47,145 bases of DNA, from NCBI GenBank assembly GCA_012719355.1, contig JAAYAM010000091.1, positions 1-47,145 of the forward strand, written 5' to 3'. The position numbers and the translations under genes were made by a program. The notes below the pieces were generated by a model that was not told the DNA's origin, ran no database searches, and saw nothing but the letters and a program-made list of their open reading frames with translations. The DNA is from Acidobacteriota bacterium. GTDB taxonomy: Bacteria; Acidobacteriota; UBA6911. Below, in pieces: positions 1 through 47,145 of this stretch (within the stretch, counting starts at the first letter, position 1; each line of letters opens with the position of its first letter).

Positions 1-132
1 CTTCATTCCAGCTTCAAAAAACCACAATCCTAAGAAAGCCGAAAAATAATTTACAATTTGCAGACGAATAGGACAGCCAAAATCGGGTTTTGGCCTCTAA
101 CAGCTAATTCTCGGACAGGCTCCTAGTTTCAT

Positions 133-155
133 GTCGGATGACAGACGGATCCGAC
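133..155. repeat. Inverted repeat upstream of J-PilZ gene
   Basis: Seven-base arms GTCGGAT (133-139) and ATCCGAC (149-155) flank a 9-nt spacer, about 70 bp before the first gene. It could be an operator or a hairpin in the leader. No U-run follows, so it is not a typical terminator. The rest of 1-221 shows no gene I can support and no convincing promoter. Confidence 0.3.
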
Positions 156-221
156 GCGGGGATCATGCCATAGATCACACGGATTGCACAGGCTGAATCG
201 GTGGTATAGGATGTCGCAGGC

Positions 222-887
222 ATGAAGAACAGGCGCAATTACTATCGAATACTGCAAGTGCAGCCGGATGCTCCTCCCGAGATCATTCGCGCGAGCTATC
301 GCACCCTGATGCTGGGCCTCGGGAAGCATCCCGATCTCGGCGGATCCGCGGCCGAGGCTGCGCTCGTGAATGAAGCGTACGAAGTCCTGAGCGATCGGGA
401 CAAACGTGCAGCCTACGATGATGAGCTCTTCCGGACCTACACAAGAAAGACCGCTCCGGTTTCGCGGAAGCCATTGGTTCCCGCGCTTTGTCCGGTCTGC
501 AGGCGTGCGCCTGGGAGGGAAGCTGCAGGAGGAGAGATATGCGAGTATTGCCGTACTCCAATGCCCTCGAGTCAGCGGACCCGGAGAAGATCATTCGAGC
601 GGACCAGGTGCTCTGCGAAGATCGTGTACTACACATCCTGGCCCGGGGAAGCAAGAGAAGGGAGGATGATCGACTTCTCTCCGCAGGGGATGCGATTTGT
701 CTGCGGCGGGAAACTCGAGCCCGGGTCCGTCCTGAAGATCAGCACGAGCGCATTGGAGGCGTCGGCAACAGTGACCAACGTGACCCGGGAGAGCGTCCGG
801 GGCGAAACGTTCTATGCCGTAGGCGTTTCCTTCATCGCCGTAAGTTTTGCGGAAACCCTGGGCACGTTCCTTTCTGTTTCGGGATAG
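222..887 (+). CDS. J-domain, zinc-ribbon and PilZ-domain protein
   Basis: A three-part protein of 221 residues. Residues 6-70 form a J-domain with the Hsp70-stimulating His-Pro-Asp at 36-38. Two CxxC pairs (Cys90/93 and Cys107/110) make a small zinc ribbon. From about residue 120 comes a PilZ domain, with an arginine cluster at 121-129 (RRRSFERTR) and the DxSxxG motif at 151-156, the usual c-di-GMP-binding signature. No signal peptide or membrane segment is seen, so it is cytoplasmic. The likely role is to link c-di-GMP to DnaK recruitment at a target, perhaps motility or pili; this is inference. The start is an ATG with GCAGG just before it. It ends 1 bp from the convergent M16 peptidase gene. 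The domain calls are firm; the biological role is unknown. Confidence 0.85.
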   Translation: MKNRRNYYRILQVQPDAPPEIIRASYRTLMLGLGKHPDLGGSAAEAALVNEAYEVLSDRDKRAAYDDELFRTYTRKTAPVSRKPLVPALCPVCRRAPGREAAGGEICEYCRTPMPSSQRTRRRSFERTRCSAKIVYYTSWPGEAREGRMIDFSPQGMRFVCGGKLEPGSVLKISTSALEASATVTNVTRESVRGETFYAVGVSFIAVSFAETLGTFLSVSG

Positions 888-888
888 G

Positions 889-2409
889 CTACCTCTCAAA
901 TACCTCGTTGATTCCGATGATGGTTATGTCCTCTTCCTTCACTGGAATTGGGTAAGCGGCGATGATCTTGTCTTCTTCCAGCACTGACTGAGACTGCTTG
1001 CCCGCGTATGTGATCGGGGTTTCGACCCCGCTCACAAGCTTCTCTTTCAGTCCCTGCGCGTCCGCTGTGATGAAGACCGCCTGGAGGTTCCTGGCCTGCA
1101 GATGCTTGCGCAGCGCATCGTTCACCCTGCCGACATCCATGGCGTCGATCGACTTCCGCGCCAGAGCAAGAAAGCCCGGTTCCGGAATACCGTAGAAGTG
1201 ATCATCGATTTCGTAGGCGAGGCGGCGCGACAGCGTTGCGCCGAAATTCACGATATAGTTCTTGAGAAATGTCTGTTGGGTTTCAAACTGCTCCTTCGTC
1301 AGGCCGCGCTTTACCAGGAGTTCGATTTCCCGCAGCGCGGCACGGAACGCGAAAAGAGTCCGATTGTGCAGCGTTCCCGGGTCTGTCATTGCGACCGGGC
1401 GGATCCAAACTTCAAAAATCTGCGAACGCCGGCTGACGTTTGTCGGCGGCACCTGTGTGGAATAACCGCGTGGATAGGCCTCGATATAGGTATAGTCGCC
1501 ATAGTTCATGCCGCGCCGTTCCCGGATCACCTGATACAGGTGGCTCACCGAATTGCGATGTTCTCCCAGCCATGAATTCGCCAGCATCATCGGGAAGAAA
1601 TCCGCATCCGAGCGGAGCAGCGATATCGGATAGCCGAATGAGATCGGGGTCGCCTGGGTGTTCTTCTCGACGATGAGAACCTTGATGCCGGTGAGAGGCT
1701 TTGGATTCGGCGGAGGAACAGACTCCGGTTTGCCCGCAGCGAGAGTATCAAAGTCTTTGCGGACTTTCGCCGGGTAGCCGCGATCATAACCCCCGCCGAC
1801 TCCGACCACGACGTTTTCGCGTGTATAGTAGCGGGCGTAGAAATTCTTTACGTCGTCAAGGGTGATGCTCTCGACCGAAGTCACGTATCCCTCTTCAGGG
1901 TGTTCATAAGGGGTGCCGCGGTAGATTTCACGGAAAAGGAGTTCCTTGCTGAGTTCTTCATCGTTGGAGAAGCGGCGGGACTGCTTCAGGTAGTTCATGG
2001 TCTGGGTTTTAACACGCCTGAAGTCTTCTTCCTTGAACGCCGGAGAGAGAATGGCGTTCCTGAACAGCTCGTAATATGCGGCGAGGTTGTCCTTGTGGGT
2101 CCGGCCGGTGAAGACAGTCATCTCCTTGTCGACGCTCGATTCGTACCCGGCGGCCATCGGGTAGAGTCTGGCAAGTATCTGTTCATAGCTGTCCTGCCTG
2201 GTGGACGAATCCGACAGGAGATTGGCCGTCAGGGCGGCAAGCCCCTCCTTGCCTTGAGGATCGTTCTGAGATCCCGCCTTTACCCAGATATTGAAAGCAA
2301 CGAATGGTGAATCAGGTTCATGCAACGTGATCGTCCCCTTTGGAGTCTGCGGCAACGCAAGTGCGACAAATACGGTGATCAGCAGGACGGCCAGGATCGG
2401 TTTTCTCAT
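889..2409 (-). CDS. M16 peptidase homologue without zinc motif (non-catalytic subunit)
   Basis: A 506-residue protein of the insulinase/pitrilysin (M16) family with a hydrophobic N-terminal signal segment (about residues 1-20), so probably exported to the periplasm. Where active members carry HxxEH, this protein reads AALTANLLSD, so it cannot bind zinc in the normal way. The later family features remain, including the YxxxPYEHPEEG and LDDVKNFYARYY stretches. Its ATG overlaps the stop of the upstream M16 gene by one base (TAATG), pointing to translational coupling. In two-subunit M16 enzymes such as mitochondrial processing peptidase and PQQ-type pairs, one subunit is active and the other shapes the substrate cavity. 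This gene fits the second role. The pairing is inference from family and context. Confidence 0.88.
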   Translation of the reverse strand: MRKPILAVLLITVFVALALPQTPKGTITLHEPDSPFVAFNIWVKAGSQNDPQGKEGLAALTANLLSDSSTRQDSYEQILARLYPMAAGYESSVDKEMTVFTGRTHKDNLAAYYELFRNAILSPAFKEEDFRRVKTQTMNYLKQSRRFSNDEELSKELLFREIYRGTPYEHPEEGYVTSVESITLDDVKNFYARYYTRENVVVGVGGGYDRGYPAKVRKDFDTLAAGKPESVPPPNPKPLTGIKVLIVEKNTQATPISFGYPISLLRSDADFFPMMLANSWLGEHRNSVSHLYQVIRERRGMNYGDYTYIEAYPRGYSTQVPPTNVSRRSQIFEVWIRPVAMTDPGTLHNRTLFAFRAALREIELLVKRGLTKEQFETQQTFLKNYIVNFGATLSRRLAYEIDDHFYGIPEPGFLALARKSIDAMDVGRVNDALRKHLQARNLQAVFITADAQGLKEKLVSGVETPITYAGKQSQSVLEEDKIIAAYPIPVKEEDITIIGINEVFER

Positions 2410-3752
2410 TATTTCCCCTCCCGGGCTGAGAGCAGTGTCACGGTGGTACGGCCGTTGTCGACCAGAAACTTCTTTGCAGCCGCCTGCACGTCTGCCGGCG
2501 TAATTGAGTCCAGGGTTTTGTAATACTCGTCCACCGCCTCGATGCCGCCTGTGAAGACGGCAAAATCCCTCAATGCGAAATTGATTCCCTGGGGCGTCTC
2601 AAGACTCATGAGGAACCCGTACTTCATGGCGCTCCTGGTGTCGTTGAGAAGCTTCGGGTCACACGGCTTCTCCTGGAATTCCTCCGCCGTGTTTTCAATC
2701 TCTCGGAGAACCGCCGGCACATCCTCCTCCCGGTTAACCATTGCGAGCACGAGAAGGAGTCCCGGATCACGATTAAGGGCGAAGTCTCCTGTGAGCGCTT
2801 GCACCTTCTGGTCCTGAATGACCAGTTTGCGGTAAATCCGGGAGTTCGGCCCGAAGGCGACCATGCCCAGGACTTCTGCCGCTACCGACAGCCGGTCGGT
2901 GGCACTCCATGCCGGCCCCTTATATGCGACGCTGACCGTTGGCAGAGTCTGGCCCGGGAATTCGACGATGGCTTCGCGGGGAGCCTGCTGCGGCGGCTCC
3001 GGCTTGATCTCAGGCGGAACATAACCGCGTTTCCACGGCGAATAATACTTCCGGATCAGCTGTTCAGCATGTTTGGGATCGAAGTCGCCCGTCAGGAGTA
3101 TCACGCAGTTTTCAGGGCGGTAGTAGCGTTTGTGAAATGCAATACTGTATTCGTAGCCTTCAGGCATCGCCCGCACGTCCTTCTCGAAGCCGATCGTAAG
3201 ATGTTCGTACGTGTGCACGTCGAAGGCAGTGTCCATCAGCTTCTCGTAAAGGTGGAGCATCGGGTTGGCGCGTCCCTGGCTGAATTCTCCGAGGATCGCC
3301 CCGGCTTCGGTCCGGAAGGCTGCCTCGCTGTACTCGAGGTTCATGAAGCGGTCCGACTCGAGGTCTATGATCTGTTCGAGCGAATCCTTTGATGCGACCA
3401 AATAGTACTGGGTGACGTCAGAGGATGTTGACGCATTTCGCGCTGCTCCCATGCGGGTCGTAACAGCATCGTAGTCAGGATACTTCCTGGTGCCTCGAAA
3501 CATCATGTGCTCGAAAAAATGCGCGAATCCGCTCCTGCCCGGTTCATATTCCTCCCGGGCCCCAGTGCGTACGATCGTTATGTAGGCGATCTGCCCCGAA
3601 GCCTTCGTGGGAATCAGATACGCCCTGAGTCCGTTCGACAATTCCATCCGCTTGAAATCGAACGGGAACGTGCGGTCCGCGCGCGTCAATGCCGCGGGCG
3701 CAAATGAAAGTGCGAGCAGGAGAAGCGCTCCGCACCAGGCCAATGTTTTCAT
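2409..3752 (-). CDS. M16 family zinc metallopeptidase, active subunit
   Basis: A 447-residue insulinase-family peptidase with an N-terminal signal segment (residues 1-25). The inverted zinc motif HFFEH lies at 78-82: His78 and His82 bind zinc and Glu81 is the catalytic base. The third ligand is probably Glu156 in the LGEFSQ stretch, at the usual distance of about 74 residues. It is expected to degrade peptides or unfolded proteins in the periplasm. It is the first gene of a two-gene operon with the non-catalytic homologue, overlapping by one base. A sigma-70-like promoter lies about 70 bp upstream. The natural substrate cannot be told from sequence. Confidence 0.92.
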   Translation of the reverse strand: MKTLAWCGALLLLALSFAPAALTRADRTFPFDFKRMELSNGLRAYLIPTKASGQIAYITIVRTGAREEYEPGRSGFAHFFEHMMFRGTRKYPDYDAVTTRMGAARNASTSSDVTQYYLVASKDSLEQIIDLESDRFMNLEYSEAAFRTEAGAILGEFSQGRANPMLHLYEKLMDTAFDVHTYEHLTIGFEKDVRAMPEGYEYSIAFHKRYYRPENCVILLTGDFDPKHAEQLIRKYYSPWKRGYVPPEIKPEPPQQAPREAIVEFPGQTLPTVSVAYKGPAWSATDRLSVAAEVLGMVAFGPNSRIYRKLVIQDQKVQALTGDFALNRDPGLLLVLAMVNREEDVPAVLREIENTAEEFQEKPCDPKLLNDTRSAMKYGFLMSLETPQGINFALRDFAVFTGGIEAVDEYYKTLDSITPADVQAAAKKFLVDNGRTTVTLLSAREGK

Positions 3753-3823
3753 CGGTTCCTCCTTCTGATCTTGACGTCGCCTGTCCAGGACTCGCCCGAA
3801 GCCTGAACCGAAACAACTATTCT

Positions 3824-3852
3824 ATTCTACGGCTCAGGCGTCGTCGCGGCAA
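3824..3852 (-). promoter_or_regulatory. Sigma-70-like promoter for the M16 operon
   Basis: On the minus strand, a -35 box TTGCCG (3847-3852) and a -10 box TAGAAT (3824-3829) are separated by 17 bp. The -10 is 5/6 and the -35 is 4/6 to consensus. The expected transcription start lies about 65 bp before the ATG at 3752. Confidence 0.5.
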
Positions 3853-3947
3853 ATTATCAGCGAGCGCAGAACCTTATAATTGGGTGCTGGTGGGGATCGT
3901 GATATTGCGGTATTGCGGTACTCTTGTCAACAAGGGGCCAGGGGCAT

Positions 3948-5399
3948 TTACGCCGAGGTTGCCACTTTTGAGTCGGAGGAGAGCAGAAGCTGTATCAGAC
4001 CGGTGAGGAACTGGTTCATCCGCTCGATCTTCATAAACTTCAACTCGGGATACAACTTGGCGATTTCAGTATCCTTCTTGTCGCTGTTCAGCGTAGAGAT
4101 CAGGGCAAGGACAACTTGCTTGTCGTACTCGGTGTCGATTCCGTCGTAGAGGATGGTAAGTGCGTCTTCAACAGTCATTGCATCACGATACAGCCTGGTC
4201 GTCGTCAAAGCGTCAAACACATCGGCCACTGCTATGATGCGGGCGAACGGGGAGATCTCCTCACCCTGCAGACCCAGCGGATAACCTCTTCCATCGAGCC
4301 TTTCGTGATGCTGGACCGCGGCATCGACGATATGGGCAGGCAGATCGATCGCCTCGAGGATCTGGTCGGTGATCAGCGGATGTCTCTTGATCTGTTCGAA
4401 TTCCTGAGGTGTCAGCTTTCCTGCCTTGCTCAGGATTGCTTCCGGCACTCCGATCTTTCCGAGGTCGTGCATGTATGCCGCGATTTCCAGGTCCGTCAGT
4501 TTCTCCTGATCGATTCCCATTTGCCTGCCGATCGAGACGGCGTATTTGGCAACCCTGAAGGAATGCCCATGTGTGTAGGCGTCTTTGGCGTCAATCGCGG
4601 CGGCCAGCGCTTTGACGGTGTTGAAGTACAGATCATGAAGGCTGCCATAGAGGCGCAGGCTTTCCATCGTGGGGGAGATGATGTCGTCAATGATGCCCAG
4701 GAACTTCTTCTCGTAGGCTGTGAAGAAGCGCTTGTCCGGGCTTCTGAAGAAGGCCATGAAGCCGATCTGGCTGTCTTTCTCCTTCACAGGGGCTACCAGA
4801 ACAGAAGTCTGGTCCGCAAGAGAGAATGCAATCGTCCTGCCGTTGGGTTTTTCGTAAAACACATTGTTTCGCAGTAACCTGGATGAGTCGGTCTCGCTGA
4901 GATTCTGGACTACGCTGATGTCTTTCTCTGGGTGCGATCCCTGGATATGCGCCAGTGCGCTGTCGGCTCCTACGGCGTTCGAGATTTCGCGCAGGACCAC
5001 GGCAGTGTAGTCCGGAAGAGTCTTCATGCCCGACAGTTTCCCCGCGAGGGTATACAGGAAGTGAAGCTGGGTGGACAGCTCCAGCATCTCATTAGTGGCC
5101 TGGTTTAGAATCCACTCCTTGTGCAGGCATTCCTGCAGCCACTCGACGCACAAAAGTATGTGCGGTTCGGCGGCATTGAGCGCGGCTTCAGACTCCGCCG
5201 AACAGCGCAAGCCTCCGATTTCCCGTTCCAGCCTGAGAGGATAGTATTTGGAGAACGGGAGTTCTGCAGCCTGATACGGGCTCTCCGGCGTGCCGTCAGC
5301 GCCTGCCAGTATTGAGCGAATCCCATGAGATGTCTTCAGGTAATCCAGGGTCTTTTCGACCAGCGACACATTTGTTACGTAGTCTGTCAGCTTGCACAC
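3948..5399 (-). CDS. GAF and HD-GYP domain c-di-GMP phosphodiesterase
   Basis: A 483-residue cytoplasmic protein. Residues about 110-245 look like a GAF sensor domain. Residues about 260-440 form an HD-GYP domain with the metal-binding pair His311-Asp312 in YMHDLGKIG and the HHERLDGRGYP signature at 364-374, including the GYP that names the family. HD-GYP enzymes hydrolyse c-di-GMP to pGpG or GMP, and the intact motifs suggest activity. The start is a GTG, 9 bp after the stop of a single-domain response regulator on the same strand, so the two are probably one operon. In many bacteria receiver and HD-GYP are fused; here they are separate proteins. The signal sensed by the GAF domain is unknown. 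Confidence 0.92.
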   Translation of the reverse strand: MCKLTDYVTNVSLVEKTLDYLKTSHGIRSILAGADGTPESPYQAAELPFSKYYPLRLEREIGGLRCSAESEAALNAAEPHILLCVEWLQECLHKEWILNQATNEMLELSTQLHFLYTLAGKLSGMKTLPDYTAVVLREISNAVGADSALAHIQGSHPEKDISVVQNLSETDSSRLLRNNVFYEKPNGRTIAFSLADQTSVLVAPVKEKDSQIGFMAFFRSPDKRFFTAYEKKFLGIIDDIISPTMESLRLYGSLHDLYFNTVKALAAAIDAKDAYTHGHSFRVAKYAVSIGRQMGIDQEKLTDLEIAAYMHDLGKIGVPEAILSKAGKLTPQEFEQIKRHPLITDQILEAIDLPAHIVDAAVQHHERLDGRGYPLGLQGEEISPFARIIAVADVFDALTTTRLYRDAMTVEDALTILYDGIDTEYDKQVVLALISTLNSDKKDTEIAKLYPELKFMKIERMNQFLTGLIQLLLSSDSKVATSA

Positions 5400-5408
5400 G
5401 GCCCGCGG

Positions 5409-5783
5409 TCATCCATGGCTTTGCAGTATTCGCTGCACTTCCGAGTTTAGAGCTTCCTTGCAGACGGGTTTGCTGAGAAAGCCTTCGCAGCCGGCCTCTT
5501 TCGCCCGGTCAATGTCTTCTTCTCTGCCGAGTGATGTGAAGATGACCACCGGTATCTGGGCGGTGACAGGTTCTGACTTGATCTGCCTGGTCGCATCAAT
5601 GCCGTTCATAACCGGCATTTCAACGTCCATTATGACCAGGCTGGGGACATGCTGTCTTGCGAGCGACACCGCTTCCCGGCCATTCTTCGCGGTCAGCACT
5701 GTATATCCCGAATCCTTTAAGACTTTACTGACCACATGGCAGATCAGGGCTGAATCATCCACCAGGAGAATGGTCTTTCCCAT
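5409..5783 (-). CDS. Single-domain response regulator (CheY-like receiver)
   Basis: A 124-residue receiver domain with no output domain. The acidic pocket is Asp9-Asp10, the phospho-acceptor is Asp53 in VIMDVEMPVMNG, the switch Thr/Ser is in IFTSLG and the conserved Lys is in FLSKP. I chose the ATG at 5783 because the conserved fold begins directly after it. An ATG 12 codons upstream (5819) is possible and has a GGGAAG upstream. It is followed at 9 bp by the GAF/HD-GYP gene, so it may pass a phosphorylation signal to c-di-GMP turnover. The kinase is not in the window nearby. The family call is firm; the partner is inference. Confidence 0.9.
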   Translation of the reverse strand: MGKTILLVDDSALICHVVSKVLKDSGYTVLTAKNGREAVSLARQHVPSLVIMDVEMPVMNGIDATRQIKSEPVTAQIPVVIFTSLGREEDIDRAKEAGCEGFLSKPVCKEALNSEVQRILQSHG

Positions 5784-5992
5784 GTTCTTACCCGTTTTCT
5801 GCTTGCGCAACAAACACATCGTGCTGTTGCTTCCCAGATCGGACTCTTTTCCTCGACCCTTTAGGACTAAATGAAATAGAAACGGGCAGGGAAGGCGTCG
5901 TCATTTTTCGCGAGTTTTCCTCACTTTTCTTGTGTGTTTTTCCTGCGCTTCGACTTTACTATGTACGGTCCAGGAAATTTGAAAGGAATCGC

Positions 5993-6604
5993 GTGCTGAC
6001 AAGTCTGAACCGCTACCTTATCGTGATGGGCATCCCCGGCCTGCTGGCCATATCGTTTCTCGACTCAGCAGCAGTCCCTCTGGCGGGAGGCCCTGACGCC
6101 GTCATCATGCTCCTCTCCTGGAAGGATCCACGTCTGGCGTACCTGATAGGACTGGTGGCAACGGTCGGATCCACCCTGGGATGTCTGGTGCTTTATGGGA
6201 TCGGGCGCAAAGGGGGTGAGAAGGCGCTCTCGCGCTTCAGCCCTGAGAGAATTGCGAGAATTGAGGAAAGGATGCGCCGGCATTCTGTCTGGGTGATCTT
6301 CGGTTCTGTAATTGCGCCTCCGCCGTTCCCGACCAAGCTTGTAATTATCGCGGCCGGTGTTCTGCGCACCGGCAGGTGGCGCATGTCTGGTGCGGTTTTC
6401 GCCGGCAGGCTCGTGCGCTACACGTTCCTGGCCTATCTTGCCGCTAATTTCGGGGATCGCGCGGCAGAGCTCATCAAAGAGCAGTATCCTGCAGTCTCGA
6501 TGGTTCTGATCGGGTGTGTTGTGCTGGTCATCGTGATCAGGCTGCTGCGCAACCGCCGCAGGCCGGCTCCGGGCCTGCCCCTTTTTCCTTCTTCCCGACA
6601 GTAA
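5993..6604 (+). CDS. DedA/VTT-family membrane protein
   Basis: A 203-residue inner-membrane protein of the DedA (SNARE-associated/VTT) family, members of which include undecaprenyl-phosphate and phospholipid flippases. The hallmark stretch is seen: a GGPDAVIML entry, the glycine-rich LIGLVATVGSTLGCLVLYGIGRKGG segment, then a charged loop and a conserved APPPFPTKLVIIAAGV segment with a re-entrant character. About five hydrophobic segments are visible. I chose the GTG at 5993 because AAAGGAA precedes it at a good distance; a longer form from ATG 5930 would add 21 residues unlike the family. It ends in a shared terminator with the convergent cytochrome gene. Substrate is not predictable. Confidence 0.82.
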   Translation: MLTSLNRYLIVMGIPGLLAISFLDSAAVPLAGGPDAVIMLLSWKDPRLAYLIGLVATVGSTLGCLVLYGIGRKGGEKALSRFSPERIARIEERMRRHSVWVIFGSVIAPPPFPTKLVIIAAGVLRTGRWRMSGAVFAGRLVRYTFLAYLAANFGDRAAELIKEQYPAVSMVLIGCVVLVIVIRLLRNRRRPAPGLPLFPSSRQ

Positions 6605-6635
6605 CGCGGGATCAAGCCTGATCGATATCGCGCAG

Positions 6636-6680
6636 AAAAAAGGGAAGGCGAACCTTACTAAGGCGCCTTCCCCCCTTTTT
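6636..6680. terminator. Bidirectional intrinsic terminator
   Basis: A 9-bp perfect stem, GGGAAGGCG (6642-6650) with CGCCTTCCC (6664-6672), is flanked by an A-run before (6636-6641) and a T-run after (6676-6680). It can therefore stop transcription from both sides, from the DedA gene on the plus strand and the selenoprotein gene on the minus strand, which converge here. Confidence 0.85.
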
Positions 6681-6688
6681 GTTCCCGG

Positions 6689-8044
6689 CTAGTGTTTGAT
6701 CTTGGCGAACACCTCTTCTGCATCCTGCTCGAACGTCGGGCAGCGATCGGCAGTGTGGCATTTGATGCAGAGCTTGATGTCCGGTTTTGGAGTCGGGATC
6801 GGTTTCATCTCGGCAAGATGTTCTTTGGCGAAACCGTGACAGGACTCGCACTGGACGTTGACCAGTTCGAGTTGCTGCTGCTTCATTGAGAAGCCTTCCG
6901 GCTGTTCAAAACGTGTCGTATGGCATGCCAGGCATTTCGGATCGAACTGTTTCGATTTGTCGACAAGCGTCTGATACGCGTGCGCGTGAGCTGTCGTATG
7001 CCATGTCTTCACCTGACCGGCGTGGCATGGCTCGCACGCGCTCACTCTCAGGGCAACGTCGGCCAGTGCAGGCTTGCTTTCTCCCCCGCCGCCATAGATC
7101 TCGGCGATTTCTTCGTTGTACTGCGAAATCATCGCCTTGATGTCTGCATTGTCCGCGATGGAGTCATCAAATGGAACCAGCTTGTTCTGAGCCGTCTTGC
7201 TGCCGTCGAGCAGGACTTCAAGGATGCCCAGATGCTGACCTTTTTCCCCTGCCTGAACGATCAGGGTGTCTTCAGCTTCGAACGGATCGGCTGTCTTCTG
7301 CTTGTCATGACCGCCGACCACGAGATCGATTCCTTCGACGCGGCGCGCTATCACCCAGTCGCGGTTCGTTCCCTGGTGGGTAAGGACGATGACGTAGTCA
7401 ACCTTGCCTGCCAACTCTTTCAGAATCGAATCTGCCGCCTCGAGCGGATCCTGTACGCTGGCGGCTCCGTTGGTGATTTCGCTGACTCTGGAGGTCATTT
7501 CGGAGGTGTCTCCGATTACGCTCAGGATAGCCACGTTCTTGTCGTTGACCTTCTTGGTTACGTAGCGCTGGAAAATGTGGGCGCCGTTTTCATCCACCAA
7601 ATTTGCAGAGATGAATGGGAAGCCGTGTTTCTTCTCCAGTTCCTTGAGATAAGGAATTCCAAGGACCAGGTCGAGGTCGCCGACGTTGACGGCGTCAATT
7701 CCGACGTGCTTATAGATCTGTACGATCAGTTCCGCCTTCAGACGGGCCGACTGCTGAACTGATTCAGGGATCTCCTCGTCTTCGTTGAGCAGGTCTCCCG
7801 AGTCTACAATCACCAGTCCCTGATTCCGATACTGTTCGAGATAAGTGGCCTTTTTGTACAGCCCGCCGAGCTGTACCCCTGTCTCCATTCAGCCACAGGG
7901 CTCCGTGTACCCCATCACATTGCTGCTGTAAGCGACGGTGATTTTCGTGCCGTCGGCCGCGCGCGACGATTCCGTCGGCAACCCTATCGAGAGAAGGGCT
8001 GCTATGCTCACGAACAAGAAAGCAAAAACAAATACTCTTTTCAT
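6689..8044 (-). CDS. Probable selenoprotein: 5'-nucleotidase-like metallophosphatase fused to tetrahaem cytochrome c
   Basis: A 451-residue exported protein if the in-frame TGA at 7889-7891 is read as selenocysteine (Sec52). The ATG at 8044 has GGAGG at 6 nt and opens a signal peptide (residues 1-30). The text then runs to TEPCG, the TGA, and METGVQLGGLYKKAT. Related proteins, as I recall them, have PCGC followed by a GGL stretch, so Sec replaces Cys. Residues 75-280 resemble a 5'-nucleotidase-type phosphoesterase (DSGD 81-84, SANL, LTHQG, GGHD 244-247), but GNHE is GDLD at 122-125, so activity may be changed. Four haem sites CxxCH lie at 337, 371, 399 and 426. Likely periplasmic redox role. 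The alternative is a nonsense-mutated gene whose 399-codon remainder lacks a signal peptide. The SECIS-like hairpin and the Cys position favour Sec. Confidence 0.75.
7856..7876 (-). promoter_or_regulatory. Bacterial SECIS-like hairpin
   Basis: On the coding (minus) strand a perfect 7-bp stem GTACAGC / GCTGTAC encloses the loop TCGGCGG. It begins 12 nt after the TGA and its loop begins 19 nt after it. This is within the 16-37 nt window known for bacterial SECIS elements, which SelB recognises. The loop carries guanines near its tip, as expected. A further C-G and a U-G pair could extend the stem, leaving GGC at the apex. It lies inside the coding region, as bacterial SECIS elements do. Confidence 0.7.
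7877..7900 (-). repeat. Hairpin with the UGA in its loop
   Basis: On the coding strand CCCTGT (7895-7900) pairs perfectly with ACAGGG (7877-7882), and the TGA codon sits in the 12-nt loop. This stem abuts the SECIS-like stem with no gap, so the two could stack. A ribosome reaching the UGA would have melted it. Confidence 0.5.
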
Positions 8045-8122
8045 CCTGATCCTCCAGAGGGAATCACCCGGTCAGGACATCGGGTCCCTCATTTTCCCTG
8101 TAACCAAACTGAAAGCGCGGCT

Positions 8123-8151
8123 ATCATAACATCACTCTCTCCCTTTCTCAC
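8123..8151 (-). promoter_or_regulatory. Promoter for the selenoprotein gene
   Basis: On the minus strand, an extended -10 (TG-T-TATGAT, hexamer 8123-8128) lies 17 bp from a -35-like GTGAGA (8146-8151). This leaves a leader of about 70 nt before the ATG at 8044. The -10 is 5/6 to consensus; the -35 is moderate. Confidence 0.45.
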
Positions 8152-8248
8152 CAGAATTCCTGGACAGGAAAGGATACCTTCTAAACATTGCGCATCCTGA
8201 TGGGGTATGATATTTTTATCGACTTTATACTTGTCGAAGGAAGGTACC

Positions 8249-9013
8249 GTGGGCACAACGAAGCTTACCCGAAAACAAATACTCGCAGAAGATCCGTTTC
8301 ATGCTGCAATAATCCGTCTTCTGGAATTCTTCAGCCGGAACAGGAGACTGATCTCGGTGGCGGTGGCTGTTGCAATCGTCCTTATAGTCGGCGGCTATTT
8401 CGGGCTCAAGTACCTGGGCAAGAGAGAAACTGCGGCTCAGGGACAACTGGCGAAAGCGATGAGCTTCTATCATGGTGCGGTGGATCCTGAGGCAACCGAT
8501 GATCCGTTCAGCAAAGGTGCCGTTCCGACATTCAAGAGCGATGCTGACAAATACAGGGCCGCGGCAAAGGAGTTTTCGGATATAGCTTCCGGATGGGGGT
8601 TCGACAAGGTATCGATAGTGGCGAAGTACTATCTCGGACTCTGCCAGCTTCAGCTTGGTGACAAGCAGGAAGCGGCAGCGAATCTGCAGTCTGTGGCCAA
8701 CAACTCCAGGCAGCGCACGATCGGGTTCCTGGCCAAGAAGGTACTGGCGGCCCATTATCTCGAGGAGGGGAATCACGCGAATGCGCAGGACATTCTCCAG
8801 GGCATGATTAAGGACCCGCAATGCGATCTTCCGAAAGAGGATCTTGCGATACAGCTTTCCCAGGCCCTGGCCGCTCAGGGAAAACACGATGAAGCCGTCA
8901 AAGTGCTGAGAGACGCCAGCACCGAGGGTGCGGAATTCAGTACACTGAAACAACGGCTGGTTACGGAACTCGACAGGCTGCAGAAGGCGTCCGGGACCGG
9001 GCGGCAGCCATAA
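8249..9013 (+). CDS. Membrane-anchored TPR-like protein (YfgM-type)
   Basis: A 254-residue protein with a short basic cytoplasmic N-terminus, one transmembrane helix (about residues 36-56, VAVAVAIVLIVGGYFGL) and a periplasmic part made of helical pairs resembling tetratricopeptide repeats (for example KYYLGLCQLQLGDKQEAAANL and AQALAAQGKHDEAVKVL-like helices). It resembles the YfgM/TPR_21 group, which in E. coli assists secreted-protein folding at the translocon. I chose the GTG at 8249 because GAAGGAAGG lies 5 nt before it; an ATG at 8207 has no such site. It stands alone, divergent from the selenoprotein gene, and is followed by the yceD promoter. The fold is likely; the function is only a family guess. 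Confidence 0.72.
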   Translation: MGTTKLTRKQILAEDPFHAAIIRLLEFFSRNRRLISVAVAVAIVLIVGGYFGLKYLGKRETAAQGQLAKAMSFYHGAVDPEATDDPFSKGAVPTFKSDADKYRAAAKEFSDIASGWGFDKVSIVAKYYLGLCQLQLGDKQEAAANLQSVANNSRQRTIGFLAKKVLAAHYLEEGNHANAQDILQGMIKDPQCDLPKEDLAIQLSQALAAQGKHDEAVKVLRDASTEGAEFSTLKQRLVTELDRLQKASGTGRQP

Positions 9014-9079
9014 CCCCGGTGGACCCTCGGCGAGACCGGGAAAAGCGCCGTAAGTCCTTGTGTTTCACGGGTCTTATCC

Positions 9080-9108
9080 TTGACAAAATCTTCCCGTTAA
9101 TATAATTT
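9080..9108 (+). promoter_or_regulatory. Promoter for yceD-rpmF-plsX
   Basis: A perfect -35 TTGACA (9080-9085) and a perfect -10 TATAAT (9101-9106) are separated by only 15 bp. Alternatively TAATTT (9103-9108) could serve as -10 at 17 bp. The predicted start lies about 25 nt before the GTG at 9139. Confidence 0.7.
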
Positions 9109-9138
9109 CCCCCTTCGCCGCAAGGCAGGAGTAGTAGA

Positions 9139-9669
9139 GTGTTCATTGAAATCGAGGACCTGAAGCCTGAGCCGCTTCACGTCCACCACACATACGGAAT
9201 CGGAGAAATCAGGTTTTCTCACGACGATGCGGCGCTGAGCAGACCGGTGACTGCCGATTTCGTCCTTACTCACAAGGACGGGGAACTGCAGGTGGGAGGA
9301 ACAGTCGAGACGGCGATCCGCTGCACGTGTTCCCGGTGTGCCAGGGATTTCACGCGGGATGTGTCCGCGACCTTTGATCTATCTTATCTGCCGCAGCCGG
9401 AGTGGACCAGCGAGAACGCCGAGATAGAGCTTCGGTATGAGGACATGGAGGTCGGGTACTACGACGGCATAACCTTTGATGTGGATCTCATGGTGCTGGA
9501 GCAGATCGAGCTGGCAATCCCGATGCGGTTTGTCTGTCGGGAAGACTGCAAAGGGTTGTGCTACAAATGTGGAGCCGATCTCAACGAGGGGACATGCCAA
9601 TGCAAGGCTGAGGAGGTGGACTCCCGGTTGTCTGTTCTACTGGAGTTCAAGAAGAAGTCCGGCAGATGA
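9139..9669 (+). CDS. yceD: YceD/DUF177 family protein
   Basis: A 176-residue protein of the YceD (DUF177) family, linked in other bacteria and plants to 23S rRNA accumulation and large-subunit assembly. It has the usual central CTCSRCARDF motif and a C-terminal cysteine cluster (CREDCKGLCYKCGADLNEG, then CQC) that probably binds zinc. It starts with GTG; CAGGAG is 7 nt upstream. The gene is directly followed by rpmF at 58 bp, the arrangement seen across many phyla, which supports the call. A strong promoter sits just before it. Confidence 0.88.
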   Translation: MFIEIEDLKPEPLHVHHTYGIGEIRFSHDDAALSRPVTADFVLTHKDGELQVGGTVETAIRCTCSRCARDFTRDVSATFDLSYLPQPEWTSENAEIELRYEDMEVGYYDGITFDVDLMVLEQIELAIPMRFVCREDCKGLCYKCGADLNEGTCQCKAEEVDSRLSVLLEFKKKSGR

Positions 9670-9727
9670 AATCGACGGTTTTGTGGGTTTTAACCAATAA
9701 TCCCCTAAAAGATGGAGAATAGCGTTC

Positions 9728-9913
9728 ATGCCGAATCCGAAGAGGAGACATTCCAAATCACGCCGCGGGAAACGCCGGGCACATGATTTTCTGACCCCAC
9801 TCAATCCTGGCAAGTGTCCTAACTGCCAGGAATTCAAAGCGCCGCATCAGGCCTGTCCGAAATGCGGATATTACCGGGGGCGGCAGGTGATGGCGGGCGA
9901 AGAAGAGATTTGA
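9728..9913 (+). CDS. rpmF: Ribosomal protein bL32
   Basis: A 61-residue basic protein with the L32 N-terminus MPNPKRRHSKSRRGKRRAHD and a zinc finger made of CPNC and CPKC. This is the zinc-containing (C+) form of the protein. It lies between yceD and plsX, the classical order, and is probably co-transcribed with both. Size and motif fit the family closely. Confidence 0.97.
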   Translation: MPNPKRRHSKSRRGKRRAHDFLTPLNPGKCPNCQEFKAPHQACPKCGYYRGRQVMAGEEEI

Positions 9914-10011
9914 CAGGGGCCGCCGTGTCGCGCTTCTGAACAGGCACGGGCGCCGTTGCGTGTGCCCGCTGTCGCTAAACGAGCATAACCGAGCATTTTC
10001 CCTTGCTGACA

Positions 10012-11040
10012 ATGATCAAGATTGCTGTCGATAGCATGGGGAGCGACAGTTCCCCCCACAGTGAAGTAGAAGGAGCCGTTCAGGCCGCTAAAGCATACGG
10101 TGTGAACGTTGTGCTTGTTGGAAAAGAGTCTCTGATTGCCCCTCTTCTCAAAGAGGCCGGAGGGAACGGGCTGCCCATTGAAATCCGCAATGCCACGCAG
10201 GTGATCGCCATGGATGAAGCCCCCACGGCCGCGCTTCGAAAGAAGAAGGATTCGTCCATAAGGGTTGCCGCCGATCTGGTTCGGGAGAAGGTCGCTTCCG
10301 GACTCGTGAGCGCCGGCAATACCGGTGCCGTGATGGCCACTTCCAAGATGGTCATAGGCGCGGTTCCCGGCGTGGACCGTCCCGCGCTGGCTACGGTACT
10401 CCCCACTCTGAGCGGTCACGCTGTGCTCCTCGATGTCGGGGCGAATGTCGCCTGCAAGCCGCATCATCTGGTGCAATTCGCGGTGATGGGCCATCTGTTC
10501 AGCAAAGCGATAGTCGGAATCGAATCCCCGCGCGTGGGACTCATGTCGATAGGGGAAGAGGAGTCCAAGGGGAACGATCTCACCAAGGAAGTCCACAGGA
10601 CTCTCAAACAGCTTCACCTCAATTTCATCGGCAACGTGGAAGGCCGCGATATCTACAACGGCCGGGCGGACGTCATCGTCTGCGATGGGTTTACCGGCAA
10701 TGTCGCCCTTAAGACCAGCGAGGGGCTCATCGAGGCGGTCCTGAAGCTTCTGAAAGACGAGCTCTCGAGCAACCTCAAGGCGAAGGTCGGGGCCCTTTTG
10801 AGTCAGCAGTCATTCAAGCGGCTGAAGAAGAAACTTGATTACTCCGAGTATGGCGGTGCGCCTCTTATCGGTTTGAGAGGAGTCTCGATAATCTGTCACG
10901 GAAGATCCAGCAGCAACGCGATCAAGAATGCCATCCGGGTCGCGAAGGAATTCGCAGAAAATCAGATTAACGCCAGATTGGAAGCGGATCTGGGACAGAT
11001 AGGCCGGGAATCGAGGGGAATCACTTCAACCAGCCGGTAG
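10012..11040 (+). CDS. plsX: Phosphate acyltransferase PlsX
   Basis: A 342-residue enzyme that converts acyl-ACP and phosphate to acyl-phosphate, the acyl donor for PlsY in phospholipid synthesis; it acts at the inner face of the membrane. The N-terminus MIKIAVDSMGSD matches the family DAMGGD motif with a Gly-to-Ser change. SAGNTGAVMA and the DGFTGNVALKTSEG segment are also present. I chose the ATG at 10012, where family homology starts, over a TTG nine bases upstream; no strong ribosome site is seen for either. It follows rpmF after 98 bp. The usual downstream fabHDG genes are absent; acpP comes next with its own promoter. Confidence 0.95.
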   Translation: MIKIAVDSMGSDSSPHSEVEGAVQAAKAYGVNVVLVGKESLIAPLLKEAGGNGLPIEIRNATQVIAMDEAPTAALRKKKDSSIRVAADLVREKVASGLVSAGNTGAVMATSKMVIGAVPGVDRPALATVLPTLSGHAVLLDVGANVACKPHHLVQFAVMGHLFSKAIVGIESPRVGLMSIGEEESKGNDLTKEVHRTLKQLHLNFIGNVEGRDIYNGRADVIVCDGFTGNVALKTSEGLIEAVLKLLKDELSSNLKAKVGALLSQQSFKRLKKKLDYSEYGGAPLIGLRGVSIICHGRSSSNAIKNAIRVAKEFAENQINARLEADLGQIGRESRGITSTSR

Positions 11041-11105
11041 AGATTTGCAAAATGCACGCCTGCCGCCGGGTTCTTCCGGAAGTCAAGTCACGGTGTTAGA
11101 AGCGC

Positions 11106-11133
11106 TTGCTTCCACAAGTTTGAATGCTACAAT
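11106..11133 (+). promoter_or_regulatory. Promoter for acpP
   Basis: An extended -10 (TG-C-TACAAT, hexamer 11128-11133) lies 16 bp after TTGCTT (11106-11111). The ATG of acpP follows 63 bp later. This would let acyl carrier protein be expressed more strongly than plsX. Confidence 0.5.
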
Positions 11134-11196
11134 GTGAGCCTTTCCGCGGCAGCTTTTGTGCTCGCCGGTGACCGAATTGAAACGAGGAGGAATCGA

Positions 11197-11433
11197 ATGG
11201 CATCGGTAGAAGAGAAGGTCAAGTCAATCATAGTGGATCAGCTGGGTGTCAACGAGGCCGAGGTGACGGCAAACGCATCCTTTGTGGATGATCTGGGCGC
11301 CGATTCCCTCGACACGATCGAGCTCGTCATGGCTTTCGAGGAGGCCTTCGGCATCGAGATACCTGACGAGGACGCCGAAAAGATCAGAACCGTTCAGAAC
11401 GCCATCGAGTATGTCGAAGCTCATGTAAACTGA
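11197..11433 (+). CDS. acpP: Acyl carrier protein
   Basis: A 78-residue acidic protein with the DSL motif; Ser37 in [14 protein letters not shown] receives the 4'-phosphopantetheine arm that carries growing fatty acyl chains. The start is the ATG at 11197, with GAGGAGGAA a few bases before it. A longer frame from 11134 would add 21 residues foreign to the family and would begin right at the -10 box. It lies alone between plsX and etfB rather than in a fab cluster. Confidence 0.97.
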
Positions 11434-11505
11434 AGAAGGCCTGATCATGCAGCTGTCCTGACGGCGCCTTTTGCAAACGCAACTCGATAAGATGAGGAAC
11501 CTGTC

Positions 11506-12282
11506 ATGAAGATAGTTGTCTGCGTGAAATTCGTTCCCGATACCGCAATCAGAATAAAAATAGCTCAGAGCGGGAAAGAATTGGATCTTACCGATGTCTC
11601 TTTCGTCGTGAACCCGTATGACGAGTTCGCGGTGGAAGAGGCCCTCAAGATAAAGGAAAAGGTCGGCGGCGAAGTCGTAATCGTAGGAGCGGGATCCGAA
11701 GCCGCCACTGCAGGTCTGAGAACCTGCCTGGCGATGGGCGCCGATTCCGCCATCCTGGTCAGTGACAGTTCGCTGGACAATGCCGATTCCTTCGTTCTGG
11801 GAACGGTGCTGGCAAAGGTCTGCAGTAGCCTGAATCCTGACCTCGTCCTGTTCGGAAAGCACGCCATCGGAGTCGACAATGGACAGGTGCCGTCGGTTGT
11901 CGCCGAACGTATGAACCTGCCGCAGGTGTCGGCAGTCATAAAACTCGATATTCAGGACAAGGCATTCAGCGCACACCGGGACATCGAAGGAGCTCAGGAA
12001 ATCGTCGAGGGGATCCTCCCTGCTGTCGTTACAGCCCAGAAGGGACTGAACACTCCGCGATATGCATCTCTGAAAGGGATCATGGCCGCGAAGAAGAAGC
12101 AGATCGCAATCCAGACGCTCGATTCGCTCGGATTGGCGGCCGAAGACCTGAAACCTCGCGTCTCCATTGAACAGATAAGCATGCCTCCTGCCCGTCCTGC
12201 GGGCAAAATACTCAAAGGGGATGTTGCAGAGGTGGTACCCCAACTGGTTAAGCTGCTCCACGAGGAGGCGAAGATCATATAG
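11506..12282 (+). CDS. etfB: Electron transfer flavoprotein beta subunit
   Basis: A 258-residue EtfB. The N-terminus MKIVVCVKFVPDT and the segments VNPYDEFAVEEALKIKE and FGKHAIGVDNGQVPSVVAERM are typical; the last binds nucleotide. With EtfA it forms a soluble FAD-containing dimer that moves electrons between acyl-CoA dehydrogenases or similar enzymes and the quinone pool. No ETF:quinone oxidoreductase or acyl-CoA dehydrogenase gene lies near. GAGGA precedes the ATG by about 8 nt. It is 60 bp upstream of etfA on the same strand, so they are one operon. Confidence 0.95.
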   Translation: MKIVVCVKFVPDTAIRIKIAQSGKELDLTDVSFVVNPYDEFAVEEALKIKEKVGGEVVIVGAGSEAATAGLRTCLAMGADSAILVSDSSLDNADSFVLGTVLAKVCSSLNPDLVLFGKHAIGVDNGQVPSVVAERMNLPQVSAVIKLDIQDKAFSAHRDIEGAQEIVEGILPAVVTAQKGLNTPRYASLKGIMAAKKKQIAIQTLDSLGLAAEDLKPRVSIEQISMPPARPAGKILKGDVAEVVPQLVKLLHEEAKII

Positions 12283-12342
12283 TCAGTGGGCCGGCCCGAC
12301 GGACCGGCGTTACGCGATGCCACGAATTATCAAGGAGGGGAG

Positions 12343-13326
12343 ATGGCACAGGGAATCCTGGTTTTCATAGAGGAACGGGAAGGCAAGGTCAAGAAGACAT
12401 CGCTGGAGGCCCTGCACGCCGCGAGAAAGCTTGCCGACCAGATGAACGAGACTGTTCTGGCCGTGCGGATGGGCGCAGGGGAGCCTGCGGCGGATCTCGC
12501 TCACTATGGCGCCGACAAAGTGATCACCGCCCGGCATGAACTTCTCAGTTCCTATTCTACCGAAGGCTACTGCGACGCGTTGTCCCAGGTGGTTCACAAG
12601 ACGGAGCCGCGCTTCATCCTGGGTTCGGCCGGCGCTATGGGCAGGGACCTTCTCCCAAGGCTGGCGGCGAGACTTGGAGTCGGACTGGCTCAGGATTGCG
12701 TTGAAGCTCACATTGTGGATGGCTCACAGCTCGAGTGCGTCCGCCCGATCTATGCCGGCAAGGCCTATGCGAGAGTGAGGCTTCTGATGACTCCGGCAAT
12801 GGCGACGCTCCGTCCCAATGTCTTTTCGCTCGGAGCTCCCGATTCCAGTCGCAGCGCGGAAGTCGAAGAGTTCGTTCCCGGGCTGGACGCGTCCCGCATC
12901 CGCGTCTCTGTGAAGGAGATCAAGGCAGGGTCGGGGCAGAAAATCGAGCTTACAGAAGCAAATATCATCGTTTCGGGCGGAAGAGGCGTGAAAGGTCCTG
13001 AGAATTTCCCGATGATACAGCAGCTTGCCGAAGCGCTCGGCGGTGCGATGGGCGCTTCACGTGCGGCGGTCGATGCGGGCTGGATCGATCACCAGTACCA
13101 GGTAGGGCAAACCGGGAAGACAGTCTCGCCGACTTTGTATGTTGCGTGTGGAATCAGCGGCGCCATTCAGCACCTTGCCGGAATGTCTTCGTCCAGGTAT
13201 ATTGTCGCGATAAACAAAGACCCGGAAGCTCCTATCTTCAACATTGCCGATTACGGAATAGTGGGAGACCTCTTCGAGGTGGTCCCCGCTCTGACAAACG
13301 CAGTGAAGGAACTCAAATCTTCGTGA
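12343..13326 (+). CDS. etfA: Electron transfer flavoprotein alpha subunit
   Basis: A 327-residue EtfA. The C-terminal FAD-binding domain is complete: SGGRGVKGPENF, AAVDAGWIDHQYQVGQTGKTVSP, CGISGAIQHLAGM and INKDPEAPIFNIADYGIVGD. There is no ferredoxin-like N-terminal extension of the kind found in some bifurcating ETFs. I chose the ATG at 12343, preceded by AAGGAGGGGAG; a GTG at 12286 in the same frame would add 19 unrelated residues. It is co-transcribed with etfB. Confidence 0.96.
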   Translation: MAQGILVFIEEREGKVKKTSLEALHAARKLADQMNETVLAVRMGAGEPAADLAHYGADKVITARHELLSSYSTEGYCDALSQVVHKTEPRFILGSAGAMGRDLLPRLAARLGVGLAQDCVEAHIVDGSQLECVRPIYAGKAYARVRLLMTPAMATLRPNVFSLGAPDSSRSAEVEEFVPGLDASRIRVSVKEIKAGSGQKIELTEANIIVSGGRGVKGPENFPMIQQLAEALGGAMGASRAAVDAGWIDHQYQVGQTGKTVSPTLYVACGISGAIQHLAGMSSSRYIVAINKDPEAPIFNIADYGIVGDLFEVVPALTNAVKELKSS

Positions 13327-13410
13327 AGAAGGGTCATACTTCGGGATCGCGTTTACTGTCGGCAGTGTGGCGCTGTCCTGAACCGGTGACCGTCAAGGTC
13401 ATGTACAGTA

Positions 13411-15741
13411 ATGGCTAACTTTGCAGGATTTGGGAGGCTGTGGGAAGGACCCCGTCAGCGCTGGTATCTCCTTCTGTTGGAGAATCTGCGCAGTAGTCTG
13501 TCGTGGCTCGACGTCTTCATCGGATGCTGCGCGGTCACGATCCTGTCTGTCATCCTGATAGGATTCCGATACCAGGATATCCCCGATTACAAGGTCGGGC
13601 AGATCGCAGATCAGGACGTGCGCGCGGCACAGGACCTGATATATGAAGACACCGATGCCACCGCCCTGAAGCGCGCTGCAGCCGAATCCGAGATTCCCGC
13701 GCTGTACCAACTGCAGTCAGACCTCATCGCCGAAAAAAAGAAATCCATCTCCCGCGCTTTCCTCGTCGCCCGCGACGTTCTTGCCGAGAATTCCATTACT
13801 CCCAAAACCGAACTGACGCCCGAGGTCGTGCAGGACCTGATCGGGGAGCTGAAATCACAGCTCGGCCGCACCTTCCCCGACAGCATCCTTCCTGTTCTGT
13901 TGCGGCAGCACTTTAACCCTGTTCTCGAAGGGCGCATCATTAAAGTGTTAAGTACGGTCCTAAGTGATGGGATAATCGGGGATCGCGGTGAGTTCCTGAA
14001 GGATCAGCGCGCAGGGATCACGATTCGCGACAGTTCTTTTCCTTTCGAACACCCGCTCGTTGATGCGAACCTGGTCAGGGACCTGGCCGGTGCCCGGGAA
14101 TACCTCCGGCAGTTTCGTCTGGATTTTGCCGACCTGCCGCAACGGGACCGGAATGTGCTCATGCAGTATCTTGAAAGCGACCTCTTTCCGACGCTCCTCT
14201 ATAACCGGGCCGAAACCGAAGCCAGAAGGGCTCATGCCTCGAGGCGCGTGCGTCCGGTCGAGGTCCAGATACGGCAAGGACAGACGATCATACGCAGCGG
14301 TGAGCAGGTGAGTGCGAACGTGCTGATGCAGCTCAACGCGCTGCGCAATCTCCGGAGACCCCGTTCGCTGTTCTGGCAGTTCATAGGGTATTTTTTGCTC
14401 GGTCTCGTCTTTATCTACTCGATGTGGCGTTATCTGGTCTTCTATCAGCCCCGGCAACGCAAGATCCGCAATTATATGATGCTGATGCTGGTGATCATCG
14501 CATCACAGCTGCTTACGATACGGATCGCCACAGCGCTGGCGGACATTCTCGGCGAACGCTTCCAGCGATTTCACGACCCGATGGTCCTTTATTATGGAGT
14601 TCCGTTCGCCTTTGGCGCCCTTCTGACGACCCTGCTAATAAATCAGAATCTCGGGATCATCTCTTCCATAGTCCTGGCGGTACTGACTGGGCTTTTCTAC
14701 GGCGATGTCGATCTTGCCGTATACCTGATTACCGGCAGCCTGGCAGGCATCTACAGTGTCCGGCAGTACAAGGACCGCGCCGCCATCCTGAAGGCGGGGC
14801 TCACCATTGGAATTGTGAATCTTCTCTGCCTTGGAGGGCTTGATTTCCTTCGTCAGGCGCCGCTGAGGTTCTCCGACATTCTTGATCAGTTCGCACTGGC
14901 GCTGGTCAGCGGAATCCTGGCCGCAGCGCTTGCATCGATAATGCTCCCGGCGCTTGAGGCGCTTTTCAAAATCGCAACCGACATCAGGCTTTTAGAGCTT
15001 TCGAATTTGAATGCCCCGATACTGCGGAGACTGGCGGTCGAGGCTCCCGGCACCTATCATCACAGCCTCATGGTGGCAACCCTTGCCGAAGCCGCCGCTG
15101 AATCGGTGGGAGCTAATCCCCTCCTCGCCCGAGTGGCGGCGTACTACCACGATATCGGCAAAATCGTGAAGGCCGAGTACTTCGTGGAGAACCAGTCTTA
15201 CGGCACAAACAAACACGAGGAACTTTCGCCCAGCATGAGCTACAGCATCATCTCCGGGCATATCAGGGATGGACTGCAACTTGCCAGGGAGGTGGGGCTG
15301 CCACAGCGCATCAGCGATATGATTCCGCAGCACCACGGCACGAGGGTGATGACGTACTTCTACCAGAAGGCGAAAGAAAACAGTGAAGCGGGGGACGGAA
15401 AGAGTATTGAAAAGGATTTCCGCTACCCCGGCCCGAAACCGCAAGGCAAGGAAGCTGCCATCATGATGATGGCCGATTCGGTTGAAGCCGCTTCCCGGAC
15501 CCTTACAGATCCGAGCCCGCCGCAGATCGAGGCAATGATCGGAAGGCTGGTCGACGGAATCGTCCGTGACGACCAATTTGACGAATGCGATATCACCCTG
15601 AGAGATATCCAGCTTGTGAAGGCAAGCTTTGCACAGATTTTGAACGGCATTTTCCATCATCGTATTGAGTACCCAGGGTATGACTTCACCCAGTCGGAGA
15701 TTGTCCGGAATCCAGGTTCTGAACAGACAGAGACGGTTTAA
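13411..15741 (+). CDS. pgpH: 7TM receptor-HD family c-di-AMP phosphodiesterase PgpH
   Basis: A 776-residue inner-membrane protein. After one N-terminal membrane segment (about 38-55) comes a large extracytoplasmic 7TMR-HDED region, then about seven membrane helices (320-520), then a cytoplasmic HD domain. The HD pair is His580-Asp581 in AYYHDIGKI, preceded by APGTYHHSLMV and followed by ISGHIRDG and MIPQHHGT. Members hydrolyse c-di-AMP to pApA and so affect osmotic balance and cell-wall state. It overlaps the start of ybeY, a typical neighbour. The family is firm; c-di-AMP activity is inferred from homologues such as Listeria PgpH. Confidence 0.93.
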   Translation: MANFAGFGRLWEGPRQRWYLLLLENLRSSLSWLDVFIGCCAVTILSVILIGFRYQDIPDYKVGQIADQDVRAAQDLIYEDTDATALKRAAAESEIPALYQLQSDLIAEKKKSISRAFLVARDVLAENSITPKTELTPEVVQDLIGELKSQLGRTFPDSILPVLLRQHFNPVLEGRIIKVLSTVLSDGIIGDRGEFLKDQRAGITIRDSSFPFEHPLVDANLVRDLAGAREYLRQFRLDFADLPQRDRNVLMQYLESDLFPTLLYNRAETEARRAHASRRVRPVEVQIRQGQTIIRSGEQVSANVLMQLNALRNLRRPRSLFWQFIGYFLLGLVFIYSMWRYLVFYQPRQRKIRNYMMLMLVIIASQLLTIRIATALADILGERFQRFHDPMVLYYGVPFAFGALLTTLLINQNLGIISSIVLAVLTGLFYGDVDLAVYLITGSLAGIYSVRQYKDRAAILKAGLTIGIVNLLCLGGLDFLRQAPLRFSDILDQFALALVSGILAAALASIMLPALEALFKIATDIRLLELSNLNAPILRRLAVEAPGTYHHSLMVATLAEAAAESVGANPLLARVAAYYHDIGKIVKAEYFVENQSYGTNKHEELSPSMSYSIISGHIRDGLQLAREVGLPQRISDMIPQHHGTRVMTYFYQKAKENSEAGDGKSIEKDFRYPGPKPQGKEAAIMMMADSVEAASRTLTDPSPPQIEAMIGRLVDGIVRDDQFDECDITLRDIQLVKASFAQILNGIFHHRIEYPGYDFTQSEIVRNPGSEQTETV

Positions 15742-16165
15742 GATCAATCGCGCATCTGTCGCACTCTTCTGTTCCGCTCTGCTTGAAGCGCTCGGGGAGC
15801 AGGAAAGGACGCTTTCAATCGTCTTCTTGAGCGACAACGAGATACGGGCATTGAATTCCCGGTATCGTCAACGGGATTATGCTACCGACGTACTCAGTTT
15901 TTCTTACGGAGTCTCAGAAATCGAAGGGCGCTCCTTTTTGGGAGAGATTGCAATCGCGCCCCTGGTTGCGGCCGGACATGCACACAGCTCAGGAGCTTCC
16001 CTCGAGAAGGAACTCCGCACTCTGCTGGTGCATGGAGTGCTGCACCTTTTGGGATACGACCACGAAACGGACGGGGGGGAGATGAACAGGTATCAGAGAA
16101 GACTGCTGCGCAGAAGGTTCTTCCTGCAACCGGCTCCGATATTGCGGTCGGAAATGGCTAAATGA
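15680..16165 (+). CDS. ybeY: Endoribonuclease YbeY
   Basis: A 161-residue zinc-dependent RNase involved in 16S rRNA 3'-end maturation and ribosome quality control. The metal site HGVLHLLGYDH and the preceding YATDVLSFSYG and LGEIAIAP segments are intact. The start is uncertain: ATG 15680 is used here, but a TTG at 15665 or one at 15701 nearer the conserved IQVLNRQRRF is possible. In all cases the start overlaps the end of pgpH. The stop overlaps the corC start by 4 bases (ATGA), so translation is coupled. Confidence 0.93.
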   Translation: MTSPSRRLSGIQVLNRQRRFKINRASVALFCSALLEALGEQERTLSIVFLSDNEIRALNSRYRQRDYATDVLSFSYGVSEIEGRSFLGEIAIAPLVAAGHAHSSGASLEKELRTLLVHGVLHLLGYDHETDGGEMNRYQRRLLRRRFFLQPAPILRSEMAK

Positions 16166-17421
16166 TTCTTCTTAATATAGAAATAATCCTGATAGCGGGT
16201 TTTCTGTTCTTTCTCTTCTTCCTGTCTCTCGTCGAGAGTGCCATGACGCAATCGAGCGCACTCACGCTGCGGATGATGATGGAGCGGCCTGACAGGCCCG
16301 CCTCCCCGCTCGTCCCGGCAGTGCTCGAGGACAAGATGCTTATCCTGGTGCCGCTCCATTTCGGAATCCAGATCTCGATCATCACGGTTTCGGTCCTGAT
16401 CACGCACCTGAGTCTTTTGACGTGGCCGCGGCACGGACTTCTGAATTCCCTGGTAGCCGTCATCCTGATCTCATTGGCTTTCAGACAGCTGCTGCCGCGG
16501 CTTCTCACCCAGAACGAACCTGAGAAAAAGCTACTTAGCCTTTTGAGGTACTTTAGTCCGGTCTACGTTGTTCTCCGCTTCCTCACTGTCCCGATTTCGA
16601 GTGTCCTGAGCATCTACCGGCAGATGCACGAGAAGGTGGAAAACGGCGGGGAACCCGAGGATGAAGAGACGACCGACGAAGAGATACAGGCATATCTTGA
16701 GATCGGCGAGGATGAGGGCATCCTGCAGGAAGAAGACAGCAAGCTTATCCAGTCCGTCGTCGAATTCGGCAACACCCTGGTTCGGGAAGTCATGACTCCC
16801 AGAACCAGGATCATCGCCTGCGAGGAGAACGTAACGATCGGGGAATTGCGCGATACGATGGTCATCAACCGGCACTCGCGCATCCCGATTTACCGTGGAG
16901 ACATCGACCATATTATCGGCGTAGTTTATATCCGGCGCCTGATGGCCGAGTACGTGAAAGGGAAGGAGACCGACCCGATTACTTCTTTGATTAATCCGGT
17001 CTTGTTCGTTCCAGGGACTAAGAGGGTGTCGAAGCTGCTGAAGGAGCTCCAGGAGCGTGGAGACCATGTGGCGATCGTGATAGACGAGTTCGGTGGCGTC
17101 GCAGGCCTCGTTACCATCGAAGATCTCGTGGAGGAGATAATCGGTGAAATACGGGATGAAGACGAGGCGAAGGTGAGCAAGGTGATTGAGGAGGGGCCCA
17201 GAACCTTCGTCGTTCGCGGCAGTACCGAACTCTCGCGCCTGGAAGAACTGTCTGGAAAGAGATTCGGGGAGCTGAACTGCTCCACTGTTGCCGGTCTCGT
17301 TATGTCGTATCTTGGGCGCGTTCCCGCTCCCGGGGAAGTGTTTGATCTCGACAATATCAGCGTCAGGATCCTTGATGCCGATCGCAAGCGCGTACACTGG
17401 ATACGGATTCAGCTTCCCTAG
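16162..17421 (+). CDS. CNNM/CorC (hemolysin C) family transporter-like protein
   Basis: A 419-residue protein with an N-terminal DUF21/CNNM membrane domain (hydrophobic segments at about 3-25, 60-85, 92-112 and 128-155), an acidic linker, two CBS domains (about 205-320, containing REVMTPRTRI and IVIDEFGGVAGLVTIEDLVEEIIGEI) and a C-terminal CorC_HlyC domain (about 335-419). Relatives take part in magnesium or cobalt efflux and resistance. It overlaps ybeY by 4 bp, the conserved pgpH-ybeY-corC order. Hemolysin annotation is historical. Ion specificity cannot be read from the sequence. Confidence 0.9.
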   Translation: MILLNIEIILIAGFLFFLFFLSLVESAMTQSSALTLRMMMERPDRPASPLVPAVLEDKMLILVPLHFGIQISIITVSVLITHLSLLTWPRHGLLNSLVAVILISLAFRQLLPRLLTQNEPEKKLLSLLRYFSPVYVVLRFLTVPISSVLSIYRQMHEKVENGGEPEDEETTDEEIQAYLEIGEDEGILQEEDSKLIQSVVEFGNTLVREVMTPRTRIIACEENVTIGELRDTMVINRHSRIPIYRGDIDHIIGVVYIRRLMAEYVKGKETDPITSLINPVLFVPGTKRVSKLLKELQERGDHVAIVIDEFGGVAGLVTIEDLVEEIIGEIRDEDEAKVSKVIEEGPRTFVVRGSTELSRLEELSGKRFGELNCSTVAGLVMSYLGRVPAPGEVFDLDNISVRILDADRKRVHWIRIQLP

Positions 17422-17470
17422 GTCATCGAGGAGAAGCCTCCTGAAGCAGTCGGATGAGCCGATCGAAACC

Positions 17471-18655
17471 ATGTTTGATGCCGCGGACCGCAAATTCATG
17501 AAAAAGGCGCTGTCTTTGGCCGAGAAGGGGCTGGGGATGGCGAGCCCGAACCCGAGTGTCGGGTGTGTGATCGTCAACGCAGGGCGAATTGTGGGCCAGG
17601 GCCGGCACGAGTACGCGCGTGTTGACCACGCCGAGGTCCACGCGTTGCGTCAGGCTGGTGAACTGGCGCGCGGAGCGACCGCATATGTGACGCTGGAGCC
17701 GTGCTGCCATCACGGAAGGACGCCGCCATGCGTGCACCGGGTGATTGAAGCCGGGATCCGCAGGGTGGTGGTCGGCAGGACGGATCCGAATCCTGCTGTC
17801 TCGGGACGCGGTATAGAAATCCTTCGTTCCGCAGGAATACAGGTGGATGCCGGTCTGATGAAGGAAGAAGCGGGGAGGATCATCGAGCCTTTTGCATGCC
17901 GGATTACTTCCGGCCTTCCGCTGGTAATCTCCAAGGTCGGAATGTCGCTCGACGGCAAGATCGGCACGGCCAGAAACGCCGATCCCTCCATCAGCTCTCC
18001 GGAGGGGAAGGAATTCGGACACTCATTGAGGCTGCGTACGGATGCGCTGCTTGTGGGCGTGGGAACGGTTCTGGCAGACAATCCGCTGCTCACATACAGA
18101 GGAAAGCTTCCGAAGGCGCGTCCGCTGCTGCGTGTGATACTCGATCCCATGCTTCAGACTCCACCGGCTTCGCGCGTTTTTGAAAATCCGTCGCCCGTCC
18201 TGGTTTTCTGCCGAGATGCGGCGCCAGGCGCCTGCCGGCAACAACTCGAGGATCGCGGTGCGGAAGTCGTCAGCGTCCCGGGTTCGGAAGACGAACTCGA
18301 TCTGGTTGCCGTCCTCGCTGAGTTGGGGAAGAGAGATGTTTTGGGCTTGCTGGTGGAAGGAGGAAGCCGGATCCACTGGGCATTCCTTTCGAGGGGACTG
18401 GTCGACGTTTTTTATTTCATCATCGCGCCCCTGGTGCTTGGCGGAAACGATGCCGTTCCGTCTGTAGGAGGGCGGGGGTATGACTCCGCCGCGGAGGCCT
18501 TGAAGTTCAGGATCCGGAAATCCTTTCATGTGGGGCCGGACATTGTACTTGAGGCATATCCTTCCTGTTCGCGATCGATTATCTCTCCGTGGCTTTCTTC
18601 AGATACAGTTCCATCCGGCGTGCCAGATCCCGTGACTTCATCAGATCCGAAATAA
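17471..18655 (+). CDS. ribD: Riboflavin biosynthesis deaminase/reductase RibD
   Basis: A 394-residue bifunctional enzyme: the N-terminal zinc deaminase (HAEVHAL, then PCCHHGRTPPC) and the C-terminal reductase (from about residue 150: VISKVGMSLDGKIGTA, LLVGVGTVLADNPLLT, LLVEGGSRIHWAFL) act on the pyrimidine intermediates of riboflavin synthesis. The start ATG at 17471 lies 49 bp after corC; its ribosome site is weak. The protein is about 30 residues longer than usual: the family normally ends near VLEAYP, and the tail is the part that overlaps thiE on the other strand. ribE, ribBA and ribH are not in the window. No FMN riboswitch is seen upstream. Confidence 0.93.
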   Translation: MFDAADRKFMKKALSLAEKGLGMASPNPSVGCVIVNAGRIVGQGRHEYARVDHAEVHALRQAGELARGATAYVTLEPCCHHGRTPPCVHRVIEAGIRRVVVGRTDPNPAVSGRGIEILRSAGIQVDAGLMKEEAGRIIEPFACRITSGLPLVISKVGMSLDGKIGTARNADPSISSPEGKEFGHSLRLRTDALLVGVGTVLADNPLLTYRGKLPKARPLLRVILDPMLQTPPASRVFENPSPVLVFCRDAAPGACRQQLEDRGAEVVSVPGSEDELDLVAVLAELGKRDVLGLLVEGGSRIHWAFLSRGLVDVFYFIIAPLVLGGNDAVPSVGGRGYDSAAEALKFRIRKSFHVGPDIVLEAYPSCSRSIISPWLSSDTVPSGVPDPVTSSDPK

Positions 18656-19208
18656 CGGCGACGCTTGCCGCACCCGCTGCCAGGATCTCGGGTACCCGGG
18701 CAAGCCTTATACCCCCGATCGCAACAACCGGGAGCGGTGAGATCGCGCAAATCCGTCTGAGCCGCTGAATTCCGACCGCCGGAGACGGGTTGTCTTTTGT
18801 TGAGGTTTCGTAAACGGGGCCGAACCCTATGTACTGTATGGGGAGGCCAAAAGCCCGACGCGCCTGTACACTCGAGTGCGTCGAGAATCCGATGATGCGG
18901 TCGTTCCCGAGGAGTGAACGCGCCGCGTCCGGCGGAAGATCGTCCTGGCCGAGATGCACGCCCATTGCACCTGAAGACAATGCAAGATCACAGCGGTCGT
19001 TGACCACAAGCGTTACGCCTTTTCCTATCGCGAAATCGACGCATTTTGTGAGATCGCGCAGCAGTTCCTGCAGCGGTGTTGACTTGTCGCGGATCTGTAC
19101 CAGTGTGGCCCCGCCCCGCACCAGATCCTTGAGAATGCTCAGATGGCTGGGCCGGCGGGAGAGTTTCCTGTCGGTTATCGGGTATACAGGCGGCAACTCG
19201 AAACGCAT
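18579..19208 (-). CDS. thiE: Thiamine-phosphate synthase
   Basis: A 209-residue TIM-barrel enzyme that joins HMP-pyrophosphate and thiazole phosphate to thiamine phosphate. Typical stretches are VYPITDRKLS, GGATLVQIRDK, VNDRCDLALSSGAMGVHLGQDDLP, GFSTHS, YIGFGPVYETSTK and VVAIGGI. The ATG at 19208 is 2 bp after the accC stop, so it is the third gene of the accB-accC-thiE operon, an unusual place for it. A longer frame reaching 19517 would lie inside accC and is not believed. Its last 77 bp overlap the 3' end of ribD on the opposite strand. No TPP riboswitch is seen. Confidence 0.93.
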   Translation of the reverse strand: MRFELPPVYPITDRKLSRRPSHLSILKDLVRGGATLVQIRDKSTPLQELLRDLTKCVDFAIGKGVTLVVNDRCDLALSSGAMGVHLGQDDLPPDAARSLLGNDRIIGFSTHSSVQARRAFGLPIQYIGFGPVYETSTKDNPSPAVGIQRLRRICAISPLPVVAIGGIRLARVPEILAAGAASVAVISDLMKSRDLARRMELYLKKATER

Positions 19209-19210
19209 CG

Positions 19211-20539
19211 TCAGAACTTTTCCAGAAACCGGGTATGGATGCGGCCGGCTCGGAAGTTTTCGTCCCGGAGAATCTTCTGATGGAGAGGGATGGTAGTCTT
19301 GACTCCTTCGACGACCGTCATCTCGAGGGCCCGTTTCATCCTGTTGATTGCTTCCTGTCGGTCCCTTCCGCAGGTTATCACTTTGGCGATCAGCGAGTCG
19401 TAAAAGGGTGAAACGACATATTCGGTGTACGCGGCCGTGTCGACCCTCACTCCTATTCCGGTAGGCGGGTGGAAAGTCGTCAGCTTTCCCGGTGACGGGA
19501 AGAACGTGTCGGGGCATTCGGCGTTAATGCGGCACTCTATGGCGTTTCCACGTATTGCAATGTTCTTCTGCGTGTATCCGAGTTTCTCGCCGGCGGCGAT
19601 TCTGATCTGTTCCTTGATGAGGTCCACTCCGACGACCAGCTCGGTAACGCCGTGCTCGACCTGAATCCTTGTGTTCATCTCCATGAAGTAGAAGTTGTGC
19701 TTCTCGTCGACGATGAACTCCATTGTGCCGGCATTGGTATAGTTCACGGCCCGTGCCGCCCTGACTGCCAGCTCTCCGATATGGTTCCTCAATTCCGGCG
19801 TGAGATAGCACGACGGTGCCTCTTCCAGCAGTTTCTGATACCGCCTCTGAATCGAGCACTCGCGCTCTCCGAGGTGGACGACGGTTCCAAAACGGTCTGC
19901 CAGGATCTGAAACTCGATATGCCGGGCGACCGGGATATACTTCTCGAGGTAGACATCGCCGGAGCCGAAGGCCGCCGACGCTTCGTTCTGTGCGACTTCC
20001 AAAGCCGCCGGGAGTTCCTCCGGTGTCGAGATGATGCGCATTCCCTTGCCGCCGCCGCCGGCAGAGGCCTTGACGATGACGGGATACCCCATTTCTCTGG
20101 CTTTGCCTGCAGCCGTCACGGTGCTCTTGATCTTTTCGGTCCCTGGCACAACCGGCACCCCGGCATCTTTCATGGCTTTTCGGGCGGCTTCCTTGTCGCC
20201 CATCATCCGGATGACCTCGGGCGACGGGCCTATGAAGGTTATGCCGCATGCTTCGCAGACCTCAGCGAAGTACGCGCTTTCTGCCAGGAAACCGTATCCG
20301 GGATGAATGGCGTCGGTGTTTGTGATTTCCGCCGCGCTTATCACGGCAGGGATGTTCAGGTAGCTTTCGCTGCTGGAAGCGGGACCGATGCAGACGGCTT
20401 CGTCAGCGAAGCGGACGTGGAGCGAATGCTGATCCGCCTGAGAATAGACTGCGACCGTGGGGATTCCCAGTTCCTTGCATGCGCAGATGATGCGCAACGC
20501 AATCTCTCCCCTGTTCGCTATCAGGATCTTTCGAAACAT
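19211..20539 (-). CDS. accC: Biotin carboxylase, acetyl-CoA carboxylase subunit
   Basis: A 442-residue ATP-grasp enzyme that carboxylates biotin on AccB with bicarbonate and ATP, the first half-reaction of fatty acid synthesis. Seen are [29 protein letters not shown], the ATP loop [11 protein letters not shown] and the catalytic stretch [18 protein letters not shown], which has Gly where Pro is usual. I chose the ATG at 20539, where homology begins, 13 bp after accB. It is co-transcribed with accB before it and thiE after it. accA and accD are elsewhere. Confidence 0.97.
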
Positions 20540-20552
20540 TGCCAAACCAGCC

Positions 20553-21029
20553 TTATTGTTGGGGTCGGATGGCAAAAAGCTTTTGCCCGAATTCGACCGG
20601 ACTGCCGTTTTCAAAATAGATCCGGACAACCTCTCCCGCAATGTCAGACGGGATCTCGTTCATGAGCTTCATTGCTTCGACCAGGCACAGAATAGTCCCT
20701 TCACTGACGTGGTCACCCGTCTTCACATAGGGTTCTGCTTCCGGAGAAGGGGCCCGGTAGGCCGTGCCTACGATCGGAGAGGTAATTATGTGGAGTCCGC
20801 TCTCTTCATCCTCTGAACTGACGGCCGCTCGGACGGCTGTTTCAGCGGCAGCCGGCGAAGAAGTCGTGAAGCTGGTCCTGGCCTTGGGGGACGGGATTGG
20901 TGCAGGAACCGATTCCCGCGTGAGTTCCCGCTTCAGTCTGATTTTCGTGTCTGAATGCTCCAGTTCGAATTCGACTATGTCGCTCTGGAGGACTTCGTGG
21001 ATAAGATCTTTTACTTCGTTGATGTCCAT
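20553..21029 (-). CDS. accB: Biotin carboxyl carrier protein
   Basis: A 158-residue BCCP. The N-terminal helix ([14 protein letters not shown]) is followed by an Ala/Ser/Pro-rich linker (about 40-75) and a biotinyl domain in which Lys121 of EAMKLMNE is the biotin site. It carries carboxybiotin between AccC and the carboxyltransferase. AGGAA lies 7 nt before the ATG. It leads the accB-accC-thiE operon, with a strong promoter about 85 bp upstream. Length and layout are normal for the family. Confidence 0.97.
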
Positions 21030-21111
21030 GAACTAGTTCCTGGTGTGCATGATCGGCTGATTCAGCGGCAGCGGACGAACACGACAAGTGATCCGTTGGC
21101 GCGAGGGGCGG

Positions 21112-21141
21112 ATAATAACACCAATGAGCGGGACTTGTCAA
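21112..21141 (-). promoter_or_regulatory. Promoter for accB-accC-thiE
   Basis: On the minus strand a perfect -35 TTGACA (21136-21141) and a -10 TATTAT (21112-21117, 5/6, with an extended TG one base before) are spaced by 18 bp. It lies between the pilQ-end hairpin and accB. Confidence 0.7.
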
Positions 21142-21175
21142 AACCGTGTGAAATCTGTGCCTTGTCGTCGGGCTT

Positions 21176-21206
21176 CCTGACCGGGACGTGTGCAGTCCCG
21201 GTCAGG
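21176..21206 (-). terminator. Strong hairpin after pilQ
   Basis: A perfect 12-bp stem CCTGACCGGGAC (21176-21187) / GTCCCGGTCAGG (21195-21206) with a 7-nt loop begins 11 bp after the pilQ stop. No T-run follows on the minus strand, so it may act as a 3'-end stabiliser or a non-classical terminator rather than a simple intrinsic one. Confidence 0.6.
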
Positions 21207-21217
21207 GATGATGGTGG

Positions 21218-23311
21218 CTATTTTATTATCCGTGGAGTCACGAAGAAGAGCACTTCCTGGGTGCTGCGCGAGACAGCCGTCCGGCGGAAGAGGTTGCCGA
21301 TGACGGGCAGGGAACCCAGTCCGGGGACTTTGTCCTGAGCGTCCGATTCCTGGTCGATCAGAATTCCTCCGATTACGGTGGTGCCGCCGTCGGTGACGAG
21401 CACCCGCGTAGTCGACTCACTGGTCCGGATTGAAGGAATGCCGTTTACATGTCTGCCGAAATCCGGCGTGTTGTTCTCGACTTTCAGGTCGAGGACGATG
21501 TTGCCTTCATACGTGATCTGGGGCGTGACTGTCAAAGTCAGAGCTGCGTTCTGGAACTGCACGCTGATCGTATTGTTGGCGATGATCTGAACCGGGAACC
21601 GCAGTCCCTGGGTGATGACGGCAGGGCTGTTGTTCTGGGCGGTGACTTTCGGCTGCGAAATCAGTTTGGCCAGCCCCTTGCTCTCACCTGCGGTAATTGC
21701 GGCATCGAGCAGGAACGTGTCGAAGATATTGCCGATCGATATTCCGACTCCGCCGAAAGCCTTGGTAGCGGGCAGGTTGACATTGTAATTGCCCGCGTTC
21801 TGGCTGGAGGTTCCGGTGCTGACCGCCGCCGATTCCGTTGCCTGATCTGAAGCCGCGCCCCTTCCCGTAACAGGATTGCCGGCGACGAACGTGCTGGTTG
21901 GAGTCGCGCTTGGACGGGTGCCGCCGATGGTACCGAAGGTATTGGGGCCGCCGACCGTGACTCGCTGCAGGTTGCCGCCGACGAAGCCGAACTGAATTCC
22001 TATATCGCGCGCGAAATCGCGTGTCGCCGACACCACCCTTGCCTCGATTTCCACCTGGGGCTGAGAGGTGTCAAGGGTGTCGATCAACTGTATCATTCTG
22101 CTGACGGACTCGGGAATGTCGGTAAGGATCAGCGCATTGGTCCGCTCGTCGACAACGACCGTCCCCCTCGCCGTCTTCTGATCGGCGAGAATTTCCGAGA
22201 GCGAGTCCGCTTTGGCGTAGTTCAGTCTTCTAATCCGGGTTTCGAGGTCCGCGGCGAGGAGATTGGCCTTTTTGAGGGCTTCTCTCTGCTGCGCCTCCTC
22301 CTGGAGAGTCGCTTTCCTCGTGACCCTGATCAGGTTGCCTTCAATCTGTTTGTCCAGACCGTTGGTCACAAGTGCCATCTCGAAGATCTGGTCCCACGGC
22401 ATTTTTTCTCCCTTGATCGAGATTTTGCCTTTGATGTCGGGGTCCAGGACGATGTTGATTCCTCCCTCTTCCGCCATGAGCCTGAAGAAGTCGATGAGAG
22501 GTATTTCGACCAGATCCAGCGTCAGGGGCTGTCCCGAGAATCGCAAATGGCTTGACGCGACCGCGGGCGCAGGAGGCGCGGGATTCTTCGGAGCCGGCGG
22601 CTCCAGCGGGAGCCGCGGTGGATTCGAGAAATCGTCGGCCTTCGCCATCCGGACCGTTGGAAGCGTCGCTTTTGCCGGGGGTGCCGGCTTTGGAGTCTCC
22701 TGCACAACCGGCTTCGGCTTGACTGCAAGCGGAGGCGCCGGCTTGGCTGCTGCCGGAGTCGGTCTTACCTCAGGCGCAGGGGCCGGTGGGGCAACCGCGG
22801 ACTTCACCACGGGAGCGGGTTTGGGAACGTCAGTGTCGAAGACAATTCTGACTGAACTTGCATCGCTGGTGATCCTGTGTTTGCCGTGCGTTTCCTCGAG
22901 GTCAAATACGACACGCGCGATGGGAGAAGGGATGTCCTGAAACTGCTGCACCCGTACTCTCTTTACGGCGGCCGCATTTACTGCGAGGCGTGTGAAGCTC
23001 ACCTTGTTCCGGGTGTTGGGGAAATCGAGCACCAGCCGGGCGGGATCCTCAACGAAGAAGTCCTGGGGAGCAATGAGCCTGTCGGTCATGACTGTAACGG
23101 TCAGGTTATCCGCGTCTGGATCGATCTTTATGTCAGTGATCGCGCCGGGTCCGGAAGTCTCCGCTGCCTTTGCCGCAGAACTGTCTCGAGACGGCCCGGC
23201 ACCGACGGAATTATCTTGAGCACTGTCCGTTCTGGGAACGGCAAATGCCAGGATAAAGAGAAGAGCTGCCAGTGTGAGCCCCTTCACTCTGATCAATGCA
23301 AGATTTTTCAT
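21218..23311 (-). CDS. pilQ: Type IV pilus secretin PilQ
   Basis: A 697-residue outer-membrane secretin through which the pilus passes. After a signal peptide come one AMIN domain (about 55-160, peptidoglycan binding), a Pro/Ala-rich linker (about 165-245), an STN/N0 domain (LTLDLVEIPLIDFFRLMAEEGGINIV), an N1 domain (about 345-425) and the secretin barrel (VEIEARVVSATRDFARDIGIQF to the end, with VPGLGSLPVIGNLFR and VLFFVTPRIIK). A Ser/Thr/Gly-rich insert lies around 470-525. Many PilQ have two or three AMIN domains; only one is clear here. It is the last gene of pilMNOPQ, 10 bp after pilP, and a strong hairpin follows. Confidence 0.95.
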   Translation of the reverse strand: MKNLALIRVKGLTLAALLFILAFAVPRTDSAQDNSVGAGPSRDSSAAKAAETSGPGAITDIKIDPDADNLTVTVMTDRLIAPQDFFVEDPARLVLDFPNTRNKVSFTRLAVNAAAVKRVRVQQFQDIPSPIARVVFDLEETHGKHRITSDASSVRIVFDTDVPKPAPVVKSAVAPPAPAPEVRPTPAAAKPAPPLAVKPKPVVQETPKPAPPAKATLPTVRMAKADDFSNPPRLPLEPPAPKNPAPPAPAVASSHLRFSGQPLTLDLVEIPLIDFFRLMAEEGGINIVLDPDIKGKISIKGEKMPWDQIFEMALVTNGLDKQIEGNLIRVTRKATLQEEAQQREALKKANLLAADLETRIRRLNYAKADSLSEILADQKTARGTVVVDERTNALILTDIPESVSRMIQLIDTLDTSQPQVEIEARVVSATRDFARDIGIQFGFVGGNLQRVTVGGPNTFGTIGGTRPSATPTSTFVAGNPVTGRGAASDQATESAAVSTGTSSQNAGNYNVNLPATKAFGGVGISIGNIFDTFLLDAAITAGESKGLAKLISQPKVTAQNNSPAVITQGLRFPVQIIANNTISVQFQNAALTLTVTPQITYEGNIVLDLKVENNTPDFGRHVNGIPSIRTSESTTRVLVTDGGTTVIGGILIDQESDAQDKVPGLGSLPVIGNLFRRTAVSRSTQEVLFFVTPRIIK

Positions 23312-23321
23312 ACCAGTTATC

Positions 23322-23819
23322 CTATGGTGTCCTTAGCCTTTTGGTCACATCCTGAGTCAGGATCTTTCCGGATCTCAGCCTGGTTTCACGAACGAGCGTA
23401 ATGGAGTCGACATCAATGGTTTTAAGATACCCGTCAAAAAGCCTGTCTCCTTCGCGTAGGAAGTACGCTCGGTTGTCGGCCCCGCGGACGACGGCCAGCC
23501 GCCCCGATCCACGAAGCGAGATTCCCTGGAGAACTGCCTGGGCGATATAGGTGCCGGCTATTCCCGGTGGCGGAAGCCCTCGCGACAGTTCCTCGTCAGC
23601 CGGCTTGTCTTTTTTGATGAGGAGCAATGGATTCAGGAACGGGTCCCTCCGGTTGGTCGGCCTGAAGGGCACTCCGGCAGTCCGCACCTCGGAGGCGACA
23701 GATCTTTTCGCAGGTTCCACGCCGGCCGTCGCCTCCGGATTGCCGCTCCGTGCGATTGGAACGTTAAGGAGAAGCGTTGCAAGCAACGCGAGAATTACTC
23801 TTGAGCAGTTGACTTTCAC
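23322..23819 (-). CDS. pilP: Type IV pilus assembly protein PilP
   Basis: A 165-residue protein with an N-terminal hydrophobic segment, in lipoprotein position but without a clear lipobox Cys, and a C-terminal PilP fold (RRDPFLNP, then LQGISLRGSGRLAVVRGADNRAYFLREGDRLFDGYLKTID). PilP links PilN/PilO of the inner membrane to PilQ. Its ATG overlaps the pilO stop by 4 bp. Its place between pilO and pilQ supports the call more than sequence alone. Confidence 0.9.
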   Translation of the reverse strand: MKVNCSRVILALLATLLLNVPIARSGNPEATAGVEPAKRSVASEVRTAGVPFRPTNRRDPFLNPLLLIKKDKPADEELSRGLPPPGIAGTYIAQAVLQGISLRGSGRLAVVRGADNRAYFLREGDRLFDGYLKTIDVDSITLVRETRLRSGKILTQDVTKRLRTP

Positions 23820-24433
23820 CGCCGCGCCTCCTTCTTTACATCATCGGTCTGATCGGGGGGCTGATCTTCCCTGAAAACAAAGGTTGTCGCCGTGCAGGCC
23901 GCAGTGAGGGTTCTCCTTGTGTCGGGCTGCTTATCCAGTCCTGTGATGGTGATGGATCCGACGTCGATGATTCGTGTCGCCTGGCTGACCTTTTCAAAAA
24001 AGGAGCCCAGGCCGTTGTAGTTGCCTTCGACTTCGATCTTGATCGGCCAATCGGAATAGAACTCGCGCGGGATCACGGGCTGGGGCGTGAACTTCTTGAT
24101 CTTCAGGTTGCTTGACGTCGCCATTGTCTGGACGCTTCTGAGAACGGTGGGAGTCTCTTTTTCCGACGGCAGGATGCTCTGCAGCACTGCGAGCCGCTCC
24201 TCGAGTTGGGCCAGTTTCTGCCTGAAGAGCTTGAGCCGGCTTTCGATAGCCGTTCCCTGGGCAACCGATCGTTCCAGTTCCCGAATGTCTTTGTGGATGG
24301 CATCGCGCTCGTCGATTTTGCCATCCAGGTAATAGAAGTAGAAGACGACAGCCAGGCCGACCAGAACGACGGCAAGGATTACCATCTGAGTCGAACGTGG
24401 CAGATTCTCAAAACGAAAATTATCCAGTGCCAT
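23816..24433 (-). CDS. pilO: Type IV pilus assembly protein PilO
   Basis: A 205-residue inner-membrane protein with a short cytoplasmic N-terminus, one membrane helix (about 18-38), a coiled coil (about 40-90) and a periplasmic ferredoxin-like domain (GNYNGLGSFFEKVSQATRIIDV). It pairs with PilN to align PilM with the secretin. The start is ATG 24433; GGCGGAG, overlapping the pilN stop, is the ribosome site. It overlaps pilP by 4 bp. Confidence 0.93.
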   Translation of the reverse strand: MALDNFRFENLPRSTQMVILAVVLVGLAVVFYFYYLDGKIDERDAIHKDIRELERSVAQGTAIESRLKLFRQKLAQLEERLAVLQSILPSEKETPTVLRSVQTMATSSNLKIKKFTPQPVIPREFYSDWPIKIEVEGNYNGLGSFFEKVSQATRIIDVGSITITGLDKQPDTRRTLTAACTATTFVFREDQPPDQTDDVKKEARR

Positions 24434-24438
24434 TGTCG

Positions 24439-25005
24439 TCACTCCGCCTGAGATTTGCTGATGCTGACGCAAGAGAGGGAGAACTTCGATGCGTCCTTCT
24501 GGTCCTCGATCATATCAAGATCGACACTCTTGAAGATCCCGCTCCCCGCGAGGCCGGTCATGAAGTCGGGGATCACCTCCGGCTGCTGCGTGTAGCCGAC
24601 AATCTTGATCAGATCCGACTTCTGGCTGAGCGATGTGAGCCACAGGACGCCGTTGCTCGGGATGCTTTCGAGCACCTTGTTCAGGAGAAGCACCGGTCCG
24701 GTCTGGTTTTCCTTAAGCTTTTCGATGACGTCGATCCTGTTCTGGCGCATTTTCGTCAGCTGCTCGAATCTGGCGATCTCCTTTTTCAGCATCTGCAGAC
24801 GCTGTTCTTCGAGCCGGAGTCGCTCCCGCCTTTCGGTGCCGGTCTGGATTTGCTGATGCACGTAATACGTCCAGATTCCCATTGCGCCGACTGTAAACAG
24901 GAAGAACGCCGCGAACACAAGGCCCGTCCGCGAGACGTTCAGATTGACAAAGCTCTTGCGTTTGCGGACGACGGTGTGATCTATCAGCAGGTTTACTTTA
25001 ATCAT
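24439..25005 (-). CDS. pilN: Type IV pilus assembly protein PilN
   Basis: A 188-residue bitopic protein: the cytoplasmic N-terminus MIKVNLLIDH contains the PilM-binding INLL-like motif, a membrane helix lies at about 25-45, then a coiled coil and a periplasmic domain with LNKVLESIPSNGVLWLTSLS. It forms the inner-membrane alignment complex with PilM and PilO. The ATG at 25005 is favoured because the INLL motif must be near the start; an ATG at 25026 would overlap pilM. It lies 7 bp after pilM. Confidence 0.93.
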   Translation of the reverse strand: MIKVNLLIDHTVVRKRKSFVNLNVSRTGLVFAAFFLFTVGAMGIWTYYVHQQIQTGTERRERLRLEEQRLQMLKKEIARFEQLTKMRQNRIDVIEKLKENQTGPVLLLNKVLESIPSNGVLWLTSLSQKSDLIKIVGYTQQPEVIPDFMTGLAGSGIFKSVDLDMIEDQKDASKFSLSCVSISKSQAE

Positions 25006-25012
25006 AACCGCT

Positions 25013-26074
25013 CTATCCCTCGGCACTCCGGAGTGCCAGACCGATCGCGATCGCGAGATCCGGAGCGCGTTCGGCGATCATTGAGGCTGAGAATTGATTG
25101 GGGTCGAATTTGATTTTCCGGAAGCTGTCGAATTTCTCGACAGGGATCTCGAATTTCTTGGCCAGGGTCTCTATCAGCCCGGGGGTATGGGCTGCGCCGC
25201 CGCTCACGATCATCCGGTCGATATGGTCTATCGTCGTGGTGGACTTGAAGAAGTCGTAGGTCTTCTGGATTTCCAGACAGATGATCTCGGTGACCGACTC
25301 TATGACGTGGCGCACCTCGCCCGCGTCGATGTTCTCGAGCGTTTCACCGTGTTTGAGACTCTGGGCCTGGCCGTAATTCAGATTGAATTCCTTCTGGATG
25401 AATTCCGTGTACTGGTGCCCTCCGACTCCGACGTCGCGCGTGAAAAGGAAATCAGTGCCGCTGACAATGTTGATCGTCATGGTGGTGGCGCCGATATCGA
25501 GCAGCGCGATCGTGTTCTTGGTTGTCGGCCCGTAGTTGATTTCGTAGGCGTTCTGGAGGGCAAAAGCGTCGACGTCGACCAGAACCGGGGTTTTACCCGC
25601 CATCTTTATGACGCTTGTATAGTCGGTGATCTTGTCTTTTTTGACGGCGACGAGGAGGATGTCCAGGTTGCCCGTTCCCGGATTCTCGCCCAGTACCTGG
25701 TAGTCGAGATTGACGTCGGCGATATCGAAGGGGATGTACTGTTCCGCTTCCCACCTGATCGACTCGGCAAGGTCCTCCTCGCTCTGGGGGGGGAGAGAGA
25801 TTTTCTTTACGATTACCGAGTGACCGGAGATCGACGTGTTGATCCGCCCCGTTTTGATTCGCTGGTTTGTAAAGATGTTGTTGATGGCGTCGGAGACGGG
25901 CAGTTTCGAAATGATTACTCCGTCGACGATGCAGTCCGGCGAGAGCTCTTCGAAGCCGAGGCTGACAAGTTCATACCCTCCGCCGCGCAATGAGCGCAGC
26001 TCGGCTGCTTTGAGCGCGCTTGACCCGATGTCCAGACCAACTGCCTGCCTGTTGCGATTGAGGAGACTTAGCAT
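25013..26074 (-). CDS. pilM: Type IV pilus assembly ATPase-like protein PilM
   Basis: A 353-residue cytoplasmic protein with the actin/FtsA fold: QAVGLDIGSSALKAAEL, then IALLDIGATTMTINIV and RMIVSGGAAHTPGLIETLAKKFEIPVE are the phosphate and adenosine loops. It binds ATP and the PilN tail. I chose ATG 26074; a TTG nine codons upstream (26101) is less likely. It begins pilMNOPQ. A long antisense frame on the plus strand (25094-25993) is only its shadow. Confidence 0.95.
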   Translation of the reverse strand: MLSLLNRNRQAVGLDIGSSALKAAELRSLRGGGYELVSLGFEELSPDCIVDGVIISKLPVSDAINNIFTNQRIKTGRINTSISGHSVIVKKISLPPQSEEDLAESIRWEAEQYIPFDIADVNLDYQVLGENPGTGNLDILLVAVKKDKITDYTSVIKMAGKTPVLVDVDAFALQNAYEINYGPTTKNTIALLDIGATTMTINIVSGTDFLFTRDVGVGGHQYTEFIQKEFNLNYGQAQSLKHGETLENIDAGEVRHVIESVTEIICLEIQKTYDFFKSTTTIDHIDRMIVSGGAAHTPGLIETLAKKFEIPVEKFDSFRKIKFDPNQFSASMIAERAPDLAIAIGLALRSAEG

Positions 26075-26507
26075 ATTATTGTGCGCCTGTCTGATTTGCA
26101 ATTCAGCTGATTCATTGTGATTCCCCAGGAAGATTTCCCGCCGAAGCAGGTCTTCCTGCTACTCTTATCGTTCCGGCCGCCGGTCCTGTTGCGCTTTTTC
26201 TCAACCGGGGAGGTGACTTGGATCACGAATAGTGACATTCCCTGAGCGCCTACGTCCTGACGGCCTGGCTCCGGCCGCGATAACACCGGATTCAACTTGA
26301 TGTTTCTTAGGGCTCTTCCATATTTCAGAAAAGATGCGATAATAGGATTCGCTACGGGCAGGGGTTATCGGGTGTAGTGTCTCCCACGTGCAGTGGGGGT
26401 GTCTCTATACGGAATAACGAATTTCACTCAATTGTTCTTGACACCTCAGTAGCTCTTGGATAGCCTAAAAGATTGTTCTGCTTAGTAGTTAACCGAGGGA
26501 GAATGCA
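26075..26507. other. Divergent intergenic region pilM / rplM
   Basis: This 433-bp stretch separates the divergent pilM and rplM genes and holds no gene I can support. It contains a 6-bp hairpin AGCAGG/CCTGCT at 26145-26160, a 7-bp hairpin (arms CTCCCAC 26381-26387 and GTGGGGG 26393-26399, one wobble pair), and the rplM promoter at 26438-26466. I could not find a convincing promoter for pilM on the minus strand. Confidence 0.5.
26438..26466 (+). promoter_or_regulatory. Promoter for the rplM operon
   Basis: A perfect -35 TTGACA (26438-26443) lies 17 bp before a weak -10 TAGCCT (26461-26466). The predicted start is about 35 nt before the rplM ATG. A downstream leader long enough for an L13-type autoregulatory fold is not seen. 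Confidence 0.6.
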
Positions 26508-26936
26508 ATGAAGAGTTATATTCCCCGTGAGAAGGAAATAGAGAAGAACTGGCACGTGATCGATGCTGAGGGGCAGATCCTGGGGAGACTGGCATCAAGG
26601 GCTGCGAGGCTGTTGACGGGCAAGGACAAGCCGACCTACACCCCTTTTCTTGATACCGGCGATCATGTCATCATTATTAATGCCGGTAAGGTGAAGCTGA
26701 CCGGCAAGAAGTTGACGGACAAATTTTATCGCCATCATACGGGTTATCCCGGAGGATTGCGAGAAACGGCGGCGGGCGTGCTGTTGGCGAAGGATCCCGG
26801 CAGAGTGATCAAGGCGGCGGTTTTTGGAATGCTTCCGAAAACAAAGCTGGGAAACGCAATGAAGAAGAAGCTCCGTGTGTATTCCGGCCCCCAGCATCCG
26901 CATCAGGCACAGAAGCCGACGCCACTGAGCATTTAG
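26508..26936 (+). CDS. rplM: Ribosomal protein uL13
   Basis: A 142-residue large-subunit protein. Seen are [47 protein letters not shown] and [28 protein letters not shown], all typical. GAGGGAGA precedes the ATG. It forms the usual pair with rpsI, 55 bp downstream. Confidence 0.98.
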
Positions 26937-26991
26937 TCCATTTCTTAACAACCGACGGTCTTTACATTCTGCGTCACAGGTAAGGAGTAGA

Positions 26992-27384
26992 ATGGCGACA
27001 GTAGAGTACTACGGAACGGGAAAACGAAAGAGCTCAACAGCTCGCGTGCGTCTTTTGCCTGGAGCGGGTCAGGTGAACATCAACAAGCGCGACGTGAGCG
27101 ACTATTTCAAGAACGAAACTCAGCGTACGGTGATTCGCTATCCGCTCGCCGTTACGGACAGTATTGGCAAGTTCGACATACGGGCTATCGTGAGCGGAGG
27201 CGGCACGTCAGGACAGGCGGGTGCCATCAGGCTTGGAATAGCCAACGCACTTCTGGAGTTCAACGCGGAACTGCGCCCGAGGTTGAAGAAAGCAGGGTTG
27301 CTCAGCCGCGACTCCCGCATTAAAGAACGAAAGAAATACGGTCAGAAGGGTGCTCGCAAGAGATTCCAGTTCTCGAAGCGATAA
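26992..27384 (+). CDS. rpsI: Ribosomal protein uS9
   Basis: A 130-residue small-subunit protein with the family C-terminus [19 protein letters not shown]; its last Arg reaches the P-site t[18 protein letters not shown] and [19 protein letters not shown] are conserved. AAGGAG lies before the ATG. It is followed at 18 bp by rpsB. Confidence 0.98.
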
Positions 27385-27402
27385 AGCCTGAGGAGGTCCT
27401 AT

Positions 27403-28383
27403 TTGGTTTCGATAACCATGAAGCAACTGCTGGAGGCGGGGGTTCATTTCGGCCACCAGACCAAACGTTGGAATCCGAAGATGAAGGAATACATCTTCGG
27501 TCAGAGAAACGGCATCTATATCATCGATCTGCAGAAGAGCCTGAAGCTCTTCAAAATTGCGATTCAGTTTATGTATGAGCTGGGGGCGCAGGGGAAAAGC
27601 GTGTTGTTCCTCGGCACCAAACGCCAGGCCCAGGAAGCGATCCAGGAAGCGGCGCAGCGGACCTCGATGTTCTACGTGAACCAGCGATGGCTGGGAGGGC
27701 TTCTTACCAACTTCGTAACGATCCAGAAGAGCATCAAACGATTCCGCGAACTGGAAGAGATGAAGGCGAACGGGCAGTATGACCTGTTCTCAAAGAAAGA
27801 GGTCGCACGCTACGAGCGCGAGCGGAAGAAGCTGGAGAAGAATCTCTCAGGAATCAAGGAAATGGCGGGCCTGCCCGACGCCTTGTTTGTGATCGATACG
27901 AAGCTCGAGGCGATCGCCATAAAAGAAGCCGCCAAGCTGGGAATTCCGGTCATCGGCGTGGCTGACACCAACTGTGATCCCGACGAAATCGACTACATCA
28001 TTCCTGGAAATGATGACGCATTGCGCGCCATCCGGCTGGTGACTGAAACGATGGCACAGGCGTACCTCGAAGGGAAAGAGGTGTTCGAGGCACAGCGGAA
28101 AGAACGTGCCGAGCAGATGGAGAAACAGCGGCAGGCGCAGCAGGCAGCCGCTGAGGCCGCCCGCAGAGAAGAGAGAGAGACCGCGGAAGCGGGAACGACT
28201 GAAGCAGCGCAGCCCGCCAGGACTACGGTCCGAAAGACCCTTCAGCGGAAAGCCAAGGGACCCAGAAAGGGCGAGCAGTCGCAGTCGCAGCCGCAGGCGC
28301 AGAAAGCCGAACCTCCAGCTCCTCAGAGCGCGCCGGAAGAGTCGCAGAACCTGCCTGAGCAGGACGAACAGCCTGGCGGGTAG
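27403..28383 (+). CDS. rpsB: Ribosomal protein uS2 with long charged tail
   Basis: A 326-residue S2. The core, about 1-230, has [38 protein letters not shown] and [27 protein letters not shown]. The start is TTG at 27403: AGGAGG lies 6 nt before it, and the residues MVSIT before MKQLL match the usual S2 N-terminus. E. coli S2 is about 241 residues; this one has about 95 more, a tail rich in Gln, Ala, Glu, Arg and Pro (about 232-326) that is probably disordered. The tail keeps the frame and ends at TAG, so it does not look like an error. It is followed by tsf. Confidence 0.97.
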
Positions 28384-28435
28384 TCGGGCACTTCGCTGCA
28401 GATTGAGACATTTTCCACCCTACAATTTCTCCGCA

Positions 28436-28474
28436 CCCCGGGAGTTTCCGGGGGACGGGTGCATGTTTACATGC
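28436..28474 (+). promoter_or_regulatory. Two hairpins in the tsf leader
   Basis: In the 153-bp gap between rpsB and tsf, CCCCGG (28436-28441) pairs with CCGGGG (28448-28453), and GCATGT (28461-28466) pairs with ACATGC (28469-28474). The gap then runs to a strong AGGAGG before tsf. They could attenuate or process the transcript; no U-run follows, so they are not simple terminators. Confidence 0.4.
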
Positions 28475-28536
28475 GTGATGGAGGCGAGTAGCCGTCCGTA
28501 AGAGGGGAAAGGAAGTTCAGGAGGCAAAAGTTAATT

Positions 28537-29127
28537 ATGGCCATTAGCGCGGAACTGGTAAAGGAACTCAGAGAGAAAACCGGCGTCGGTTTCATGGAAT
28601 GCAAGAGCGCTCTCCAGGAGGCCAATGGAGACGTTGACGCGGCGGTCACGATCCTGCGCAAACGCGGGCTTGCCTCGGCTGCCAAGAAGTCAGGCCGTGA
28701 AACCAAGGAAGGGCTCATCGGCTCCTATGTCCATAACGGCAAGATCGGGGTTATGGTTGAAGTGAATTGCGAGAGCGATTTCGTCGCACGCAATACCGAC
28801 TTCCAGAATCTCGTCAAAGACATCGCGATGCATATCGCGGCGAGCGATCCCCGTTTCGTGAGCAAGGAAGATGTCACCGAGGACGTTCTGGCTGCGGAAC
28901 GAGAGATTTACAAAGAGCAGGCAAGGGCGACCGGAAAGCCGGAAAACGTTCTCGACAAGATAGTGGATGGACGGATGTCGAAGTACTATTCGGAGACCTG
29001 TCTGCTCGAGCAGCCGTTTGTAAAGGATCCGTCAACCACTGTGCGCGATCATATCGCGGCCCACATCCAGAAGATCGGTGAGAATATCCAGGTCCGGCGT
29101 TTCGTCCGTTATAAGCTCGGTGAATAG
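28537..29127 (+). CDS. tsf: Elongation factor Ts
   Basis: A 196-residue guanine-nucleotide exchange factor for EF-Tu. The UBA-like N-terminus ELVKELREKTGVGFMECKSALQEANGDVDAAVTILRKRG and the core VEVNCESDFVARNTDFQNL are typical, as is KDPSTTVRDHI near the end. It is the short form, as in Thermus, compared with about 283 residues in E. coli. AGGAGG is about 10 nt before the ATG. It sits in the usual rpsB-tsf-pyrH-frr order. Confidence 0.97.
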   Translation: MAISAELVKELREKTGVGFMECKSALQEANGDVDAAVTILRKRGLASAAKKSGRETKEGLIGSYVHNGKIGVMVEVNCESDFVARNTDFQNLVKDIAMHIAASDPRFVSKEDVTEDVLAAEREIYKEQARATGKPENVLDKIVDGRMSKYYSETCLLEQPFVKDPSTTVRDHIAAHIQKIGENIQVRRFVRYKLGE

Positions 29128-29166
29128 CTCCGCGCCCGTACCCAGAAGAGTCCACCAGGGGGTCAT

Positions 29167-29895
29167 ATGGAGAACGATGCAGTAAGGCCGCGCTTCCGGC
29201 GGGTGTTGCTCAAGTTGAGCGGTGAAGCCCTGATGGGCGGACAGGGCTTTGGCGTCGACCCCATTATGGCGTCCAGGATCGCTGAAGAGATCGCCGAACT
29301 CCACTCGGTCGGAGTTCAGGTGGCCGCTACAGTAGGCGGTGGCAACATCGTCCGCGGCATATCGGTTTCGGCTGCGGGGATGGATCGCGTCTCCGGCGAT
29401 TACATGGGCATGCTTGCGACAGTCATTAACGCGCTGGCGCTGCAGAATGCCCTCGAGAAGCGGGGCGTGCATACGCGCGTCCAGTCTGCCATCGAGATGC
29501 GGGAGGTGGCTGAACCCTTTATACGGCGCAGGGCCATCCGGCACCTGGAAAAAGGGCGGGTAGTGATCTTCGCGGCAGGAACCGGGAATCCTTATTTTTC
29601 CACCGATACCGCGGCGGCGCTGCGGGCGATGGAGATAGGGGCTGAGGCCATTCTGAAAGCGACGAAGGTGGACGGTATCTACGATTCGGATCCTCTTTTG
29701 AATCCCGCCGCGACGCTCTTCGAGAGCCTTAGTTACCGCGAGGTGCTGGCAAGAGGCCTTCGCGTGATGGACACGACGGCAGTGACGCTCTGCATGGAGA
29801 ACAATCTCCCTATCGTCGTTTTCAACCTTCTGCGCCGTGGTAACATCAAAGACGTGGTCTTGGGTTCGAAAGTCGGTTCCGTCATTCATTCATAG
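29167..29895 (+). CDS. pyrH: UMP kinase
   Basis: A 242-residue amino-acid-kinase-fold enzyme that phosphorylates UMP to UDP. Seen are [62 protein letters not shown] and [12 protein letters not shown]. It forms hexamers and is regulated by GTP and UTP in relatives. AGGGGGTCAT precedes the ATG. It lies between tsf and frr. Confidence 0.98.
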
Positions 29896-29937
29896 AGTCG
29901 TGCTTTCCTGAAGGCTCTTACAGGGAGATAGAATTCG

Positions 29938-30495
29938 ATGATTCGACAGACACTTGATGAAGCTAAGAAAGGGATGGAGAAGTGCGTCGAGGACATGCGC
30001 AAGAATCTGGCGAGCATTCGAACCGGACGGGCTTCTGTCAGTATTCTCGATAACGTTCAGGCCAACTACTACGGGAATCTCACACCGATAAACCAGATGG
30101 CTTCTCTGTCTGCACCCGATCCGACGTTGATCGTGATCCAGCCATGGGACCCGTCCACCATACCTGCCATCGAGAAAGCGATTCTCGCCTCGGATCTGGG
30201 ATTGAATCCGACTAATGACGGGAAGGTGGTACGGCTGCCGATACCTCCACTAACTCAGGAAAGGCGCAAGCAGCTGGCGAAGTCGGTGGCGCACATCGGG
30301 GAACAGCACAAGGTGGCCGTACGACAGGTGCGCCACGAGGCGAACGACCGGCTCAAGGGATATCAGAGGGACAAGAAGATCTCGGAAGACGAAGAAAAAG
30401 ACGCTCTGAAGAAAGTCCAGGATCTGACCGACACTCATATAGAGAAAATCGAGGAACTGCAGAAGAAGAAAGAAGCCGAGATACTCGAAATCTGA
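29938..30495 (+). CDS. frr: Ribosome recycling factor
   Basis: A 185-residue protein that splits the post-termination ribosome with EF-G. Typical stretches are NLASIRTGRASVSILDNVQANYYG, LIVIQPWDPSTIPAIEKAI, LGLNPTNDGKVVRLPIPPLTQERRKQLAK and the C-terminal VQDLTDTHIEKIEEL. It closes the translation block; uppS and cdsA, often next, are absent and a 500-bp gap follows. Confidence 0.98.
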   Translation: MIRQTLDEAKKGMEKCVEDMRKNLASIRTGRASVSILDNVQANYYGNLTPINQMASLSAPDPTLIVIQPWDPSTIPAIEKAILASDLGLNPTNDGKVVRLPIPPLTQERRKQLAKSVAHIGEQHKVAVRQVRHEANDRLKGYQRDKKISEDEEKDALKKVQDLTDTHIEKIEELQKKKEAEILEI

Positions 30496-30994
30496 TTCTG
30501 CCTCGACCTGTATTCCAGGGGGGTCCAGATGCGGCAAGACGGTCTTATCTATGGTTGGAGCTCCTCCGGGATTCAGAACACGAGAGACGAAAACCTGCGC
30601 GACGGACCGCAGTCACCTTCCGTCAGAACATCTGCTATCGAAGATAGATCACCGGGTGCCGGCCTGATCGGCGCCACGGAGTTGCCGGCTCACAAGAGCG
30701 TCTTCCGACAAATCAGGGTTTCGGAGACGTGCCTTTTCGGGGCGGTCCCGGGGGACTGGTGAACGCTGTGGGTGTTCGACCGGCGGGATCCTCCGGGTTG
30801 GAGCATGGCTTTGCTCGGCTATTCCCTCGGTTCCTCGATTCCAGACATCCGACCGTTGTCGTGCTGTCAGTTGTCCCCGCGGTGGTGGAGGCGGTCAAGA
30901 CACCGGGGTTGGCCGCGAATAGGGCTTTCTGGCGCCTTGTAACGGAGGGATCCTTCAAGTAATATGACGCATTCAAAAAAGCGGGGTTATCAGA
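30496..30994. other. Long gap between frr and efp
   Basis: This 499-bp stretch is too long for a normal operon spacer. Short open frames exist on both strands (for example 77 codons at 30529-30762 after a G-rich stretch), but none resembles a known protein and their composition looks random. No tRNA, clear terminator or riboswitch is seen. The end holds the efp promoter at 30937-30965. It may be a decayed gene or a non-coding region. Confidence 0.4.
30937..30965 (+). promoter_or_regulatory. Promoter for efp
   Basis: TTGTAA (30937-30942) and TAATAT (30960-30965), each 4/6 to consensus, are separated by 17 bp and lie 29 bp before the efp ATG. Confidence 0.45.
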
Positions 30995-31558
30995 ATGATT
31001 GCAGCAACGCAGATCAAACGGGGCATGACGATAAAGCTTAATGGCGAGCTGTATCGGGTATTCTCGTTTCAGCATATAACGCCGGGCAACTGGCGCGGCA
31101 TGGTGCAGACGAAGCTGAGATCGGTAAAGTCAGGATCTATCATCGAGCACCGGTTCCGGTCTGAAGACAGGGTTGAACAGGCTTACCTCGAGACGCACGA
31201 GGTCGAATATCTCTACTCGGACGGCACGGACTATTACTTCATGAATACGGAGACGTTCGAGCAGTTCCACCTTTCCTCGGATCTGCTGGAGGATGCTATT
31301 CCGTTCATGACACCGAACATCAAATTGCAGATCGAGTTCCATGAAGGGAAGCCGATTGGCGTGGAGATGCCGGCTGCGGTGGAACTTCGGGTGGTTTCGA
31401 CTGAGCCCGCGCTCAAAGGAGCGACGGTGAGCAATGTCAACAAGCCTGCGACACTCGAGACCGGGCTGGTCATCCAGGTTCCGCCGTTCATAAACGAAGG
31501 GGAACTGATTCGCGTCGACACGAGCGAAGGCAAGTACCTGGAACGTGTGAAAGGATAG
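30995..31558 (+). CDS. efp: Elongation factor P, non-lysine tip
   Basis: A 187-residue EF-P, which rescues ribosomes stalled at polyproline. The three-domain layout is complete, ending ETGLVIQVPPFINEGELIRVDTSEGKYLERV. The tip of domain I, normally PGKG with a modified Lys, reads PGNWRG: Asn32 stands at the Lys34 position of E. coli, followed by Trp33 and Arg34. It therefore cannot be modified by EpmA-type beta-lysylation, and it does not have the Arg of the EarP system at the usual place. Variants with PGN-x-R are, as far as I recall, found in some PVC and Acidobacteria proteins. No epm or earP gene is in the window. Confidence 0.95.
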   Translation: MIAATQIKRGMTIKLNGELYRVFSFQHITPGNWRGMVQTKLRSVKSGSIIEHRFRSEDRVEQAYLETHEVEYLYSDGTDYYFMNTETFEQFHLSSDLLEDAIPFMTPNIKLQIEFHEGKPIGVEMPAAVELRVVSTEPALKGATVSNVNKPATLETGLVIQVPPFINEGELIRVDTSEGKYLERVKG

Positions 31559-31626
31559 CACGTCCGCTCCCGGCACATTCTGTCTGGTAACGTGTAACGC
31601 TCGGCATCTGGAGGTTAATCGAACCG

Positions 31627-33543
31627 ATGAAGGAAATAACTCAAAGCCTCCGTCTGTCTCCCAGCGAAATCCCGAACCGCATCTACGGAGTTGAAAACTG
31701 GGCGGGGGGATACTTCGGCGTCAGTGAACAGGGAAGTCTGACTGTTCATCCCACGCGTAATCCGCTGATGGGAGTCGAGGTTATTTCGCTGGTGCAGACA
31801 CTTCTGCAGCGGCGCGTCGCGCCTCCATTTCTACTGCGCTTCCCTCAGATCCTGGACACTCAGATCAAGGAACTGCACGAAGCATTCCGCAATTCGATTG
31901 CCGAGTACAACTACGGCGCCCGCCACCGCGGCGTCTACCCGATGAAGGTGAACCAGAAGCGGAGCGTGGTGGAGCGCCTCATGGCTGCTGGGCACCGCTA
32001 CGAATATGGGCTGGAAGTGGGGACGAAAGCTGAACTCGCCGCCGCTCTGACCCTGACGATCCATCCGAACGCTTTGCTGATCTGCAACGGCGTCAAAGAC
32101 CGCCGCTACCTCGAATGGGCCATGTTGTCGAAGAAGATCGGGAAGAATCCCGTGCTGGTGATGGAGGAAGTGTCGGACCTGAATAAGATCAGCGAGGTCT
32201 CGACAGCACTCGGGATTCATCCGAACCTCGGCATCAGGGTGAGAGTCTTTTCCCGTGGCGCAGGCAAGTGGGAGGAATCCGGGGGAGAGACGTCGAAGTT
32301 CGGGATCAATACCATCCAGCTGCTCGACTGTCTGAGGCTCGCCGCTGATCAGGGGCTGGCGCGCTATCTGAAGATGCTGCACTTCCACATCGGTTCTCAG
32401 ATTACCGACATCCGGAGGATAAAGAACGCGATCAAAGAGGCCGCCCGCGTATACGCGAAGGTGTACAAGATGGGGTTTCCGACCGAGTATCTGAACGTCG
32501 GGGGCGGACTCGGGGTGGACTACGACGGCAGCCGTACTGCGTCCGATTGCAGCGTGAACTACAGCATGCAGGAGTTCGCCAACGACATCGTCTACACCAT
32601 CAATGAGATCTGTCAGTCGGAAAATGTTCCTCCCCCGACGATTGTGACCGAGAGCGGTCGCGCAGTAGCGGCTCACCACGCGATATTCATTACCAATGTC
32701 ATACGAACTTTGAATCCCGGACTCGGAGGCTCAGAGATAAACCCGTCGAAGGTAGACTCGGAGGTCGTCCGGGAGATGATGGACATTCACAAGGACATCA
32801 ATCCGAAGAATTTCCGCGAATACTACCACGACGCACTGCAGCATCGGGAGGAGTTGCAGTCGCTCTTCAATCTGGGCTATCTCAACCTGCAGAACCGCGC
32901 TCAGGGGGAGTGGCTGTTCTGGCAAATCTGCCGCAAGGCCATCAAGTTTTCCCGTTCGATGAAAGAGAGACCCGAGGAGTTTATCGATCTGGAGAATATT
33001 CTTGCCAGCAAGTACATCTGCAACTTCTCGGTCTTCCAGTCGGCTCCGGACAGCTGGGCGCTGGATCAGCTGTTCCCGATCGTGCCGATAACGCGCCTGA
33101 CCGAGGAACCGACTGAGAGGGCGACGCTGTGTGACATCACCTGCGACTCGGACGGCCAGATCGACAAGTTCGTTGACCTGCGCGATGTCAAGCAGGCGCT
33201 GGAACTGCATGGTGTCAACTCCGAGCCGTACTATCTGGCCATTTTTCTGGTGGGTGCATACCAGGAATCTCTCGGGATGAACCACAATCTGCTCGGTTCG
33301 GCGAATGAAGCGCACTTTCTCGTCGACGATTCGGGGAGACCGCACATTGATAAGGTGATACGCGGCGAATCGCTCGGGCAGGTGCTGGCGAGCGCGGGAT
33401 ATACGTCGCAGGACCTGATGGAGAGTTTCAGGAGAATGGGCCAGAACGCGGAAGCGCAGTTGAAGATTTCGGCCGAGGACCGCGAAGCCTTCTGCGAGTC
33501 CTACAGGTCCGCGCTCGAGAGCTACACCTACCTTGAAGACTGA
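31627..33543 (+). CDS. speA: Biosynthetic arginine decarboxylase
   Basis: A 638-residue PLP enzyme of the alanine-racemase fold that converts arginine to agmatine, the first step of polyamine synthesis by the agmatine route. Seen are the PLP-lysine stretch YPMKVNQKRSVV, LHFHIGSQITDIRRIKNAIKEAARVY, LNVGGGLGVDYDGSRT and TESGRAVAAHHA. E. coli SpeA is about 658 residues, so the length is normal. It starts 68 bp after efp, and its stop abuts the stop of convergent argH with no base between. speB and aguA/aguB are not seen. Confidence 0.96.
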   Translation: MKEITQSLRLSPSEIPNRIYGVENWAGGYFGVSEQGSLTVHPTRNPLMGVEVISLVQTLLQRRVAPPFLLRFPQILDTQIKELHEAFRNSIAEYNYGARHRGVYPMKVNQKRSVVERLMAAGHRYEYGLEVGTKAELAAALTLTIHPNALLICNGVKDRRYLEWAMLSKKIGKNPVLVMEEVSDLNKISEVSTALGIHPNLGIRVRVFSRGAGKWEESGGETSKFGINTIQLLDCLRLAADQGLARYLKMLHFHIGSQITDIRRIKNAIKEAARVYAKVYKMGFPTEYLNVGGGLGVDYDGSRTASDCSVNYSMQEFANDIVYTINEICQSENVPPPTIVTESGRAVAAHHAIFITNVIRTLNPGLGGSEINPSKVDSEVVREMMDIHKDINPKNFREYYHDALQHREELQSLFNLGYLNLQNRAQGEWLFWQICRKAIKFSRSMKERPEEFIDLENILASKYICNFSVFQSAPDSWALDQLFPIVPITRLTEEPTERATLCDITCDSDGQIDKFVDLRDVKQALELHGVNSEPYYLAIFLVGAYQESLGMNHNLLGSANEAHFLVDDSGRPHIDKVIRGESLGQVLASAGYTSQDLMESFRRMGQNAEAQLKISAEDREAFCESYRSALESYTYLED

Positions 33544-34962
33544 TTAATCTGCTCTGCCTCGTGAGTGCCTGGCGACGCCGGTGCGGATCTGTTTGCGCAG
33601 CAGTCGAATCGACCGACGGACTGCGGTCTGCGCGGTCCCTCCCCGTTCGCTGCGCCGCGAGATCGCACGTGACAGGTCAAGAAACTCGTACAGCCCCTCA
33701 TCAAAGAGGGGAGAGAAACTCTGGTATTCGCGCAGCGGCATCTCTTCCAGCGTGATTCCCAACTCAGCGGCACGCACCACGATCTTGCCTACCAGCGTGT
33801 GCGCCTCTCTGAACGGCATCTGTTTTGATACCAGGTAATCGGCCAGTTCCGTCGCATTCAGGTATCCCTTCTTCGCAGCGTCCATCATGCGTTCAGGGTT
33901 GACGCGCATGTTCTCTACGACTTTTCGGATCATCCGGACGCAGTTTTCCACCGTTCGGACTGCATCGAAGAGGGCTTCCTTGTCTTCCTGCAGGTCCTTG
34001 TTATAGGTCATCGGCAACCCTTTCATTACCGTCAGGAGGGCGAACAGATGACCATAGACTCTGCCGGTCTTGCCGCGCACGAGTTCGAGCGCGTCGGGAT
34101 TCTTCTTCTGCGGCATGAGACTGCTGCCGGAGGCAATGCTGTCGTCCAGCTGAAGAAACGAAAACTCCGACGAGTTGTACAGAATAAGGTCTTCCGAAAA
34201 CCGGCTGAGGTGCATCATAAGGACGCTTGCGAAATAGAGGAAATCCAGGACGAAATCGCGGTCAGACACGCCGTCCATGCTGTTTTCTGTCGGGGTGGAA
34301 AAGCCCAAATCGCGTGCCAGTGCGGTCCTGTCGACGGCGTAGACGGTGCCGGAGAGCGCTCCGGATCCCAGCGGCATAATGCCGATGCGGGCGACTGCTT
34401 CTCTCAGTCGCTGCCGGTCACGAAGCAGCATCTCTCCATAGGCAAGCAGATAATGTGAAAAGAGTACCGGCTGTGCTCTTTGCAGATGGGTATATCCCGG
34501 GATTATTACAGAAGGGCATCTTTCCGCGAAATCAGCCAGAGCTTCCAGCAACTGCTCAAGCGCGTCACCGATCAGTTCCGCTTTCCTGCGCAGGTAGAGA
34601 CGCAGGTCGGTAGCCACCTGATCATTCCGGCTTCTACCCGTATGCAGCTTGAGTGCGAGCGCGCCGACTTTCTTTCCCAGGGCCTCTTCAACGTAGGTAT
34701 GGACATCTTCCGCATTGCTGCGTAGGATCTGTTCCGGGTCGCTGCGGTTTTCCTCCAGCACGGTCCGCAGCCCCTTTTCCACCTCCATTCTTTCTTTGCG
34801 CGAAAATACACCCGCTCTTTCGAGAGCCCGGGCATAGGCCATGCTCGCCTCAATGTCGGCATCGAGCAATTCTCTGTCGAATGAGAGGGAATCGTTGAAC
34901 TCTGCGAAAAAAGGATCTTCGTCCGCACCAAAACGTCCGCCCCAAAGCTTTTTTCTGGGCAA
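33544..34962 (-). CDS. argH: Argininosuccinate lyase
   Basis: A 472-residue enzyme of the fumarase/aspartase family that splits argininosuccinate into arginine and fumarate, the last step of arginine synthesis. The signature GSSLMPQKKNPD and the segments LHTGRSRNDQVATDLRLY and PGYTHLQRAQPVLFSHYLLAYGEM are present. It starts with TTG, preceded by a strong GGAGGAGG. The C-terminus has a slightly longer basic tail than usual. The other arg genes are elsewhere. Its 3' end touches speA, which uses arginine. Confidence 0.97.
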   Translation of the reverse strand: MPRKKLWGGRFGADEDPFFAEFNDSLSFDRELLDADIEASMAYARALERAGVFSRKERMEVEKGLRTVLEENRSDPEQILRSNAEDVHTYVEEALGKKVGALALKLHTGRSRNDQVATDLRLYLRRKAELIGDALEQLLEALADFAERCPSVIIPGYTHLQRAQPVLFSHYLLAYGEMLLRDRQRLREAVARIGIMPLGSGALSGTVYAVDRTALARDLGFSTPTENSMDGVSDRDFVLDFLYFASVLMMHLSRFSEDLILYNSSEFSFLQLDDSIASGSSLMPQKKNPDALELVRGKTGRVYGHLFALLTVMKGLPMTYNKDLQEDKEALFDAVRTVENCVRMIRKVVENMRVNPERMMDAAKKGYLNATELADYLVSKQMPFREAHTLVGKIVVRAAELGITLEEMPLREYQSFSPLFDEGLYEFLDLSRAISRRSERGGTAQTAVRRSIRLLRKQIRTGVARHSRGRAD

Positions 34963-35081
34963 GCTTCACCTCCTCCGACCGGATTGAAAGTGTCGATTTT
35001 CTCAGATCGGCGGGAAAGGGACAACCTAATTCAAAAGGGTCTTTTGTCTGCAGATGCGTCGGATACGAAATGAGTTTTGCC

Positions 35082-35115
35082 GGCCGGGCAAGGGCAGAGC
35101 CCGTCCTGCCCGGCC
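35082..35115 (-). terminator. Hairpin after the GAFTNA regulator gene
   Basis: A 9-bp perfect stem GGCCGGGCA (35082-35090) / TGCCCGGCC (35107-35115) holds an inner GGGC-AGA-GCCC hairpin. It lies 20 bp after the regulator's stop on the minus strand. The following sequence lacks a T-run, so termination may need another factor. Confidence 0.5.
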
Positions 35116-35134
35116 ACGGACAGATGCGTAAGCG

Positions 35135-36547
35135 CTATGCCTCAGCGATTTCCTCGTCGGGCGCGTCCATACCCATGCGCCTCAGTTTTTCGACGAAAGT
35201 CGTTCTCTTCAGGTGCAGGAGTGATGCCGCCCGCTTCTTGTTTCCTCGCGCGATCTGAAGACTCTGGAGGATGAGTTTCCTTTCCAGTTCCGAGATCATG
35301 GTGTTGAAATGGATGCCGTCATCCGGGATTTCGATCGTATCGAATTTTTCCGGCTTCGAAGGCCGCCGCGAGACCACCGGAAAATCTTCCAGATCCAACA
35401 GGTCGCGGTCTCCGGATAATGCAACCGCCATTTCCACCGAATTCTCGAGCTGCCGGACATTGCCGGGCCATTCATATCCCATCAAAGCCCTGATCGCATC
35501 GTGCGATACTCTCTTGAGCCGCAGCTGTTGTTCCGCGCAGTACTTCTCTATGAAATGACCAACCAGCTGCGGAATGTCATCTCGACGCTGCCGCAGCGGC
35601 GGGACGCTGATCGGGATCACGTTAAGCCGATAGTACAGATCGCCGCGGAAATCCCCCTTTTCCACCTGCTCCAGCAGGTTCCCGTTTGTCGCCGCGACAA
35701 TCCGGACATCCACCTTGATTGTCGTCGCGCTGCCGACGCGCTGGAACTCTCGTTCCTGGAGGACCCGTAGCAGTTTCACCTGCAGATCCATAGGCATGTT
35801 GGAGACCTCATCAAGGAAAAGAGTCCCATGATTTGCCTGTTCAAATCTGCCGATCCTGTGCTGATGCGCATTCGTAAATGCGCCTTTGACGTGGCCGAAG
35901 AGCTCGTCTTCAAGAAGATTCGACGGGATCGCACCGCAGTTTACAGAAACCAGCGGCTGATCCTTGCGCGGGCCGCTGTAGTGAATGGCCTTCGCAATGA
36001 GCTCCTTCCCGGTGCCCGTCTCGCCTTCGATCAGCACCGTGCTGGTTTTCTGCGCCACCACCCGGATCAGGCGGTAGATGTTTTGCATGGCAGCACTGCT
36101 GCCGATGATGTTTGCGAAGCTGTACTTCTCCTGGAGTTCTCCCCGGAGCATCCGGTTCTCTGACTTCAGCTGATGTTCCTCCAGACCTTTCTCCACCCGC
36201 ATCACCAGTTCCGCGAGCTGAAACGGTTTCGGCAGATAATCGTATGCACCCTTGCGAATCGCCTCCACCGCCGACTGGATATTGCCGAACCCGGTCATCA
36301 GAATGACGATCGTTTCAGGAAAGAGCGCCAATGCCTCCTCCAGAATCACTTCGCCCGTAAGTCCCGGCAATCGCAAATCCGTAATAATGACGTTGTACGG
36401 GTACTGTCTGATCATCGCGACAGCTGTTTTTCCGTCCCCGGCTTCTTCCACTTCGTAGCCGGCACCTTCGAGCGCCGTACGGACTACTTCGCGCATGTAA
36501 TCCTCGTCATCTACAACAAGGATCTTGACATCCTTTTTGCGTTCCAT
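35135..36547 (-). CDS. NtrC-family sigma-54-dependent response regulator with GAFTNA loop
   Basis: A 470-residue regulator: receiver (1-125, phospho-Asp57 in IITDLRLPGLTG), AAA+ domain (about 145-385; Walker A GETGTGKE 175-182; Walker B GTLFLDEV) and a Fis-type helix-turn-helix at the C-terminus (GNKKRAASLLHLKRTTFVEKLRRMG). The sigma-54-contact loop, GAFTGA in most members, is GAFTNA (222-227), with Asn226 for Gly. Changes at this Gly affect sigma-54 remodelling in studied proteins, so function could differ. It has its own sigma-70 promoter and no kinase gene next to it on the same strand. It lies divergent from the FleS-like kinase. The target genes are unknown. Confidence 0.93.
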   Translation of the reverse strand: MERKKDVKILVVDDEDYMREVVRTALEGAGYEVEEAGDGKTAVAMIRQYPYNVIITDLRLPGLTGEVILEEALALFPETIVILMTGFGNIQSAVEAIRKGAYDYLPKPFQLAELVMRVEKGLEEHQLKSENRMLRGELQEKYSFANIIGSSAAMQNIYRLIRVVAQKTSTVLIEGETGTGKELIAKAIHYSGPRKDQPLVSVNCGAIPSNLLEDELFGHVKGAFTNAHQHRIGRFEQANHGTLFLDEVSNMPMDLQVKLLRVLQEREFQRVGSATTIKVDVRIVAATNGNLLEQVEKGDFRGDLYYRLNVIPISVPPLRQRRDDIPQLVGHFIEKYCAEQQLRLKRVSHDAIRALMGYEWPGNVRQLENSVEMAVALSGDRDLLDLEDFPVVSRRPSKPEKFDTIEIPDDGIHFNTMISELERKLILQSLQIARGNKKRAASLLHLKRTTFVEKLRRMGMDAPDEEIAEA

Positions 36548-36615
36548 ATTCCTCTCGAATAGGAAATACCAAATTATTATCAGTCTTCACGAAATACCGC
36601 GAGCAAAGGTTATTT

Positions 36616-36644
36616 GTATAACTCACATTATTCACATTTGTCAA
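36616..36644 (-). promoter_or_regulatory. Sigma-70 promoter for the GAFTNA regulator
   Basis: On the minus strand a perfect -35 TTGACA (36639-36644) is followed after 17 bp by TTATAC (36616-36621); TATACA at 18 bp is an alternative -10. It lies about 70 bp before the ATG at 36547. Confidence 0.65.
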
Positions 36645-36698
36645 CAAATCCGTGATGACGGTTACAGAATAGGATTTTGGCGGCACGTCATCCGGGCC

Positions 36699-36720
36699 GA
36701 TTCGATGGGGATTCGATGGG
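36699..36720. repeat. Tandem 11-bp direct repeat
   Basis: GATTCGATGGG occurs twice with no gap (36699-36709, 36710-36720), about 160 bp upstream of the sigma-54 promoter. Such a spacing fits an activator-binding enhancer, but no binding protein is known to me for it. Confidence 0.5.
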
Positions 36721-36737
36721 TGTCCATAAGATGGAGA

Positions 36738-36777
36738 GCTGTCAAAGAGACCATGGGGTTGCTGTCAAGAATTTGAC
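36738..36777. promoter_or_regulatory. Candidate enhancer (UAS) with GCTGTCAA repeats and a dyad
   Basis: GCTGTCAA occurs at 36738-36745 and 36761-36768, 23 bp apart. The second copy forms the dyad GTCAA-GAAT-TTGAC (36764-36777). It lies about 100-140 bp before the -24/-12 promoter, the usual place for NtrC-type activator sites. The match is by position and symmetry only. Confidence 0.35.
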
Positions 36778-36877
36778 TTCCGGGATGACGCGGGTCAGCC
36801 GACACAAGCCATGTCCTGCGGCCTTATCTGTAGAGAAATGAATAAGATATCGGAAATATCGTTTGAGACTGGTTCAC

Positions 36878-36894
36878 TTGGCATGCGGATTGCC
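36878..36894 (+). promoter_or_regulatory. Sigma-54 promoter for the fleS-fleR-like pair
   Basis: TTGGCATGCGGATTGCC has GG (36880-36881) and GC (36892-36893) separated by exactly 10 bp, the invariant part of the -24/-12 element, in good flanking context (TTGGCA, TTGC). It lies 55 bp before the kinase start. Confidence 0.8.
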
Positions 36895-36948
36895 TGATCA
36901 GGTCGGCGGCCGTGCGGTGCGGCAGGTCATATTAAGGAGCGTTTCATC

Positions 36949-38154
36949 TTGGCGGCAGAACTGGAGAACAGGCAATCGGGCGACACAGCACTGCTGATGC
37001 AGGCGTTCGAGGTTTTCACCCACGCCTCGAATTCACTCGAATCTGCATTCAGTCAGCTGCAAAGTCAGGTACGTACTTTGACAGAAGAGCTCGAGGCGAA
37101 GAATCTCGAGCTTGAAAAGAGTCTGCGTGAAAAGCAGGAAGCGCAGGATTATCTGAGAAAGATCCTCGAGCGCCTTCCTTGCGGAGTGATCGTTTTCGAT
37201 CAGAATGGCGGCATCACCCTCTGCAACCCGATGGCCTCGGACGTCCTGGGCGCGCATACAGCCGGCTCTCTCCTGCCGGAAACACGCGGTTTTTTCGCCG
37301 CTTCAGCATCTGCCGATCTTACTGGAAAGGAAATAGAAAGTGAGTTTTCACTCAATGGCAGAAACCGGGTCCTTGCAACTTCCGGGACTTCTCTGAGCAA
37401 CGAAGAAGGTGAAGCGACAGGTACGCTGCACATAATACGCGATGTGACCGAGATGAAGGCACTCCAGGAGCGCAATAAGCGGGTCGAGCGGCTTTCCGCG
37501 ATGGGGGAGATGGCAGTCGAGCTTGCCCACGAAATCAGAAATCCACTGGGCAGCATAGAACTTTTCGCTTCGCTTCTGGTAAAGGAGCTTTCCGGCGATT
37601 CCAGACGCTGGGCCGAAAACATCAGGATCGGAACGCGCTCGCTGAATACAATCGTTTCGAACATGCTCCAGTTTGCCAACCCTGTTCAGGCAGAGCTTTC
37701 GAAGGTGAATCTGCACGACGTGATTGGCGAAATCGCAAAGTTCACCGAGCCGATCATGTCCCAGCGCCAGGTCGGTCTCGAGACCTGCCTGACCGCCCGT
37801 CATCCCGTCATTTCCGGCGATCACGAACTGCTGAAACAGATGATGCTCAATCTCGTCTTCAACGCCATGAAGGCGATGCCGTCGCGTGGATCACTGATTA
37901 TCAGGACCCGCGATATCGGGACGAAGCTGGAACTCGAAATCCAGGATACCGGAATCGGGATACCGGCCGAATACCTTGACCGCATCTTCGACCCGTTTTT
38001 CACCACGAACAGGAATGGAACCGGTCTCGGACTCTCCGTCGTCCACCAGATTGTTGAGAAGCACTCGGGCACGATCCGGGTGACAAGTGAGATGAACCGC
38101 GGCACGTGTTTTGTGATCACCTTCGGTCGCGAACCGCAAGAGGGTATTTTATGA
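36949..38154 (+). CDS. Soluble PAS sensor histidine kinase (FleS/FlgS-like)
   Basis: A 401-residue cytoplasmic kinase. It has a coiled coil (about 30-72), a PAS domain (about 73-170, LPCGVIVFDQNGGITLCNPMA), a HisKA dimer with the phospho-His194 in AVELAHEIRNPLGSIELFASLL, and an ATPase domain with LNLVFNAMKAMP, DTGIGIP and GTGLGLSVVHQIVEKH. There is no membrane segment, as in FleS of Pseudomonas and FlgS of epsilonproteobacteria. It starts with TTG; AAGGAG lies 9 nt upstream. The stop overlaps the regulator's start (ATGA), so they are a cognate pair. It sits just before the flagellar operon and has a sigma-54 promoter. The flagellar role is inferred from place. Confidence 0.9.
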   Translation: MAAELENRQSGDTALLMQAFEVFTHASNSLESAFSQLQSQVRTLTEELEAKNLELEKSLREKQEAQDYLRKILERLPCGVIVFDQNGGITLCNPMASDVLGAHTAGSLLPETRGFFAASASADLTGKEIESEFSLNGRNRVLATSGTSLSNEEGEATGTLHIIRDVTEMKALQERNKRVERLSAMGEMAVELAHEIRNPLGSIELFASLLVKELSGDSRRWAENIRIGTRSLNTIVSNMLQFANPVQAELSKVNLHDVIGEIAKFTEPIMSQRQVGLETCLTARHPVISGDHELLKQMMLNLVFNAMKAMPSRGSLIIRTRDIGTKLELEIQDTGIGIPAEYLDRIFDPFFTTNRNGTGLGLSVVHQIVEKHSGTIRVTSEMNRGTCFVITFGREPQEGIL

Positions 38155-39506
38155 AAGACGAAGTTCTGGTTGTTGATGACGAACCGCAAATGCTCATCGC
38201 GGTACAGGAAACCCTGCGCCGCAGCGGCTACAGTGTCACGACGGCCGGAAGCGGCGTCGAGGCGCTCAACTTGCTTAAGCAGGAGTACTTTCATCTGGTC
38301 ATCACGGATATGCGTATGCCTGAGGTGAGCGGCCTCGAACTGCTTCACAAAGTGAAACAGCTCGCTCCCCGAACACCCGTCGTGCTTCTGACCGCCTACG
38401 GCACGGTTCAGAACGCAGTCGAGGCCATGCGCGACGGCGCCTACGATTTCCTGCTGAAACCCTTCTCTTCCGAGTCTCTGGAATCGGTGGTGCGCCGTGC
38501 ACTCGATTCCGTGAGGCCGAAGCCGGAGAAGAGTTCTCATACGATCGTTACCCAGGATCCTCAGCTTGCCCGAACCATTGATCTGGCCTGTCAGGCGGCC
38601 CAGAGTTCCGCTACCGTCATGATAGAAGCGGAAAGCGGGACAGGAAAGGAACTGCTTGCCAGGATGATCCATTCTAACAGCCCCCGGAGTTCAAAACCGT
38701 TTGTCGCCGTAAACTGCGCAGCACTTCCCGAGAGTCTGCTCGAGAGCGAACTTTTCGGGTTCGAGAAGGGATCATTCACCGGGGCGGGCGTTGCGAAGCC
38801 GGGAAAATTCGAGCTGGCGGATCATGGAACTCTCCTGCTGGACGAGATCGGCGAAATGGCGCCTATTCTGCAGGCCAAGCTGCTGCGCGTATTGCAGGAA
38901 AAGGAAGTAGATCGCATCGGCGGTCAGGCTCCGGTCGAAATCGATGTCAGGGTGATCGCCACCACAAACCGAAATCTGCAGTCGCTGGTGCGCGATGGAT
39001 CCTTTCGCGAAGACCTCTACTATCGCCTCAATGTTGTCAAACTCACGATCCCGCCTCTGCGGGAGAGGCGCGGCGACATACCTTTGCTTGTGGACTTCTT
39101 CTGCAAGCGCTACGGGAGGGGGCGTGACGGTATCAGGATTCATCCCGAGGCCATGGAAGTCCTGCAACTCCATGACTGGCCAGGTAACGTGCGGGAACTG
39201 GAAAACACCATTCAGCGGGCAGTCGCCCTTTCGGCAGGATCGCAGATAGAGCCGGGAGATCTCGGTTTGGGTGAAGTGCAGCCGAGCCATCCGTCGTTCA
39301 AGCATGCTGATCTCGGACTGTCAGGCGGTATCACGATGCGCGAAATGGAAAGGCAGCTGATTCGCAGAACACTGCAAGACACGGGAGGAAACCGCACCCG
39401 GGCGGCCAAGTCGCTTGGAATCAGCCTGCGGACCCTCAGAAACAAGCTGAACGAATTTGGACTTCAGGACAGGGCGGCAAAATCTGCCCACTCTCAGGCA
39501 GTTTGA
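38151..39506 (+). CDS. Sigma-54-dependent flagellar response regulator (FleR/FlgR-like)
   Basis: A 451-residue NtrC-type activator: receiver (1-120, phospho-Asp53 in VITDMRMPEVSG), AAA+ domain with EAESGTGKE (Walker A), the sigma-54 loop GSFTGA (a common variant of GAFTGA), GTLLLDEIGEM (Walker B) and a C-terminal Fis-type helix-turn-helix (GNRTRAAKSLGISLRTLRNKLNEFGL). I chose the ATG at 38151 with GAGGG before it; an in-frame upstream start would lie inside the kinase gene. A sigma-54 promoter at 39574 before flgB is its likely first target. Paired with the kinase by overlap. Confidence 0.93.
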   Translation: MKDEVLVVDDEPQMLIAVQETLRRSGYSVTTAGSGVEALNLLKQEYFHLVITDMRMPEVSGLELLHKVKQLAPRTPVVLLTAYGTVQNAVEAMRDGAYDFLLKPFSSESLESVVRRALDSVRPKPEKSSHTIVTQDPQLARTIDLACQAAQSSATVMIEAESGTGKELLARMIHSNSPRSSKPFVAVNCAALPESLLESELFGFEKGSFTGAGVAKPGKFELADHGTLLLDEIGEMAPILQAKLLRVLQEKEVDRIGGQAPVEIDVRVIATTNRNLQSLVRDGSFREDLYYRLNVVKLTIPPLRERRGDIPLLVDFFCKRYGRGRDGIRIHPEAMEVLQLHDWPGNVRELENTIQRAVALSAGSQIEPGDLGLGEVQPSHPSFKHADLGLSGGITMREMERQLIRRTLQDTGGNRTRAAKSLGISLRTLRNKLNEFGLQDRAAKSAHSQAV

Positions 39507-39573
39507 TCCACTGTCCGGGTGCGAAGGCGGCCGTCATGAACCAATATCCTACGACGCATAGGAACTGTCGGGT

Positions 39574-39591
39574 TTGGCATCTCATTTGCTT
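39574..39591 (+). promoter_or_regulatory. Sigma-54 promoter for the flgB operon
   Basis: TTTGGCATCTCATTTGCT has GG (39576-39577) and GC (39588-39589) separated by exactly 10 bp, matching the -24/-12 consensus. It lies 33 bp before the flgB ATG and just behind the flagellar regulator gene. Confidence 0.85.
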
Positions 39592-39623
39592 ATTGCAGCT
39601 GAGATGATCTTGGAGGAGATCGA

Positions 39624-40031
39624 ATGACAATGGACCTGTTTTCGAGTGAAACGCTGATTGCAGCCGAAGCCTACCTGGGCCGTCTTTCACGGCGGCAGCA
39701 GGTGATCGCCTCGAACCTCGCGAATATCGACACCCCGGGGTACAGGACCAAAGACATTTCGTTCCACGCTACGCTGCAGGAGCTTTTGGCGGAAGACAAG
39801 GCATCCCTCCGGCGGTCGGGTCCCGGGCACTTTACAACCGGAGCACCGATGTCACTCGTTCAGCCGTTTGAGGTTGAAGGGTTGCCTGCGCGGGCCGACA
39901 ACAACAATGTCGATGTCGACCGGGAAATGCTGAAACTGAGCGAGACCTCGTTCGGCTATACCCTGATGACGCAGATCATACGCGGAAAATTCCATACCAT
40001 TGCCAGCAGCATCAACGAAGGGAGAGTCTGA
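39624..40031 (+). CDS. flgB: Flagellar proximal rod protein FlgB
   Basis: A 135-residue rod protein of the flagellar axial family. The conserved N-terminal stretch RRQQVIASNLANIDTPGYRTKDISFHATLQELL and the C-terminal helix (NVDVDREMLKLSETSFGYTLMTQIIRGKFHTIASSI) are typical. GGAGGAG precedes the ATG. It is the first gene of the flgB-flgC-fliE-... operon. Its stop overlaps flgC by one base (TGATG). Confidence 0.95.
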   Translation: MTMDLFSSETLIAAEAYLGRLSRRQQVIASNLANIDTPGYRTKDISFHATLQELLAEDKASLRRSGPGHFTTGAPMSLVQPFEVEGLPARADNNNVDVDREMLKLSETSFGYTLMTQIIRGKFHTIASSINEGRV

Positions 40032-40456
40032 TGAGTCTGATGACTGCAATTGAAGTCGCCGGATCGGGGCTTACCGCTCAGCGCAGGAGGCTGGAGGTGC
40101 TGGTGAGCAATCTCGTGAATGCGAATACAACGCAGCCTCCCGGGACGGAACCGTACCGGAGGAAAGACGTGCTGTTCAACTCCGTTGAACCGGCGAGATC
40201 ATTTGGATCGCTCCTGGAAGAGGCGTCGAAAGGAGTTGAGATCGCGGCCGTGGTCACCGATCAGAGCGAGCCGGTTAAGAGGTACGAGCCCGGCCATCCC
40301 CATGCCGATCAGGACGGCTACGTCCTGTATCCGAACATCAACGCCATGGAGGAGATGGTGAACGTGCTCTCGGCCACCCGTTCCTACGAAGCCAATCTTC
40401 AGGCGGTGAATACGGCGAAAGAGATGCAGGAGAAAACCCTTGAGATACTCCGGTAG
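40031..40456 (+). CDS. flgC: Flagellar proximal rod protein FlgC
   Basis: A 141-residue rod protein. MTAIEVAGSGLTAQRRRLEVLVSNLVNANTT and the C-terminal NINAMEEMVNVLSATRSYEANLQAVNTAKEMQEKTLEIL are family marks. It is translationally coupled to flgB by a one-base overlap and followed at 12 bp by fliE. Confidence 0.96.
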   Translation: MSLMTAIEVAGSGLTAQRRRLEVLVSNLVNANTTQPPGTEPYRRKDVLFNSVEPARSFGSLLEEASKGVEIAAVVTDQSEPVKRYEPGHPHADQDGYVLYPNINAMEEMVNVLSATRSYEANLQAVNTAKEMQEKTLEILR

Positions 40457-40468
40457 AGGAAACGAAAA

Positions 40469-40777
40469 ATGGACCAGGTCATAATTGCTCCACTTAAACC
40501 CAATATGCAGGTGCCGGAAATCCGGGCACCGCGTATCCAGGAAGACCAAAAGGGAGGAACTGCCTTCGGAGAAATCCTGAAGGATGCGATTTCGACGGTA
40601 GACCAGCTTCAGAAGGACTCGGATCAGGAGATACAGAAGTTGATGTCCGGAGAGTCACGCGACCTGCATACCACTGTGATCGCGATGCAGAAAGCCGATC
40701 TTTCCTTTCAGATGATGATGCAGGTCCGGAACAAGATCGTACAGGCTTACCAGGAAATCATACGGATGCCTGTCTGA
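40469..40777 (+). CDS. fliE: Flagellar hook-basal body protein FliE
   Basis: A 102-residue protein that joins the MS ring to the rod. The C-terminal part SGESRDLHTTVIAMQKADLSFQMMMQVRNKIVQAYQEIIRMPV is typical. GAGGAAACG precedes the ATG. It lies between flgC and fliF in the usual order. Confidence 0.95.
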   Translation: MDQVIIAPLKPNMQVPEIRAPRIQEDQKGGTAFGEILKDAISTVDQLQKDSDQEIQKLMSGESRDLHTTVIAMQKADLSFQMMMQVRNKIVQAYQEIIRMPV

Positions 40778-40822
40778 TGATAATCGTGCGATGTGAGCCC
40801 TTTTCCATCTGGAGATCACCCC

Positions 40823-42592
40823 ATGCCCGGTAATCGGACCGGTTTTGTAAAACAACTCGTCGAAATCTGGAATCGTCTGACGCGGCCGCAGCGACTTTCA
40901 ATCGTCGTTATCACGGTGCTGGGTCTTGCTCTGACCGGTTCGATCGTTTATTTCATGAACCGGGTCGAGTACGAAACCCTCTACCGCGATCTGAATGTCG
41001 AAGATGCTCAGGCGATTGCCGCAAGACTCAAGGAACAGAAGAAAGACTTCATCGTTTCAGGCAATTCGATCCTGGTCGCCGCTCCCAAAACCGAGATCGA
41101 CAAGCTGCGGCTGGAAATCTCTGGCTCCGGGCTGGGCCGCAGCGGAAGAGTGGGATATGAGATCTTCGACAAGAGCCAGTTCGGCATGACCGATTTCACC
41201 GAACAGATCAATCTGCAGCGTGCACTCGAGGGAGAACTGGCGCGCACGATTTCAAATCTGTCCGAGATATCGCAGGCACGCGTTCACATCGTTCTGCCAA
41301 AAGATTCGATCTATCAGGACAAGGAGGAAGAAGCCAAAGCAAGTGTCGTCTTGACTCTCAAGCCGGGAACAGAGCTGTCGAAATCCAGCATCGCGGGAAT
41401 CAAGGGAGTGGTAGCCGGAGCCGTGCGCGGGCTGCACACGCACAATGTATCCATCGTTGATGACGAAGGGCGGCTGCTGTCGCAGTCGGTAGTGTCGGGA
41501 GACGCGGCACGCACCGAACTGGAGTCGGGGATCAGAGAACAGCTTGAACGGGAAATGGCTGGCAAAGTCATCTCGATTCTCGAACCCCTGGTCGGTAGAG
41601 GGAAGGTCCATGCCAACGCTTCCATAGAGCTGGATTTCAACACGACAGAGCAGACGGAGGAGACGTTCAACCCGAACCCTCCTGCAATACTCAGCCAGCA
41701 GCGAATGGAAGAACGCGCCGGAGGAGCGGGCGCGGCAGGAATACCTGGGACCAGGTCCAATGTCGGTGAGACTGTAACCCAGATCGTATCCGTGCCGGAG
41801 CGCATCCGGCAGAGCGAAACTACCAATTATGAGGTGAACAGGCTCGTACGCCATACATTCCAGCCCAAGGGGACGGTGCGTCGGCTTTCGGTCGCCGTCA
41901 TTCTCGATCATCAGACGGTCTATGCTACCGGCAATGACGGGAGAAGCGTGTCTCGTTCTGAGCCTCGCTCGCAGAAGGACCTCAACGCCTACCGTGAACT
42001 GGTGCTTGCCGCTGTCGGGTACAATCCTGACAGAGGAGACGTGGTGACGATAGAGAACGTCCCCTTCTTCTCGGAATCGAAACCGGAAGAACCGACTCCA
42101 GTCGCTCCGTGGTATCTGAAATGGCAATCGCATCCATATCTGCAACCGTACATCATGCCTGCAATCAAATACGGCGCCTTCATCATTCTTTTCCTCCTCG
42201 TTTACTTCGTACTCTTCCGTCCCATACGAAAACGGGTGTTTCAGGCGCTGGCTCCGGCACTCCCGGCAAGCCAGGAGGAAGATGCTCAACTGACATCTGA
42301 AACCGATCCCAAGGCGCTTCCCGGCACGAGGCAGGAACAGCTTGGCGCAGGTGAAGAGCCGTCGGCAGCAAGCCTTCCGGCCGCCGATTCCCTTGATTCA
42401 CAGCAGGGAATTATGTCACTGGAGGCTGCAAGTGATGAGCAGATCGAACGCGAACTGATACTAGAAGCGAACAATGTCGAAATGGGAGGCCGCAAGCATG
42501 CGGCCATGAAGAAAAAGCTGATAGACAAAGCGAAGAGAGATCCGGAAATGATGTCGCAGCTGATCAGGACGCTGCTTCGGGAGAAAGCATAA
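40823..42592 (+). CDS. fliF: Flagellar MS-ring protein FliF
   Basis: A 589-residue membrane protein that forms the MS ring. Membrane helices lie near the N-terminus (IVVITVLGLALTGSIVYFM) and near the C-terminus (YGAFIILFLLVYFVLF). Between are the ring-building motifs (YETLYRDLNVEDAQAIAARL, GYEIFDKSQFGMTDFTEQINLQRALEGELARTI). The C-terminal tail (ends MMSQLIRTLLREKA) binds FliG. I chose ATG 40823 with GGAG before it over a GTG at 40793. fliG follows after 4 bp. Confidence 0.97.
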   Translation: MPGNRTGFVKQLVEIWNRLTRPQRLSIVVITVLGLALTGSIVYFMNRVEYETLYRDLNVEDAQAIAARLKEQKKDFIVSGNSILVAAPKTEIDKLRLEISGSGLGRSGRVGYEIFDKSQFGMTDFTEQINLQRALEGELARTISNLSEISQARVHIVLPKDSIYQDKEEEAKASVVLTLKPGTELSKSSIAGIKGVVAGAVRGLHTHNVSIVDDEGRLLSQSVVSGDAARTELESGIREQLEREMAGKVISILEPLVGRGKVHANASIELDFNTTEQTEETFNPNPPAILSQQRMEERAGGAGAAGIPGTRSNVGETVTQIVSVPERIRQSETTNYEVNRLVRHTFQPKGTVRRLSVAVILDHQTVYATGNDGRSVSRSEPRSQKDLNAYRELVLAAVGYNPDRGDVVTIENVPFFSESKPEEPTPVAPWYLKWQSHPYLQPYIMPAIKYGAFIILFLLVYFVLFRPIRKRVFQALAPALPASQEEDAQLTSETDPKALPGTRQEQLGAGEEPSAASLPAADSLDSQQGIMSLEAASDEQIERELILEANNVEMGGRKHAAMKKKLIDKAKRDPEMMSQLIRTLLREKA

Positions 42593-42596
42593 CGGC

Positions 42597-43610
42597 ATGG
42601 TTCAAGGGCATATGGTAGGGGCAAGAAAGGCAGCGATTCTCATGGTCCTTCTGGGGGATGAGGCAAGCGCCGGTATCTTCCGCTTCCTGCAGGAAGATGA
42701 AGTGCAGGAAATCAGCAAAGAGATATCCCGGCTGGGAGAAATCAACCTACAGGTTGCCGACGGCGTTCTCGAAGACTTCTACCGGCTCAGTGTCGCGCAG
42801 AACTTCCTGGCCCGCGGTGGCCCTGAGTTCGCAAAGAAGCTACTGGTCAAGGCCTTCGGTACCGAATCATCCAAGAAGCTCCTGGATTACCTGAATATCT
42901 CGATGCAAAGCACACTGGTGGGATTCGACAATCTGCAGAAGGCAGACCCGGTGCAGCTGTCGAAGTTCATCCAGTCCGAGCAACCCCAGACGATTGCACT
43001 GGTGCTCGCACACCTGAACTCATCCCAGGCGGCGGCACTGCTCAGTTCACTTCCCGCCGGATTGCGGGCCGATGTTGTCATGCGCATGGCAAACCTGGAG
43101 CAGATCTCTCCCGATGTCATCAGCAAGATCACATCGATTCTGGAACAGAAGCTGCGGTCACTCGGTGACTTCAGCCGTGAGTCTTACGGCGGAATTCGAG
43201 CGGTTGCCGAACTGATCAACCGGATGGAGACTAAGTCTGCCGCCGCGATTCTCGAGAAGATCGAGACAGAGAATCCCGCCCTGGCACTCAGCATCCGCAA
43301 CCTGATGTTTGTGTTCGATGATGTCTTGCTTATCGACGATCAGGGAATGCGCGAAATCCTGCAGCGAGTCGACAAGAAAGCCCTCACGGTCGCTTTGAAA
43401 GGGACGAGCGAGGATTTGAGAAACCAGTTCTTCCGCAACATGTCCAGCCGCGCCGTTGAGATGATGAAGGAAGATATGGAAGTGCTGGGCCCTGTCAAGG
43501 TGAAGGACGTGGAAAATGCCCAGCAGCAGATCGTCAGCATAATCCGCAAACTGGATGAAAGCGGCGTCATCAGCCTCAAGGGCGGCGGCGGCGACGAATA
43601 CATTAACTAG
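42597..43610 (+). CDS. fliG: Flagellar motor switch protein FliG
   Basis: A 337-residue rotor protein that binds FliF and FliM and takes torque from MotA. Seen are ARKAAILMVLLGDEAS at the N-terminus, EQPQTIALVLAHL at 128-140 (EQPQ where EHPQ is usual) and the C-terminal torque domain (MFVFDDVLLIDDQGMREILQRVDKKALTVALKGTSEDLRNQFFRNMSSRA), which carries the charged residues contacting MotA. It lies between fliF and fliH. Confidence 0.97.
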   Translation: MVQGHMVGARKAAILMVLLGDEASAGIFRFLQEDEVQEISKEISRLGEINLQVADGVLEDFYRLSVAQNFLARGGPEFAKKLLVKAFGTESSKKLLDYLNISMQSTLVGFDNLQKADPVQLSKFIQSEQPQTIALVLAHLNSSQAAALLSSLPAGLRADVVMRMANLEQISPDVISKITSILEQKLRSLGDFSRESYGGIRAVAELINRMETKSAAAILEKIETENPALALSIRNLMFVFDDVLLIDDQGMREILQRVDKKALTVALKGTSEDLRNQFFRNMSSRAVEMMKEDMEVLGPVKVKDVENAQQQIVSIIRKLDESGVISLKGGGGDEYIN

Positions 43611-43627
43611 CGCGAAAGCGAATCCGG

Positions 43628-44296
43628 ATGGCACTCAAGATAATCAAGCCAGGGAGTCCGAAAGCCGCGAGCGTCAGGCAGTTCCTGTTCCCGGATAATA
43701 CGGGAGACATGCCGTTCCAGTGCGACGATCCGGTTTCCGCTCCTGCTCAGGTCGAGGAGGCCGCTCCTGTCGAGCCCCCGGTTCCCGAAATTGACGTGTC
43801 CCTGATTGAAAAGGAGGCGTATCAAAGAGGGCTTCTCGAGGGCGAGAAGGCCGGCATCCACAAGGCTGAACAGAAGCTCGAACCGGTTCTTCAGCGGTAT
43901 GCGGATTCTCTCCTCGAGTTCGGAAAACTGAGATCGTCCCTCTATGTTCAGGTTGAACGAGAAGTCGTCAGACTGGCAATCGAGGTGGCAAAAAAGATAG
44001 TGCACCGTGAAATCCAGGTGGACAGGGACATTGTCAGGACGCTGGTGCATGTCGCGCTCGGTCATGTGTCCGGAAAGTCTGCCGTGACGATTCATCTGAA
44101 TCCTGACGACTATGGGTATCTGCTCGAGCGGCGGGCAGAACTGTCGGAGGTTGAAGGAAGAGATGTCGCTTTGCTTGCCGACAATTCCATTGAACGCGGC
44201 GGATGCGTAATCCAGACGGAATGCGGCGATATCGACGCCCGGATAGAAGAGAAATTCCGGGAAGTGGAACGGGCGTTTTTCGAAGGCGGTGAATAA
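43628..44296 (+). CDS. fliH: Flagellar export regulator FliH
   Basis: A 222-residue protein of the FliH/SctL family that binds and inhibits the FliI ATPase and brings it to the export gate. The long central helix with heptads (about 60-120) and the C-terminal VRLAIEVAKKIVHREIQVDRDIVRTLVHVALGHV, SAVTIHLNPDDYGYLLE and IERGGCVIQTECGDIDARIEEKFREV are typical. The sequence is weakly conserved in general, but its place between fliG and fliI settles it. Confidence 0.92.
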   Translation: MALKIIKPGSPKAASVRQFLFPDNTGDMPFQCDDPVSAPAQVEEAAPVEPPVPEIDVSLIEKEAYQRGLLEGEKAGIHKAEQKLEPVLQRYADSLLEFGKLRSSLYVQVEREVVRLAIEVAKKIVHREIQVDRDIVRTLVHVALGHVSGKSAVTIHLNPDDYGYLLERRAELSEVEGRDVALLADNSIERGGCVIQTECGDIDARIEEKFREVERAFFEGGE

Positions 44297-44297
44297 C

Positions 44298-45626
44298 ATG
44301 GGCTCCGGAATCGACATGGAAAGCTATTTCCGCAAACTCGGCCGCCTGGATACGGTTAAAACCGTAGGGACCGTCAAGCGGGCGGTCGGGCTCGTTGTCG
44401 AGTCGCTCGGACCTCCCGTGTCGATCGGGGAAGTCTGTGAGATTGCCGGCAGAAACCACTCGGGGATGAGTATCCCGGCCGAGGTTGTCGGGTTCAAAGA
44501 CAACTACGTTATCTCGATGCCCCTCTTCAAAGTCCACGGGGTGAAGCTCGGCGACAAGGTAATATGCAGAAGGCAGAAAGCATCGATACCTGTAAGTTCA
44601 GGCCTTCTGGGCAGGGTGGTGAATGCGATGGGCGAGCCCATCGATGATCTTGGTCCGATCGATGGCGAGCAATACTACGAGACACAGCCGGCAGAGACAA
44701 ATCCGCTGCAGCGTAAGAACATCAGCGAGACTCTGGGAACCGGGATCAGAGCGATCGACGGGCTCCTGACGTGCGGGAAGGGCCAGCGCATCGGAATTTT
44801 CGGCGGCAGCGGAGTAGGGAAGAGCACGCTTCTTGGAATGATGGCGCGGTATACGTCGGCCGATGTTAATGTCATCAGCCTCATCGGCGAGCGTGGACGA
44901 GAGGTACGCGGCTTTATCGAAAAGGATCTCGGCGAAGAGGGGCTGAAACGTTCGGTTGTGGTTGTTTCAACTTCCGACCAGCCTCCGCTCCTCCGGATAC
45001 GGGCGGCACTGGTCGCAACGACGATAGCCGAGTACTTCCGGGATCTTGGAAACGACGTGTTGCTTGTCATGGATTCCGTTACCCGCTTTGCAATGGCGCA
45101 GAGGGAAGTGGGACTCGCGGCCGGCGAACCCCCCTCTTCCAAAGGCTACACTCCTTCCGTGTTTGCACTGCTTCCGCGGCTGTTCGAACGCGCAGGGAAC
45201 TTCATGTCCGGCGGGAGTATTACCGGATTCTACACGGTCCTGGTGGAAGGGGACGACATGAACGAACCGATCGCCGATGCGGTTCGGTCGCTCCTGGATG
45301 GACACGTTGTTCTCAGCCGCGAACTGGCATGGCGCAATCAGTACCCCTGCATAGACGTTCTGGCCAGCGTCAGCCGTCTCATGCCCGATCTGGTCTCGCA
45401 GCCCTACCTTCAGAAGGCGGGGAAAATCAGAGAGTGGCTCGCCACCTACAGAAAAGCAGAGGATATGATCAATATCGGTGCCTACGTTGCGGGGAGCAAT
45501 CCCAAAATCGACATGGCGGTGAAGAAGATCGACCCGGTAACATCTTTCCTGATCCAGAACAGTAATGAACAGGTCAGTCTCGAAAGTGCATTTAACGGCG
45601 TTGAAGATATCACAAAGGATATTTGA
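44298..45626 (+). CDS. fliI: Flagellum-specific ATPase FliI
   Basis: A 442-residue export ATPase related to the F1 beta subunit. Walker A GGSGVGKST is at 169-177, Walker B is in DVLLVMDSVTRFAMAQREVGLAAGEPPSSKGYTPSVFALLPRL, and the tail GAYVAGSNPKIDMA is typical. I chose the ATG at 44298, just behind the fliH stop; a GTG at 44289 overlapping fliH is possible. It forms a hexamer that feeds substrates to the export gate. fliJ starts 1 bp after the stop. Confidence 0.97.
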   Translation: MGSGIDMESYFRKLGRLDTVKTVGTVKRAVGLVVESLGPPVSIGEVCEIAGRNHSGMSIPAEVVGFKDNYVISMPLFKVHGVKLGDKVICRRQKASIPVSSGLLGRVVNAMGEPIDDLGPIDGEQYYETQPAETNPLQRKNISETLGTGIRAIDGLLTCGKGQRIGIFGGSGVGKSTLLGMMARYTSADVNVISLIGERGREVRGFIEKDLGEEGLKRSVVVVSTSDQPPLLRIRAALVATTIAEYFRDLGNDVLLVMDSVTRFAMAQREVGLAAGEPPSSKGYTPSVFALLPRLFERAGNFMSGGSITGFYTVLVEGDDMNEPIADAVRSLLDGHVVLSRELAWRNQYPCIDVLASVSRLMPDLVSQPYLQKAGKIREWLATYRKAEDMINIGAYVAGSNPKIDMAVKKIDPVTSFLIQNSNEQVSLESAFNGVEDITKDI

Positions 45627-45627
45627 T

Positions 45628-46083
45628 GTGAGACGTTTCGTCTTCAGCCTGGAAACACTGCTGCGACATCGCGAGGATCTGGAACAGAAAGAGAAAGACG
45701 AACTGATGAAGAAGAATCACAGGCTCCAGACAGAGATTCATCACCGTAACGGTCTTGCGTCAAAGTATTTCGAGACAATGAAGGAGCTGGCGCGCAGCAG
45801 AACCGGAGGAGTCGATGCACGCGAACTGGATCTTTATTCTCTGTATGCGAAACGGCTCACCTGCGAGATCGGCCGGAGCGAACAGCGCCTGGAGGAGTTG
45901 CGGGAGCAGGTACAGGAACAGAAGCAGGCGGTAGTAGAGGCTTCAAAGAAGCGAAAGGTACTTGCATCCCTGAAGGCCAGGAAGGAACGGGAGTTTTTCT
46001 CCGAGCTCGAGAAACAGGAACAGAAGGATGTCGACGATCTTGTCGTAACGAGATTTGTGCCGAAAACCGGCAGCCGCGACTGA
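45628..46083 (+). CDS. fliJ: Flagellar export chaperone FliJ
   Basis: A 151-residue, nearly all helical coiled-coil protein rich in Glu, Lys and Gln, of the FliJ type (RRFVFSLETLLRHREDLEQKEKDEL at the N-terminus). FliJ sits in the FliI ring like the F1 gamma stalk and recycles chaperones. I chose the GTG at 45628 because AAGGAT precedes it and family homology begins there; the longer frame from 45565 lies within fliI. Order fliI-fliJ-fliK supports the call. Confidence 0.9.
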   Translation: MRRFVFSLETLLRHREDLEQKEKDELMKKNHRLQTEIHHRNGLASKYFETMKELARSRTGGVDARELDLYSLYAKRLTCEIGRSEQRLEELREQVQEQKQAVVEASKKRKVLASLKARKEREFFSELEKQEQKDVDDLVVTRFVPKTGSRD

Positions 46084-46096
46084 GAAGGGAATGACT

Positions 46097-47145
46097 ATGC
46101 TCGTCAGCTTCACTACAAATCTGCCCGGTGTGACGAAGGATGTTGCCGCGGTCGCGGACTCGGGAGAATGCGGTCCCGCCAGCGAATTCTTCCTGCAGAT
46201 GGAGGCAATGCAGAATCCTCGGACCGGTTCTGAAAGCGATCACCCATCACCGACTGAAGAACCGCTCCCTGCCTCTGCTTTTTCGGGCGTGCCTTCAGCG
46301 GTTCCGACGAATAACGGAGAAGAAGCGGTGCGTTCTGTTGAAGAGCTGACGAAGGAACGTGCTGAGTGGATTTCGGAGGATCAGTCGGAGAAACCGGCGC
46401 CGCCCACACTTGTTGCCGCAACGACGGAAGAAGGTACGGCTGTCAGATGTGCCTCGTGCGCAGCCGATGTTGCGACGGCTTCGGCCTCTCCGGATGACGC
46501 ACAGGCGGGCGTTTCGGTATCGGAGGCCCCCGCGCCGCCCGAACCGGTTGAAGAAGGGCCGATTGAGTTCGCGCCGGCGGTTTCACCACCGCGAACAGAA
46601 GGCAGGAAAGCCTTCGAGAATGAAGTTCCGGTCAAAAACACGACTCGTCTTGGGGAAAAGGGAGGCGTGCATGTCGAACACGCCCCTGCTCCACCTGCGG
46701 CAGGCGTGCGTCATGGCACTGAGACGTTGCCGGCCCCGAAGGTTGCTCAGATCGTGGCTGAAAATGGCGAGAATGCGCAGGCCCCGAAGGTTACGCCGAT
46801 TGCGACTGAGAATGGCGAGAATTCGCCCGTCGCGAAGGTTACGCCGATTGTGACTGAGAATAGCGAGAATTCGCCCGTCGCGAAGGTTACGCCGATTGTG
46901 ACTGAGAATGGCGAGAATTCGCCCGTCGCGAAGGTTACGCCGATTGTGGCTGAGAATGGCGAGAATGCACCGGCTTCAGCCGCACTCGATGTCAGGACCA
47001 ATGTGGAGAAGACGGCAGCGCAGTTCCGCGAGCCTGCCGAAGATGACGATGCTTTACCCTTGGATTGCGTCATCGGATCATCGAAAGCGAAACCAGTGTC
47101 ATCCCATGGTGGCAAAGGGGACGTAATTGTCGGTGCCGCGCCTCA
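46097..47145 (+). CDS. fliK: FliK-like hook-length control protein, 5' part (runs off the window)
   Basis: An open frame runs from the ATG at 46097 (AAGGGA 6 nt before it; an ATG at 46091 also fits) to the end of the window without a stop: 349 codons seen, the C-terminus missing. The visible part is low-complexity and rich in Ala, Pro, Glu, Val and Thr, and so is disordered. It includes five 16-residue repeats of the type KVTPIVTENGENSPVA (residues 215-294). No folded domain is seen. FliK proteins have such a long flexible N-terminal part and a conserved C-terminal domain that switches export specificity. Position right after fliJ is the main reason for the call; the missing C-terminal domain is the test. 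Confidence 0.75.
   Translation, partial: MLVSFTTNLPGVTKDVAAVADSGECGPASEFFLQMEAMQNPRTGSESDHPSPTEEPLPASAFSGVPSAVPTNNGEEAVRSVEELTKERAEWISEDQSEKPAPPTLVAATTEEGTAVRCASCAADVATASASPDDAQAGVSVSEAPAPPEPVEEGPIEFAPAVSPPRTEGRKAFENEVPVKNTTRLGEKGGVHVEHAPAPPAAGVRHGTETLPAPKVAQIVAENGENAQAPKVTPIATENGENSPVAKVTPIVTENSENSPVAKVTPIVTENGENSPVAKVTPIVAENGENAPASAALDVRTNVEKTAAQFREPAEDDDALPLDCVIGSSKAKPVSSHGGKGDVIVGAAP
46739..46978 (+). repeat. Five tandem 48-bp in-frame repeats in the fliK-like gene
   Basis: The motif AAGGTT recurs exactly every 48 bp at 46739, 46787, 46835, 46883 and 46931. Each unit encodes 16 residues (consensus KVTPIVTENGENSPVA). The three middle units are nearly identical in DNA, the outer two more diverged, as expected if new copies arise in the centre. 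A copy-number change would keep the frame. Confidence 0.95.

Follow-up and report, generated by a model that had tools for sequence, protein, structure and literature searches.

The minus-strand locus examined here raises the question of whether a TGA triplet lying within the reading frame of a phosphoesterase-cytochrome fusion protein ends translation or encodes selenocysteine, and, in the latter case, to which family the protein belongs and what it might do. The window, that is, the whole stretch of DNA that was analysed, comprises 47,145 nucleotides of contig JAAYAM010000091.1 from an Acidobacteriota bacterium (assembly GCA_012719355.1). In agreement with the original prediction, the frame that starts at ATG 8044 and ends at a TAG terminator (position 6689) is open except at positions 7889–7891, its sole in-frame TGA, and a Shine-Dalgarno-like GGAGG is located 6 nt upstream of the ATG. 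When the TGA is translated as an amino acid, a PCG-U motif occupies residues 49–52 of the resulting 451-aa protein, and the four haem sites that had been anticipated are found as CxxCH motifs at residues 337, 371, 399 and 426. The signal peptide region is situated upstream of the TGA, which supports the earlier claim that export depends on read-through. Standard annotation of the gene would yield a truncated call in which the signal peptide and the selenocysteine site are both lost, and read-through corrects it. The features of the locus are summarized in Table 1.

Table 1. Predicted features of the selenoprotein gene and its surroundings, in window coordinates.
Feature	Positions	Strand	Basis or remark
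Selenoprotein gene, complete	6689..8044	(-)	451 aa including Sec52, TAG stop
UGA codon read as selenocysteine, Sec52, motif PCG-U	7889..7891	(-)	TGA/Cys conservation
SECIS-type hairpin GUACAGCUC-GGC-GGGCUGUAC	7856..7876	(-)	GGC triloop 21 nt past the UGA
Signal peptide region, N-terminal, residues 1 to about 31	7952..8044	(-)	Sequence and model helix 3–18; cleavage inferred
UshA/5'-nucleotidase-fold metallophosphoesterase domain, about residues 32–319, metal ligands degenerate	7088..7951	(-)	Profile and structure matches
Tetrahaem cytochrome c554-like domain, C-terminal, about residues 337–451, four CxxCH	6692..7036	(-)	PF13435 5.4e-15; NF041198 profile 363–518
Shine-Dalgarno-like GGAGG	8051..8055	(-)	6 nt before ATG 8044

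In every one of the ten genus genomes, an in-frame TGA occupies the PCG-x column; the nine proteins besides that of the window are 57–70% identical to it. The phylum was scanned at E 1e-12, and in 21 more distant Acidobacteriota relatives the column holds TGA (14 sequences) or a Cys codon (7 sequences) and nothing else; the genus branch is 21–30% identical to these other aligned members. Of the 31 aligned relatives, 24 therefore have Sec in the column and the remaining 7 have Cys, as expected from the Sec/Cys exchange and the recurrence of the TGA in related genomes that had been proposed for this site. Cys50 and Gly51 are invariant, and the conserved core consists of G45, C50-G51-U/C52, G60-G61, D81, G83 and N148. 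The source genome is fragmented into 377 contigs, a circumstance in which the TGA could represent a sequencing or assembly error, or the scar of a decayed pseudogene. However, ten independent genomes share the triplet, it also occurs in many further families of the phylum, and the frame bears no other damage; the independent genomes rule this explanation out, and we consider it to have virtually no chance of being correct.

The same alignment bears on the possibility that the TGA is a true stop and that the 399-codon ORF beginning at ATG 7888 encodes a separate, cytoplasmic protein. An ATG does follow the TGA immediately in the window, but it is kept in only two of the ten genus genomes, being replaced by GTG in two and by an alanine codon in six, and no Shine-Dalgarno sequence precedes it. 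Moreover, G45, C50 and G51, all encoded upstream of the TGA, are invariant across the 31 relatives, and haem attachment needs export, at odds with a cytoplasmic product of the downstream ORF. Given the unconserved start and the invariant residues upstream of the TGA, a separate ORF was ruled out as very improbable.

The selenocysteine machinery that the original prediction called for (selA, selB, selC and selD) was found complete in the genome of the window, which contains a tRNA-Sec with anticodon UCA together with SelB (398.5 bits vs a cut-off of 242), SelA (555 bits vs 268) and SelD (366 bits vs 125). Across the genus, SelB is encoded in all ten genomes and a strong tRNA-Sec match was obtained in nine. 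Among genomes carrying the Cys form, one (G020) gave no SelB match at E 1e-60, and the others tested do have SelB. A general reassignment, by which the genome would read every TGA as an amino acid, could also account for read-through in the selenoprotein gene. Nevertheless, the genes for a response regulator, YceD, ETF-alpha and SpeA in the window end in TGA, and the full Sec machinery is present; with ordinary genes using TGA as a normal terminator, reassignment was discarded as having next to no likelihood. The SelD gene of this genome (L052, G000:C126, about 1440–2430) has an in-frame TGA of its own, within the context SASG-U-ASK, so that SelD is probably a selenoprotein as well.

Downstream of the UGA, the ten genus genes share a hairpin of the form (A/G)CAGCUC-GG(C/A)-GGGCUGU, whose triloop is located 21 nt after the UGA and whose first base lies 14 nt after it (12 nt in two genes with a 9-bp stem). 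The stem codons, specifying Gln-Leu-Gly-Gly-Leu, are CAG, CTC, GGC/GGA, GGG and CTG in all ten genes, the loop base alone varying. When runs of four- or six-fold degenerate invariant codons were compared within the gene among the genus genomes, this run was the most constrained, since only one of the 56 runs, the stem itself, reaches its value. Applying a uniform rule to Sec and Cys genes, namely a triloop starting with GG and closed by at least 5 pairs, we detected the hairpin in 21/24 Sec genes vs 2/7 Cys genes (Fisher p 0.006, the sequences being related and the counts not independent), compared with 1.6% in background windows of 45 nt. Across the phylum several stem pairs covary, among them pair 2 (U-G, C-G, G-C and A-U) and pair 5 (A-U, G-C, U-G and C-G). 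The folding energy of the whole stretch, assessed with synonymous-codon shuffles, did not distinguish the Sec genes from the Cys genes; it is the particular form of the hairpin, its position and its covariation that carry the signal. A hairpin just 3' of the UGA with a G in its apical loop, as observed here, is what characterizes a putative SECIS element, and we infer that it would be bound by SelB.

Under the same rule, the GG-triloop hairpin is missing in three of the 24 Sec genes (L071, L079 and L027). Within the 45 nt after the TGA, L071 and L079 contain a different hairpin, CUGGGA-GGUCU-UCCCAG, closer to the UGA, so that the element may have been remodelled in their branch.

Regarding the identity of the protein, the window sequence matches the NCBIfam profile NF041198 (UshA_like_PCGU, 'UshA-like (seleno)protein') with 348.8 bits and an E value of 4.8e-104, above the curated cut-off of 275 bits. 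Both halves of the profile are matched, positions 4–273 (UshA-like) and 363–518 (cytochrome part), and since the cytochrome part alone matches the latter segment, the fused build already belongs to the known family. The window protein thus has in common with NF041198 the UshA-like plus cytochrome build and the PCG-U motif, and differs from it in length (451 aa vs 519 profile positions), about positions 274–348 being unmatched. The PCG-U/CxU motif appears as PCG-TGA in the window, and all 31 aligned sequences have Sec or Cys in it.

The 2008 selenoproteome of the Global Ocean Sampling survey included a COG0737 UshA-like CxU entry (PMC2398784), and the UshA-like CxU selenoprotein family is also included in two reviews (PMC9312934 and PMC13188914), the latter of which ties it to NF041198. 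As in the present set, the Global Ocean Sampling proteins have Sec in a CxU motif, and that survey tallied further homologues alongside the Sec forms; the passages of it considered here mention neither a cytochrome domain nor the loss of metal ligands (PMC2398784), whereas both features are found in this case. A second family, NF049981 (UshA-like selenoprotein family 2), likewise comprises UshA-like selenoproteins but has a CxxU rather than a CxU motif (PMC13188914), and its profile gave 33 bits with the window protein, under the cut-off of 140. Taken together, the profile match, the 2008 survey and the reviews place the protein in a known selenoprotein family rather than a new one, and we are highly confident, on the basis of its sequence, that the window gene encodes an exported member of the UshA-like PCG-U family NF041198. 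Its UGA would be decoded by SelB with tRNA-Sec under the direction of the downstream hairpin, and the ribosome would pass from the signal peptide into the 5'-nucleotidase-fold domain and then into the tetrahaem cytochrome. The original prediction of a probable new selenoprotein, in a family for which none had been described, did not hold up in this respect. The family is documented here across Acidobacteriota, in its Sec and Cys forms both. The present analysis adds that the phosphoesterase metal ligands have been largely lost across the set while Cys50-Gly51-Sec52 is invariant.

The predicted structure of the window protein has a mean pLDDT of 75.7, with most blocks within residues 31–310 above 80 and lower values in the cytochrome part and in the loop around residues 51–60. 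It matches the fold of the 5'-nucleotidase 3ivd (Z 34.3, rmsd 2.5, 292 residues aligned) and that of SoxB (Z about 31). The sequence is also homologous to SoxB, UshA, CD73 and 3ivd; the SoxB thiosulfohydrolase profile TIGR04486 scored 82.8 bits, under its cut-off of 550. The C-terminal haem domain matches Nitrosomonas cytochrome c554 (PF13435), from which it differs in being fused to a UshA-like domain.

The ligand positions were located in an alignment between the family profile and nucleotidases of solved structure. Only part of the dinuclear metal ligand set DxH, GD, GNH(E/D), H, GHxH is kept in the window protein: motif I DxH is replaced by N42/M44, motif III GNH(E/D) by GDLD (D123, L124) and the second His of GHxH by K248. 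By contrast, SoxB and the 5'-nucleotidases keep their dinuclear metal site. D84, H223 and H246 are retained, here and in most if not all members of the genus, whose proteins may therefore still bind metal in part. These three residues and the 5'-nucleotidase fold also speak for a selenoprotein that is still an active metal-dependent phosphatase of the 5'-nucleotidase type, in which Sec would act as a metal ligand or play a structural role. However, this would have to be reconciled with the replacement of the motif I Asp and His, of the motif III Asn-His pair and of the second GHxH His, and with the ligand columns, nearly all of which vary across the 31 relatives, most of them freely, so that we regard an active phosphatase as unlikely.

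We propose instead that the UshA-like PCG-U family may consist of pseudo-phosphoesterases whose metal centre is gone and whose Cys-Gly-Sec site would exchange electrons with the fused tetrahaem cytochrome, a reading of the sequences to which we assign about an even chance. With its metal ligands largely lost, the phosphoesterase domain would no longer hydrolyse phosphate esters; the Cys-Gly-Sec pair would constitute the active site, carrying out thiol/selenol redox chemistry in the periplasm and trading electrons with the four haems in either direction. We surmise that the substrate could be a small compound of sulfur or selenium, or a disulfide. The loss of metal ligands beside an invariant Cys-Gly-Sec thus provides a testable redox hypothesis for a family whose biochemical role appears undescribed in the literature searched and, if true, the protein would define a new type of selenium-dependent oxidoreductase acting in the periplasm.

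The selenoprotein gene is solitary and divergent from a TPR gene (8207–9013), which is followed by the genes for YceD, PlsX, ETF beta/alpha and a 7TM-HD protein. The TPR/YceD/PlsX/ETF order beside it is syntenic in seven of the eight relatives compared; these syntenic genes look like housekeeping genes, and the neighbourhood in the eight relatives gave no pointer to the substrate.

Haem motifs are absent from the same frame in L065–L067, L069, L071, L079 and L082, in which the Sec/Cys domain is present, and the electron partner in these relatives may consequently be a separate protein. Similarly, L027 (G005:C26:58027-58632), from another genus of the same taxonomic family, contains PCG-TGA with no in-frame haem motifs after the TGA. 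The genome of the window also encodes a short stand-alone tetrahaem-type cytochrome (L036, G000:C257:29874-30221) in a 156-aa open frame, which shows strong similarity to the C-terminal half of NF041198 (119.7 bits) and has counterparts in most genus genomes (L031–L035, L037, L038 and L044).
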